Shown here piece by piece: positions 1 to 64,000 of a DNA stretch of 64,000 bases. Where the stretch lies: positions 54,233,812-54,297,811 of the forward strand of contig CM049314.1 of the NCBI GenBank assembly GCA_026874595.1, written 5' to 3'. The stretch is from Sipunculus nudus (lineage: Eukaryota; Annelida; Sipuncula; Golfingiida; Sipunculidae). The notes beneath the pieces are model-generated. The model was not told the DNA's origin. It did no database searches and worked only from the letters and a program-made list of their open reading frames with translations. The translations under genes were made by a program, and so were the position numbers. Position 1 is the stretch's first letter. Each line of letters starts with the position of its first letter.

Positions 1-332
1 TAAGGCTGCCATCTGCCGGTGATATACAAAACTAATGCACGGCTTGAGATCAAGCAAGCGCATTCCAAATCCAATTAAATTTTCATACATCACATTTGCC
101 TATAGGAAATTTATTAATATAGATTATGCATGAACTGAGCCCATTCCCAAAACATTTTTGGCTTTCATTACTACCCGACAGAACAGAACAAAACAATTCT
201 GTACACATTATTAAGCTTAGCAGTGACGTCATCCACAGGACTACCCCTCCATCCCCCCCCCCCCCCAAGTGACAAACTATTACAAATCCAAACAAATGCG
301 AAGTATTACTGAAATTGAAACAGACTTTATTT

Positions 333-511
333 CAGGGGCGGTCCCAAGATTTATGAAAAGGAGTGGTCTAACCGGGAGGACTAACGACAAAACCTAGGAA
401 AAGGTCCCAGGTCTGAGAAAGGGGTCCAGGCCGCAAATATTGGTTTGAAACCCTTAAAATAATGTTTCGACGGCTGAAAAGGGGTGGGGGGATGCTCCGG
501 ATCCGCTTCTG
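333..511 (+). repeat. Dispersed GGATCC-ended repeat, copy 1
   Basis: This is a divergent copy of the element at 24916-25128 and 34715-34932. It starts CAGGGGCGGTCCCAAG and ends GGATCCGCTTCTG. The internal phrases GGAGGACTAA and AGGTCCCAGGTCTG are shared. The ends form a short inverted repeat around GCGGATCC, as in a foldback-type non-autonomous element. Confidence 0.75.
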
Positions 512-1087
512 TATTTTATTTCTCAATATGTTGCTATGTAACATTTACAGGTTTAATTATACTGCATGGTCTGTATTACACATTAGCTGTGTGTAAGGAT
601 AACGGGTCTGTATTGTTTATTTTTAGAATAAAACAGGGTTGGATGGCAGAATTTGTTTATCAAGTTCTCCTATACTTTTATTTGGTTTAATTAAATAAAG
701 TCCACAGCGAGTTAACTAGTTCTTGCTGCAAAATCATGTCATGTCAAACCAAGGTGAAGATATGGTAGTCCGAGACCACAAACCACCTCATCAAACGTTG
801 CTGTGATCTCAGGTAACCTTCAGAACTGCAGTTTTCCCGAAAGAAATATTGTTATTTTCATTTTCAGCAGAAACTTACTTACTTTGAACTCTTTCAAATT
901 AAATAAAATGAGAGAGTTTCGATAAAATTTCGTTTTGCTATAATATATTTTAACTGTTTAGAAAACCAGTCTTTTATTTTCATATTGTCAACTGTTCATT
1001 TTATTTTTTTATAAAAGAACGATAACAATAGTGGAATGTGTAGGAAAAGGCTTAAAACAAGACTTTTCTACAAAGGTGAAACAATTA

Positions 1088-1426
1088 GGCCAAAATAAAA
1101 AAAAAAGGTATGGTTCTCAGGCACTTTTTTCCAGAAATCAATGCGGGCGGGCGTTTTTTTAATTTTCATTTTTTTGGTATGTTTTGATACAAAAGTCAAA
1201 TTATAAGGGAAAAGCATGATAATAACATATTTATTTGGCTAAATAAGTAAAAGCACCACATTATAAAGGAAATTGTATGATTTTATCTTCTTGAAAGAAA
1301 TGTCCGAGCGGCTGAAGCTCAAAATTGATATGTTTCTATTGAAAATCAAAATAAAAATTTTTGATGCGGGGGTTTAAAATTGATGCGGGCGGTACCTGAG
1401 AACCATACCTTTAATTTTTTTTGGCC
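1088..1426. mobile_element. MITE with GGCC-start TIRs, TTA target duplication (copy 1)
   Basis: Inverted ends GGCCAAAAT...GGTATGGTTCTCAGG and its complement (ending ...TTTGGCC) bound 339 bp. TTA flanks both sides (1085-1087 and 1427-1429). No coding capacity is seen. TIR and 3-bp TWA duplications fit a PIF/Harbinger-type non-autonomous element. Confidence 0.8.
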
Positions 1427-1779
1427 TTATCATCCTAAAATAGTAGTACTTACGTCGATGCTCGCCCTTGCGGATGTAAGCGTTTGTTGTTAGACATTCC
1501 TGTACTAAAGTAGTGATATCCCTAACATTTCAGAGGATAAAGCTTCCTTGATGATGAAATATGTTCAAAAATATGTAAATTACCCATCTAGACCCGGAAC
1601 AACACAAAAAATTTTATGTCTCAAGGGCTTGAACAATTTCATAAAATGCATTCTTGGTTCAGCGGGTTTAAATTTCGCGATATTCGCGAGCGGAGCAATA
1701 TGCATGGCGATAAAAAAAACGTTCGTGAGTATGACTACACAGCTAGGTGTTCACTGATCAGTTTTTTACATGACAGTAT

Positions 1780-1835
1780 AAATAATAATAACAATATAAT
1801 AATAATATAGATCAAGACAAGCGAGTGATATTATA

Positions 1836-1899
<64 letters not shown>

Positions 1900-1975
1900 G
1901 CAGTAATAATATAATAATAATATAGATCAAGACAAGCGAGTAATATTATAAATAACAATATTAATATTAATAATA
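1780..1975. repeat. (TAA)n microsatellite with duplicated flank
   Basis: A run of about 20 (TAA) units (about 1836-1898) is bracketed by two near-identical copies of a 50-bp phrase containing ATAGATCAAGACAAGCGAG (about 1808 and 1922). Local duplication probably accompanied repeat expansion. Confidence 0.9.
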
Positions 1976-2234
1976 ATAATTATAATTTAGGTTTTTGTAT
2001 GTAGAACATTATATCTTTTATATTATATATCGATAATGAACACGTTTGTCTACTAGTTCGGGGTTCCTTTGGGCCCTAGTCAAATTGATCAGATTTAATA
2101 ACTCGTATATTAAATGATAAAATAATGAGTATTTAGGTTGAGGTTAATCCATGAAAACATCGTAAATATTCAACCCTCGCCAAACAGTAACAATTTTAAA
2201 TCGTGAAAGTTTAACCCCGCGAATATGAAGGAAA

Positions 2235-2237
<3 letters not shown>

Positions 2238-2310
<73 letters not shown>
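2238..2310. repeat. (TA)n microsatellite
   Basis: About 36 uninterrupted TA units. Confidence 0.95.
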
Positions 2311-2312
<2 letters not shown>

Positions 2313-2811
2313 TTTAGCTACACCGCAGACGCATGAACTGAGATGTTTTATCCTGGTTCGCTCCTGTTATTATGGTTTTCACACCTGACTGCTCACCATA
2401 ACACAACGCAAGAGTTCAAGTGTCTGGCACATAATGTATAGGAATGACTGTGCAAGTGCAGTAACCTATAAAGTATTGTGTATCAGATTTACGTCAGCAC
2501 TTGAGCCTGCTTTTCAGAGGAAATAACGGAGGAAATTCTGTCAGTTTGATATGATATAATGCATTCTTGCTATTAGTTCTGTTTAGTATATCCACTTCTG
2601 ACATTTATGTCACCATTCTATTCATATCACTAACAGATAATTATGACATTATGAAATCACACGAGAAACTAATACATGTACATTCTACATTTACGCTTAA
2701 GTTAAAGCATTTAAACATAGATTGGACTTAAATAAAGGGGACATTATGAACTACAAATAGGATTAAAGGCTGTTTTAACACACTACATAACACACTACAC
2801 AATAATAAATA

Positions 2812-2814
<3 letters not shown>

Positions 2815-2862
<48 letters not shown>
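2815..2862. repeat. (TA)n microsatellite
   Basis: About 24 TA units. Open frames crossing it are artefacts. Confidence 0.95.
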
Positions 2863-2869
<7 letters not shown>

Positions 2870-3027
2870 GCATTATATGATATATTTATACATATTTTAT
2901 GTATACTCAAAAATCATTATAAAAAATAAGTAAAATAAAGCTGTCTGGTTTTATCTGAGACTGGAAAACATATTTAATTGTCTCATCCATTCAGCTTGGA
3001 GTTAAAATAAAGAGGATATAAAGAGAG

Positions 3028-3205
3028 TTTAGGGCCTGGACAGCTGATTGGTGGAACGCTCTGCCCTCTCCGCTGGCGACCCGGTTTCGATTCCCGACGT
3101 GGCCTTGCAATTGGGTTGTAGTGGCCCGTCCAAGTTCGGATGTTTTTTCCAGGTCCTCCTGTTTCCTCCATCCGGTTATACTACCGCGCGCCGTCATTCT
3201 AACCA
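3028..3205 (+). mobile_element. tRNA-derived SINE, copy 1
   Basis: The head has an A-box-like CAGCTGATTGGTGG and a B-box-like GGTTTCGATTCC. It is followed by GTAGTGGCCCGTCC and a GTTTTTTCC...CCTGTTTCCTCC tail module. Related bodies recur at 41575-41668 (+) and 46680-46835 (-). The TTTCTCC...GTTTCCTCC core resembles the conserved Nin-DC SINE domain of metazoans. That name is from memory. Confidence 0.7.
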
Positions 3206-3439
3206 TGGACAGTGCCTCGTATTTGTTATTATAATTAGTTTACAATCCATGTAAAATAAACTAGACGTGGTCGGACAATGGTCCTCAGAGGGCCCCGCAT
3301 TTCCACTTGTGGTAGCTAGTTTACATATGAATAAAAAGTTTAGTTTATAGTTTCAAAATCTGACAAACAGAAACGGGTTTTTATCAATATGCATGAGGGG
3401 GAAAATGCTACTGGTACAAATCATATTTTAGAAGAAATG

Positions 3440-3965
3440 TCTGAAATAATGTCTGCAATACAAAAGTTCCGATTGTGGTCTGGCCGCCATGTTGGACTTT
3501 TAGCAGGTGTGTTATTTGACGGAGAGGGAGCCCTCATAGGTATCAATCATCCCTGTGAGCTTGAGAAAGATCAAGCATGTTGTTGTTGCGATATCGCGCG
3601 CGAAAGAAAATCTACAATTTTGCCGTGGTGGCCGTATTGGATTTCTGACAGGTCTGTAATTCGACAGGTCTGAAGCCCTCATAGATACCCGTCGTCCCTG
3701 TGGATTTGTGAAAGAAGAAGCATGTTTTTTTGGTGAGATGGAAAACACCGATTGTGCTGAGGCGGCAATATTGGAATTCCGACAGTTTTGTAATTCGAAA
3801 GGTTTGAAGCCCACATAAATACCAGTAACCTTTGTGAATTTGAGAAAGCTCAAGCATGTTTTTGTTGAGATATCAGAAGAACGGAAAGACGGATTGACGA
3901 CACGACGAAAGTACGGAAGGACAGACGGACTGACACGGTGATCACTATAGGGCACCGCTGTCAAG
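3440..3965. repeat. Diverged tandem repeat (about 3 units of 130-150 bp) with GACGGAC tail
   Basis: The phrases TTGGAnTTnTnACAG, AGCCCTCATAGnTAnC, CCCTGTG and AAGCATGTTnTTGTTG recur at about 3490-3590, 3640-3730 and 3770-3870. A run of GACGGA words ends in GTGATCACTATAGGGC. An antisense 150-residue frame is created by the repetition and shows no conserved domain. Confidence 0.65.
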
Positions 3966-4552
3966 CGGGGCCCTTATATGTTTATACATGTATTAAGACA
4001 TAAAGACGCGTAAACGGCTAGATAAACGGCTTGTCAGGGGGGAATACAGAATGTCATAAGGGTGGAGGCTCAAAACCCTGGGCACAATACTTTCGCATGC
4101 TTTAATATGTATGGGGAGGAACGGCATGAGCCGCATGAGCATGATATTTCAAGTCACATTACACTTTACACATGGATGGAGCACGAATCAACATTGACAT
4201 TCGTGATTCGTGTATTTGAACATACCCGGAACACTATCATAGCCCCCGGGGCCTTGAGCTTTATATTACGGAATGTTGTTATAATCTTAAATTGACTGTA
4301 CAGCTAGCTACGCATGTGCAGGGATGCTCTCCACTCTGTACGATCAGTGTCTTCAGGATTTTATTCAAAGGAGGAACTAGTGACCCACATCTGTTAGAGC
4401 GACTGTTGTTAACAGTGCTGGTATTACTTTAACTGTGGTCTACTAGCTATCGGAACCTACGGGCGTGGTACAGTTATCAGTTTTATCATATTACAAGGAG
4501 ACCCAGCGTGCTTTCTTTTTAGTCTACATGAGTTATATTCGGTGTATGCGTT

Positions 4553-5354
4553 ATGTATTTTGTTAATAACATCCGTATAGGCACGGGACACGGTTGTGTT
4601 TTAAAATTTGTTATTATAATTTTCTGCTTTAACCTGCAAATTAGTGGGTCGTCTATAACTGTAAATGGCATCGAGTCAAATAGCACGGAGAGCTCACAGG
4701 AAGACCCGGGGCCCGTTACCGCCATCACAGAAACCACCACTCATTCTCTGAACAAGTCTGTTCATACGGACCTGTCAAAAAAGGCCATTTTAACCGGGGC
4801 CATTGATCTAGTCATTCTCCTGGACATTTCTCAGAGCTTGGACGGAACATATAACACGACACTCAAAGAATGGTTGAAGACCTTTTTTAAACGATACGTC
4901 GTCATGCGGGAAAGTGACACCAGGGTCAGCCTCATAACATTCTATGAGAAAACAAATATCATATTCGAGGGAACAAAATCAAACATAGATGTATGCTCCA
5001 TCGTAAGACGATTAGACAACCTGCAGAAACCAGACCACAATAACGGATTTGGACTGAGGGGAGCTTTAGAAGAGGCAGAAGTTGTTTTCAAAAGGAGTGT
5101 CAGAAGAACTGAGGCAGAAAAGATTTTATTCTTCATTTCTGATGGAGATAAATTTGATGAAGTCGGCCCAGACCACTTGCAAAGGACAGTGACTTTTTCT
5201 CGTGAATTAAAAACCAAAAATATATCTATTTTTGGAATAGGTCAAAAGGGTTTCACGCTGAATGAAACAGCCATCAAGTTGTTCGTCAGTGAACCGGAGG
5301 ATGAATTTTACTCCGTACCAGGAGCGATCGGTGACATCCTTGAGATTATTCCGG
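4553..5354 (+). CDS. Gene A coding exon 1: signal peptide and VWA domain
   Basis: This exon encodes residues 1-267 plus the first base of codon 268. The start ATG at 4553 is followed by a hydrophobic stretch (VLKFVIIIFCF) typical of a signal peptide. A Ser/Thr-rich spacer with several N-glycosylation sequons follows. The VWA core begins at IDLVILLDISQS, which carries an intact DxSxS MIDAS motif. Later VWA landmarks are VSLITF, ALEEAE, ILFFISDGD and ISIFGIG. The Thr usually found before the ALEEA-type helix is not evident (GLRGALEEAE), so metal coordination may be altered. The donor GTAAGT is at 5355. Unspliced translation would stop 12 codons later. The whole VWA sits in one exon, as in gene B. 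Confidence 0.85.
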
Positions 5355-5543
5355 GTAAGTGTTATGTTAACAATGAAAATCACGGTTACTGAATAATTAC
5401 TGAATAAGTAAAAAACGCATGCGTGAATGTCCTGTTTCAGCAGAGGCGTGTAATTATTTACTCGATTGTAGAGGAAAGATCCTTGTACTAGAAAATCAAA
5501 AAAGAAAAGAAAAAATATTCTGTTGAGGCAAATGATTGGATAC

Positions 5544-5568
5544 ATATCTCTATATCTATATCTATATA

Positions 5569-5629
<61 letters not shown>
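5544..5629. repeat. Compound (CT)n(TA)n microsatellite
   Basis: TATCTATC then about 11 CT units followed by about 16 TA units. The same compound structure recurs at 6783-6887 and, as TA then GA, at 41845-41924. Confidence 0.95.
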
Positions 5630-5632
<3 letters not shown>

Positions 5633-6782
5633 CCAATGATGTGACTGAAAATTGGACAAGGTAAAGGAAATTGTATTTGTAAAATTCTGTTGAAAACCCT
5701 CACTCACACCTTTGCTGGAAGTCGTTTCTCAATACAAAACTCTTTTAGTATAAGGTCTTTTAAAAAAGGACTGTCACACGGCCAGGACTACCTGTCTCTG
5801 CTGTCATATCCCATAATTAAAATTTTGTCACAATCCAAGAAAAAAATTGATATTGCACAAACGCATGCAATCTAAATGTTGTCCATTTCATCAGATCCTT
5901 ATCATTTACGTGAATGCGATTTATCTTAAAACCATTGTAATCAATTATATTTTAATGGCCTATATCTACCCTTTTCATTACACCTAGACCATTGTCATTG
6001 GTATAATATGCCTCAGTGTTTTCCAGGAAATTATTTCTTATTAGTAAGACGTGGGTTCCATTCAAAATATAGGCTAATTTGAATATTTGGCCAGCTTTAA
6101 CCCTTGACCCTCGTCTGCTAATAGGACTTCATATCCCGGTGATTATGAAGACACTAGCAAAATATGGCCTGTTGCTCCTGAAATTTGAATATTCATGTAC
6201 ATTCATAACGATACTTGTGCATGACCTCTCGTGTGACTTAGTGCATGAGTTGTATCAGCTAAGAAGGAAGATTGGAAAGTTGTTTCAAGCCTTATGTAAA
6301 GATAATTTTAGCATTAAGTAGGTTGATGGGCAGTCAAAGTAAGGGAACCATGTTTAAAAATGGCGAAGGTTGGTATAGGTGAGATAGGTGAGGGGGGATG
6401 GGCCCTGCGAAGCTTGTAATATCGCTCACATATACAGTGAATACATTGTGTCAAGTGCATGTTGTTGGACACTAATACAAATATGGATATATAAGTATAT
6501 GCTTCTGTATTTCAGCGAAAACCCCTGTAGAATCAATTAGGTATTGAGTCATGATTCAAGTTTAGATTCAGTCATGAACCTTTTCAGTATACAGGTACTA
6601 TGTAAATATTGCAAATCTGAATCACAGACATGAGCAATAGAGTGAAAAAACAAGGTATGTTAAGCTGGTTCATATTACAGTCCGCCAACCTGTTCTAACT
6701 TGTCCTTAAGAAGTAGTTTACATTGTTAGTCATCTAAAGTGTACATGTCCTAAAAAAAAACCCCGAGCGTAACATTGAATAT

Positions 6783-6795
6783 ATCTCTCTCACTC

Positions 6796-6888
<93 letters not shown>

Positions 6889-6961
6889 TATATATTACAT
6901 TCAGTGTAATTTAAAGTGATATTAGTACTTAAATGTAATAGGCATACTTTACTAAAAATAC

Positions 6962-7006
<45 letters not shown>
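6783..7006. repeat. Compound (CT)n(TA)n and second (TA)n microsatellites
   Basis: (CT)n(TA)n occupies 6783-6887 and (TA)n 6964-7006, with about 75 bp of unique sequence between. The second run directly abuts the TIR element at 7007. Confidence 0.92.
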
Positions 7007-7009
<3 letters not shown>

Positions 7010-8092
7010 TCAAGCCCACTTTGTGTCGGTTAATAGAAAATCCCGTTTATTGTCACATAAATTGGAAATCCGAAACCATTTCCTATCTATACAATGGTAA
7101 ATCTGACCGTTTAATATCATGGAATATTGTCATAATCCCGGTTATTGTCATGCTTGGAACCCTTGGCAGTGATACCAGTTCGCAGTTAATATCACATCAA
7201 TTGCCGACACGAAGATCAATGAGGCCAAGAGCCTGTAATCGGTCAGGCGTATCAAACTATTTCATCTCCCTCCTGCGCGCCAGGCAAGTGCAGTGATGCA
7301 TGCGGGTCACTCATCGGCACTTAGCTAATTAATGTCTTAAGAAACCACGTTAATCCAGATCATTGCGTGTCTTCGTGCGTTAACAAGGGCGATGTTTCCG
7401 ATCACATGCCATACATAATGAACTCCTGACCTCCGCAAGGCCTCAGTTTACGCCTTGGGGACGTTTCGCCGAGATGATATGAAGCAAGAGCTGTTATCGG
7501 TGTTTACGGCTGGAAATCCCCTTTAAGGTTCCACGAAAAGCAGCACTGGAAGCGATTTCCAATCAAAAACCTCAATCGCCGTGAAACTTGACAATAGTTT
7601 GACGATGCCCGGTGCCCGAATATCCAGTCCTATTATAAAGAAGACCATGAAAGTTTCGGGAATAAATAAAACATCCGGAAAATACGATGCAAGAGTCGGG
7701 AAAGTGCGAGAATTATCTAGTAAAATAGTTTGCATACGCATAACGTTATAACTGTGCCGCATATTTCCAGACAATTGACCTCGCGACCCAGGCGCTACGT
7801 ATCTTTCTGTATTCAAATCGGATTTTGGTCAGTTATTGTTACATGCGACACAAAAATTACAGGTTATAAATTGTCAGGTGCGCATAAACGTAATTTGATA
7901 TGCCGTTATGCAATAAAGACATTAATTAACGTTTCTGTTTCCTTTTAAGTGACGATTTATTTAATATCATTTGAGACATAACGCTTATTCTATGAATAAA
8001 AATGATATCGATGTTGAAGCCCGCATAATATCACATCCCGGTTATTATCATAATATAAGCATATACCACCGACATGACAATAAGCGGGCTTG
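7007..8092. mobile_element. 1.1-kb TIR element, pogo/Tigger-like ends, non-autonomous
   Basis: The left end CAGTCAAGCCCACTTTGTG and the right end (reverse complement CAAGCCCGCTTATTGTC) form imperfect inverted repeats flanked by TA. The phrase TCCCGGTTATTnTCAT also recurs near both ends. CAGTC-start TIRs with TA duplication are typical of pogo/Tigger transposons. No transposase is readable. A 97-residue antisense frame at 7523-7816 has no recognised domain. Inserted in intron 1 of gene A beside a (TA)n tract. Confidence 0.65.
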
Positions 8093-8309
8093 TATATACT
8101 AGTAGTATATAAGTGCTGAGCGAATCTAACAGTGCTCTATTAGCCTGATGCTAAGAGCTGATACACAGAATTTATCAAGAAAATGTTCAGATACACATTA
8201 ACATGTGTTTTCATGCTGTCGCAATCTTCATATGTGAAATATTGTTAAGGAATGGTTGGTGACATTATGTAATTACGTGCCGAAGCACTCAGCCATGGTC
8301 AGGTGGGAG

Positions 8310-8349
<40 letters not shown>

Positions 8350-8353
8350 TATA

Positions 8354-8402
8354 CACTTCTCTAGCGAGACAGTTCGGTCCGCTTTTATGTCACCCCGTAA
8401 CA
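8354..8402 (-). mobile_element. Truncated 3' LTR of a short-LTR element
   Basis: On the minus strand it starts TGTTACGGGGTGACAT at 8402, matching the start of the 156-bp LTR at 11677. It stops after 49 bp near a (TA)n tract (8312-8347). Confidence 0.7.
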
Positions 8403-8415
8403 CACCCCCTCTTAA
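8403..8415 (-). other. Polypurine tract-like site
   Basis: On the minus strand AAGAGGGGGTG immediately precedes the TGTTAC LTR start, the expected place for a plus-strand priming tract. Confidence 0.55.
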
Positions 8416-8522
8416 GAGCGTTCTGCTATCAGAACAAGACTAATTAATCCCAGGAGTCACACTTGGGTGAGCTTAATCCCTGGGCCACAAAGTATGCCGT
8501 TTAGTTTGACGAGCCCCTATTT

Positions 8523-8632
8523 TGTTACGAGGACAGGGGAAAATACTTGGCCGATCCGGGATTCGATCCCTTAACGGTAGCGCACAAGTCCGGCGTACCA
8601 ACCGCTTCGCTAGCAAAGCAAGCTTCTACTGA
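8523..8632 (-). mobile_element. Partial short LTR with Pol III-like boxes
   Basis: Minus-strand sequence from 8632 reads GAAGCTTGCTTTGCTAGCG and ends CCTCGTAACA at 8523. It contains TAGCGAAGCGG (A-box consensus) and GGATCGAATCC (near B-box). It is followed at 8520-8508 by ATAGGGGCTCGTC, a decayed tRNA-Pro-type primer site. Confidence 0.7.
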
Positions 8633-9278
8633 AAGCTATGTATAAATTTCTCTGGCCTTTGTAACAGCATAGTCCAATTTTCCTTAGGCCACTTTAAATG
8701 TTCAGCTACCTTCTCAAAGTGTAAGAAATATTTATCTACCTCTTTTTCTTGAAAAGGTGGGACAAGTCTTTGTTTAGTAACATCAACACTGTGAGTTGAG
8801 GCAGCACTTAGACTTTGTTCTAGTTTAAGTCTTTCTAACTCCAGTTGTTTTAACTAAACTTCCCTCTCTTCTCTCTGTTTTTCTAATTCTAACTGTTTTA
8901 ACCTTTCATGTTCTTCCTTCTCTAACTGTTTTAATGCTAGCTCGTGTTACATTTCCAACTTTTTAAATTCTAATTGCATAGCAAGGCTGTCATTTTTAGA
9001 TGTTTCATCCTCACTCTCTTCAATTAAACCTTTGCTAACTAGATCTTGCATGATTTTAGCAATGACATCAGGCTTTCTCAAAGCTTTTTTGCACACTTAG
9101 CCTCCCAAACGCAACAACTGTTCCTTTGTCAACTGTTCAAGTTTATTAGGGTCGGGATCGTCAACAAATGTCTCATGTTTGAAATCGGCCTTGTTAAGAT
9201 GTTAAAACAATAACAAAAAAACACTGAGATAAATCCTGTAAAAGATCAAGGCCTGATAAATTTTCAAAACTATTAAGC
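8633..9278 (-). pseudogene. Decayed gag region of a Ty3/gypsy element (short-LTR copy)
   Basis: The minus strand is closely similar to the gag leader at about 15060-15740 of the element in intron 2, including the PVPPF-type segment near its inner end. Frameshifts and stops (for example after LRLGG) break it. It joins mid-LTR sequence at 8632, so the downstream gag-pol is deleted. Encodes part of a capsid precursor in its ancestral form. Confidence 0.75.
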
Positions 9279-9296
9279 ATCCCGGACGAGCCCCCA
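9279..9296 (-). other. Primer-binding site, perfect tRNA-Pro type
   Basis: On the minus strand TGGGGGCTCGTCCGGGAT lies 3 bases after the LTR end. This 18-mer is the classic tRNA-Pro complementary primer site. It shows that the adjacent 140-bp block is an LTR, not a free SINE. Confidence 0.8.
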
Positions 9297-9299
9297 TTT

Positions 9300-9438
9300 T
9301 GTTACGAAGACAAATTTCTAAGGGGAAAATTCAGGGCCGATCCGGGATTCGAACCCATATCGGTGCGCCAAGTCCGGGGTACCAACCGCTTCGCTAGAAA
9401 AGCAAGCTTCTCTAGCGAGACAGTTCGGTCCGCTTTTA
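9300..9438 (-). mobile_element. 5' LTR (short type) with Pol III-like boxes, start lost
   Basis: The minus strand runs from AAGCGGACCGAACTG to TTCGTAACA. It carries TAGCGAAGCGG and GGTTCGAATCC about 30 bases apart, perfect matches to the tRNA A-box and B-box consensus. The first about 15 bases of the LTR are missing relative to 11677-11832. Confidence 0.75.
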
Positions 9439-9809
9439 CACACAGGGTTTGAGTAATGAAAGACAGTTAATGTATATTGTTAAACTATAAAACGCAATAA
9501 TAACAGTAACTGATAAATTCTGATAAATTCTGGATCTGTTATATAACAATTGGTGTTATTTAATGCAATCAAATAAACCTATTATTATGGGAGTCCTTTT
9601 TACATTTTCTGTAACCATCTCGATGTAATACATTTTTTATGATAAAACCAGGGAAAAGAAATACAAAAAAAAAATGAATATAGATTTCGGAGTGTTCGTA
9701 TTGGAAAAGGAAGCCCAGACCGCAGTAGTATATACACAACACATATCTAATACAATAACCATGCCTTAAATTACAAGATTTTATGTAAGGGACGTGGGTC
9801 ATCTACCGG

Positions 9810-9960
9810 CCATACACGAGGCGACATGTCACGCGACAAGTCGCATAACACGCTTGTTCCGCGACAAGTCGCACCGTGTATGGGGGTTAGTCGCACGTTT
9901 TCATGGGTTGCGCGACATGTCGCAGAAGACGGAACTTGTCGCGCGACATCAGGCCTAGTG
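9810..9960. repeat. Palindrome-rich CGACATGTCG block
   Basis: CCATACACG...CGTGTATGG forms an inverted repeat over 9810-9883. GCGACATGTC and GCGACAAGTCGC words recur through 9960 and again at about 10290-10350. It is probably a foldback or TIR-element remnant. The surrounding 9440-10428 holds no recognised gene. Confidence 0.6.
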
Positions 9961-10428
9961 TCTGGGAAAAGCAAAAGAATATATAACGATTGATCATGTT
10001 GTCCTGTGATAATGTGACCGTCCATGGTTTCACCGGGTCTGATTAGGGTGCTATGTGTTTGTGCGGTCAACAGGAAACTCAGAAGAAGCTGTGTAGCTAT
10101 CCCAGAATACCTATACCTATTTTTCTTATATATCTATATTAATAAAGAGAAACAAGACGGAATATGTCCTAAGCAGAATACATATTTCATCATACGCACA
10201 TATATTGATTAATACAATGTGAACATATCAAATAATGGTTGAATCCTGGAAATTATGTTTGATAAATGTAGTTTTAATCATAGTTTTGCAGGACATGTTG
10301 CAGAACATGTCGCTGCGTGTATGGACTGTTCATGTTGAGCGACATGTCGAAGAACATTCGTGCGTTACACAATGAGTGTATTTGATTCACATCGTGTAGA
10401 CCACGTGACGGTTTTTCTTTTTTTATAG

Positions 10429-10554
10429 ACTCCGGCACGGATGACGTCAGAGCCCTGGATGAGGCGTGTAATAACAGCTGTCCGGGGCGATGTCGGTGTG
10501 ACGTCAGCGAGCAGGAAGTAGAATGTGACGATGACGACATCACCAGAAAACCAG
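10429..10554 (+). CDS. Gene A coding exon 2: short acidic Cys-rich module
   Basis: This 126-bp phase 1-1 exon encodes 42 residues. The acceptor follows a pyrimidine-rich tract ending TTTATAG, and the donor is GTAATT at 10555. The peptide has five cysteines in the pattern EAC-NNSC-PGRCRC...EC followed by an acidic DDDD run. It resembles a reduced EGF-like or knottin-type spacer but is too short to assign to a family. The frame continues exactly from exon 1 and into exon 3. The evidence is splice-site quality, phase and the Cys pattern. It was not in any long open frame, so it is easy to miss. Confidence 0.75.
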
Positions 10555-11676
10555 GTAATTATGAGCTCAACTCAGCTCAGATGAGAGAAGATAAAATACG
10601 ATATGATTTTCTTCCATTTCAAGGAATGTATGGGCGACTCGCAGTTTACATGCGATATTGCATGTGAAATGATATCATAACGGTACATTTGTTATAAAAT
10701 AAATTTGTACACAGACAAATGACATAAGTAAATAATAATTAGTAATACATAAATAGAATAAAATAAAAAAAATAGCACAGTACGCAGGCATGTATTCTCA
10801 TCTGGCATAAAACTTGCAGCTCTAAGTGTAAAGACCTGAATTCCGAACGGATAATAACTAAGGAATAAGTTCTTCTTTTTTTCGTGGGGACCTATATTCA
10901 CCAAACTATCATTTAAAAAACTGCAATGGCCAACAAAAGGAGAATTAACCATATTTATATTCTTATCTGTGATTTGCTGATTGCTGCATTTGTTGTCTAT
11001 CGTTTTAAGATTACAATTTTAACAAAATTTGGATTACATTTTAATTTTTAAAAATTGAAATGTGTAAATCAGGGTCAAAATTAACACAAAGTCAGCTGTT
11101 TCCGATTTCCGATGATTGATGATTGGTTGAACATTATGCGCAGACGTTAATTTTCTTTGTCAACAATAATTGTTACTACCAACAAAATAAAGCTTTTGGT
11201 CACATTTTATATTCAGTATTTGTGATATGTAAATTAGGGCCGCCATTGATATAAATTGTTCTTGTTGTCTCTTATCTCAAGAACTATCCATGGTTACTGG
11301 TCCAACATTATGACTGAGATATAGACTGAGGTTTCCATGATCAAAGATAAATATTAGATCAAATAGTCAAGGGTCTGGAGTACATTGTTATTTTTAACAT
11401 GCAAATTTGTAATGCCAAATCTTTTTTCATGGATATTGCAAGTACATTTAATTTTTTAACTAGTTCAACTGGGTGAAGCAAACATGTAAACCCGCCAATA
11501 TGTAATATTTCTCTACAAGAAAGCTGGATAAAATATATATGTGTCGACCATTTTCATATCGCATGTCAGTTTAGAATCCTTTCATGCCCAGTCTGCTCCT
11601 TATACAAGTGATGTTACCATATTCTAAGTCAACAGTCATCATCTTAAGGCTAGTAAGTGAAAATAACTTTTTATTA
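10555..11676. other. Gene A intron 2, 5' part, nothing recognised
   Basis: AT-rich intron sequence. I see no exon, RNA gene or clear repeat here. The same holds for 11833-12737 apart from a short (TA)n near 12548. Confidence 0.5.
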
Positions 11677-11832
11677 TGTTACGGGGTGACATTAAAGCGG
11701 ACCAAACTGTCTCGTTGTGAAGCTTGCTTTTCTAAGGAAGCGGTTGGTACGCCGGACTTGTGCGCCACCGTTATGGGTTCGAATCCCGGATCGGCCCAGA
11801 TTTTTCCCCCCCAGCAATTTGTCTTCGTAACA
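11677..11832 (+). mobile_element. Solo 156-bp LTR with tRNA-like internal sequence
   Basis: A complete short LTR from TGTTACGGGG to CTTCGTAACA. The flanks are ATTA on the left and ATTG on the right, a possible 4-bp duplication with one change. The B-box GGTTCGAATCC is at 11776-11786 and a degenerate A-box at 11733-11743. It matches the LTRs next to the primer site at 9279. Confidence 0.75.
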
Positions 11833-13106
11833 ATTGATAACCTCTTTCGCAATGGGGTCGCCATGGATGAAAAAATATTTCATAATATATCGAGTATAAA
11901 GATGATAGTTTTTTGTCAAATAGAATATCTATTCCTAAATCTTCTTGACTAAAACTTGGTGGAGGAACATGGGAGCATTTCTTTTCATTTTTTTTAATTA
12001 TATGCAAATCATGGTAAATTTGCTTATCTCTATACCCGCTGTTAAGAGAACGATGGTATTTAAACCTATAGCTTACATGATCACAGATTCGAAATATCCT
12101 AAATGGAAATTCATTCGTGAATAGTTCATCCAGATGAAAAATGTACAGGGTTTACCTCAGGTTTTACGTTTTGCAAATCAGTGATTGACATAAAAATGAA
12201 TTAGTGAAATATGAAATTATGAAGATTTCGGATACTTCCAGTTAGATTCCTAATGGAACATGAAATATTACTGTATATTACATACTACGTGTAGTTATTA
12301 CATGATGTGAAGAATAAAATAATACATGAATATGACAATATCAACATTTTTATACTTTTTACTGAATACAATATACATATATTTACAAGCACTCAGGCTT
12401 GCCTATACCATAGAAAAAATTACAATAAACTGATTAACAATTAAGGTTAAATAAACATGTTATCAATCGGCACCCAACACAGTGGTGTCAGTTTATCTTT
12501 AAGGGTGCGGGGATGACTCGATGACAAACACATACACATGTATATTATATATATATATAAATATATATACACTGTATATGACACATTTCATATTTATTAC
12601 ATTTCAGAATAAGATTAAAAAAACAAGGTATTATATATTAACAGTATAGGTTTTTACTAAACAAGGTTTAGATATATTATATTTCATCGTAAACTCTTAA
12701 TGGAACCAATATATATAATTTCTGATATTTAATATATTGTTACAGGTATCTATTTTATTGTGCACAGGAGTGTTACATGTGTCTGTTGATATTCTAATGC
12801 GTGTAGCGCAGGCATAGTTCGTTGCTATGGGAACCTCGCTTGTTCGGCGCTGGCTCGCGTGTGGGGTCTGAAGCGTAGAGACACAGCGTTCTTTTTTTTC
12901 TAGATGTTTCGGGTCTGTTCATGTGCGTGTGTATTGTTCTATGAAAAATTCCATTTCTAGAATGAGCTGGTAGAAAGTAAAATACCAGCAAGCACTAAGA
13001 GTGTTACTTTCTCGTAAGTTTTTGGGACCTTACCGATAATTGCAGTGGTGTCAGATATATAACGGATTTTATACAGATTTAATACGGACTGTCTCCAGTT
13101 CGCCTT

Positions 13107-14690
13107 TTTTTTAAAATAAATTTTATTGCTGAAAAATCATACAATACACGTCACACATAATTGTACAAATCACATCAAATACAATATAAACAAATGTATC
13201 CAAAGCACATTGCCTGGATATTATTCCAACTATGTTAAAAATGCTTCCTTACTTTTCCCCATTTTTCTAAATGTGCAGTAATCTTATTTTTCTGTTTTGC
13301 TATTATATATTCAATTTTCTCTATATATTTCATTCTCCTCAAAAAACCTGGCATTAAATTGCTTGTGTTTTGATTATTTTCCTTTCTACTTTGATATACA
13401 CACATTTTAAATGTAAGGATCACCTGATTTATTAGAAGGTTATTCTTAATTGGAAGCATTCCATACAATACTTTGTTCAAGGTTAATGGTGGCATTATCA
13501 CTCCAATTGATATCATCCAATCCACAATTCTAAAATATAGATTTTTTGTTACAAAACATTCATAAAAAATGTGTTCCTTGGTCTCTAATTCTATGAAGCA
13601 ATAAGAACATCGGTAACTATCAACTAACTTCCATTTGTAAAGTAAACTATTGGTTGGTAGATAGTGATGGAGTATTTTAAATAAGAATTCCCTTGAGTAC
13701 ATATCCAATGAGATTTTTTGGATGGCTCCAAAGTAACTCTCCCAGTTGATATTATCATCCTGTATTGTTTGTCTTAACTTGGCCAATGATGAGGGTGCAG
13801 TAATTTTTTTTTCCACCAACACATCATAAACATATTTAGAAGATAAAGATTGTATATTTGTAATACCCTTAGTTGTAATTATGATATGCTCCTCTGATAT
13901 ACCTTCATTAGATTTGATATCCTCGTCTTGCAATAATTTTAGCCAGTTACATGGTCCTGCAGCTAATACAGATCTCCATTTGAGATAGACTCCTGTTCTA
14001 ATGTCTGACTATTTTTTAATCAAGTCATACCATTTTAGCATTTTCCCAACATTTGAGACAAAGTCTTTTACAAACCTTATTCCACACGAGTCCAAATGTT
14101 TGCAATACACTGACTTTTCATCCACTTTAATCCACCTATTGTTCCACAGAGGTTGCAGTTTTACCTCATTTTTTATGGTTGGATCTTTTGAAACAAATTG
14201 TGACCAATCTTCCAAACATTGTTTATAAAAGCCTGGTATCTTAGATTGTGTTCTATGGAATTCAAAGTTTGAAGACACATTGGCAACTCCACCTATTTTC
14301 TCAAGATAAAACATTGGTACTGCTTTCCATGCATAAGCACTATTACACAGAATCAACCTTTTAATCCAAATTATTCTTTGAATTTTCAATCTGCTGTCTA
14401 AGTCTACAGAGGTTATACCTCCTTTATGGTATGGTCCTATCAGTGTACTATATCTGACCTTGGGTTTTTCTCCTCTCCATACAAAATGTTTCATCATTGA
14501 CATAGCAATATCTATGAATGACTGAGGTGGTACATGCATATTGCATACGTATATTACTTTGGATAAAGCTAATGTTCTACAAATTTCTGCCCTTCCAAAT
14601 AATGTTAAATTTCTGCTAGACCACACAGTAAAGATTTTTTTTCAATTGTTCTCTCACATTATCAAAATTAAGTTTCCTACTGATATCTTT
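13107..14690 (-). mobile_element. 5'-truncated LINE (L1/Tx1-like RT C-terminus) nested in the LTR
   Basis: The LTR phrase GCCTTT is repeated on both sides (about 13102-13107 and 14692-14697), a short target duplication. On the minus strand the right side is the truncated 5' end and the left side ends AATAAAATTTATTTTAAAAAAAA. The coding part reads NLTLFGRAEICRTLALSK (the LINE thumb-region pattern), a Trp-rich WIKR segment, and a C-terminal Cys/His patch CSYC...KEHIFYEC typical of LINE RT ends. Only one in-frame stop (14009-14011) interrupts about 460 codons. A one-base shift in an A-run lies upstream, near 14632. Confidence 0.85.
13235..14626 (-). pseudogene. LINE reverse transcriptase C-terminal fragment
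   Basis: This is the coding part of the nested LINE, read on the minus strand in one frame from 14626 to 13235, with one TAG at 14009-14011. It lacks the catalytic FxDD palm, which lay in the truncated 5' part. It therefore cannot act. In intact relatives this region follows the polymerase domain and contributes RNA binding during target-primed reverse transcription. Confidence 0.8.
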
Positions 14691-15041
14691 TGCCTTTGAA
14701 TTATTACTATTTACATGCATTATTGGTGTTGAAGGACTCTTGTTAAACTATGACAGTAGTGGTATCCAGAAATCAAAGCCTAGGATCCGGACACTCTGGT
14801 ACTGCGCATTTTTATGGTTATACTGTGCAATTGTATTGATTTAGTGTATTGTAATGTAAGGATCGTTCAAGGAATAAATTATTATTATTTGTTAACAAAG
14901 AACCACGGACTTCTTTATTCGTTCCCCTAGACATTTCACGCTGCCTAGTATTACAGAATCTGATTTTTTTATCTCCGTAACATAATTTGTGCTCGTCTCG
15001 ATTACGTGATCAGCTGTTATTAGGTGCCGTAACCTAAAAAT

Positions 15042-15059
15042 TGTGGGCTTGTCCGGGAG
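15042..15059 (+). other. Decayed tRNA-Pro-type primer-binding site
   Basis: TGTGGGCTTGTCCGGGAG matches the 18-base site found intact at 9279-9296 (minus) at 15 of 18 positions. It lies 7 bases after the LTR end. Confidence 0.7.
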
Positions 15060-15149
15060 GCTTTATAGTTTTGAAAATTTATTAGGCCTTGACCTAGACA
15101 CATTGTTTAAAATACATTGTTTACAAGATTTATCTCAGTGTTTTTTTTG

Positions 15150-16300
15150 TCTTAACAACTTAACATAGCAGATTTCAAACCTGAGGCATTCGTTGAAGAT
15201 CCAGACCCTGATCAACTTGAATATATTAGAAAAAAGATCAGTTGTTGCGTTTGGGACAACCCTTTGGGCTAGGTGTGAAAAAATGCTTTGAGAAAGCCTG
15301 ATATCATTTCTAAAATCATGCAAGATCTAGTTAGCAAAGGTTTCATTGAAGAGAGTGAAGTTGAAACATACAAAAATGACAGCCTTGCTATGCAGTTAGA
15401 ATAAAAAAAGTTAGAAATGCAAAATGAGCTAGCATTAAAAGAGAAAGAAATAGAAATAGAAAGAAAAAGAAATAGAAAGAGAAAGACTAGAAAAGAAAAA
15501 AGAAATTGAGTTAAAACGACTGGCGTTAGAAAGACTTAATCTAGAACATAGTCTACATGCTGCCCCAACTCACAGTTTTGATATTACTAAACACATTAGA
15601 CCTGTCCCACCTTTTCAAGAAAAAGAGGTTGATAAATATTTCTTACACTTTGAGAAGGTCACTGAAAATTTAAAATGGCCTAAGGAAAATTGGACTATGC
15701 TATTACAAAGTGTATTGACTGTCAAGGCCAGAGAAATTTATACAGAGCTTACAGAGCCGCTGCTGACTATGACTAGGTTAAACGGTAAATCTTAAAAGTT
15801 TATGAGTTAGTTCCGGAGGCTTACCGCCAGGGACTCAGAAATTCGGAAAAGCGCAAAGACCAGACCTATGTAGAATTTTCTAGGACAAAAGAGCAGTTGT
15901 TTGATCGCTCGAGTAGTTCTTAAAATGTAATGAAAGATTATGACATTTTGCGCCAGTTGATTTTGCTTGAAGAATTTAGCTCATGAATATTTATTAACAC
16001 ATAAAATGTCCTTTACTAGAAAATCAAACCAGTCATTCACAAACAAGAATGTAAATCAGTATGGTCAAAAGAAGTTTAAGGCGCAGTCACCCAGTACAGC
16101 TAGTCCTGAGAGTCTATTGCTACATCTCAGTCCACGTCCACTGTGTCCAAGTCCAACAAAGACCAGTCATTTTCAAAGAACATCTGTAATTACTGCAAAA
16201 AGGAAGGTCAACTAATATCTAACTGTTTGAAACTTGCAAATAAACTGAAGAGCCAACCCTTTTTGTTTCAAACCCTATAAAAAGCCAAGCTCTTTCCATG
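15150..16300 (+). pseudogene. Decayed gag of the Gmr1-like element
   Basis: It contains a charged coiled-coil-like Glu/Lys/Arg run (about 15410-15530), then PVPPFQEKEVDKYF and FEKV...LKWPKENW, a capsid pattern common in metazoan gypsy gags. A zinc-knuckle remnant (about 16182-16230) reads CNYCKKEG with the His replaced by Gln. At least ten stops or shifts are visible. The following 16300-16780 is a Ser/Glu-rich stretch with repeated GACTCCTGCGAGGA-like words. Confidence 0.72.
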
Positions 16301-16779
16301 TAAATAAGGGGAACAACTCCTTTACTGACTCTAAAAAAAGAGTTTGATGCTATGGAGGCCCACGTGCCGTCTGAATCCAAAGAAGAATCCATAGCTTGCG
16401 GGAAATAAACCTCATTTGATTCCTGCGAGGAATTTAATAAGGCTAGGTCCTTTATAGACTCCTGCGAGGAGTATCCTCTAAATAAGGCTAAGTCCTTTTA
16501 TGACTCTTGCGAGAGTATTTCAATTGAGGCCAGGTCCTCTTATGACAAACAGAAGTTTGTTTCTGTTGCGGAAAATTCCTCTGTTTACTCCCATTAGGAG
16601 TTTGATTGTATTAAGGATGTAGATTCCTTTTGTGAAACCGAAAGTGTTTATGACTGACAGTCAGTTCTTCGTTTGATGAAATTGAGGTAGTAGATTCCTC
16701 TCCTGACTCTGAAATAGAGTTATTTGAGCCATTCATACATGATGGTTTTGTATCACTTTCAAGTGATTTTTCAGATTCT

Positions 16780-17290
16780 ACCCCTATTAGAATTTTGAGG
16801 GACACTGGTTCAGGCCAGACTCTCATGTTAGCAAACACTTTCAAATTTTCTACTAGGTCTTTTACTGCTGTACATGCACCAGTTAATGGTGTATTTTCAG
16901 ACAAGCACACTTCAGTTCAACTTCACAGTGTACATTTAAAATCTATGAATATTACTTTGGGCATAAGATCTACTTTACCCTTTAAGAGAATTCAGTTGCT
17001 ACTAGGCAATGATGTTTCAGGTATTAAAGTACAGCCTGTACCAATAGGAACAGAAAAGCCGTCACTTGATCAGGACACTTATCCTGAACATCTGAAAATT
17101 CCTGGTTTGTATCCTTTGTGTGCTGTAACTAGATCTATGGCCAAGAAAAACACACATGAGGATAATGGTCCAGATAATAACACTCTGAGAGTCACTAGTG
17201 ACTCGTCCAACGACTCGCCCGTACAGGATGCAGCATATCAAGGTCAAACCTTATCGCAGAACAGCATAAGGACCCTGATATTTCATTTTT
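16780..17290 (+). pseudogene. Aspartic protease region of the Gmr1-like element
   Basis: An open stretch with RDTGSGQT (catalytic Asp motif) and, about 65 residues on, LLLGNDVSG (the LLG-D motif of retroelement proteases). A linker with a TRSMAKK stretch follows. It belongs to the pol polyprotein. Confidence 0.75.
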
Positions 17291-18166
17291 GCTTCCAAGG
17301 GGAGTTTCTAAAGATGGACTGTCACCGAACCCAGTTGATGTCTATATTAAAAATGGAGTACTAATGCGTAAATGGCGACCACCTGATGTATGCGCTGATG
17401 ATGGGTGGGACATCAAATATCAAATAGTAGTGCCCAAAAGCAATCGCAATGAAATTCAAGCATGGCACATGAGGCTCCTTTGTCTGGCCATTTAGGTATA
17501 AATAAAACGTATTAGAAAATTAGTACACACTTCTATTGGCCTAGTCTCAGAACAGATGTTTTACAATACTGTAAATCATGCCACACATGCCAGATGGTAG
17601 GCAAGCCTAATCAGAATTCTCTAGCCTATTCTAGGCCTAGAATTAAGGCCTATTCCTGCCTTCGAGGAACCATTTAGTAGGATTATTGTTGATTGTGTTT
17701 GACCACTGCCCAAAACAAAGTCTGGACATGAATACTTGCTGACAATAATGTGCGCAACTGCCAGGTTCACTTAGGCAGTACCATTGCGCAAAATTAATGT
17801 CAAAAGTATTGTCAAGGCTCTGGCCAAGTTTTCCTTAAAATGTTTGGATAATGAAATTCCGTCTAGTCTGATCAAGGGTCTAATTTTATGTCTGTCTTAT
17901 TCCAGCAAGTTTTGCTTGAACTAGGTATAGAACAGTACAGCTCTTCGCAATACCATTCTGAAAGTCAGGACGCCATCGAGCGTTTTCACCGGACATTAAA
18001 AAGCACGATTAGTACCTATTGTTACGACACACAGAAAGACTGGGATGAAGAAATTCACCTATTGCTGTTTGCTGTCAGAGAATCATTTCAAGAGTCCTTG
18101 GGTTACAGTCCCTTTGACACTCAGTTCGAGGTTCATCAAATGAGACATCGACGAGATGTGAATTGA
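17290..18166 (+). pseudogene. Integrase region of the Gmr1-like element
   Basis: The HHCC zinc-binding module is readable at about 17464-17610: HEAPLSGHLG, FYWP, then CKSCHTC. The core follows, with IVDCV-PLP (first Asp, about 17690), YLLTIMCATAR, then LGIEQYSSSQYH and ERFHRTLK (catalytic Glu). Several stops and shifts break it. It lies upstream of the RT, the reverse of the usual gypsy order. Confidence 0.78.
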
Positions 18167-18169
18167 GAA

Positions 18170-18595
18170 TAGTGATTATACCTTACTATAAATCAGAAGA
18201 TTTATATCATATTAAACAATAAATTAACTTCAGTTAATTACATGTCGTTGAATGGCAAATAGTCATCTTTTAATTACAAATATTTACATTCATGAGATCA
18301 CAAAGGTTATTTTACATTTCTCATGATGATGTTAATTAAATAGAACCAAATATTGCAAAATCTTACCCTAACTTTAAAGAATGTATAAGATGTAATGTAA
18401 CTATGATGATCTTCAGTGTATTTTTCATATAAATTTGAGTACCCCAAATTTAACACAGGATCCGCCCCCGTTACACTGAGAAGACTTGGTGGAACTAATA
18501 AAAAAGTGAAAATGTAGCATCCAAACTTCATCTCCACCAAATTTGGTACTTTCATCACAATCTGAACAATTCTTCTGTATTTTGCCGTTAACCGC
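18170..18595. other. Unassigned AT-rich block between integrase and RT
   Basis: It shows no match to retroelement domains. The N-terminal RT palm and fingers expected here are missing. Either an insertion with deletion or a decayed linker. Confidence 0.4.
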
Positions 18596-19440
18596 TGCAC
18601 TATTCAGGGCTGCGACGCATATATTGATGACCTCGTCGTGTACAGCGAAACCTAGGAGAAACATCTGCAAATTCTTCGCGATCTCTCCGAAAGAATCAGC
18701 GAAGCACGTCTGAACATCAACTCAGGAAAATCTGAGTTTTGTCATGCACAAGTAACACTTTTTTGGTCATATTGTCATATTGTAGGGCAGGGTCAAGTAA
18801 ACCTATTGGTGCTAAAAAAAGTGCTATTTCTGCATTTCCTAGACCAGAAAACAAAAAGCAAAGAATCCGTTTTTTTGGTATGGTTGGATACTACAGGAAG
18901 TTTTGTTCAAATGTTTCTGCTGAAGCTGAACCTTTGACCTCTTTGCTAAAGAAGAAACAAAGTTTGTATGGAATGTTCAGTGTGAAAATGCATTTCAGAA
19001 TTTGAAAGCAATTATGCAAAGTTCACCAGTTTCAGCAGCTCCCGACTTTTCTGTACCCTTTAAGTTAGCTGTAGATGCTAGTGATACTGATGCTGGTGCT
19101 GTGTTGTAACAAGAAGGCAGCGATGGCATAGGTCATCCAATTTGTTATTTTTCAAAAAAGTTAAATGCAAACCAGACAAACTACTTCATTATTGAAAAAG
19201 AATGTTTGGCTTTGATATTGGCATTGCAACATTTTGAAGTTTATGTGACTTCATCAGTCAAGCCTTTCATTGTCTTTTCAGTGATCACAATCCTCTTACG
19301 TTCATGAACACGTTAAAGTGTAATAATCAAATATTGCTTGCTATGGAGTTCGTTTTTACAGGATTATATTCTTGAAATCGGACATATTTAAAGGGAAAGA
19401 CAATGTACTTGTTGATTGCTTATCGAGATGTTTATGAAAT
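18596..19440 (+). pseudogene. RT (C-terminal part) and RNase H of the Gmr1-like element
   Basis: AYIDD, the RT active-site motif, is at about 18618-18632, followed by a KSEFCHAQV-type thumb strand. VGYYRKFCSN and EPLTSLLKK are readable in a second frame. The RNase H shows LAVDASDTDAGAVL, FSKKLN and EKECLAL. The next element is the polypurine tract, so no integrase follows. Stops include TAG in place of the conserved Trp after the YIDD strand. Confidence 0.8.
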
Positions 19441-19508
19441 GTTGTAAACGCAAAATGATCTTGATCGCAAAAAGAAAGTTTTTAGAGAAAACTTTCTTTC
19501 TTCTAACA

Positions 19509-19518
19509 GGAGGGGGGG
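19509..19518 (+). other. Polypurine tract of the Gmr1-like element
   Basis: GGAGGGGGGG immediately precedes the TGTTAC start of the 3' LTR. Confidence 0.75.
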
Positions 19519-20212
19519 TGTTACATGTTGATATTCTGATACATGTAGCGCAGGCATAGTTCGTTGCTATGGGAACCTCGCTTGTTGGGCGCTTGGTCGC
19601 GTTTGGGGTCTGAAGCGTAGAGACACAGCGTTCTTTTTTTGTTCTAGATGTTTCGGGTCTGTTCATGTGCGTGTGTAATGTTTTTTGAAATTTTCCATTT
19701 CTAGAGTTTTCGGGTTAGAAGCTTTTAATTAGGGGCTGTGTTTAGAGCCGACAGAAAGAAAAATACTAGTCAGCACATAGACCGTAACTTTCTCGTCAGT
19801 TCTGAAACCTTACCGATAATTGCAGTGGTGTCAGATATTTAGCGAATTTTATACAGATTTAATACGGACTGTCTCCAATTTGCCTTTGCATTATTACTGT
19901 TTACATGGATTAATGGTGTTGAAGGACTCTTGTTGAGCTATATCCAGAAATCAAAGTTTTGGATCCGGACACTCTGGTACTGTACATTTTTATGGTTATA
20001 CTGTGTAATTGTATTGATTTAGTGTATTGTAATGTTAGGATTGTTCTAAGAATAAATTAAAATTATTTTTTAACAAAAAATCACTGACATCTTTATTCAT
20101 TCCCCCAGACATTTCACGCTGCCTGGTGTTACAGAATCTGATTTTTTTTCTTCAGTAACAAAATTTGTGCTCGTCAAGAAAATGTGATCTGTTGTTATTA
20201 GGTTCCGTAACA
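19519..20212 (+). repeat. 3' LTR of the Gmr1-like element
   Basis: 694 bp, TGTTAC to GTAACA, then ATAT. Similar throughout to the 5' LTR, and in its last third to the solo LTR at 22727. Confidence 0.87.
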
Positions 20213-20532
20213 ATATTTCATTTTCAATATATGAATATTATTTTCTGAATAGCAAAGGGTAGGATTACATTGACCGTCCCACCTTACTATAAGGTGGGTG
20301 GACATGTGCACCCATCCCCCCCCCCCCCCTTATATAAACGCCCCTGAACCAAGAGGGTCATTTCAAGTTTGAATAAAAGCAATGTTACACCCTCCTGTTC
20401 CGCTTTTTCTGTGTTTGATCATGCCCTTGCCTACCCACACATATTTACAGAAGTGACGTTTCTTATCTTGCTCTTATTAATTCAGGCGTAGAAATAATTT
20501 CATTTATTTCTGATCATCTTCACATCTTTCAG

Positions 20533-20668
20533 AAGATCCTGACTCTCCTTCACAAGGGGGCGTCACCGTCTGGATGATAGTCACTTTCGTTCTTGCCGGT
20601 GTGGTTGTCTTGGCAACAGGAATCCTGTGTGGCTGTCTGGCCTGCTACTGCGGTAATAAGAGAAACAG
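20533..20668 (+). CDS. Gene A coding exon 3: transmembrane segment
   Basis: This 136-bp exon enters in phase 1 and leaves in phase 2. It follows a CATCTTTCAG acceptor and ends at the donor GTACAA. It encodes a short acidic/Ser-Pro linker, then about 26 hydrophobic residues starting VTVWMIVTFVLAGVVVL, then CGCLACYC and the basic GNKRNR. This is a type I membrane anchor with a positive-inside stop-transfer. The four closely spaced cysteines at the inner face are candidate palmitoylation sites (inference). The 1-to-2 phase pattern is the same as the transmembrane exon of gene B at 52306-52567. Confidence 0.82.
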
Positions 20669-20871
20669 GTACAAATAAATGTTATATTTATTAACTATTG
20701 ACCAAAATATTTTTTTTATAAATTACACTATTTGATTTATTTTCAAACCTATCATTTAATGGGTAATTAGTTTCATTGTTTATGTTCAGTCAGACCGGTA
20801 TAGGTATATAACAAATACCCCTTTCACCCGGCAAATAATGAACGGTTTCAAACTCACAAAATTTCACAGTT

Positions 20872-21310
20872 TACAGTGCTGAAACGATACATTGTGCGTG
20901 ATATGATGCATGTCGCGATACCACATTAAAGATTAGATACATTGTGTCAAGATATGATACATGTTGCTGTACCACACTAAGGATACGATACATTGTGTCA
21001 AGATATGATACATATCCTGATACCTTACTAAAGATATGATACATTCTGTCACGATATGAAACATGTCGCGATACCTCACTAAAGATACAATACATAGTTT
21101 CATGATATAGTACATATCGCGATACCAAACTAAAGATACGATTTATTGTTTCATGATATGATACATATCGCAATACCTTACTAAAACACGATAAATGGTC
21201 GATATATTGTGTCATGGTATGATGCATGTCGCGATACCTCACTAAAAATACGATATGTTGTTTCATGATATGAAACATGTCATGACACCTCACTTAAGAT
21301 ACGAAAAATG
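20872..21310. repeat. 51-bp minisatellite, about 8 copies
   Basis: Units of the form GATACnATACATTnTGTC-AnGATATGATACAT-nnCGCGATACCnnACTAAA. They are moderately diverged. A 140-residue antisense frame across the array is only repeat translation. In intron 3 of gene A. Confidence 0.9.
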
Positions 21311-21589
21311 TTGCAATTAAGTCGATTGCATTTTCGATTGACATATATCGTCAATGAATCGATTGTTTAGCGGGACCTCTGATGATACCAACACGCTATA
21401 TGACCCTGTATCCCAAGCCATCTGAGAATACAACATGATATTTAATTTTGTATCTTGATTCATCTGACGATACCATCACAATATTTTACTTTGAATCGCG
21501 GGGTATCTGACGATACGTCAGATGTTTGACTTTGTTACAGCCCTAGGTATTTTAAAACCAAAGATCGGTACACCAAAAGGACAAAATAC

Positions 21590-22708
21590 AGAAGATTAAA
21601 CATTAAGTTTATTCACCCCCTGAGGTTAAATACCGAAGATTAAACATTAAGTTTATTCACACCCTGAGATAAAATACCGAATATTAAACATTAAGTTTAT
21701 TCACACCCTGAAATAAAATACCGTAGATTAAACATTAAGTTTATTCACATCCTGAGATAAAATACCGAAAATTAAACATTAAGTTTATTCACACCCTGAG
21801 ATAAAATACCGAAGATTAAACATTAAGTTTATTCACACCCTGAGGTAAAATACCGAAGATTGAACATTAAGTTTATTCACACCCTGAGGTAAAATACCGA
21901 AGATTAAACATTAAGTTTATTCACCCCCTGAGGTAAAATACCGAAGATTAAACATTAAGTTTATTCACACCGTGAGATAAAATACCGAAGATTAAACATT
22001 AAGTTTATTCACACCCTGAGATAAAATACCGAAGATTAAACATTAAGTTTATTCACACCCTGAAATAAAATACCGAAGATTAAACATTAAGTTTATTCAC
22101 ACCCTGAGATAAAATACCGAAGATTAAACATTAAGATTATTCACACCCTGAGGTACAATACCGAAGATTAAACATTAAGTTTATTCACATCCTGAGATAA
22201 AATACCGAAAATTAAACATTAAGTTTATTCACACCCTGAGATAAAATACCGAAGAATAAACATTAAGTTTATTCACAACCTGAGGTAAAATACCGAAGAT
22301 TGAACATTAAGTTTATTCACACCCTGATGTAAAATACCGAAGATTAAACATTAAGTTTATTCACACCCTGAGGTAAAATACCGAAGATTAAACATTAAGT
22401 TTATTCACCCCCTGAGGTAAAATACCGAAGATTAAACATTAAGTTTATTCACACCCTGAGATAAAAAACCGAAGATTAAACATTAAGTTTATTCACACCC
22501 TGAGATAAAATACCGAAGATTAAACATTAAGTTTATTCACACCCTGAGATAAAATACCGAAGATTAAACATTAAGTTTATTCACACCGTGAGATAAAATA
22601 CCGAAGATTAAACATTAAGTTTATTCACACCCTGAGATAAAATACCGAAGATTAAACATTAAGGTTATTCACACCCTGAGGTAAAATACCGAAGATTAAA
22701 CATCAAGT
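21590..22708. repeat. 44-bp minisatellite, about 25 copies
   Basis: The unit contains ACATTAAGTTTATTCACACC followed by CTGAGATAAAATACCGAAG. Copies differ at few positions (GAGGT/GAGAT/GAAAT, CACCCC). Higher-order similarity between blocks (for example around 21840-21960 and 22290-22430) suggests segmental duplication within the array. Confidence 0.95.
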
Positions 22709-22726
22709 AATTTCACTCCTCGATCA

Positions 22727-23599
22727 TGTTACAGGTGTCTCTTTTTTGTGCACTGTTGACATTCTGTTTCGAGTTAGGCTCAAGCCCTGGGCGTCAATCG
22801 CTATGGCGCGTAGAGACACAGCGCTCGGTATAATCTGTACTGGGTGAACCCTGGCGTATAAAGACACAGCGCTCATGTTAATTTGGAATTTTCTGGGCTG
22901 ATCACCCTCTATGAGCGCGTGTTTTGTATTGTTCTTTGGGCGCGTGTGTATTATGTATTGTCGTGTTTTTTGGATTGTTCGTTAAATGAAGTTTCTAGTC
23001 TTTGATGCGAGAAGCTATAAATTAGGGGCTGTGTTTACAGCCGAAAGAGAAAGGGAGAAATATTCCAGCGGACACAGAAGAGTGTGAGTCAGTTTGTGGA
23101 CCTTTCCGATAATTACAGCAGTTATATAGATCTTCTTCGAAATTTTTAACGGACTTTATATAGTCTTCAGTTTGCCTTTGGGATCACTACCTGAACTTCA
23201 TTTTTGGATTACAACAGATTGATTTTGTGATTGAATTGGACTGTTATTCTCTGAGAAGATTTATGTGAACTGTTTATCTGGATTATACGCTTTAAAAGAC
23301 TTATTGAGCTGTGGCAGTGGTGGTATCCAGGTAATGTACACTTTATTTATTATACTGTGTAATTGTATTGATTTACAGTTAACCTGTTCTTATACTGTGA
23401 AATTGTATTGATTTAGTGTATTGTAATGTTAGGGTTGTTTTAAGAATAAATTTTAATTATTTCTTAACAAAAAACACTGACTTCTTTATTCATTCCCCTA
23501 GACATTTCACGCTGCCTAGTGTTACAGAATCTGATTTTCATTTATCTCCGTAACAAAATTTATGCTCGTCACGATCTGTTGATATTAGGTTCCGTAACA
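22727..23599 (+). repeat. Solo LTR of the Gmr1-like family
   Basis: 873 bp from TGTTACAGG to CCGTAACA, flanked by ATCA on both sides (22723-22726, 23600-23603). It shares GAGACACAGCG, TAGGGGCTGTGTTTA, CAGACATTTCACGCTGCCT-type blocks and the 3' end with the full element. A TATAAA (about 23016) lies upstream of the shared AGGGGCTGTG block. It ends 106 bp before exon 4 of gene A and starts 18 bp after the minisatellite. Confidence 0.87.
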
Positions 23600-23705
23600 A
23601 TCATCACTTCGCAAACACGTTCAAACCTTTATAATTATATAATTGTGATATTCTCGTTCATGTATTAAAACATAACAATAATGAACTGAAAACTGATATT
23701 TGTAG

Positions 23706-24537
23706 AAAACCTAAGAAGATGTCTGAGTTGAATGGTGGATGTAACAGCCTGCACTGGGCAGGTCCGGAATGGGCAGACACAATCCCTCCAGGGGTGGCGC
23801 CACCTCCGCCAAGCCAGTCAGAGAACAGTAATAGTTACATAGACCCGGTCTCTATACCAAGTCCAAGATACGACCACGAACCTACAGAAGGCCGCCGGTA
23901 TCTGGAGCTCCAGAATCCGGACCAGTCCAATTTTTATGAAAATGAGGGACGGGCACAAATCAACGGCAGACCGGATGGCGGTCTTACAGCACCAGATGTC
24001 GTGCCAATCTCAAGTGTTTTATCCCTGGGAAGTAGTGCAAATGCGGGGGCGTATGAAAACTTAGAAAGTTATACAAGAAGAAATGAAAGTAAAAAAAGTA
24101 GAAGCTATGAGAATGCTTCATTTATTGAGCGATTAAAGCGGCGGGGGCACATTGTTAATATATTCCGTACTTCTGTGAATGAAAACGGATGTAACGCAGA
24201 ACAACCAACGGCTCAAGCTGCGCCACCGAACCAGCGACAAGCAAGGTCAACAACGCCTGACACGACCCGGGGTGCGGCGACATCTCGTCAGCAATCCGCT
24301 GCTTCTCGTGATGAACGCCGGGCCACGAAAAGCCGTCAGAAACGTGGAGGGGGAAGAGACACCCGAGAGAAACAGTATGACAGAAAGTATGAGAACGAGT
24401 CCGTGATACAAAGACTAAAACGCCGTAGTCAAGGCGGAGGTCTTTTCCGAAGCAGATCAAGGCGAGACAACGGCGTGGATCAGTCTGCCCCTCCTCCTGT
24501 CTCTGACATCAGGAAAATGTTTGATCAATCCGCATGA
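23706..24537 (+). CDS. Gene A coding exon 4: cytoplasmic tail with four YEN motifs
   Basis: This terminal exon encodes residues 355-631 and has a TTTGTAG acceptor. The junction codon AG|A gives Arg and the frame then runs open to TGA at 24535-24537. The tail is Ser/Arg/Pro-rich and polar, with no globular domain I recognise. It contains PPGVAPPPP near its start. Four YEN tripeptides lie at about residues 432, 471, 489 and 583. Two are part of a longer repeat of the form YEN-x-S-x-I-x-RLKRR. pYxN is the known preference of Grb2-type SH2 domains, so phosphotyrosine signalling is a reasonable inference. An ATG at 23719 within the exon is not taken as a start, because splicing continues the frame upstream. 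Confidence 0.82.
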
Positions 24538-24915
24538 TCAAACGACTCCGCATATAAACCAGTGCATGTCAGCTCCCTGTAAAGACGGGCGATTGTTTTC
24601 AACGATGTTCGTTGGAAGACAAAATTAACAATTATAAGCATAACTGGCTGTGATTTTATTAGCTTCGCTAGCTCCGAATCAGGTTTCATCCTTTAATTGT
24701 CATATCGTAAATAGTCATTTCGTCTGAGTAGTCAGCGTCATCGTTTATCACAGATATGAAAGGCAATAAGTAAAATATGATGAGGTGGTGGACTGCATGG
24801 AACATTTTTAATCTTTATAGGCTATGTCCATGGCCTGTAAGTGGTGCTGACCATTGAATGAGGGTGACAGTAACTATGTGATCAGAATGGTATGCCATAT
24901 AAGGCATGATAAGAA
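24538..24915. other. 3' flank of gene A
   Basis: Probably 3' UTR and downstream sequence. No canonical AATAAA is seen close to the stop. AATAAG at about 24762 is the nearest variant. Confidence 0.4.
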
Positions 24916-25128
24916 CAGGGGCGGATCCAGGATTAAGGAAAAGGGAGGGGGGGGGGGTCGAACCCAGGAAGACTAATGAAAACCCTAAAAAAGGGTCCCC
25001 AAATCTGGAAAAAGGGGGGGGGGGGTCCAGGCCCCAAAATTTTGTCTGAAGCCCTTAAAAAAGTTTTTGATGAAAAAAGGGGGGTCCGGACCCCTGGAAC
25101 CCCCCCCCCCCCCCCGAATCCGCTTCTG
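24916..25128. repeat. Dispersed GGATCC-ended repeat, copy 2
   Basis: CAGGGGCGGATCCAGGATT to GAATCCGCTTCTG with G-runs and C-runs near the two ends. It is a near copy of 34715-34932. The G/C homopolymers create false open frames on both strands. Confidence 0.85.
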
Positions 25129-26340
25129 AAGAATGGTAAGCATGGTTTTATATAATTGGGACTTGAAATCATGTCATTAATACTCATTAGGACTTTAACG
25201 TGAATATATCCAATGTCCTTTTGAAATTTCGCCATTATGATTTTGAGGCACCAGCGGGTTTCTAACTGAGGATATGGACCAGGCTACACGCAGCGACTTT
25301 ACTCTACAGTCGTAGCAGATCTCCATCGCTATAACCGCTGTTTGTAAAGCAAGGTTTTCTTTGTCTGACCACCATGGTCTTGTTGATCTGATTTTACAAC
25401 CGTTCAGACACAAAGCCGAGAATTAGACCAAGGAGAACGGGTGTCGAATGATTAAACTTTGGAGCTGGATGCACAATGCGATACCACGCTCTCATTAGTC
25501 TGTATTCAGTTCTGTGATCTGTGCCAACCTGGTGGTGGGACCCAGAGAACTTTGCTGGTTAACACCAGAGAGATCAGAGATGACTGTAGTGTGTAACTGC
25601 TGGGGGGGGGGGAGTGTAGGGCCCCTGTCCCAGGCAGCATCACACTCCTAGGGCATGGAGATATGATTATATGTAAGCAATCAAACTGGTATTTATATAA
25701 ACCAGGTCTACTGACAATCATTGTCATAACTAACTGCAAAATAATTTTGAAGAAAAAACATTCAAAAACACTAGTGTGTTTTTCAGACTTTCATTCTTGC
25801 AACCTCGAGGCTAATCGAACATCCGGTTACAAATACCTCTAAATTAAATAAAGTAAATTGAACGTCTAATTAAATTTACCCATCATCACAATCAGACTTG
25901 ATATCCGTAAACCTTCGGCTAACCAAAGGAGGACTGTAGTTATGCATTTCCCCGCAAGAATAAAAGACGCAACTCCCTTACCCCAGTTTTTGGTTATATA
26001 ATCTTGATGTTGGACAGCTAAACTTTATCTGTGATTTAGAGCTTGTGGATTATAAATATACTTTATGCTGCAATTATTATTAGAATTATATATAAGACGG
26101 AGAATGATAGCTGTATGATTATACATGTGTATCACTGCGTTAAGCTGTAAACAAAGTGTTTGTATGTGTAGGTTTAAGATGAATCCCGTCATGGATTTTT
26201 TTCCCAAAATAAATTGAGTATAACTATGGAACTTAAGCATGATCATTTTATTCTATGACACATACATACATATCCTCACACTCCTACACATACATACCGA
26301 TGCGCATTATGCAGTAGAACTCATGCTTACGTTCATTCCT
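25129..26340. other. No feature recognised
   Basis: Mixed-composition sequence with only short open frames and no domain pattern or repeat match within the window. Confidence 0.4.
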
Positions 26341-27080
26341 CAATATCGACCAGAGCTTCAACGGCGGTCATAATCATTTTTTGTCAATCACGTGAACTCA
26401 TCTTTTCCGATTTACGGCAAGGTCACTCGGTTCCGGAAACCTATAAACACCGCCATTACGGTCAGTGACCGAAACTTACGTTCCCGAGGCAGCGGAAATC
26501 TTACGCTTCTAAAGAAGCAACTGATTTTCACGCTGCTAGCTTTGACCGTTTATGATATATTTAGACACCAGATGGCGGTTCGTTGTCCGCTGAACAAAAA
26601 GTGCGTATGATGTGACAACCAGCCAACCAGATGCCAATAAACAAACACTCAACAGGCATCCTGGCTCCGCCCATAGCTGCGCTTCAAGCGCCGTTTACGT
26701 TCGAATTTTAATTGCTTCCTCTGCATGCTCGCATCATCGACCGATTCGATTCTGACAGTATGACTGTGTTAGCGTAGCCATGTGTCTGTTGTCTGCAGAA
26801 CTGAAACCAGCCAGCGAGGTTTGCACGCAGCCTTTGTTGTTACGTTTCATTTGAATTACAGCTCACCGACCGGACATCCTATGTGCCCAAGGCCCTAAGC
26901 AAACCACGTCTGCGGCAATTCTTTCTGAGCCTGTGGCCTGTTCAGACGGTTACCATGGCAATGAGCTGTCACTCAAAACGAATGAACATGATTGGCTCCG
27001 TGCATTCCTCGCTTGGCCGTGTCTTCCAGCACAAGGTCTCATCTGATTTGACAAAAATACAGTGCTCCCCTCTGGTGTAG
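26340..27080. promoter_or_regulatory. CpG-richer block with X-box-like motif
   Basis: Local base composition is less AT-rich than the surroundings and has more CpG. GTTACCATGGCAAT at 26949-26962 matches the RFX X-box palindrome (GTTRCC-AT-GGYAAC) except for its last base. An ATTGG (inverted CCAAT) lies 30 bases on. It could be a promoter or enhancer, but no associated exon is visible. Two short open frames here lack domain support. Confidence 0.25.
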
Positions 27081-30000
27081 CAATTCAGGATACGAGGTCA
27101 TAACAAAAAGCGCTTACCATATAGGAAGTAGGCCTATAGTTAAAGCGCTGTATAAAGAGCGTACCGAAACTTGGTTACTGTCGTTAAACAAGGGGAGCGT
27201 CTACTTGTGATGTCAATACCATGCACAAGTTTTTCACTCTCAGAGCTTCATGTCTGCCAAGAATTCCTTGGATAAAGATCAACACCTGGAAAGTGACTGA
27301 AATGATAGACCTAGTCAGCCGCCTCCTACGATAACACCTCCGTTGGTTGGCACATGCGTGTGTGTGACTAATTTAAATCTTTTGAGTCTATCGGATCTTG
27401 ATACTCGATTTTGTCTGTTAATTACTGATGGACTTTTTTGTATTTTTAAATGCCTTTTATCACATGAATACCATACACAATAATTACATAAGTCAGATGA
27501 GGCTTATGCTGTTCAGTATCAATCAGGACCGTCACAGGAACTATCTATTATAATAGACGTTGCTACTACTCCACTTTTGTCACGGAACTAGTACTCCTCT
27601 GTGGCCTGGCCTCTGATATGCCCGTTTTTGGTCCTTAACTGTAGGGAATGATGCCACGTGTTCCCCCAGTGGGGTCATTCCCCATGCCTGCCCATAAATT
27701 GTGAGAAATTTGACATTTTCTTCGCGCAGGGGCTTTTGCGGAACTACGCAAAAACGGGTAATATGCTAGTATATATAAGGGATAGCATTTTTGAAGTTTG
27801 TGTTTTATCATTATTCAGCAGAGTAGACAGATCAGGAAGTCTTAACAGTCTTAACAGAGTCCGGTTGCTGATGAAAAAAAGCTCGGAGATTTTCAAGCTT
27901 TGAATAAATGGGTAAAGTGAAGACATTTATCCTTTCCGAGGATGAGCTAGAATATTCAAATTTAGTAAATCACGGTATAATAACAACAAAGTTCAAAGAG
28001 CACCTCACATCTTTCGTTAAAGAAGGGGAAAGTCAATCAAATCGTGCTCGTTTTATGATGTTAGGAACTATAAAGAATAGTAAAATATGACAGTGTGGAC
28101 ACAGCAGTAATGAAGCCTTCCACTGCCATATATTCAAGAATCGATTCCCGGCCTTGTAAATCTGTATATTTTACCTCCGTTGACCAACAGAGTGCTTATA
28201 ATCAATTTCTTGAGGCGTCAGAAGTCCATACTTAAGTAACAGCTTTCATTATAATCTTTTGAGAGTTCATTTTTATCTTTTGAAACTGTATATCGGCCAC
28301 CGATTGGGACACATTGACTTGTGTATCTTAAAGATATCAGTATTTCTGAAACATTTTGTGACCATCTGTCGGTATTAGAAATTGTCCTGTAGTTCAGTGG
28401 AATTAAGTCTAAAAGTAAAACCTAAAAGTAAAATATCTTTTATCTCAAACAAAAGTGAAGTAACAGGATCACCTTATTCCATCCACAAGAGTAGAAACCG
28501 GTCCTAATAAACAAATATCATTTGATACGCTTTCAGACACACAATCAATGTATCATAAAATCTAAATAAAATACGTCATGCATTAAACAAGAATAAGCTA
28601 GAATTCACAAAATGTTTAAAACAGTCACATCCCATGGTAGAGAGAGGTCTTGCGTGGAATCTACACCCAGTATAGTCTCCGTGAATGTCACCCTGTCTTC
28701 CCAGTAATGAGAATGCAATGGATGGTATCGTAATGATATATGGTATCGTAATGCTATATATGGTAATGTATTATAGATTTCGGCTCTCTGCTGGACATGC
28801 AAATCCTTAAATGTATTTGCTAATATGTGGTTATATACAAATAATGCCAATGAGATAATTATTTTACAGTAATGAATTGATAGAATATAAAATAGAATTA
28901 AAATAGATAAATTGGATGAAATAATATATTTGTAGTACAACAAAGAGTTATAGGTATTTTCACGATTCGGCCCGACGATGTGACGCCATCCAGGAACTTA
29001 AGGTGAAGCTTATAATTAGGGGTCCAACAACATAATGATTATCATCCTTTAATACCTATTACCGTAAAATGCAAGGAGAGCAAAAATTATCTGTAGTGTC
29101 AAATAATTTAAAAAAATGTTATTGGAGAGTAAAAAATCCGCGAAACCACGATGCATTAAATTTTACACTTGCCCACTCTGTCTATTGAAAAAAAACCCGC
29201 CGGCTGATCAATATTCAGGTACATGCGGTAATAACATTACGCGTCGTTAAAGCACTTGTCAACACATATACCCTCGTGATTCGTGTATTTAAGAATAAAC
29301 ACTTTACTGTCATTTCGAAACTACTGGGTCAAAACTGGGGTCAACTAGATTTTCCTATGATAAAGAACTGACTAAACAGGGCGTAGACAAAGACTGTCCA
29401 CTTCATAAGATCCGGATCTTTAAGGTTTGTTTGTCCGATGGGGTCTTATACTCTAGGGCTGTTACCCGGCCGGTTTTGTATTCCACATGTTGTCAGGCAC
29501 TGCACACAAGGCTATTATTTATTTATACTCCAGTGACAGCGTGTTTTTGACAATTCTTATTCACCATCCTCATGATAGAGTTGACCAAGTATATCGTTAA
29601 TCGCATCCATATAGACATTGAAACCTGTAGTTTTTTTTAAAGGGGCCTAATCACCTATAAACCATGTTGAATTAACACTAAAATAACAAAAATAACATTT
29701 TCTCTTTGAAATAAATTGCTAGTGGACCGGGCGCGATCATAGGCCTCAACATTAACACAGCGCGTTGGACTTGTGCATCGCCTGGGCCAGAACACCTGTT
29801 AATTAGGAGGTACCCTGACCCCAAATATGTTATACACGTTCCTGCTTGCTGGAACATCATATGGTGCGGTCTCTCAGGTCTAAGCTCCGGTATACGACCT
29901 GTGCTGCCCGTGTCTTACAAATCTGTTGCGACATATTCTACAACGAATTTACTCGTCTAGAACTAACTTTCTCCCACAAATCAAAAATAAAATTAGAAGA

Positions 30001-31030
30001 AGCAAATTCATACATAGATGCATCGGACGATAAATCCAATAACCAAAACCAGAAAATAACGTATAAGGATTAGGGCAAAGCTAAATTGATTAAAAAATAT
30101 AGGAAAGTATGTATTATATCTAAGTACAAGTCAAACACGACTTTATAATGCGTATGAAAATATTTATTATTTTGCTGTGACCCCTATAATGGCCGTTCTA
30201 CACTCACCCACACACTCGTCATCACCATACACACATACTCACACAGACATATATATGTATGTTGTTACATATGTAACATAGCGATACAAAAATGCTTTCA
30301 TAACTTGACGTCTTCAAACTTCTGATAAAGAATTTAGTCACGACTACATTGCTCAACCTCGTATGTTAAAGTTGTCACCCTGGACGGTCTTAGTACCACT
30401 CGATATATAATGCGAAGGAATTTACATCAGTGTTGTAAGACAGGATCGTCTTTACAATAAACAAGGCGTATGTAAAGAGGAAAACGAAAAAACCTGGATA
30501 TTCCTGTCCTGAAAGAAAATTTTACTTTGTGAGTCATGCAAGTTTACCTGTGAGAAACAACAATACCGAGAGCAAGACTGAATGTAAGTTGTTGGTAGTT
30601 GGTGTGTAGAAAGATGTATATATAATTTGAAATTCTCTCTAAAATCCCATTGTTACAGGATTTTAATATCCTGATTTATGACAAGGATTAATTTGTATAG
30701 TTAAATTTGTTATATCCAGTGATGGATACTGCATTTTGCACTTGGCGATCGGTGTCAAGTGTCATCCGGGTGGTGGTCACTGGGTACAGGTAACATTTTC
30801 TCATTAAGTTTGTCAGCAACAGTTTGTAATTTTTGCTTGCTGAAAATCTTCGATATTCGCAAACATGTTGTTCAGTTGCGTATGCCTGTTTGTTGGTTTG
30901 TTTGTGTGATTGTCTCCACTCTACTGGCCACAATTTTGTAGCAATCGATCTGAAACTGTAGCAATCGATCTGAAACTTACAGGGTTGATTAAAATCTAAA
31001 AGTCCTGGAAACCCTAATGTTTTTGGTCAA
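27081..31030. other. No gene recognised
   Basis: AT-rich DNA with short frames only. A small local repeat of GGTATCGTAATG (28720-28770) and a CACAC/ACATAT-rich stretch (30200-30260) are the only structures noted. Confidence 0.4.
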
Positions 31031-31590
31031 ACTAGGTCAAAGGTCAAAGTCAAAGTCATAAAAAAGTCAACAATTTATTTGCGTAATAACTTCATTCAAA
31101 ATTGTCATATCTACACAAACTATAGCCCATTTTGTTCCTCTAGACTTTCTCCATGCGATGGTCTTGTCAAATGTCATCTTTGAGTGTGTCAGTATGTGTG
31201 TCTGTCTGTCAGTTGTCCTCAATTTCGCCTGCATGCTGGTCCTTTAATAAAACATTCTACAGGTCCTTTCATAAAACATTCTACAGGTCCTTTTCATAAA
31301 ACATTCTACAGGCAACAGTTTTGCAGGAATCATTTTGAAGCTGGTAGATCTTCTGTCTTACATTGATATATCAAAACTGATTATCATTTTTGGAAAATAG
31401 CCGCTAGGGGATGCTGCATTTTAAACACGGTAACATATCTTTTTTTGTCATATCTCCAAAATTATAGACCTAAGCTACATAAATCATAGCTCAATTTGTA
31501 CCTCTATGTTTTTCTTAAAGGATGGTCTAGTCAACTGTCATCTCGGATGTGTCAGTATGTCTGTCTGTTTTCAGACTTGATCAATTTCTT
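31031..31590. repeat. Diverged duplicated module and 3 x 25-bp tandem repeat
   Basis: GTCATATCTnCAnAA...CCTCTA...GATGGTCTnGTCAAnTGTCATCT and GTGTCAGTATGTnTGTCTGT occur at about 31105-31205 and 31448-31570. Between them CAGGTCCTTTcATAAAACATTC is repeated three times (31238-31312). Probably an old dispersed element. Confidence 0.6.
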
Positions 31591-31937
31591 ATCAGCCGAG
31601 CTAAAAACCACTTTGTACACAACAAGGTATCAAACTCAACTGAAGAGAATATTATATTATATTTGATGTGAAAAGGATGTACCTAGTCACCCCGGAGCAA
31701 AATTTCATCACAATGTATCTAATAAGCTTTACCCAGATGACAGTTGACACGGATCGCCGTGGGTATCAAGCAGTACCCAGCACTGGGTATAGCAAATTTC
31801 ACTGTTAACCTATTCCTGTCATAAATCAGGAAGTTGAATTCATGGACCAATGAGATTTCACACACATATTCAAATTATATTTATCTACTTATAAATCTAT
31901 CAACCCCTAAAGTTCGGAATTTTTTATATCTAATCAT

Positions 31938-31938
<1 letters not shown>

Positions 31939-31994
<56 letters not shown>

Positions 31995-32043
31995 GGTAGT
32001 GTTACCCTCCGATGTAAAGTGCTCTATGGCCTACAGACTACAG

Positions 32044-32106
<63 letters not shown>
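31939..32106. repeat. Two (TA)n microsatellites
   Basis: TA runs at about 31939-31991 and 32052-32106, separated by 60 bp. Confidence 0.93.
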
Positions 32107-32110
<4 letters not shown>

Positions 32111-34714
32111 AATCAGAGTTTCCGATAAGAAAAAGTAGATGTCTAAAGAAGTCCAAACTAAGGTTCTTGCGGCTCATTATACTAATGCTGTGTAATGCTT
32201 ATGCACAAGGACATTGGACAAGAAACCAGCCCGGCGAAACCGATGCTTAAAAAAAACACAAGTAACCTTGACACCGTTTATCGCATTTCAATTGCATGGC
32301 CGATTCTTAAATAAGGGGATGATGGAGAAGCAACGTCTGAAAATGAAAGCCATCCACAACCTAAAATTATGGCAAACTGTCAATATACAACAAACATAAT
32401 TTGACATTTTGATTTAACCAAAATATGACATATGCATGATGTACATTATTCTGGTTTCTCAGCAAAGCTTCATCCAACTTCCCTTCGTCCAGACAATTTC
32501 CTTTGGTGATTTTGAATTTTCTGTTATCAGTGAAATTAATTGTGCCTTAAATTAACACAATTGAAGTTAGCTAAGAAATTGTTTACAAGTCTGAAATGTT
32601 GCTTGTCGAACTCTCACCCCTCTCGGTCATTGCTCAACGGTGGGGCTATTACGCGTTACGCCGATCAGCAGGCCACTTCACCCTTATTTTCATCGAAGGC
32701 GATCCTCGCTTTGAAACGAGACTGCATTCGATGGAAGCCTTGATTTTATGGATCATGGAGATTCACATAATGATTCAACGATCAAGTAAGCAGAGTGACA
32801 CTGAGCGAGTATAAATCCTATTTTCCCATGTGGTACATGACGCACGGGTGTCCGCTTTCATATCTTTAACATTCAAATCCCATGAAAAGTTCGTCGGCTG
32901 GTTCATGTCTGCTAAATGAATATCAGCATACGAATACATTCCGCGATTGCTGGAAACACGCCCGACCAATCAGAAACTCGTTGTATAAAACATTCGTCTG
33001 GCCCAGCGCATTAAGTTGAACCATGATATTTTCCGGCGGGAAATTATTCGCGAGGACATTATCATCACGACATTTTCAGCAAATATGATTTAAAACTGAA
33101 TGCGCGATATTTTACCCTGATTCTCACTGATTATCTGTTTACTTTTGAGGTGACGCATCGTGTTTTATTGCATCGAACTTTCACACCATTAGCGAATCCT
33201 GAAATACGCTTGGATAACGTACACAAATGTAACAGCCATGACCCTCTCTTGGCTTGCTTGACTTTCGCGTTAGCCAATTATATCCATTGTTGAAAATGCC
33301 GGCGAGGATCCGAAGCGAACGTGTCCGAGGTATCCAGATGAGTAATTGTCTGACAATGTCTAATCAAAAGACCAAAGCTTGTGGTGAAATGCATGCGCAG
33401 GGCTTAGTATAGTGCCTACTGCTGTAACGTAGTGTAGTGTAGTGTAGTTGCTTTGACTTCTTACTATCAGCTGCAGCCGCCATCTAGGTTCCCTAGGTTG
33501 AGAAAGTCCTTCCTGGTGGTACATAGCTTCTGCTAAGTCAAGACTCTCACAGTGCCTCAAAGTGGCTCACAGTGGATACTTGGTACCCTTGGGGACTCAA
33601 ACTCAACTGCGAGGGATATAAGGGAAACAACCCTGACAGAAATATCGGACTGGAGCCCCGTAGGCGATTCCTTGTTTCAGTTCTGGCGAGGTTCCGGCAA
33701 CTCCTGCAGTTTGATTCATCTCCAGCCGTCTTGACCACGTCTTGGATTCAGATGTATCAGGAAGAGTGTGCGGATAGTGCTGCGCAAGCTCTCCTCACTC
33801 TGAACTAAGTCACGCGCAAGTCATGTTCTATCCAGCAGAAGTTGACAGTTCCAGATCTACTTAAAAACCTTGATCATCAGGGTCATCTTCGCAAAGGGAT
33901 GGACGAACATCAAATGGCCAAAAGACGATACTTATACTAACATGCCGTTTCTCACATGCCAACTAACTGCTTAGTCGGACATCATCTTTTATTCGTTGAA
34001 CTTCTTTAAGAAAGAATGCAACGAAGTCAATACGTGAATGGGAAGTTCTATCATATGGACGAGTACTAGGCAAATTTCCATGCTAAAATAAGCATGGTAA
34101 CTATTAGAGAAGTGGCCATAAGGCTCAAAACACTCATATTCATCACCTCACACAAACTGAGAAATTTTGAAATAAGAACGGGTTATCAAACAGGGCTCAC
34201 TCGCTTTAGATTGCGAGTGAACACAAATGATCGCTAGGGAACGGGAAAAGATCGCAAAAGAACGCGAAATGATCGCGAGTGATATAAATATAGCACATGC
34301 ATATATGTCCCTTTAGGAGCACAGTATGAAATTGTTATTAGTAAATTTTGTTGTTAAATGCAATGAGAGCAATCGGACTAGCAGATTTTTACGTGTTGAA
34401 TAAAAAAATATATTCTAAACTCCGGTCATCATGTGTAGCAGGGTGTCTAAAAGCTGGCCAAGGAAAGCATTCTAATTCTAAAGTAATGTCTTAGAAGCAG
34501 TGGGCAATGGTTCCAATGCGGCGGCCACTTGGAATTCATTATTTGTCTCATAAAATTTGAGGCGGTGTCCATATCCTTGGCGGCAGGCTCTTGACAAGGT
34601 TACTGTTGTGTTTACCCTGTATCATTCGTAGGTTGGACTTTAGGCCTCTAATGCTTGGTATCAAACTACTAGCTGTCACCATATCCTGTTTTCGGGCCTG
34701 TTTTGTTCCTTCCA
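32107..34714. other. No gene recognised
   Basis: Short overlapping frames on both strands (33360-33810) lack splice, domain or compositional support. A small (GTAGT)n-like run lies at about 33430. The words GATCGC/CGCGA recur at about 34215-34285. Confidence 0.4.
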
Positions 34715-34932
34715 CAGGGGCGGATCCAGGATTTAGGAAAAGGGGGGGGGGGGGGGGGTCCAACCCAGGAGGACTAATGAAAACCCAAAAAAAAAGGTCC
34801 CCAGGTCTGAAAAAGGTGGGGGGGTCCAAGCCGCATAATTTGGTTTAAAGCCCTTAAAGAAAGATGTTTCTGATGAAAAAGGGGGGGGGGGTCCGGACCC
34901 CCTGCCCCCCCCCCCCCCCGGGATCCGCTTCT
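34715..34932. repeat. Dispersed GGATCC-ended repeat, copy 3
   Basis: CAGGGGCGGATCCAGGATTT to GGGATCCGCTTCT, with a G18-like run at about 34742. High similarity to copy 2 suggests recent activity of the family. Confidence 0.87.
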
Positions 34933-36620
34933 CTTCCACGAAGGGAGCCATGAAATATATTATTACCATAAGGATTTAAGAATTCAGTTTAGGCCTTAGG
35001 TTTTATTGTGTGACTGGGGGCAGGGTAGTGTGATTAAGTAGAAGGCTGGTTTGGTCAGCTGTTGGGCATACCCCCTGAGCGAGCTGGACCATGCCAAATT
35101 AGGCAGGCGTATAGGTACACAAGGCCAAATGTAGCAGACCGAGAGAGTTGGGTTCTTATCATGTCACTAGGCTGTCAGCATGGGACAGCTTATTCCGATA
35201 AAGGGTAGTCAGGACTATAAAGTATTTATTTTAAGAATACATTTTATTATATTTTATAAGCAGCAAATCATACAGATGTTACGTATGTAGCCATAGTGTT
35301 CACGTTAAGATGTTTGTCATTTAAAATATTCAATTTAGCCTTCCTATGATACTTATATTATGTTTATAGTGAGTTCGTATACCCCTTTTTGCATCAATAG
35401 AACTGTTCAGTGGGCAGTGTATAGGTACGGTTCCAGTGTTCATTTTTGGTGGTCGCCCATGGGACCAATACCTGTATATAAAGGTGTTTTTGGGTTTGCA
35501 CCGGGGCTAGCTGAACGGGGGATTCTGAACGGACGAGAGTTAAGAGAGAGTGCACGCTTGCTGAAGACTAGGGCAGTACCGACCGCGGTCTGACCCCTCC
35601 AGAAGTCAAAATAAAGACAGTGAATCGCCATCAGTTCTTTAATCATTTGTAACCAGTCAAACAGCCGGTAATAGCAACAGGTTATATAGGCTGAGAGAAA
35701 GCACTGGTAATAATATGCATTAAATTGTGTCTAAATTAACCATTATATCGATAATTGGTCGTTATCCTTCATAATCAATTTAACTAGTTGTACTTAATCG
35801 CAAATGATTATGAGTGTACATTCAAAGTAGTCATATTAACTGGGGAAAAATGTTCTAATCTCGTCAGAGAGATAAGAAGACGGGACCCAAAGAAACGAAC
35901 GGCATTCAATCTGAAACTTGTGCAGGGATAATGTCAACAAGACTAGGTGAACTAGGTCAATAATTTGGGGATACCTTTATAACTCAAACTTCACGGTAGT
36001 ATAGAAGGTACGTCAAATGACCGATTAATAAACGATCATCAGTTTTCTTTCTTTCAATCATCGAACATGATTTTACAACAAATTACGACCACATCCTGGA
36101 GAATTTCACTATCGTTTTGGGCGAGCTTGATTTTCGTGTAAAAGGAGTCCAGTCGAGCCTTAAGGTTGTATTTCCATGAGTAACTGTAAGATAATATTTT
36201 TAAACTTGCAGGAGTTTACAATAAAACAGTGGATCTAGCAGGTTTCGCCAAAAAAGATACTGTAGTGACGTCATTAAATCGGGAATCGCCGAGTTCACAC
36301 AGGCCCAATGCATCAATTTCATGCAAGTACGCACATACGATGACGGACATATGGATACACCACAGTTACAAAATCATATACATGAGCGATGTCTCACGCA
36401 TACATGCACATGGAAACACGGCTCTAGGCGTGACAATCACAATGCGTATCAATTCGAACTGGAAGTAGAGTAGTTAAATAATTTGCCGTCAGGTGGCATT
36501 ACCGGTTCTAAGGGTTGTGACACAGTGAGGGCAAGTTTCATGATTCTGCGGGAGGGATTCTATCTTAACCACCGTATAAACTACATATAAGGAGCGGATA
36601 GTGTCATCTTCTATCCTCTG
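34933..36620. other. No gene recognised
   Basis: No supported exon or repeat. Short frames at 35360-35646 overlap on both strands without domain features. Confidence 0.4.
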
Positions 36621-36932
36621 ACCTTGTCGCGCTGTCCAGTCAAATCAGCTTTGTGATGTCTCCCCTCCCGTGCCCTTGTCGCGCTGTCCAGTCAAATCAG
36701 CTTTGTGATGTCTCCCCTCCCGTGCCCTTGTCGCGCTGTCCAGTCAAATCAGCTTTGTGATGTCTCCCCTCCCGTGCCCTTGTCGCGCTGTCCAGTCAAA
36801 TCAGCTTTGTGATGTCTCCCCTCCCGTGCCCTTGTCGCGCTGTCCAGTCAAATCAGCTTTGTGATGTCTCCCCTCCCGTGCCCTTGTCGCGCTGTCCAGT
36901 CAAATCAGCTTTGTGATGTCTCCCCTCCCGTG
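36621..36932. repeat. Perfect 6 x 52-bp minisatellite
   Basis: Six head-to-tail copies of a C-rich unit (CCTTGTCGCGCTGTCCAGTC...CTCCCCTCCCGTG) fill exactly 312 bp, essentially identical apart from the first base block. The unit is G+C-richer than its surroundings and strand-asymmetric. A frame crossing the last copy is an artefact. Confidence 0.95.
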
Positions 36933-37489
36933 GCACCAGAAAGTGCTGTCCCCCTGCCCTCCTGTGCCATTGTATATATGGTAGGGGACAGTGTCCGTGT
37001 CTGTGACATTGTCATACTGTCGTGCGACACTAGCTCTCTTTTGTCCCCTTCTGTTTTGGTCAATGTCATCCGGTCCCGAGCCAGCATGTTAGCTGTCCCG
37101 CTCTCCTGTTGGATATCAGCGACAGTGTCCCCTACTGTTCTGTGAAAATGTCCTCCTCTCCTGAGCCCAGCTTGCACGCTCATCGTGCCATTTTACTGTA
37201 GCATATATACAGGGTGCAGCCAATCGGGATCGTCTTGTGCTGTAGCTAGACACTGGCACGCTCTAGTGCAAAATTGACTGACACCAACTTCAGGTGCTTT
37301 TCCTATAATGGTATCATAATAAGCCTCCCCCTCCTCCATCCATTCAGGTTTGGCCAAGGCCTCAAAAGAGCATCAGAGCTAAGTACCCGAGACAAAAGCA
37401 TTATTCGACCAGCAAAGTAACGTACGAGCCAATTAAATATCTAATTATTATTCTTTCCAAAAGCGGGCGCTGGTGTAAAATAGGCGTAA

Positions 37490-37534
<45 letters not shown>
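37490..37534. repeat. (TA)n microsatellite
   Basis: About 21 TA units. Confidence 0.93.
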
Positions 37535-37537
<3 letters not shown>

Positions 37538-37790
37538 CTGAAATCATGCATGAGGCTTATATAGGATTTACGGAACAAATTATGAAATTATAGGATAATA
37601 CAGAATACTTAAGATTATAGGATTTATATATTATGCAATTGGAAAAGCAAATGCAAATGCAGTTATACCTCTGCATTCAAGTACAAATGCTTCTGTGAGA
37701 TTTTCAAATGCAAATGCATGATATTTGTATGGCCATTTGATATGGTAATTTGCCGATGCCATATACTTGTTGTAGCTTTTACAGCAATAA

Positions 37791-38075
37791 GGCCAAAAAT
37801 AAAAGGTATGGTTCTCAGGCACCGCCAGCGTCCATTTTAACCCCCCACATCAAAAATTTTTATTTTGATTTTCAAGAAGATAAAATAATAAAATTTTGAT
37901 CAGATTCCCTTTGCTGTGTAGTGTTTTACCTGTTTAGCCATAGAATTCTGTTATTTTCATGCTTTTCCCTGATTATATGTCATTTTAATCAAAACATACA
38001 AAAAAGGTAAAAAATAAAATATCGCCCGCCCGCACTGATTTCTGAAAAAGTGCCTGGGAACCTTTTTTCCTGGCC
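37791..38075. mobile_element. MITE of the 1088 family, TAA target duplication (copy 2)
   Basis: GGCCAAAAATAAAAGGTATG at the left and CCTGGCC at the right, flanked by TAA at 37788-37790 and 38076-38078. Its interior matches copy 1 in inverse orientation (for example CATCAAAAATTTTTATTTTG). Confidence 0.82.
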
Positions 38076-38078
38076 TAA

Positions 38079-40259
38079 GGGAAAAAGAAGTGATTTTCGG
38101 GTTACGTATGGATTTAGAAGTATGTATATATAATCTTTAAGTAAGTTGTCAAGGATATTTCCTTCACCTGCTTGTATGGGTCTGTCACTGGATTGATAAC
38201 TGGTTACACATGTTGGAATTCTGCGAAGGTCGCAATCAGTTCATGAGGAGAGACCATTAAGGTAACTCTTAATAATATGATATGTTCCAAAGTGATGCCG
38301 TCTTTACGGTTTGCAAGATTCGTAATGAGAACAATGACCCATGGGTCATGACTCTCATCTGACCAGCATGCTAATCTAGCCAAACATTCACAACCGGAAT
38401 TTCGTCATTTGAAAGCCATATAGAGATTAACTTCAGATATGACCTTGACCTTTGACCTTTTTACCACCGTAGTAAACAGGGTTCATCCAGTTTTCAAAAT
38501 CCTCTGAGAGATCATCATGACCTAGTTTCCAAATAAAATTTCCCAAGAACCTTCCTGGATGTTGCATTAGAATATACTGGGCCTGACTGATACAATTCGA
38601 GCACATCTGACTTTCAGAATCAGGTCACCATGGCCTTGACTGAAGATGCATTATTCCCTCTGAGCGCTGCAGCTTTAAGGGTCATGGACCCGTCCCCTTG
38701 GCGCTCCCTAACCGTAAGATTTGATTTGAGCCGATGAGGAAGATGCGACCAAGACAAGCAGGGAGTAGGGGGGGGGGGGGGGGTTGAGGGGGGGGGGGGG
38801 TTTACATCCAGACTGCTTCATCTGAAGGTCTCAAAATAGGGGGAATGCATGAAATTAAAAAAAAAAACGGGCGCCACCAGTTTTCAGGAACTGATGAAAC
38901 TATCAATCATGACAATCAATACATTTATTAATCAGACACTGCAGCTTTTGTATCATTTTTTTTAATTCTTCCGGAGGCACAAACAGGCTCAATAACTCTG
39001 GAAATATAGGTCGCAATGACCTAATATCAGGTGTACAAGGAGATTTTTATTGATCTCCCTGGATCTTCAGTTGGACGTGTCTAAGTCCAGGTGTTACGAT
39101 TTGTGACCTGTTAATGGACAGACAGACGGTCGGAGCACGGACAAAGAGTGATCGCTATAGCTAAGATTACTCTGTCAGCTGAGCTATAAACTAATGATCG
39201 ACACGCTTGAGCTTGTTTTGTTAACTTTTTAGACGCCATTTTGTTTTATGACAAGTTTTAGTGCAATCTAACAACCAGCTTCTGTTCACAACCAACCAGA
39301 CACCTTGTCTGCAAGTTTGCAGATTTGAGTCAAGGAATAAAAGTATTAGTCCTTGAAAAAAAGAGGATTTTAGTTCTATTGCACCACTTAGTGTAACTTT
39401 TGACAAATTATCAGAACGTATGTAAAAGGTTTACAGAAAGGTATACAGTACTTCAGCGAGCAACAGGTTTAACCAGCAACTAGACATATTTTCAAGCCTA
39501 TTATACCTTAGCGATTTTAGTCTATCAAGACCGTTTAGGTAATGGCAGAGGGAATTTTGACTTTTATATAAGCGTAATATGTTTGTATAAATATGGCCCT
39601 TGGATGGACCAGTAATAAACTTCCCTGTATAGTTATTAAGGAAATCTAACTAACATCCTGCTAACTATAGTGTGGGCACATGCCAGTTAATAAGGTATGT
39701 AGAAGGTGGTGTATGTAGCAGGTAAGCTTACTTTTTCGATGGTTAAGAATATATAATATGTTCAATTAAGTTTATTGAAAGAATATAATACATTGTATAA
39801 TTCTAATACTAATAATATTCTAATACTAATAACTGATGTTCCGATTATTGTAGCAATATTTATATATTTTTATTTAAATATATTAAAGACCCGAATTCAC
39901 TAAGGCACTGTGCTCAATAAGAAACATAGGAAAATTAAAAAAAAGAGTTGTAAATCAGATAAGAAAGTATAATTTGATGAAAATATTTGCATCAGAATAG
40001 ATAATTGAGAATTGGAACATAAAGTCCACATCACATTAGATGGCAATTACTAATAAAAGGAAAAGGTGGTTAAGGTGCGCTCAGTGATTATGGCAGAATG
40101 TCCGCCTATTTTCTGATCTCTGCCAGGAAATCTCTTCTACAGGTACTAAATATTCAAGTACAAAGCACAAGGGATTTATGTTTGTATGTATAAATGTATA
40201 TGTAAATATGTATTATTATTGTTATCATTAGTAGAAGTAGTGATAGTAGTAGTAGTGAA

Positions 40260-40310
<51 letters not shown>

Positions 40311-41570
40311 ATTACCATTATTATTGATGGTTGTAATGTTAAAATTGATTATGGTACAAAGTCAACCTCCTCTCTGAAATATGTAAAAATGTAGAATTTA
40401 CAATACCTACGAGATGAATTGTATCCTTAAGCTCAATATCTAAACAATGAGAAGGCTTAATTTAAGGGAGAGCTCAAGCAGATTTCCCTAATGTCTCAGT
40501 AAGAGCCAACGATTTTTGTTTTTTCGTCCATAACACAACAAACGTGAAAGTTGAAGCGTCATCTTAGTTCCCAAAGACTGTAATACAAAACAGTCAAATT
40601 ATCGTTAAATCGTATGATTATACACTTGGCACCTTTTCCCCATATGCTTAATACGGGTTTACCAACCAATTAGCAAATGAAGTAAACACAAATAAAAGGA
40701 TTCAAACCAGGAACTCTAAATTGAACATAAAAAAATTGTAAGGAAAATATGTTGGCTTTAAAATATGCGAGACTTCATTTCCTCTCATATATGAGACTTC
40801 ATTTAGTTTATATAAATATATTTGGGCCTTGGTGGAGTTGTGCGTTTTGGGAAAGTATTATAGATATTGCTTAATGTTTAGGTTCATGGAGTGCACAACG
40901 GGACATAAAGGAGAGAAGGCCGCGTGATCATAAGTCTTTGTGTTTTTTTCCCCTGTGTTGGCATCATGTCACAAATTATCAGGCATCCATGCTTACAATT
41001 CACAGGCAGATGACATTACCGACAACGATCTGCTTCTGTTATGCCTATGATCATGATAAGTAAGGTTAAGTATATAAAACATTTTCTTTTCATAATTCAA
41101 GACTTGACGTGTTAAGAAAGGACGTTTGCTCTATGTAAGCAGGATAATTCATTGAAACAAGGAAGGTCCTCATACAAATGGCCTCTCAGGGATCTGAGTC
41201 ATGTTCAGTCAACCGTGAATCCAAAAACATGAATTCTCTTCTCATCTCACTTATCAACGCGAGAGCTGCGATCGTGTATGGTGGCACACACTGATGGCTC
41301 ACCGAGCTTACCTATAGAGTACGAGAAACATTCTGGATATAATACAAAGGATACAACTTTACCTAAACCGCGGTACATATACATGCAAAATTATTGGTAG
41401 TCATAATGCAAGTAAAATGACAGCACACGTTATAAAAGATAACAGCGGGATTGCCGTTCTGTTAAACTGATTTCAACACCTGAAGCAAATATTAAGGTCA
41501 GTGACACATTATTGCACTTTATGATGGTTATTAAATTGAATTTAAGAGGTCAAGACAGACCAGAGGTTTT
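38079..41570. other. No gene recognised; G-run and (TTA)n
   Basis: It holds a long G-rich run (38768-38801), a GACAGACGGTCGGAGC-type repeat end (39115-39190) and a (TTA)n microsatellite (40261-40306). No exon is supported. Confidence 0.45.
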
Positions 41571-41574
41571 GATT

Positions 41575-41668
41575 CCAAGCACTTCTATTAACGCTGGGTT
41601 GTAGTGGCCCGTCCATGGTCGGGGGTTTTCTCCCAGTCCCCTAGTTTCCTCCACCTCTACATATGTAC
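41575..41668 (+). mobile_element. SINE fragment, copy 2 (3' body)
   Basis: GGGTTGTAGTGGCCCGTCC then GGGGGTTTTCTCCCAG and CTAGTTTCCTCCACC match the body of the SINE at 3028. The tRNA-like head is missing or decayed. Confidence 0.7.
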
Positions 41669-41843
41669 TATCTATATAAAATAAAAACAGGTGCGCTGTA
41701 ATCGAACACAAAAAAAAAATAGTTACACAGGCAGCATACATATATAAGGAAGTTCTAGACAGAGACCGTTTGAGGCAAGCGAGACAAATTGATCTGTTTA
41801 GAAAGCCATGGGCACAAGAGAACATTTATCAATAGCACTTAAA

Positions 41844-41844
<1 letters not shown>

Positions 41845-41924
<80 letters not shown>
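41845..41924. repeat. (TA)n(GA)n compound microsatellite
   Basis: About 20 TA units then about 19 GA units. Confidence 0.95.
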
Positions 41925-41927
<3 letters not shown>

Positions 41928-41952
41928 CGAATAGCCATGCTGGTTCATTGTT

Positions 41953-42068
41953 TATATAGATGGAACTAAAATGCACAGAAAAGTCAAGTAACTGCCGAGT
42001 CGGGTCACTGCCGATAGGAATCGGGTCGGCAGTGACCCGACTTTTCTGTGTAATGTAGTTCCATATAT
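41953..42068. mobile_element. Small foldback element (116 bp)
   Basis: The outer arms TGGAACTA-AATGCACAGAAAAGTC and its complement GACTTTTCTGTGTAATGTAGTTCCA enclose GTCGGGTCACTGCCGA, also present in reverse complement. Most of the element can form one hairpin. It is flanked by AT-rich ATATA on both sides. Confidence 0.75.
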
Positions 42069-42499
42069 ATATAATTATATATATAAATATATAAACAATT
42101 ATCGACCTCGTTGATCAAGATAGATATTAAAATAAGCTTATTTAACTGGAAACTCATATGGTAAAAAAAAAACATATTATGTTAACCTGTACCACTTGGC
42201 AAATATTACGAGAAAAAGGGTCTGATATTGTATTATTTTATTCACTTCATCAAAATAGTTCTGTACTTCTTCTATTTTCGCTCAATCACAACTACGTTTA
42301 TATCAGGTTGATGCTAAATACTATGTGTAGGTATGTCCACATGGTGATTTAAACGACTCAAATTATTCGTTTGTTGTTCCTAGAATGGAAGGCATTTCTG
42401 TGTGTTAGTTAGCAGGACCAACATCGACTTAAAAGCCCAACAGGTTTCAATTCATTTGTGAACTTGTGCGCTGGAGCAGCGTCTACTCTGTACTGTCCA

Positions 42500-43140
42500 C
42501 TGTCCACTGTGTACCATATGTTACCAAATATCTCAACAGCTGCTGCAGCTATCATCATGAAACTTAAAATGATGAATTTGCAAAATAAGCTTTTGATAAA
42601 GCCACCTAAGCTGACCTACTTTCTGTTGGCTGAAATGAAATTTTCCTTGTTTTACAATATAAGTCATAAAGTATTAACAGTTTGGCTTTCATATCATAGT
42701 CAACAGTTCTTTAAAGGAAAAAGAATAATACGAGTATAAATTCAGTCAAATTATTTTCAAGATGGCGTCTTTCCGGAAGTTCAAATTTGTCGATGGCAAA
42801 ATTTGACATATGGTTGTGTTTCATATATGATGACATGGATGTTACCTAAATCTCAGGAACCGCTGCAGCCTTCAGCAGAATAAATTCAACAAGAATATTG
42901 ACCATGTAATTGCAATTTGATTTTGATTTGCAGGTGGCACAACCTATGTTGGCCTACTTTTTGCAGGCTTTAATGAACTTTTCTGTTTTTTCCTCCCTCA
43001 AGATATGTCACAAAATATTAATAGGTGGGCTTTCATATCAAAGTAAACAGCTCCTTAAAAAAGGGAAATAAAATGAGTATTAATTCACTCAAATTTTTTT
43101 AAGATGGTATTTTTACAGAATTTCCAATTTTCCTATAAAT
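42500..43140. repeat. Diverged tandem duplication (unit about 330 bp)
   Basis: Phrases in the same order in two blocks are GCTGCAGC, ACCTACTTT/GCCTACTTT, GGGCTTTCATATCA-AGT, AACAG-TCnTTAAA, GAGTATnAATTCA-TCAAAT and AAGATGGnnTnTT. Copy 1 is about 42535-42775 and copy 2 about 42853-43120. Short frames in it lack support. Confidence 0.7.
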
Positions 43141-46100
43141 CTCCGGTGCGTACATCCTTTTCAGTCACATTTATTTATCACTCTGTAAAATTGTGCAATG
43201 GCAAAGTGTCAACTTGGAAATGCATGATTGGTACTTTAACATTCACCTGTGTGTTCCATTAATACCAACTATCATGCAAATGTAATTCCCAGAGAAAACA
43301 TTTGACACGTTAGGTGTCTTGTTTTTTATGAGTGACATGATCGGTGCTGGTCAAAAGGCATGAAATCTCCATGGAACCTGAAATTAAGTCATTGTGGCCT
43401 GTATTCTGTGGACTACGAGGCGAAAACACTAGTCTTAACGTTTAGCACTTTTTAAAGTCTTGTCAGATAGATGTTAACAGAGTCAATAGAGTCAACCATC
43501 TAATTTCTTTATATAAAAAAGAAACAAAAATACTAGTTCAGCGTCGGGTGCGACTTTAGGGTGCGTCATTGATGAGAACTGAAGTCTTCCACATCTGTCA
43601 CTTTTATCTGTTCCTGTTTATATGTGTGTGCCTTGTTTTAACGTATGTCACCATCAGCATCATATTTCCGTAAAATTCAATATTTTATTTCCCTGTTTCG
43701 TCATCGCGATATCTCTGCTCGTCTATTTTCCTTCTTATGAAAAATTTAATATTGTCTTTAAACAGTGAAACGGTAAGTTTTAATGATAAGTGCAAAACAA
43801 AAAATATATAGAATTAACAAAAGTTATTCATTTATTAGTTGTATTTTTTTTGTGACATCCATTTACAAGAACTCCTTCATAATGTGTATGTATCCTTGAT
43901 TTCTGAGCAAACCACGCCCTTTACATAATTGAATCTACCAGAAAGGTGGATGACTGACTATTGATTCTCTGTGGTCTCTCTTTACTGTTCGAGTATATTT
44001 CGATTTAGCGCCCTCGAAAGAGGATAAGACCATCCAAACACATCGGCCACAAGGTAAAAAAAGGCTTTTCCTCATGCAGCCATGCTTTATTCCAGTTCAC
44101 AGCACGTGAAACCGTTAGGGATTTGTATTATGTCGGATTACTGCATATACGGGAAGATTGACAGAGATTGTATAACCCTTTGTAAACGTAATACATAGAG
44201 CAGTGGTATCTCAAAAAGTTCATGTATTTAAATCAACCAGGAATGTTACATCATGAGAGCAACTATATAAATACTGTAAAAGTTAGAGAGTATTAAATAC
44301 GAGAGTGTTCGATTCAATTCTTTTGACTACTTGCTCACTGTCTGTCTGTCACTCTCTCTTCCTATAATATATATATATATATATATTGCTTAATAAATTT
44401 ATAATAGAGTAAATTCCTCCTCGAGCTCTGTGTAAAATTGTGTTCTAGCTGTATATAACATAAATTACATCACTTACCACATGCAGTGAGATTTCTTTAT
44501 ATCACACTCTAATTAGCAATAAGAATTCTTATTTTATGTGATTTTGTTTAGATTTTCCCTATATTTATGCTGTTATAGCTGCATATTCATAACAAAGGTA
44601 CCTGGTATAGGATTTTCTCTATTTCCTGATCAAGGTAACATTTACCCATACATTATGTTCTGGCTGGGTGTATATTTATTATAAACGTGACTCATCCTGG
44701 AAAACCCGGCGTTACAATACACTACTTGCTCAGCGGAGTGTGACTGGAGGCGGTGACCATGTCTTATTGGAATATACACATGTGTGTTTATTATTAGACA
44801 TGCAATACCGCCATATGCTACATGTCTGCACTTCACCTTTGCAAAACATAATGATACATGGCACTTTATAATTATGAAGTATACGAGTCTCCTTCAGTTA
44901 GCCTTTCGCTGCAAAGATTGTGTTTATAATGTCGTCAGTTCAACATCTTAATTCTATGGATTCTGGCCACAACTAGTATGCCGATTGAGATACAAAATCT
45001 AATATATTGGTACTGCATAATGAAACATGAAACATGAAACAGTACATAAAAACAATACATAAAAGACATTATAAAATATAAAAATTCAACCACACATAGA
45101 CCACGCGGTTAGTGTATGAGGCAAGACGATAACGTGCAAGAAATACAAAATCGTTCTGCCTTTGCTAGTAGTTACCAGCTGTTACCATTTTGATATCCCA
45201 AGCGCAACCCTAATGAAAGCGCTACTATGGTTCATTGTTTCTAAGGGAAGATATGAGAATATTTATTAACCATTATGATATATAAATATATCAATCAAAT
45301 GTTACATTCTAAAAAAAATTACGGTTGTCAACGATGCACACAGTTAAGTAACTATAGATCTGGAGAAGAGGCCCCTATGCAAAAATAGCTTACCATACTG
45401 AGTCCCTTCTGTTTAAAACTCATTGCCTTACGAAATCATTTCTTTAAAATAATTAGCAATTTTTAAACGAATAGTAAAGTTTTTTTTAAGGTCCTGAGTA
45501 ATTATTAAACTAAGTAGAAACTGTAAATAATATCTTTTTACTTTTCAAATAACTTCCGTTTTAAAAACCGCGATATGCAGAGTATATTTTGATCATGTTT
45601 TGTTAAATTCATTTTACGTCTTCTTTAATATCATCTTATACAAATTTAAGGCGTGACTGTCTTATTCACGTACTTGCGATTTTTTGGAATTGGGGTTTGT
45701 ACATTAAATGAATATATGATATGGTTATCTTATTTGTAATACATAAATTTGTTATGAACTTGTATTTATGTATATTTTGTCAACTCACTGTTTCATGTTT
45801 ATGCATATTGTATGTTTTATCATTTTATGGATGTTATATTTCATAATGACAGGACACTGTGTAAGAACCGTTTTTATCGCTGAAATGGTTACCTGTATCA
45901 ATATAATGAATAAACAAAACCAATATATAAATCTAGCAGCCGTGCGGTGGGAGGAACTTTGCCATTTTGCATTGCCATAAGACTACCTTCTCTGTCAGTA
46001 TATAGGGACGTTGGTCTTTATCATTATCACTATTCACAGACGTTGTTATTTATTTTTATCATTATTCAGGCACGTTGGTCATTATCTCTGAAACTATTCA

Positions 46101-46679
46101 GGGACGTTGGTCTTTTTCGTTGACTCCCTGAAATATCAGATTACTGAAGTTCCAATTAAATGTAGAAAAAAAAAAAAATTTTAAAGTCAATCATATATTT
46201 ATATATATATACAATTATTATATGAAGGCTGATGTACTTTTATTATGAGATCCGTTCTGGTGTAGATTTAATATTTTTAGTTAATAATAAAACTTAATTC
46301 AAATTTGAAATAAGCGGGGTTGCTTTTGTGTTAAATGTTTATGAATGGTGTAGCCTTTACATTTACAGATAGATAGATTTTTTTTATGTTTTGCTTGTAA
46401 ACATGGTTGCTAAGTAGTCTGGCTAGAAGTTAAAGAATATATAGATATTAAAACATTTTCAAATTTTGATATTTTATTACATGACAGTTACACTGAATTA
46501 AGTCGGGCGAATATCTGTTTAACTTAATAACTGTTTTAACCTGTGGTATAATGCTTTCTTGTAGACCTTTTGTAAAGGTAAATGGACAAATTGATTCATA
46601 TTATTGTTTAAATTTAATCTTAATTTTAAACTTTTATTTGTTTTACATGGATTTTACAAACAGTCATTAAAACTAATCT
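43141..46679. other. No gene recognised
   Basis: AT-rich intergenic DNA upstream of gene B. It holds a short (TA)n at about 44367 and four diverged copies of GGACGTTGGTCTTTATCATTA-like words at 46005-46125. No supported exon. Confidence 0.45.
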
Positions 46680-46835
46680 GGGCACTCTCCGTGGCTCAGG
46701 TGTGGTATTCGGTAGTGTCCAGAGGTGGATGAAACTGATGAACCCAGAGAAAACCAACCACAACTCACTCTTATAGCCACGCCGGATATGAACCCGGGTC
46801 GCCAGGGGAGAGAGCCACTCGACTGCCAAGAACCG
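46680..46835 (-). mobile_element. tRNA-derived SINE, copy 3, upstream of gene B
   Basis: The minus strand reads GGCAGTCGAGTGGCTCTC, then CCTGGCGACCCGGGTTCAT (B-box region), then GGTTGGTTTTCTCTGGG and TTTCATCCACC. It matches the family at 3028. Ends about 110 bp before gene B's first coding exon. Confidence 0.72.
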
Positions 46836-46945
46836 TTCTTCACTGTTTTGGTAGTGGATAGTCAGATTTTGGTTTCAGTATACTTTTATCCACATACTTT
46901 ATCTTAACTTAATCTGTATATTTCCATATTCCAGCCGTCGTTGCC

Positions 46946-47594
46946 ATGGCGTCCCCGGGGCTACAGTTGTCCTTAGCTACAATATTATTCTTCACGTGCA
47001 ACCAGGTTCGTGGTCAGGGACTTCTGTATGACTTCACTCGGTGGACGTACAACAAAAGCGTCGATGTAGGCTACCTCGTTCTGAGGTCGGATCAAAGTAA
47101 AGCTAGTCAGTTCTACCTGGAAACTAAAAAGATCGTTTATTGGCTGACTAAAGTTCATATGAATATTCATCCAGAGTTCGCACGAGTTTCCATAGTAACG
47201 TTTGCAAAGTCTTCCGAGATTTTAATAGATTCGTCTTCCCGGGCTCTTTCCAAATGTCAGTTACTTGATATTATAGAAAATGATCTAGTGTTCAACAGGG
47301 ATGCTAGCGATGGACACGATCTCACAGGAGGATTAGAAAAAATCCAAGGTATATTTAACAAAGGAGTAGCAGCTAAGAAAATATTATTTATATTCACAAA
47401 TGGGTATCACAATGACTCTCACCACGTCGTGCTGAGAGAAATACATCAGATTGCCGATGTGTATGTGGTCAGACTGAAACCGGAGTATCAGCAGGAGAAG
47501 GCGAAAGCTCTGGCGACTCATCCAAATTACTATGCTACAGCTGAAGAGTGGAGGAACTACATATATATCACATCACAGCGTGGCTTGTACAAAG
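46946..47594 (+). CDS. Gene B coding exon 1: signal peptide and degenerate VWA domain
   Basis: The ATG sits in a strong initiation context (GTTGCCATGG). It lies 11 bases after a CCAG acceptor, so an untranslated upstream exon is likely. The signal peptide is followed by VRGQG. The VWA-like fold is read from VDVGYLVLRSDQS, ARVSIVTFA, DLTGGLEKIQ, AKKILFIFTNG and ADVYVVRL, in the canonical order. The MIDAS DxSxS position is altered (the sequence reads LRSDQSKAS), while the loop-2 Thr of DLTGG is kept. This is the reverse of gene A. The donor is GTAAGC at 47595, phase 1. Length and single-exon layout match the VWA exon of gene A. Metal-dependent ligand binding is therefore doubtful. Confidence 0.82.
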
Positions 47595-48632
47595 GTAAGC
47601 TATATAAACTAAACTAGCTCTCGTGAAGATTCATATTTTTCAAGATATTGTTAACTCCTCATAGAATATTGCCAGATTATCTTAACAAAGTATATATTTA
47701 GCGTGGTCTTCAAAACAACATTTTAATGGCAAACAAAGTTTAAAATTGTTGATGTACTGAGAATTCTGGACATCCATCAGATGAGTTTCTGATATCAAGA
47801 GGGGATATATACATATACATTAAATTTAAAATATGTACATGATTTGTGGTAATGGTATGTTTCATGGTTGTCAACTGTTGTTGCCATGTTATGAATTGGC
47901 AAAAGTTGACACTCATTCAAACAAGAAACATACTAAAGTTATCCTAAGAATAAATGATACATTATTCAAAAGCCCGTCCCAAATTAAAAATGTGGTCATT
48001 CTTTCAAGACGTACTAAATTAGTTTACTTCACTCAGTGACATATATGCAGTAAGACAAACGTCCGCATCGACATCCGCGATTTTCTTTTGTTAAACTCTT
48101 TCTTGATTCTAGGTGCTCAGCTAATACATATATTGGAATCCATGAAATATTGGTAGGGAATGGTTACTTAATCATATTCGATGATTGAAAGACAAAAACG
48201 ACCGTTGATTAATCAATAATTGATTGTGTACCTTATTTAATGCCAAAGTGTATGCCATGTAGAATTTTACTTGAAATATTGACCTAGTTAATTAAGGTAA
48301 TTACCGGGTTGTTGATACTCATTCGTCGCACACTGTTCAGCTTTAATGTTTTCGCTATTTTGTGCCCGGCTCTCACATATCTCTGACATAATTAGAATTT
48401 TTTTATCTGTATTATATGGCTTATTTATATGTGCATACATAGTCGGTTTATAAAGGATTAGGCAAAAATGCAAATGATTAAATCGATTATGAAAAAGCGA
48501 CCAATCATTGATATAATCGTCCAATTGGTAAACCACAAGTGATTATACTCCTGGTACTCGGACAAAGACCGGCATGCAAGGAGGACAACACAACCTCCGA
48601 CCGACCTTACCTACTGCGGTGATATTTTCCAG

Positions 48633-48770
48633 AGGACCCGAGCTGGTTCCCGGAGACCACGTGTCCAGCATCATGTGTCAGTAACGCCGGCTGTTTCTGT
48701 GACGGAGTGACGGGCGCCAAGTCGTGTCTGTGTCTTCCTGGATTTACAGACGTCAACGGGCAATGTACAG
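48633..48770 (+). CDS. Gene B coding exon 2: Cys-rich EGF-like module
   Basis: This 138-bp phase 1-1 exon runs between TATTTTCCAG and GTAAAT. It encodes EDPSWFPETTC... with a run of eight cysteines ending CLCLPGFTDVNGQC. That ending has the CxCxxGF signature of an EGF-like module. It is the first ectodomain repeat after the VWA and probably a spacer or ligand-contact module. The frame is consistent with both neighbours. Confidence 0.8.
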
Positions 48771-49005
48771 GTAAATATATAATATCATATACCGTGTGGC
48801 CCCCCCAAAAAACGCACCGAATTTCATATCTTTATAACTTTACAACCATTGAATGTAATTTCATAAAATTCTATCTGCAACAGAGCATGTTTTTTTATTA
48901 GAGATGAGGGAATTTCAGATTCAAGACTCAGGAAAGAAACGTTGAAAATAGTCTGATGAAAAGATGAATACCAAATTCCGAAATTGCGAATTTTGATGTA
49001 AGATT

Positions 49006-49158
49006 TCTAATTGGTCTGATGCACTAACCCTTTAAATCAGGGTTATAAAATTTGCAGCATTTAAGCATAACATCATGTTCTATATGCAGATAAAGTTTTA
49101 TGAAAAGAGTTGTTGTGATTCAAGGTCTAAAGATGACTGCGACATGTTTGGTCACGAG

Positions 49159-49207
<49 letters not shown>

Positions 49208-49601
49208 AATATATTTATGTGTGTGTGTGTTTCACTCTGTATAGACAAATATTAAAAATTGTTATCCTTAAAGCAAACTGCAAATTCCTGTGTTGTTAAA
49301 TAAATAGAAGTCATGACATGTAAATAATTAAATATAATTTATTATATCACTGATCCTGGGGTATAAAATTCAAAAGATTGCAGCAACCAGTGCAATCATA
49401 TTCACATCTGATGTTGTATTACTCATTGCAAATGGGGATATGGTCAGAATTTCTAATTGGTCTGATGCACTAACCCTTTAAATCAGGGTTATAAAATTTG
49501 CAGCATTTAAGCATAACATCATGTTCTATATGCAGATAAAGTTTTATGAAAAGAGTTGTTGTGATTCAAGGTCTAAAGATGACTGCGACATGTTTGGTCA
49601 C

Positions 49602-49651
<50 letters not shown>

Positions 49652-49894
49652 AATATATTTATGTGTGTGTGTGTGTTTCACTCTGTATAGACAAATATTA
49701 AAAATTGTTATCCTTAAAGCAAACTGCAAATTCCTGTGTTGTTAAATAAATAGAAGTCATGACATGTAAATAATTAAATATAATTTATTATATCACTGAT
49801 CCTGAGGTATAAAATTCAAAAGATTGCAGCAACCAGTGCAATCATATTCACATCTGATGTTGTATTACTCATTGCAAATGGGGATATGGTCAGA
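49006..49894. repeat. Recent 446-bp tandem duplication in gene B intron 2
   Basis: Copy 1 begins TTTCTAATTGGTCTGATGCA at about 49006 and copy 2 with the same words at about 49450. Both run through a (TA)n, a (GT)n and end GGGATATGGTCAGAA. Differences are nearly confined to microsatellite lengths and one G/A change (CCTGGGG/CCTGAGG). Confidence 0.93.
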
Positions 49895-50011
49895 AGGGTG
49901 TCACAGGAGAGGGCGAAACCAGAATTTGTTGAAACATTAAGCAGATATAAAGTTTATTTACCCAAATACTCTGGTCAGTGAGAGCACGGTGTCCTGTACA
50001 ATTACGTGTCA

Positions 50012-50645
50012 GCATTTTCTGTTATGTCTCATAATGAAAAATCTTATGGTACCAATAATTTATGTTATATCTTAACATGAAATGTCTTTTCATACAATTA
50101 TTTTCTGTTAAACATCTGGTAGTGTTCAAAAAGTCTTTTAATACCATTATTTTCTTTTATATATCTTGTAATGAGAAGTCTTATAATAACATTAATTTCT
50201 GTTATATCATATGATGATTAATCTTATAATTTCATTTATTTTTCATTACATATATCTTGCAATGAAAGTCTCATAATACCATTATTTTGTCATATCTTGT
50301 CATGAGAAGCCTTATAATTCCATTATTTTCTGTTCTATCTGGTAATGAAAAGTCCAGTGACAACATTATTTTTTGTTATATCTTTTAAATGAATAGTCGT
50401 CTAAAACTGTTATTTTCTATTGAGAATGTGACAGTCTTTTCAGTATTAGTCTGTTGTGTCAGTTTTTTTTAGTATTAGTCTGTTGCGTCAATATTTTCAG
50501 TATTTTTCTTTTGTGTTCGTATTTTCAGTATTAGTCTGTTGTGACAGCATTTTCAAGGTTAGTCTGTTGTGTCAGTATTTTCAGTATTAGTCTGTTGTGA
50601 CAGCATTTTCAGTATTAGTCGGTTATGTCGATATTTTCGGTATGT
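50012..50645. repeat. Two diverged minisatellites before gene B exon 3
   Basis: 50012-50420 repeats a roughly 50-bp unit around ATTATTTTCTGTTATATCTTG and AATGAnAAGTCTTATAATA. 50424-50645 repeats a 28-bp unit AGTATTAGTCTGTTGTGTCA-GTATTTTC about 8 times. The array ends about 60 bp before the exon 3 acceptor. Confidence 0.8.
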
Positions 50646-50703
50646 CTCACATACCAAGATCTGTTTTTAAATCACAAGAGTGTGACAATATATTGTGTTA
50701 CAG

Positions 50704-50844
50704 CTTGTCCCGATAAGACTTACAAGAGCCAGCCTGGGGAGTTTTCCTGTGCACGCTGCCCGTACACCAGCTGGTCATTACCTAACCGCACGAAATGTGA
50801 ATGTCCCAAGATCGACCCACTAAGGATGGCAGAGCTCTGCCAGG
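50704..50844 (+). CDS. Gene B coding exon 3: Cys-rich module (GCC2/GCC3 or TNFR-like)
   Basis: This 141-bp phase 1-1 exon has a TGTTACAG acceptor and GTAAAA donor. The peptide begins ACPDKTYKSQPGEFSC and continues CARCPYTSW...CEC. The spacing resembles the CxxGxY...G...CxxCPxG pattern of GCC2/GCC3-type ephrin-receptor-like modules. That family name is tentative. One N-glycosylation sequon (NRT) is present. It continues the ectodomain stalk. Confidence 0.8.
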
Positions 50845-51049
50845 GTAAAAATTATTTATACATTTTACGTCATTTTAAATAAAATAAGATTCTAAATTGT
50901 TTGAAGAGCGTCATCTCAGAAAGTGAAGTTTAGCTATGCTAAGTATGCCATAAAAATAAAAGTTCGTGTACGTGAGATAAAAATATAATATATATGTACA
51001 TACTTTAAATTCCTTGGGTTGGCCCTCCACATCCCTATGCCCTATAATG

Positions 51050-51051
<2 letters not shown>

Positions 51052-51086
<35 letters not shown>
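51052..51086. repeat. (TA)n microsatellite
   Basis: About 16 TA units in gene B intron 3. Confidence 0.9.
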
Positions 51087-51092
<6 letters not shown>

Positions 51093-51407
51093 CATGGTAA
51101 TCTTTCAATCAATTATGGGACCATCTAATAATTAGCAATTAAATAATTAATATACAATTATAAACAGTGCATTGTTGAGGCTTCTCTCTGCAGAAAGTAT
51201 AAATAATTGTAACTTTAAAATAAAAGAATATATTAATTCCGCTTTATGAAAATGAGATTACGATAGTATACGTTCTTTTGACAACAACGAAAGGCTTACA
51301 CAGTAGAAATTACACACCGCATGACTAATAAAATCCGATTCACGATAAAATAATAACAGTCATACGATTACTGAGTGGATGTAAATAAAGGACTTTTTAC
51401 CTGCCAG

Positions 51408-51722
51408 GTCAATGCGACAGTCGAGATTGTCCAAGGAACAAAACGTGTACATACAGTGAAAACAACAACCCTGAATGCGTGTGTAAGCCAGGACGTATCG
51501 GAAGCGACTGTGACCGTGTGGCCAACCACTGTCATACAAACATATGTCGAAACTCCAGCCCATGTGGGAACACCCCGGGCGGGTACTACTGTTGGTGCGC
51601 GTGGAGTCACGTGGGCGCTTACTGTGAACGACAGTCGGACGATTGTGGCCCTGACGCATGCGCACCCGATGAGGCGTGCAGCATTGTGAATGAAAGCCTG
51701 AAGTGCGTCCTCAAACCGATCG
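51408..51722 (+). CDS. Gene B coding exon 4: EGF-like repeats
   Basis: This 315-bp phase 1-1 exon encodes about 105 residues with 17 cysteines. Two or three EGF-like units are visible. The first ends CVCKPGRIGSDC. The second contains NICRNSSPCGNTPGGYYC and ends WSHVGAYC. A third, incomplete unit is DDCGPDACAPDEAC. NTPGGYYC resembles the N-x-x-G-x-Y/F-x-C stretch of EGF repeats. A calcium-binding consensus is not clear. It follows CTGCCAG, and the donor is GTAAAG. Antisense open frames across this exon are shadows. Confidence 0.83.
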
Positions 51723-52305
51723 GTAAAGGCCAAGTTGTGCTTTCTTTTTATATACATTATGTCCTAGCTACATCTATAATTATCAGCAACCATAGATTAC
51801 TCTGTGGACAAATTATTTGTTTTGATATTTTCGTTCTACTGTTGCAATCATTACATATTCTAAATTTAAAGTAAACCTTCAATACATTTTATACCAAATG
51901 AGACATTTGTCTGCATTTTCTAATAGTTTTTACGGGTCTATATATCAATCATCAATCACCATCCGAAATCACCTATGGCCAAAACGTTCGATCTTGTTCG
52001 CTCCTGGGTGATCCCTGGTGACATCATACATAATAATTAACCGTATTGCGTCTATTCATTTCCTTGATAAAGCTGTGACCACGTAGGAGTGATCGCTTTT
52101 GATGCCAGAAACATATAAGCAAGACCTCTATTCTAACCCTTTATGTAAGACATGTGGCTGGATCACATAACCGTCTGTGGCTTCAGACAATACCTTTACT
52201 TATTAATATTTTAAGTCTATGTTTAAACCCCTGTGTGGTGGTGATCGATGAACGTGACCTGTAGTGACGTCACACATTACCATAACCAATACTCCATGTA
52301 TTTAG

Positions 52306-52567
52306 TAGTTGGTGTTGGGGTGATCGTTGGAGCAGTGATCGGCGGCGTGGTCTTAGTTTGTCTTATCATCGTCATCATCATCCTCCTGGTCCGGAGGAAA
52401 AGAAGAAGAAGAACAACCCAAGGACAACAGCAGTTTTCATCTGTCAACGGAATCTCTGGCCTGCCACGGCAGACCCCGGACCCCGCGTTCATGAACGACA
52501 TGCGTGAGCATTCAGTGTGTACCGGAAGCTCGTTCATAGCCAAGTCGGACGTCACACAGCCACCCAA
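52306..52567 (+). CDS. Gene B coding exon 5: transmembrane helix and juxtamembrane region
   Basis: The exon opens directly with the membrane helix, VVGVGVIVGAVIGG then VVLVCLIIVIIILLV. The stop-transfer run RRKRRRR and a polar Gln/Ser-rich stretch follow. It enters in phase 1 and leaves in phase 2, like gene A's membrane exon. The acceptor (ATGTATTTAG) is weak in pyrimidines but is the only site found that keeps the frame. Upstream alternatives hit stops. The donor is CAA|GTACCC. Reading through the donor would add about 16 residues and stop. Confidence 0.75.
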
Positions 52568-53989
52568 GTACCCATATTTCATTAGATTAGAAACATATAT
52601 TTTGTCTGTTTAAAGTACTAGTTTCTAAATGACACTATTTTGTAGCCGTCTCCCTTTTTGGCAATTCTTCCTACCTTCTATCTACCTACAAGACCTTAAA
52701 GTCACATTCTGACTTTTTTCTAAGATCGCTCATTCTAAACAATTATTTGTCAAAATGGAAGAAACAGTTGGCTAAGCTGAAGCTGTCTTCCATGGACGCA
52801 CCCCGATCGGGAACCATGCAACCGCTATAGTACCATTTACCGAACTATTATCTATCTCCTATTCTTAGTGTTTTGATAAAAGACACTAGTCGTTTACAAC
52901 TTGCTAGAAAATGTTTTCACAGGTGAAAGAGCGGCTAGAATTTAAAACATTTTTGGATCAAGTGGGCGACACGAACCCCATTATAACTTCTTAAAGGTGA
53001 TGGTATCATAGGGTAACCTACTTGGCGTATTCGACTGGTTCTGTTTCGTGAAGTAAATTTAAGCTCTACTATACTTTGAAGTGACCAGTAAAGTGCTTCG
53101 CGGATAAGTACAATTCAACAGATCTTGCAATCTCACAGCGTTACAGGAACTTCTTAAAAGAAAGAGTATTACAAAAGCATAAAGGTTCTATTAAGCCGTC
53201 AAAATATACACTATGTGTAATAACAAGATGTCATGTTTGAACAAGATATCATTTAATATAGCATACCTCAAACATATAAGTGGTAAATTCTCATGTTTGT
53301 GCCATTCTGAATTCCCAAGAAGTAAATAATTGTAACGATTAATTATAAATGGCCGGAAAATGTGTTGAGGTTTGCAAATACCGTGTTGTATGCTTAAGGT
53401 TATTACGCAAACTCAAATTGTTTCGATTTATGTAAGATTCACATGATAAAATAATATAGGATTTGGAATGAAAAAAAGCCGCTGGAACGCAGAAGTCATC
53501 TATGGCTTTATGTAGCAGTGGCTTTATAAGCGGCCCGGCAAAGTACAGACAAAAAGCGGCCGTACACTGTGCAAAAGGAAGAAGCATTTGCACACCAATG
53601 TTAATTTGATTCATTATTGCCTCTCCAAGGGGGTGTGTTTGTGTGTGTGTGTGTGTGTTCGTTCACAACATCCCTCACGCAATCATGAACGGAATCTCAT
53701 GAATTTTTCAGGGCATTTAGGGAATGGGCCAATGAAGAATCGATTAGATTGATTATGATGTGGATCCAGCACATGATCCGATTTCAGGAACGTCATTACA
53801 AATATTCACAAAATTTCAATATGCGGTCAATTATACACGTATGAACATTGGAATATGGACCGAAAGAATGAATGCAACCACGGTTTTGGGAGCTTCCCAC
53901 AATAAGAACTTCCAACAAGACGAAAGCTTGTGTTTCTTAGAATGCACATTTCCAGTTTTATTAATCTAAATATATAATACATATTTCAG

Positions 53990-54199
53990 AGTTCCGATGA
54001 AACCACCTCGAGCATATCCCGCGGCACCACCGTCACTGACACCTACACGGCCGGCGCCGCCGCCTCCGACACCACCTAAACCAGCGAAACCAACTCCCCC
54101 GAAGAAACCCCAAAAGCCACCGAGACACCGGCCGTTAGTGAATGGAGCCGCCGTACAGAGAATGGCGTCCCGTATCATCAGACCCGTGTCATCATACAA
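53990..54199 (+). CDS. Gene B coding exon 6: proline-rich cytoplasmic segment
   Basis: This 210-bp exon (acceptor ATATTTCAG, donor GTAAAC) starts and ends in phase 2. It encodes PMKPPRAYPAAPP, then a tract dense in PPPP, PTPPKP and PPKKPQKPP, ending in a basic RIIRPVSSYK. Such tracts are known ligands for profilin, SH3, WW and EVH1 domains. The same polypeptide ends in a profilin-like domain, so intramolecular or head-to-tail binding is possible (inference). An antisense frame over the same bases gives a Gly-rich shadow and was discarded. Confidence 0.82.
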
Positions 54200-54700
54200 G
54201 TAAACAACATAATACAACTCTAAAAATTCCTGACACACTCTGCCCGTAAAGGCCAAAAAAATCACGTTACAGCCGTGTTTCGTTAATTTTATTCTCTCAC
54301 AACTTAGTCACTTTCTTCATTGAAAGTTATTTACTACCTCCACAAAGGAAGTTATGTTTAACCCGCTCCTATGTGTTGTTTATTTGTTGTTTTAGAGTTG
54401 GCACGATTACGTAAAATGTATGGGATCGCTTTATTAAAAATTGTGTTATTTGACCATGTGCCTACTAAGACAAGGTAAAGGGGTCGGGTCCAACTCGTTT
54501 TTTTTTTGTATTTACGGAGGGGTGTCAGTTTATTTTATTCTGAGTATTACTTACAAGTACTCTACCTGTTTTTTCTAAACTTCCTCTTACTTATGTGAGC
54601 CCTATGATTTTCACCTGACAAACACACATGCACGGGGATGATCTAATACCCTCCGCAAAAATATTGTGCAGAATTCGTTGACAATCCTCTGTTTTCACAG

Positions 54701-54788
54701 GTCTGTGTCGGCTCCACAAGGTTTTGCTGAGCTTCGGAGGCCCATCAATGAGGAACGAGAGCGAATATACGAAAACTTGGCAAGTACA
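54701..54788 (+). CDS. Gene B coding exon 7: IYENL motif exon
   Basis: This short exon follows GTTTTCACAG and joins exon 6 through an AA|G Lys codon. It encodes SVSAPQGFAELRRP, then NEERERIYENLAST. The YENL motif echoes the four YEN sites of gene A. There are two possible 3' ends. Donor 54784 (GTACAG) looks better but leaves phase 1, and joined to exon 8 it would terminate after about 18 residues. Donor 54789 (GTTAAT) is weak but joins in frame to the profilin-like exon. I chose the latter because the product is then coherent and keeps an I-x-QR-like continuation similar to gene A's repeat. Confidence 0.65.
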
Positions 54789-55689
54789 GTTAATTTCACT
54801 GGTTCATTTTCTCTCACCTCAGCCGATTTGCCAGAGTTTATTGCTGTCACCTCGCCCTATCCGACATTTTCTTTCCTATTTTGTGAAAAGATTCAAAGAA
54901 TTTCTTAAGTTAATGAACATCAGATATCGGGATTTCGGAATAGGCTCATTTATTATGCTTTATAAATCTCAAGGGCATTTGATCATATAACTACCTACGT
55001 TTCCTTTACATATATATACTTATGCTCTACATGCCAGTCAACATATCCACTTCAAGCATCAAACTAGTTCAGGATCATGTATAATGTATGTTTTGATTAG
55101 AAAATATAATAAAACTATACATCAACACTCCTAAAGGTACTTTTACGTGTCGCGAGGAATTGTGATAAAAAATATGCTCCAGTTATTTGATAAAAAACCG
55201 TTCACTTGGCCCGTGGAATGTGGTATGAGACGCGCAGTAAAATAAAATTCTCAGTGGAGAACTGGATCCGTATACCGCGTGCGGTCTGACGACAACGGGA
55301 TCTGGGTAGTCTGTGATTTACAGTACAGGTGAAGTAAATCGCGCGGGTTCTGCGTCCGCAATCCACTACCGCATATCGCGCACCAAGTACACGTAAGTTT
55401 ATACTTACTAAAGCATGAGTTGCATAACTCATGCACCCCACCTATAGAGCGATAAAATACAGTACGTGCAGGCTTTATAGTGTCAGGTTTAGTGTCACAG
55501 CTCAAACGATGTGCTCACTGAATTGTTACTGCAAAGTTCATCACGTGATCTTACACCAGGCGAGAGACATGAGACGGTTGAGTTGTTTTATATGTACACA
55601 TGTATGTCCGTATTAATTTCCCGCAGACTGCAGGAAACGCATGCATCTTTAAGATGGATTCTTATAGGTTTACTCATTAGGAACAGAAC

Positions 55690-56020
55690 AAGTTGGTTTC
55701 TCAGGTACTTGCTGTCATAAATCGGTGCGTGCAGTTTTTTTTTTTTTTTTACATTTTAGGTATACAATAAAATATCTATATGATCAGGAGACACCATGAT
55801 AATAACAGAATGTTTTGCTAAAAAAAGTAAAAGTAAAACATAACGTAAGGAAATTGTAGCGACAAATTTATTTTTTTCATTTTCTTGAAAGAAAGCGGCT
55901 TTAGTTTATATCGGTAAATTTTTACTGAACTTTAAAATAAAATTCTTTGAGGTGGGGTAGGGGGGCGGTACAAAATTGATAATCGCGGAGCCTGAGAAAG
56001 CAACATTTTTTTTCCGGCTG
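55690..56020. mobile_element. Decayed MITE of the 1088 family (copy 3), next to profilin exon
   Basis: GTTGGTTTCTCAGGTACTTG at the left and GCCTGAGAAAGCAAC at the right are degenerate TIRs. The interior shares GATAATAACA, TTTGCTAAAAAAAGTAAAAG, TTTTCTTGAAAGAAA and GGGGGGCGGTAC with copy 1. It lies in gene B intron 7 and ends about 44 bp before the acceptor of exon 8. Confidence 0.7.
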
Positions 56021-56063
56021 GATATAAATATTTAGAGTGTCACATGTTGGCTTATGTTTTTAG

Positions 56064-56483
56064 ATACATCAACGAGGGATGAAGAGATGGAAGGAGTACG
56101 TGGAAGCACTTGTTGATCAGGGTCGGGTAGGGGACATTTACGTCTGTAAGCGCGATAACAGCAAGTACATCGCGTCAAGCAGCGACTTCAGGCTCGAGCC
56201 CGCCGCCGTCACCGATGTCTACAACGTCATCATGTCACGTGCTCGGGGCGTTACAGTTTACGTTACGCCACGTCATAAATACAACGTTCAAACCAATAAC
56301 GGCACGGTCATTACCGGGCGAGGGACTTACAACAGCCCTACAGGTCCTCAACAACAAGTGATGGTGTCCCAGATAACGAAGGATTACATCATACTAGCGA
56401 CAGCAGATGACGCCACGGACTCTGGTCAGTGTGAGGCGGAAGTGACGTTCCTGGGGGAGCACTTTGCTGCCATCGACATGTAG
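56064..56483 (+). CDS. Gene B coding exon 8: profilin-like domain and stop
   Basis: This 420-bp last exon follows TGTTTTTAG and ends with TAG. From the internal Met at 56079 it runs 134 residues, the full size of a profilin (about 125-140). Family landmarks in order are RWKEYVEAL (the W-x-x-Y pair that in profilins contacts polyproline), KYIASSSDF (usually WA-S-F, here Trp to Tyr), a central GVTVYVTPRHKY, GTVITGRG, TKDYIILATADD, then GQCEAEV and LGEHFAAID. The His of GEHF fits the C-terminal polyproline-site His, and the terminal aromatic is missing. Profilins bind actin monomers and polyproline. A membrane-tethered version would act at the cell cortex (inference). Assignment is by motif pattern, without alignment. 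Confidence 0.78.
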   Translation: MHQRGMKRWKEYVEALVDQGRVGDIYVCKRDNSKYIASSSDFRLEPAAVTDVYNVIMSRARGVTVYVTPRHKYNVQTNNGTVITGRGTYNSPTGPQQQVMVSQITKDYIILATADDATDSGQCEAEVTFLGEHFAAIDM

Positions 56484-56505
56484 GACTGTCAGGTCACCTG
56501 GGATT

Positions 56506-56511
56506 AATAAA
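56506..56511 (+). terminator. Candidate polyadenylation signal of gene B
   Basis: AATAAA lies 23 bases after the gene B stop codon. Further AATAAA-like hexamers follow around 56630-56660. Any of them could end the transcript. Confidence 0.5.
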
Positions 56512-57995
56512 CTGATAATCCGTGATAATCCTGAAATGCTCGCCGCGTTCCCCAGAGTTATAAATTGGTTCTATTCCGTGGAGTGTAAGAACTGAATAGG
56601 ACAGATGACATGTACATTTATACCCCTGGAATAATAAAAAAAGGCCTGCAGGGTAAAATAAATCTCGTCAAACATGGGAACCCAACATTGAAACTAGGGG
56701 AAACAGCCACAACAGGTTTAACTTGACAACATAAGAATGTAATGATCTCATCAGATATAGCAACCATGATTATAACCGACATTTCAGAAAGTATAAACCC
56801 GTCATCCCTTAACACTGGAATATTTTCATCTTCAATTTTATTAACCTTGCATGACAGGTGAACCTATCTTCTATCTAGTAACATAATCAATGTGGTCCAG
56901 ATTTGCCATTGTCATCGACTGGGCTACATTATGTGGGTACAATGGCAATCTTAAGAATAAAACAGGATTATTGTAATTACTCGACATTAAAGCCATGTAT
57001 ACCAAAATGGAGTAAAACTTTTCTAGGAAATTACCGCTCAAAATAATCACGGATTATTTCTTTTTGTGAATGAACAGCATTTCACTCTTTTAATGGTCCA
57101 TAAAATTCAGTCTCTTTAAAGTATAAATAAAGCATAACTGTAAATGTATCATTGAATAAATTTATGTAATGTTGTATCATTGAATACGGACGTAACTTTT
57201 CATTGTACATATACACCACTTGAATAACCCATTTTATATGTTCATACAGTTTTGGTATCAACCAGCAAGTTGACGATATTTTACGTACTTATTTTCGACC
57301 GGGAAATAAAAAAAAGGAAAACATATCACCGCTTGCTTCATACTTTGGTCCACGTGTAACATTTTATATATGTGTGTATGTGTCTTATTTTTTCTCATAT
57401 TTTATACCGCAATTGAGCTACTGAAGGGGGGTACAGATTACTAAGTTTTGCATCTTACATTGGAATATCGACTTCACATGACATTGTGGAAATATAATAT
57501 TATACATCTGTATTGATATAACCTTTTTATGCAAATATTCATGCTCAGAATATTTCCATGTATAATTTGTTTTCTCACTACTCTTAATGTCGTAATGTGC
57601 TCCTTTTTCCAGCTCATCCTTGACCGCATTCTGAACCGCAGTTAAGCAGTCAGTGCATTTACTATATTAAACTGTTCCCTATATAACCTCATAGTCGCAT
57701 CTTTGCATTTATGTATAGACGGGATTTTATGTATTTCTTAAAGCTATTTTGGCACGTGCATTATAGGTTTTCTTACGTGTATGTATTTATGCGGCAAAAG
57801 TATTATACATGTTTACGGTAGAGAGTACAGATTGTCATCTTAATATTGTTTTCGTACAAACTTAATATCTACGGATGTTGCAATTTTGTTATTGGTTTTT
57901 CATGTAAGCTGATGGAAAATGTATGATTGATAATTTGTAATAATGAACTTGTGCAATAAATATTTGATTTGCATTTGGACTATTTCGTTAATGCT
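56512..57995. other. Downstream of gene B, nothing recognised
   Basis: May include a long 3' UTR with several AATAAA-like signals. No further exon is supported. Confidence 0.4.
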
Positions 57996-57997
57996 CC

Positions 57998-57999
<2 letters not shown>

Positions 58000-58053
<54 letters not shown>
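58000..58053. repeat. (GA)n microsatellite
   Basis: About 26 uninterrupted GA units. Confidence 0.95.
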
Positions 58054-58055
<2 letters not shown>

Positions 58056-59395
58056 CATACAGACACAGACAGGCACACAGGGAGGTAGATGTACACGCAT
58101 TCATTACCAAGTATTAATGTCGGTCATGTTAAATTAACAAATAGAAATCTGCATTATAAGGAATGCGATCATCTGTCATGTGAGGAGGCCCTATTATAGG
58201 ATGCCCCCAAACCATGTTTGCCTTCACTTATTCGGCCCATATTCCCAAGTTCATTCGTGCATAAGTAACTGTACGTTTGCCAATATTCCTTGATCTGCAT
58301 CATTTGACTGAACTACCATGAAGTCCCATCGATTCTTCATCTGCCCACTCCCGAAATGCTCTGAAACATTCATGTGATTTCGTTTATGATTTGGGTGAGT
58401 CATGTTGTGAACAAACACACAAAAATACACGAACGGGGTTGAACGGACACCCTGATGGCGGAGAAAACGACAAACTTATAGAAGTGTGTGTGTGGGGGGG
58501 GGGGGGGGGGAGGGTATAGTTAACGTAAGTGGATGTGACAGAGAGCATCCAGACCATATTTGTAGCTTTTCAAGCACACTTGTTCTTGGTTTTGGCTGAC
58601 AGGACCTGGTGCTCCTATATCACCATGTGAATCGGATGTTGGGATGACATTGCATTTTTTTCTAGTGACTCAAATGCAATGCCATAGCTTTATTTAAGAC
58701 TGTGCATCACCGCAAGGAAGGGGGGAGAGCTTTATTTGGCCTCAATGATTTTATAACAAAATGATTCACTGGTACTTGGTATGATTAATTTAGTATCAAT
58801 ACTTCCTTGGTAACAAGTGTTTGTGGATGGACTTTGTAAGGTCCGCAAATGTGCAAACCTATCAATTACAATTTGTTCTCTTCTTTTTTCCCCGTGTCTG
58901 CGCTAGATCTTAGATACGGCTGATCTTTTTGCACAATATCGGTCATTGGTGAAAGATATGTATCTGAAATTGAATTTTTACCGTGACCTAATTTCCAAGT
59001 TCAGACACGCTATAGCCGATTCCCTATTATCGGTGATTGTCAATATCTAGTTTATGGTATTAAATATACAGTGTATGGGTTAAATGCATGATTTCTGTAG
59101 TTAAAGGCACTGGGTTTGTTTCACGGCTAGAACACTATAAATAAGTTATTGTAGACAAAAACTGTGGTATCATATGTTGAAGGATAAATTATTTGATCAT
59201 TTACATAAATACCTGAGCATTCACAATTATACGTCATGCCTTGAAGTGTGAATGAAAACACATCCAATTTCCCTGTTACTAACAGTATTTTAATACAAAT
59301 AATAGTTATAATATGATAAGTGAAAAATGACCTGTTTTGGCCCCAGTAATCTACTGAAAAGATGCAATCTCCTTAAGCATATATAAAACGCGATC

Positions 59396-59441
<46 letters not shown>

Positions 59442-60285
59442 CAAAAGGCCCTCTGGTATACATTTTACACTAATAATATCTAGGAGGAATGGCTTATGTT
59501 AAGACATTAAAAATGCCACCCCCATACTTGAAGATTGAGCGATAATATTATAAAAAAGAAACATAATTATAGATAGGCATAAATAACACAGGATGAATTT
59601 AAAGGCTGTCATTAAAGGCATCATGACTTAGAGTGTAGCGTAACTTCCTAGTTGACCTATACTGTAACTGTGGCTGCATGGAGGGGTGGCTCTCAGTCTA
59701 TAGATATGTCTCACTTGTCTTCGTCATCCTGATATTTTTTTCCCGGCGTACACAAAATCCAAAATGCCCGTATCACTTAGCATCTCCCTTGTGGGAACCG
59801 CGGTATGTAAATGGGAGTGTATTTGATTGACAGCTGAGCCACAACCCGGAACAGTTTGGCAGTATATGACAGAATCACAACAGGGGCAGGGCTTACTCAA
59901 CGCTGTATGGTAAATAAATTGCTGATTTAGGTCGGAGCGGTGGAGTAAACGGTCAAAAACCCATAGGTAATTAATTGTATGCTTAATAAATGACGCTGAG
60001 CACTTTGATAATTGACAACAGGAAAGTCACTTAAGCGTGCCGAATTAGATCTATGCCGTTCCTTGCAACTGGAACGTTGGTTCTCGTTATTGGTGCCGTT
60101 ATTGGTATTAGAAGCAAGGCCTACAGGCATAATGCGAACCTGTGCAGTGAAACATACATCAGGTATAATGCTTCCATGATAACCTGCTTGACCATTATTT
60201 GATTATTTTTCAAGTACTTGTGTGACATGTACATGTACAATGCTAGTACCAAACATGTTAAACCTGAGTACAAGCACCAATAACA
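58054..60285. other. No gene recognised; (TA)n at 59399-59440
   Basis: It holds a G-run (58494-58510) and a (TA)n of about 20 units (59399-59440). No supported exon. Confidence 0.45.
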
Positions 60286-60660
60286 AAAACGTCACTCCTG
60301 AAATAAAGGCATGGATTTGTAGATGGCACAACCGTTTTTGAGTTTGAGAAAGTCATCAAAGATGTATGGGCTTGTAAAATTTCAGCCAGATACTTAAATC
60401 AGTCTTTAGCTATGTGCACTATTGCATAAAACAAAAAAAAAATTGTAGGTGGCACCACAAGTCTTGTATACAACAAAACTGTCTGGGATGTATGTGTATG
60501 AACAGTGTCAGGTTGATATGTCAAATCACTCATGAGAAATAAGCAGTGACATACACTGAGCAAAAATTATTGTAGGTGGCGCCACCAGTCTTTTATATGA
60601 CAAAGTTACTTGTTTAGGAGAAGGCCATCAAAGATGCAGGGACAAACCAGAATTGATGGC
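60286..60660. repeat. Three diverged tandem units around GTAGGTGGC-CCAC
   Basis: TTGTAGATGGCACAACC, TTGTAGGTGGCACCACAAGTCTT and TTGTAGGTGGCGCCACCAGTCTT occur at about 60317, 60444 and 60571, spacing about 127 bp. CATCAAAGATG words lie downstream in the first and third. Confidence 0.7.
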
Positions 60661-63584
60661 CAATACATCATATTTCTCTCGAAATGGAACTAACGTCTGG
60701 TGGAGCTACTGCCCTGGTTGAACTCTTGACCTTTTCCCTAATTCGATATAGTTGGCAGGCTGCAAAAACTGTAAATAGATACAGACTAAACTTGCCCTGT
60801 TGCCTCATCTGAAATAGTTGGCAGTCTGCCAAGCTATTTATAGATACATACACATTCTTGGCCTGTGCGTAAATCTGTTTATACATACTGAGACTTTGGC
60901 TCCAATGTTTTTTTCAAGCTGACATATTCATAAGATTTTTTATCAAAATGGTAAGAATAATAACAGATGCCTTTGAAAGCAAAATCGGAAAACAGATATA
61001 TTTTATTCATGGATTTATCTGAGGCATAAGCTAGATATAGACACCAAATATTATGTTTCATGTAGAGCATTACCTTCTTATATACCCACAGTGTTTAGTC
61101 TGTTAAACCAATAAACCTTCTAGCTTTGTTTACAAAAGTATCTCACAGTCCTTCCACTGTTAAAGGTCCAATAATTCATTAAGGTTTTCTAGCTTTTCCT
61201 CGTAAAATTGAAGTCAATCCAGGTAGCGCCACTAAAAGCTCAGTCCTACAACATTTGACATTTGACTGACTTTTTTAAAATAAATTTTGTGTTGCTTGCT
61301 CTTGCTTTTCCTAATAATTTTGGGTCAATGTACTGATGACCGACGACGTTTATTAGATAGTAAGGGTGGCCGTACGGACGACAAACGACGGACGACCCTC
61401 GACGGCGACGCCACACAATCGCATAAGCTCACAGGTTCGCTGGTTTGGTCCTAGTAAAACAATGGACGAAATTCCTTTTTCAAGGAATTTTACGTATTAC
61501 GGGTTATCAGATGACGGGTTGAAAGGGTCCGACTGTACTCAGAATATTATGTTGTTACGTTGTGCTCTCAGAGAGCGCATGCCTCCCCTCAGACTGAGTG
61601 TTAATCAGGTACCAATGTAAGATTCACGCAAAATCAAAATTGTCTCAATGAAATGTGATACGTATTTCTCCAATGGATGCCAGCACTAGTTGCGGTTCTT
61701 CTAGAAGATACAAGACAGTATGGTAGTCCCCAGAATACGAACCAAAACCAGCACTCGAAATTGAACTAACTTAAGTTTATACCAACTGTTCAACTATCTG
61801 TGAATAATAACTTCCACTTAATTGTTTTGAAAATAAACCAAGAACGTTTAAATATATTTTGTACATATCTTTGAAATATCTTTCTTTAGTAGAAGGTGTT
61901 GTACCGAAGGAAAAAAGTGGACAGACAAATATCTAACATTTAATATATTTGATGGTTGGTCTGGGAGAAGGATGGAGAAAATGAAAGGAATGATTTATTG
62001 TTCTTTATTGTTCTGGGTGGACCATACTGTAATCATGCATAAACTACATGTCAATATATGTTCTCTTGTTAAAGTGAATAAAAACTGAAATCGAAATCTT
62101 AAGGTATGATATCGGTGCATTTTCACGAGTATATACGTAAAAAGCCCATTGTTTTTAAAAGGAATCTTAATTCTCAATTTCTATATCTTATGCTGCATTG
62201 AACGTCACATGAAAAAAAAGCTGTCTGGAATCCTGCCCCTGGCGATCCCCTTCCACCATGCAACACCATCTCTGAAGTGACCGCAAGCGAATAGAATTAT
62301 AGATAGCTCGGATAGGCTTTTTAGTTTAGGAAAACCAGCAGCGTTGGAGAGCTAGCACTAAAAGGGACAGGACTGTGCGATAATAGCTAGGGTATCGACT
62401 CAGGGGATGTACAACTTTCGAAATAAGGCAACGGTCAAACATTAATATCAGGTCACATATCACCAATATTGTGCCAAAAGGTCAGTTTAATATTTGAAGA
62501 ATACTTGTAGGCTGATTTATGACACATTTAATAAATGTATATGCTATAGTTAATATCTTCTCTAACTTATTTATTGATTTTACTCTGTGCCGTCATCCAG
62601 TCAAAAGCAGGTATGATTAAGTTCGTGATGAGTTAGTTCATGATGTTATTTTGTTCCCTCCCTAAAAGGCGACATTGTTACATTAATAAAGACGAGATGG
62701 CTAATTTTACGTGTACGAGTAAGGACCCGCTCGTGATAATTTGTGATATAACACTTGTATATGTATTCATGCAACACGCTCCACAGATTCGGACTCACAA
62801 GAGTACGACTCTGTTGGTTAGGGATTGTGGGTATAGAAGTTCTTCAAACAATGTACTGGGGCTTCCAAATACACCAGGGATACACGTAGTGTATTACACT
62901 AAATACACGTATTGGAGATAGTATTGTAGTCCTTTCAAATACGTCGGATAAGATTGTTTTAAGGAAAATTTTGTAAACATAGACATTTTTGTGGTAAGTA
63001 TTTCGTGGACTGAATAATATTTCATAAACATGCACATGTGAAATGTATATAGAAGTTGCTTTCTTTTAATATAACAAATTTTCATTTCAAAGTTTGACAA
63101 TTGAGACAAGTAGTCCCGGCCATCCATACAATTCCCTACTCGCAGAGGTTCATTTTGAGCAGAAACGACCCCAGGCGGAAGGATGTTCAAATGATTCAAG
63201 AATATGCATTAGCGCTCCAGCGGTATTGAAAGAATTTCACAATCTAATGCCCCGTTTTGTGCCTGTCTAGCAAAATGTGTCCCCTTTTTAATGCCACTGT
63301 GTACAGACGTGTACTCCGATTCACGGCCTTCGAGTTTCGTAGACTTCCTTTTGTAACATCTTTTGTAAAAGTTTTGTCCCTAAAGGACAGAGGGCTAGCC
63401 TGCAGGTTCGATATCCCCAGGCACCAAGCTAGTTCCAAGGTACTAACCAATATCGTGGTTTAATGTTTATTTTACATAATAACCCACAAACAAGATTATG
63501 AATCGCTTTCATATCCCTCGTCACCCAGTAGTAGATGACATCAACGAGATTTGCTATGTCGAACCATAAACGATACGTTAAGCC
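60661..63584. other. No gene recognised
   Basis: Short frames only. A GACGACAAACGACGGACGAC-type repeat end with CACACAATCGCATAAGCTCAC is at 61374-61434, similar to dispersed molluscan repeat tails. Confidence 0.4.
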
Positions 63585-64000
63585 TAGGTCACACTTATCA
63601 CGTTTTCTCTACGACTCTCGACCATCTTGAAGGTCGTGGGAGGACATCCATAGTAGGGTGTAGCCTTTAACGTAGGACACCGTAGGAGGACGTGAATAAA
63701 TGTGGGTGGTCGTGAGGGATCCACGTTCACTTTGAAATGTCAAAACGAACCTGACAGAATGTGGCCCTTGATAAGGAGGTGTCGCTACAGGCATCCCTGA
63801 TGGAACAGGTCGAACCCTGGGAGCTGGACCACGGTAAATCCTCTAGTAACCCCAGAACGTGACCCATTGTCGTAGGATACCGTAGAAAAACGTGGCTGAA
63901 CGTGGATACTGTTAACACTGCCGTGACACTGTCGTAGGTGGACGTGTATAACAGAAGCAGCGCCGTAGCGAGAACTGGGAAGAATTGGGCCTACCCACGT
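63585..64000. repeat. Edge of a repeat element rich in CGTAGG/CGTGG words, cut by window end
   Basis: It starts near AGGTCACACTTATCACG. It carries ACCGTAGGAGGACGTG, ACCGTAGAAAAACGTGG and GTCGTAGGTGGACGTG. AGGTCACACTT-type ends are common termini of TIR elements, but the other end is outside the window. Confidence 0.5.

Follow-up and report, generated by a model that had tools for sequence, protein, structure and literature searches.

A predicted transmembrane VWA/Cys-rich protein with a C-terminal profilin domain, and its paralogues, in Sipunculus nudus

The window analysed here is a stretch of 64,000 nucleotides from the Sipunculus nudus genome (assembly GCA_026874595.1, contig CM049314.1), in which an earlier sequence-only reading had proposed a single receptor gene. 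With coordinates and phases rechecked, we reproduced the exon chain drawn in that reading: eight exons, 2205 bases, 734 residues and no internal stop; the chain is thus open and phase-consistent, as claimed. All exons lie on the forward strand. Exon 1 (46946..47594) encodes a signal peptide, judged by eye, and a VWA domain, and ends at the donor AAG/GTAAGC in phase 1. Exon 2 (48633..48770) carries a Cys-rich module (CPASC..CFCDG..CLC) with counterparts in the paralogues described below, and exon 3 (50704..50844) a Cys-rich module with a counterpart in paralogue L032; exon 4 (51408..51722) contains EGF-like modules. The membrane helix, the stop-transfer sequence RRKRRRR and the start of the cytoplasmic tail are in exon 5 (52306..52567), which ends in phase 2. 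Exon 6 (53990..54199) holds the proline-rich stretch noted before. Exon 7 (54701..54779) ends with the tyrosine motif RIYENL at a proposed GC donor, TTG/GCAAGT, in phase 0; exon 8 (56064..56483), entered in phase 0 through the acceptor tttttag/ATACAT, encodes an IHQRG linker, the profilin domain (56079-56480) and the stop codon.

The boundaries of the last join given above differ from those first drawn, where exon 7 ended at 54783 and exon 8 started at 56077. Scored with splice-site weights from a general consensus, not from training, the join from 54783 to 56077 had an acceptor score of -4.1 and a total of -5.3, sixth among the 10 in-frame joins listed, and was rejected. It was outscored by the join from 54779 to 56064, which at 3.2 was the top of the listed in-frame joins even after the 4 deducted for a GC donor. 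The latter join is also the one homologous to the profilin-exon join of the paralogues, one of which (L030) has YENV/GTCAGT at the place matching the window's exon 7 donor. Hence the profilin exon probably starts at 56064 in phase 0, following the GC donor at 54779, with a predicted protein of 737 residues.

For the last join, exon 7 offers either this GC donor, of a rare type, or one of two weak GT donors, which score -1.2 and -2.4. The exon 5 donor, CAA/GTACCC, is weak as well (-1.6), and reading through it would lead to a stop after ∼14 codons. Such sites could point to alternative splicing, with short-tailed and profilin-tailed forms and the profilin tail present in some transcripts only; the donors of paralogues L004 and L007, scoring 1.7 to 7.0, speak against this explanation, which we regard as quite unlikely.

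The VWA domain of the earlier reading was confirmed by Pfam (PF00092, residues 55-204 of the 734-residue protein; E-value 4.4e-7, 30.7 bits against a cut-off of 23.8). The metal-site motif of VWA domains is DxSxS; at this place the alignment has L-R-S-D-Q in the window and D-R-S-K-S in L007, so that the window's site looks degenerate. As to the proposed Cys-rich and EGF modules, the Cys-rich modules are present, while those of exon 4 are EGF-like in their cysteine pattern only: no EGF model exceeded its Pfam cut-off there, the best being EGF_3 (17.7 bits, cut-off 28.5). A single hydropathy peak above 1.6 was observed in the protein (residues 425-443, value 3.64) and is followed by RRKRRRR, which agrees with the proposed membrane helix and stop-transfer; the hydropathy of the signal peptide stays under 1.6.

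A putative neighbouring gene in the window (4532-24534) has a VWA exon, a Cys-rich exon and a membrane-helix exon in the same order as in the receptor gene; its putative tail carries repeated YEN motifs and gave no profilin match.

The proposal of a C-terminal profilin domain was upheld by a search with the Pfam Profilin model (PF00235): residues 603-730 of the 734-residue protein matched with an E-value of 2.6e-6 (28 bits, cut-off 25), and the isolated domain matched model positions 2-123 of 127 with an E-value of 8.4e-8 (32.8 bits). This is a near full-length match to the family of profilins 1 and 2 and the Acanthamoeba and yeast profilins. Three of the seven paralogue domains tested fell under the cut-off of 25 bits (L030, 24.9; L031, 17.5; L032, 23.9), and the PF00235 search gave no match in any of 14 control genomes. 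With the single window domain as query, phmmer found no PDB match at E-value ≤1. A profile of the receptor profilins retrieved 19 PDB sequences at E-value ≤0.01 (best 9.8e-7); 18 of them bear the name profilin, or PROFILIN followed by a number, and the remaining one is the pollen allergen Art v 4.01, which we take to be a profilin. Profile-profile comparison of the receptor profilins with four canonical profilins gave a probability of 98.6. A single-sequence AlphaFold2 model of the domain had a pLDDT of 38.8, too low for use. Over 134 codons, the window and L030 profilins differ at the first position in 52, at the second in 43 and at the third in 81, which we count as a sign of constraint; dN/dS between pairs of profilin domains was saturated, with failed estimates in some of them, and cross-clade pairs, whose comparison was ungapped, were left out of account.

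We aligned eight receptor profilins and compared them with the polyproline-pocket residues listed in PMC2694148. Among the 126 gapless columns of the alignment, five hold an aromatic residue or His in every sequence. Four of these five fall at the positions of Trp3, Tyr6, Trp31 and residue 133; four of the five pocket positions are thus retained in all eight, in common with canonical profilins. The fifth (139) is aromatic in just two of the eight, and Asn9 is not kept.

The conservation of the pocket, the whole-domain homology to profilins and the presence of a proline tract in the same tail would suit a true profilin at the membrane, which would bind actin monomers and hand them via the proline tract to growing filament ends below an adhesion site. 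The actin side of the domain fits this less well. The place of His119 of profilin 1 is taken by Asp in seven of the eight receptor profilins and by Gly in one, and the loop before the last strands is longer in the receptor domains. By eye, against mammalian profilin, the window domain seems to have no match for Arg74, Lys90, Lys125 and Tyr128, while an Arg at the place of Arg88 is perhaps kept. As Acanthamoeba and yeast profilins also do without His119, actin binding is made less likely but may still occur. Overall, we consider an actin-monomer carrier unlikely and favour a membrane-anchored polyproline-binding adaptor. A partial parallel exists in mammalian profilin 4, a profilin paralogue that, according to PMC2694148, is without the known actin-binding residues and was shown not to bind actin; it is, however, a free protein that has lost the polyproline pocket, most of which the receptor profilins retain.

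Searching the host genome (1.43 Gb), we found at least nine matches to the window profilin domain at E-value ≤1, the window included; this number is a lower bound as only the best candidates were scored. The models Egg_lysin and Haemocyan_bet_s gave no match in this genome, but none in the control genomes either, so that their absence carries no information on the organism. A VWA exon lies 3-26 kb upstream on the same strand at eight of the nine loci, with no VWA in the upstream stretch examined at the ninth, L005. The membrane-helix exon and the penultimate exon were each read at eight of the nine; at L031 neither was found within a partial upstream stretch, and a narrow pattern search gave no candidate for its tyrosine exon. 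In all seven paralogues read, a script (L004 and L007) or inspection (the rest) placed the end of the penultimate exon in phase 0; for the membrane exon, a phase 2 end was seen in L004 and L007, as well as, by eye, in L006. L007 and L004 assemble into open five-exon genes (593 and 582 aa, respectively) with VWA, membrane helix and Profilin, and both proteins are above the Pfam cut-offs for VWA and Profilin alike. The scripted assembly of L032 broke at one join and its penultimate exon is without a YEN-type tyrosine motif, and the profilin exon of L003 carries an in-frame stop.

Alternatively, the profilin exon could form a small profilin gene of its own, which would start at the Met at 56079, have an intron in its 5′ UTR and stand behind the receptor gene by chance. 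The Met is indeed where a free profilin would start, and in L001, a free profilin, a possible splice acceptor precedes the ATG by 16 bases. Still, the same neighbourhood is seen at eight of the nine loci, and the junction is in phase 0 on both sides in the seven paralogues read. The profilin-exon acceptor lies five codons ahead of the Met at eight of the nine loci; in L006 it lies six codons ahead, and the Met itself is replaced by Leu. The eight receptor profilins also form one group, together on one side of a 99/98 branch. Because of the recurrence and the phase we reject a separate profilin gene as highly improbable. Since the same layout recurs in the host genome, its chance origin is very unlikely, and this recurrence is the main support for a fusion of receptor and profilin.

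That the predicted product of the gene is a transmembrane VWA/Cys-rich protein with a profilin domain at its C-terminus is well supported. We further propose, with a probability of about 0.6, that it is a single-pass receptor whose profilin tail acts as a membrane-tethered polyproline-binding adaptor, in a family of at least nine genes. From the N-terminus, the predicted order is signal peptide, degenerate VWA, Cys-rich and EGF-like modules, membrane helix and basic stop-transfer; on the predicted cytoplasmic side, proline-rich tail, tyrosine motif and the profilin domain from one phase 0 exon. In the idle state the profilin domain could sit on the receptor's proline tract, either that of the same molecule or that of another receptor in a cluster. 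Once a ligand is bound, receptors cluster or the adjacent YENL-type tyrosine is phosphorylated, the domain might engage, at the contact site, actin regulators that are rich in proline (formins, Ena/VASP, WAVE). That it loads actin monomers directly would be possible but is less supported. The sequence-only reading had the receptor couple adhesion directly to actin assembly. This direct form is less certain: the pocket is mostly retained, but His119 is lost in all eight domains. Coupling that runs via actin regulators rich in proline, or via the proline tract of the receptor itself, is better supported.

To our knowledge, integrin tails contain no actin-regulator domain and work by recruiting adaptors. 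Integrins and other VWA/EGF adhesion receptors resemble the predicted protein in their extracellular VWA, membrane helix and presumed link to actin (for integrin domains, see PMC2651865), while the VWA metal site of the window receptor is degenerate. Canonical profilins are free and cytosolic, whereas the window profilin is predicted to be the C-terminal domain of a membrane protein. The layout had been thought to be undescribed, and we likewise found no profilin-tailed receptor in the literature searched, by titles and the starts of abstracts.

Profilin, which controls actin, is generally seen as small and freely diffusing, and surface receptors as reaching actin via adaptors that they recruit. 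One could speculate, at somewhat less than even odds, that tethered profilin, proline tract and tyrosine motif make up a self-contained switch, by which ligand binding or clustering would lead to local actin assembly without recruited free profilin, and that these genes represent an undescribed receptor class of single origin that has since expanded and diversified. Receptors with a profilin of their own would fix the stoichiometry of the polyproline and actin machinery to the membrane receptor, and the tail would tie the cell exterior to the cytoskeleton in a way undescribed as far as searched. Every member of the family would then be a natural experiment on which profilin activities count at the membrane.

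Rebuilt from the window DNA, the chain at 46946-56483 comprises eight exons and keeps an open frame of 734 residues under the joins of the sequence-only reading, whose proposal of a phase-consistent chain is thus confirmed. The assembled protein matched Pfam VWA (E 4.4e-7) and Profilin (E 2.6e-6; E 8.4e-8 for the last exon's domain alone), as had been claimed; likewise, one membrane helix precedes RRKRRRR and a proline-rich stretch (exon 53990-54199) lies between the helix and the profilin domain. The proposed Cys-rich/EGF modules were recovered in part: there is an EGF-like exon, but it did not exceed the cut-off of any EGF model. The metal site of the VWA domain looks degenerate, judged against the paralogue L007. 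By eye, a TA-repeat intron segment of ∼440 bases occurs twice in tandem (about 49003-49445 and 49449-49895).

The last join probably needs revision. The one initially proposed (54783/56077) is of phase 1, has a poor acceptor and stood sixth among the ten in-frame joins listed; it was set aside for 54779/56064, which is of phase 0 and had the top score among these joins. The acceptor of the profilin exon is in phase 0 and lies five codons upstream of Met in the window and in seven paralogues; L006 differs, with six codons and Leu in place of Met. The penultimate exon ended in phase 0 in all seven paralogues read, by script for L004 and L007 and by inspection for L003, L005, L006, L030 and L032. 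The revised join places the donor as in L030 (YENL| in the window, YENV| in L030), at the cost of a GC donor, the second choice being a GT donor at 54788. Under the revised join the protein is 737 residues long and free of internal stops.

Identity of the C-terminal domain as profilin was further assessed with a profile built on eight aligned receptor domains (A2); L003 was omitted because of an in-frame stop. Against PDB the profile matched 19 sequences at E≤0.01 (best 9.8e-7), 18 of them named profilin and the nineteenth being pollen allergen Art v 4.01; at E≤10 there were 29 sequences, including five peroxiredoxins (E 0.98 to 2). Profile-profile comparison with four canonical profilins gave a probability of 98.6 over 123 columns. 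On the other side, the window domain used alone had no PDB match at E≤1, and of the seven paralogue domains tested, three fell below the Pfam Profilin cut-off; structure modelling gave no usable result.

The window corresponds to G000:C9:54233812-54297811 of the 1.43-Gb host genome, where a PF00235 search gave 12 matches; three of these (L001, L002 and L008) look like free profilins. With the window profilin domain as query, at least nine matches were found at E≤1 (the window, L030, L031, L032 and L003-L007, the last five listed for this query as L033-L037), a lower bound as scoring covered the best candidates only. Partial matches lie on C2 and C6. A single in-frame TGA stands close to the end of the L003 profilin exon, while L004, a near-copy of L003, is open; L003 is a recent duplicate that is perhaps decaying.

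The layout of VWA, membrane helix and profilin recurs. The VWA and Cys-rich part, used as a separate query, gave 13 matches in seven loci, at six of which one of the nine profilin exons lies downstream on the same strand; at the seventh, near C7:45.862 Mb (G000:C7:45861575-45862470, minus strand), no profilin exon of its own was seen among the matches. Combining this query with local search, a VWA exon was found 3 to 26 kb upstream of the profilin exon at eight of the nine loci. The sole exception is L005, with no VWA within the upstream stretch examined; it nonetheless has membrane and proline/tyrosine exons. A membrane-helix exon was read at eight of nine loci (the window, L030, L032 and L003-L007), the upstream stretch of the remaining one, L031, having been covered only in part. 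L007 (593 residues) and L004 (582 residues) each assemble as an open gene whose phases run 1, 1, 2, 0, and both proteins have Pfam matches to VWA and to Profilin.

Between the window and L030, 52, 43 and 81 of 134 codons differ at first, second and third positions; for L004 and L005 the numbers are 41, 32 and 86. This pattern is that of purifying selection; dS is saturated or not computable. In an unrooted tree of 13 domains, a branch with support 99/98 (in 98% of bootstrap trees) sets the eight receptor profilins apart from the other domains, a grouping that would fit one origin of the fusion; the branch leading to L008 is very long. We know of no earlier description of a profilin-tailed receptor; a literature search of titles and abstract openings among the matches listed, with most subscription papers outside its scope, found none.

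Upstream in the window, on the plus strand, lies a second receptor-like gene with a putative exon chain: a VWA exon (4532-5389; Pfam 59.4 bits), a Cys-rich exon (10386-10664), a membrane-helix exon (20514-20675) and, in place of a profilin, a 300-residue open frame (23635-24534) in which PPPP occurs along with four copies of a YEN motif (YENE, YENL, YENA, YENE). Two long open frames of 210 and 257 aa on the minus strand (14641-13238) look like a retroelement remnant.

A tyrosine motif adjoins the profilin domain, RIYENL in the window and YENV, VIYGTV, VIYGNP or IMYDNT in paralogues; at L032 the YEN-type motif is absent beside the domain. In L032 the open frame does not end with the profilin domain: a repetitive tail follows, rich in Asn and Gln, that contains a YEN motif. 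A phosphorylation switch at the adjoining motif is plausible.

The polyproline contacts given for profilin 2a include Trp3, Tyr6, Trp31, Tyr133, Phe139 and Asn9, and the actin contacts for profilin 1 include Phe59, Arg74, Arg88, Lys90, His119, Lys125 and Tyr128 (PMC2694148). Among 126 gapless columns of the eight receptor profilins five are aromatic or His throughout, and four of these are the positions of Trp3, Tyr6, Trp31 and residue 133 (the Trp31 column, off by one in the first alignment, is set by the D-x-x-x-[WY] spacing in the second). Position 139 is aromatic in two of eight, and Asn9 is lost. The direct coupling of adhesion to actin assembly, as it had been proposed, is less certain than the layout of the protein: the polyproline pocket is mostly kept, with four positions retained in 8/8, but the place of His119 is altered in 8/8. 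Acanthamoeba and yeast profilins likewise lack His119. By eye rather than from an alignment with mammalian profilin, Arg74, Lys90, Lys125 and Tyr128 seem to have no match in the window domain, and Arg88 is perhaps kept. Profilin isoforms 4 and 2b are described as binding neither actin nor polyproline (review PMC8387879). On these grounds we rank a role of the receptor profilin as a polyproline-binding adaptor, as predicted from these residues, above that of an actin-monomer carrier.
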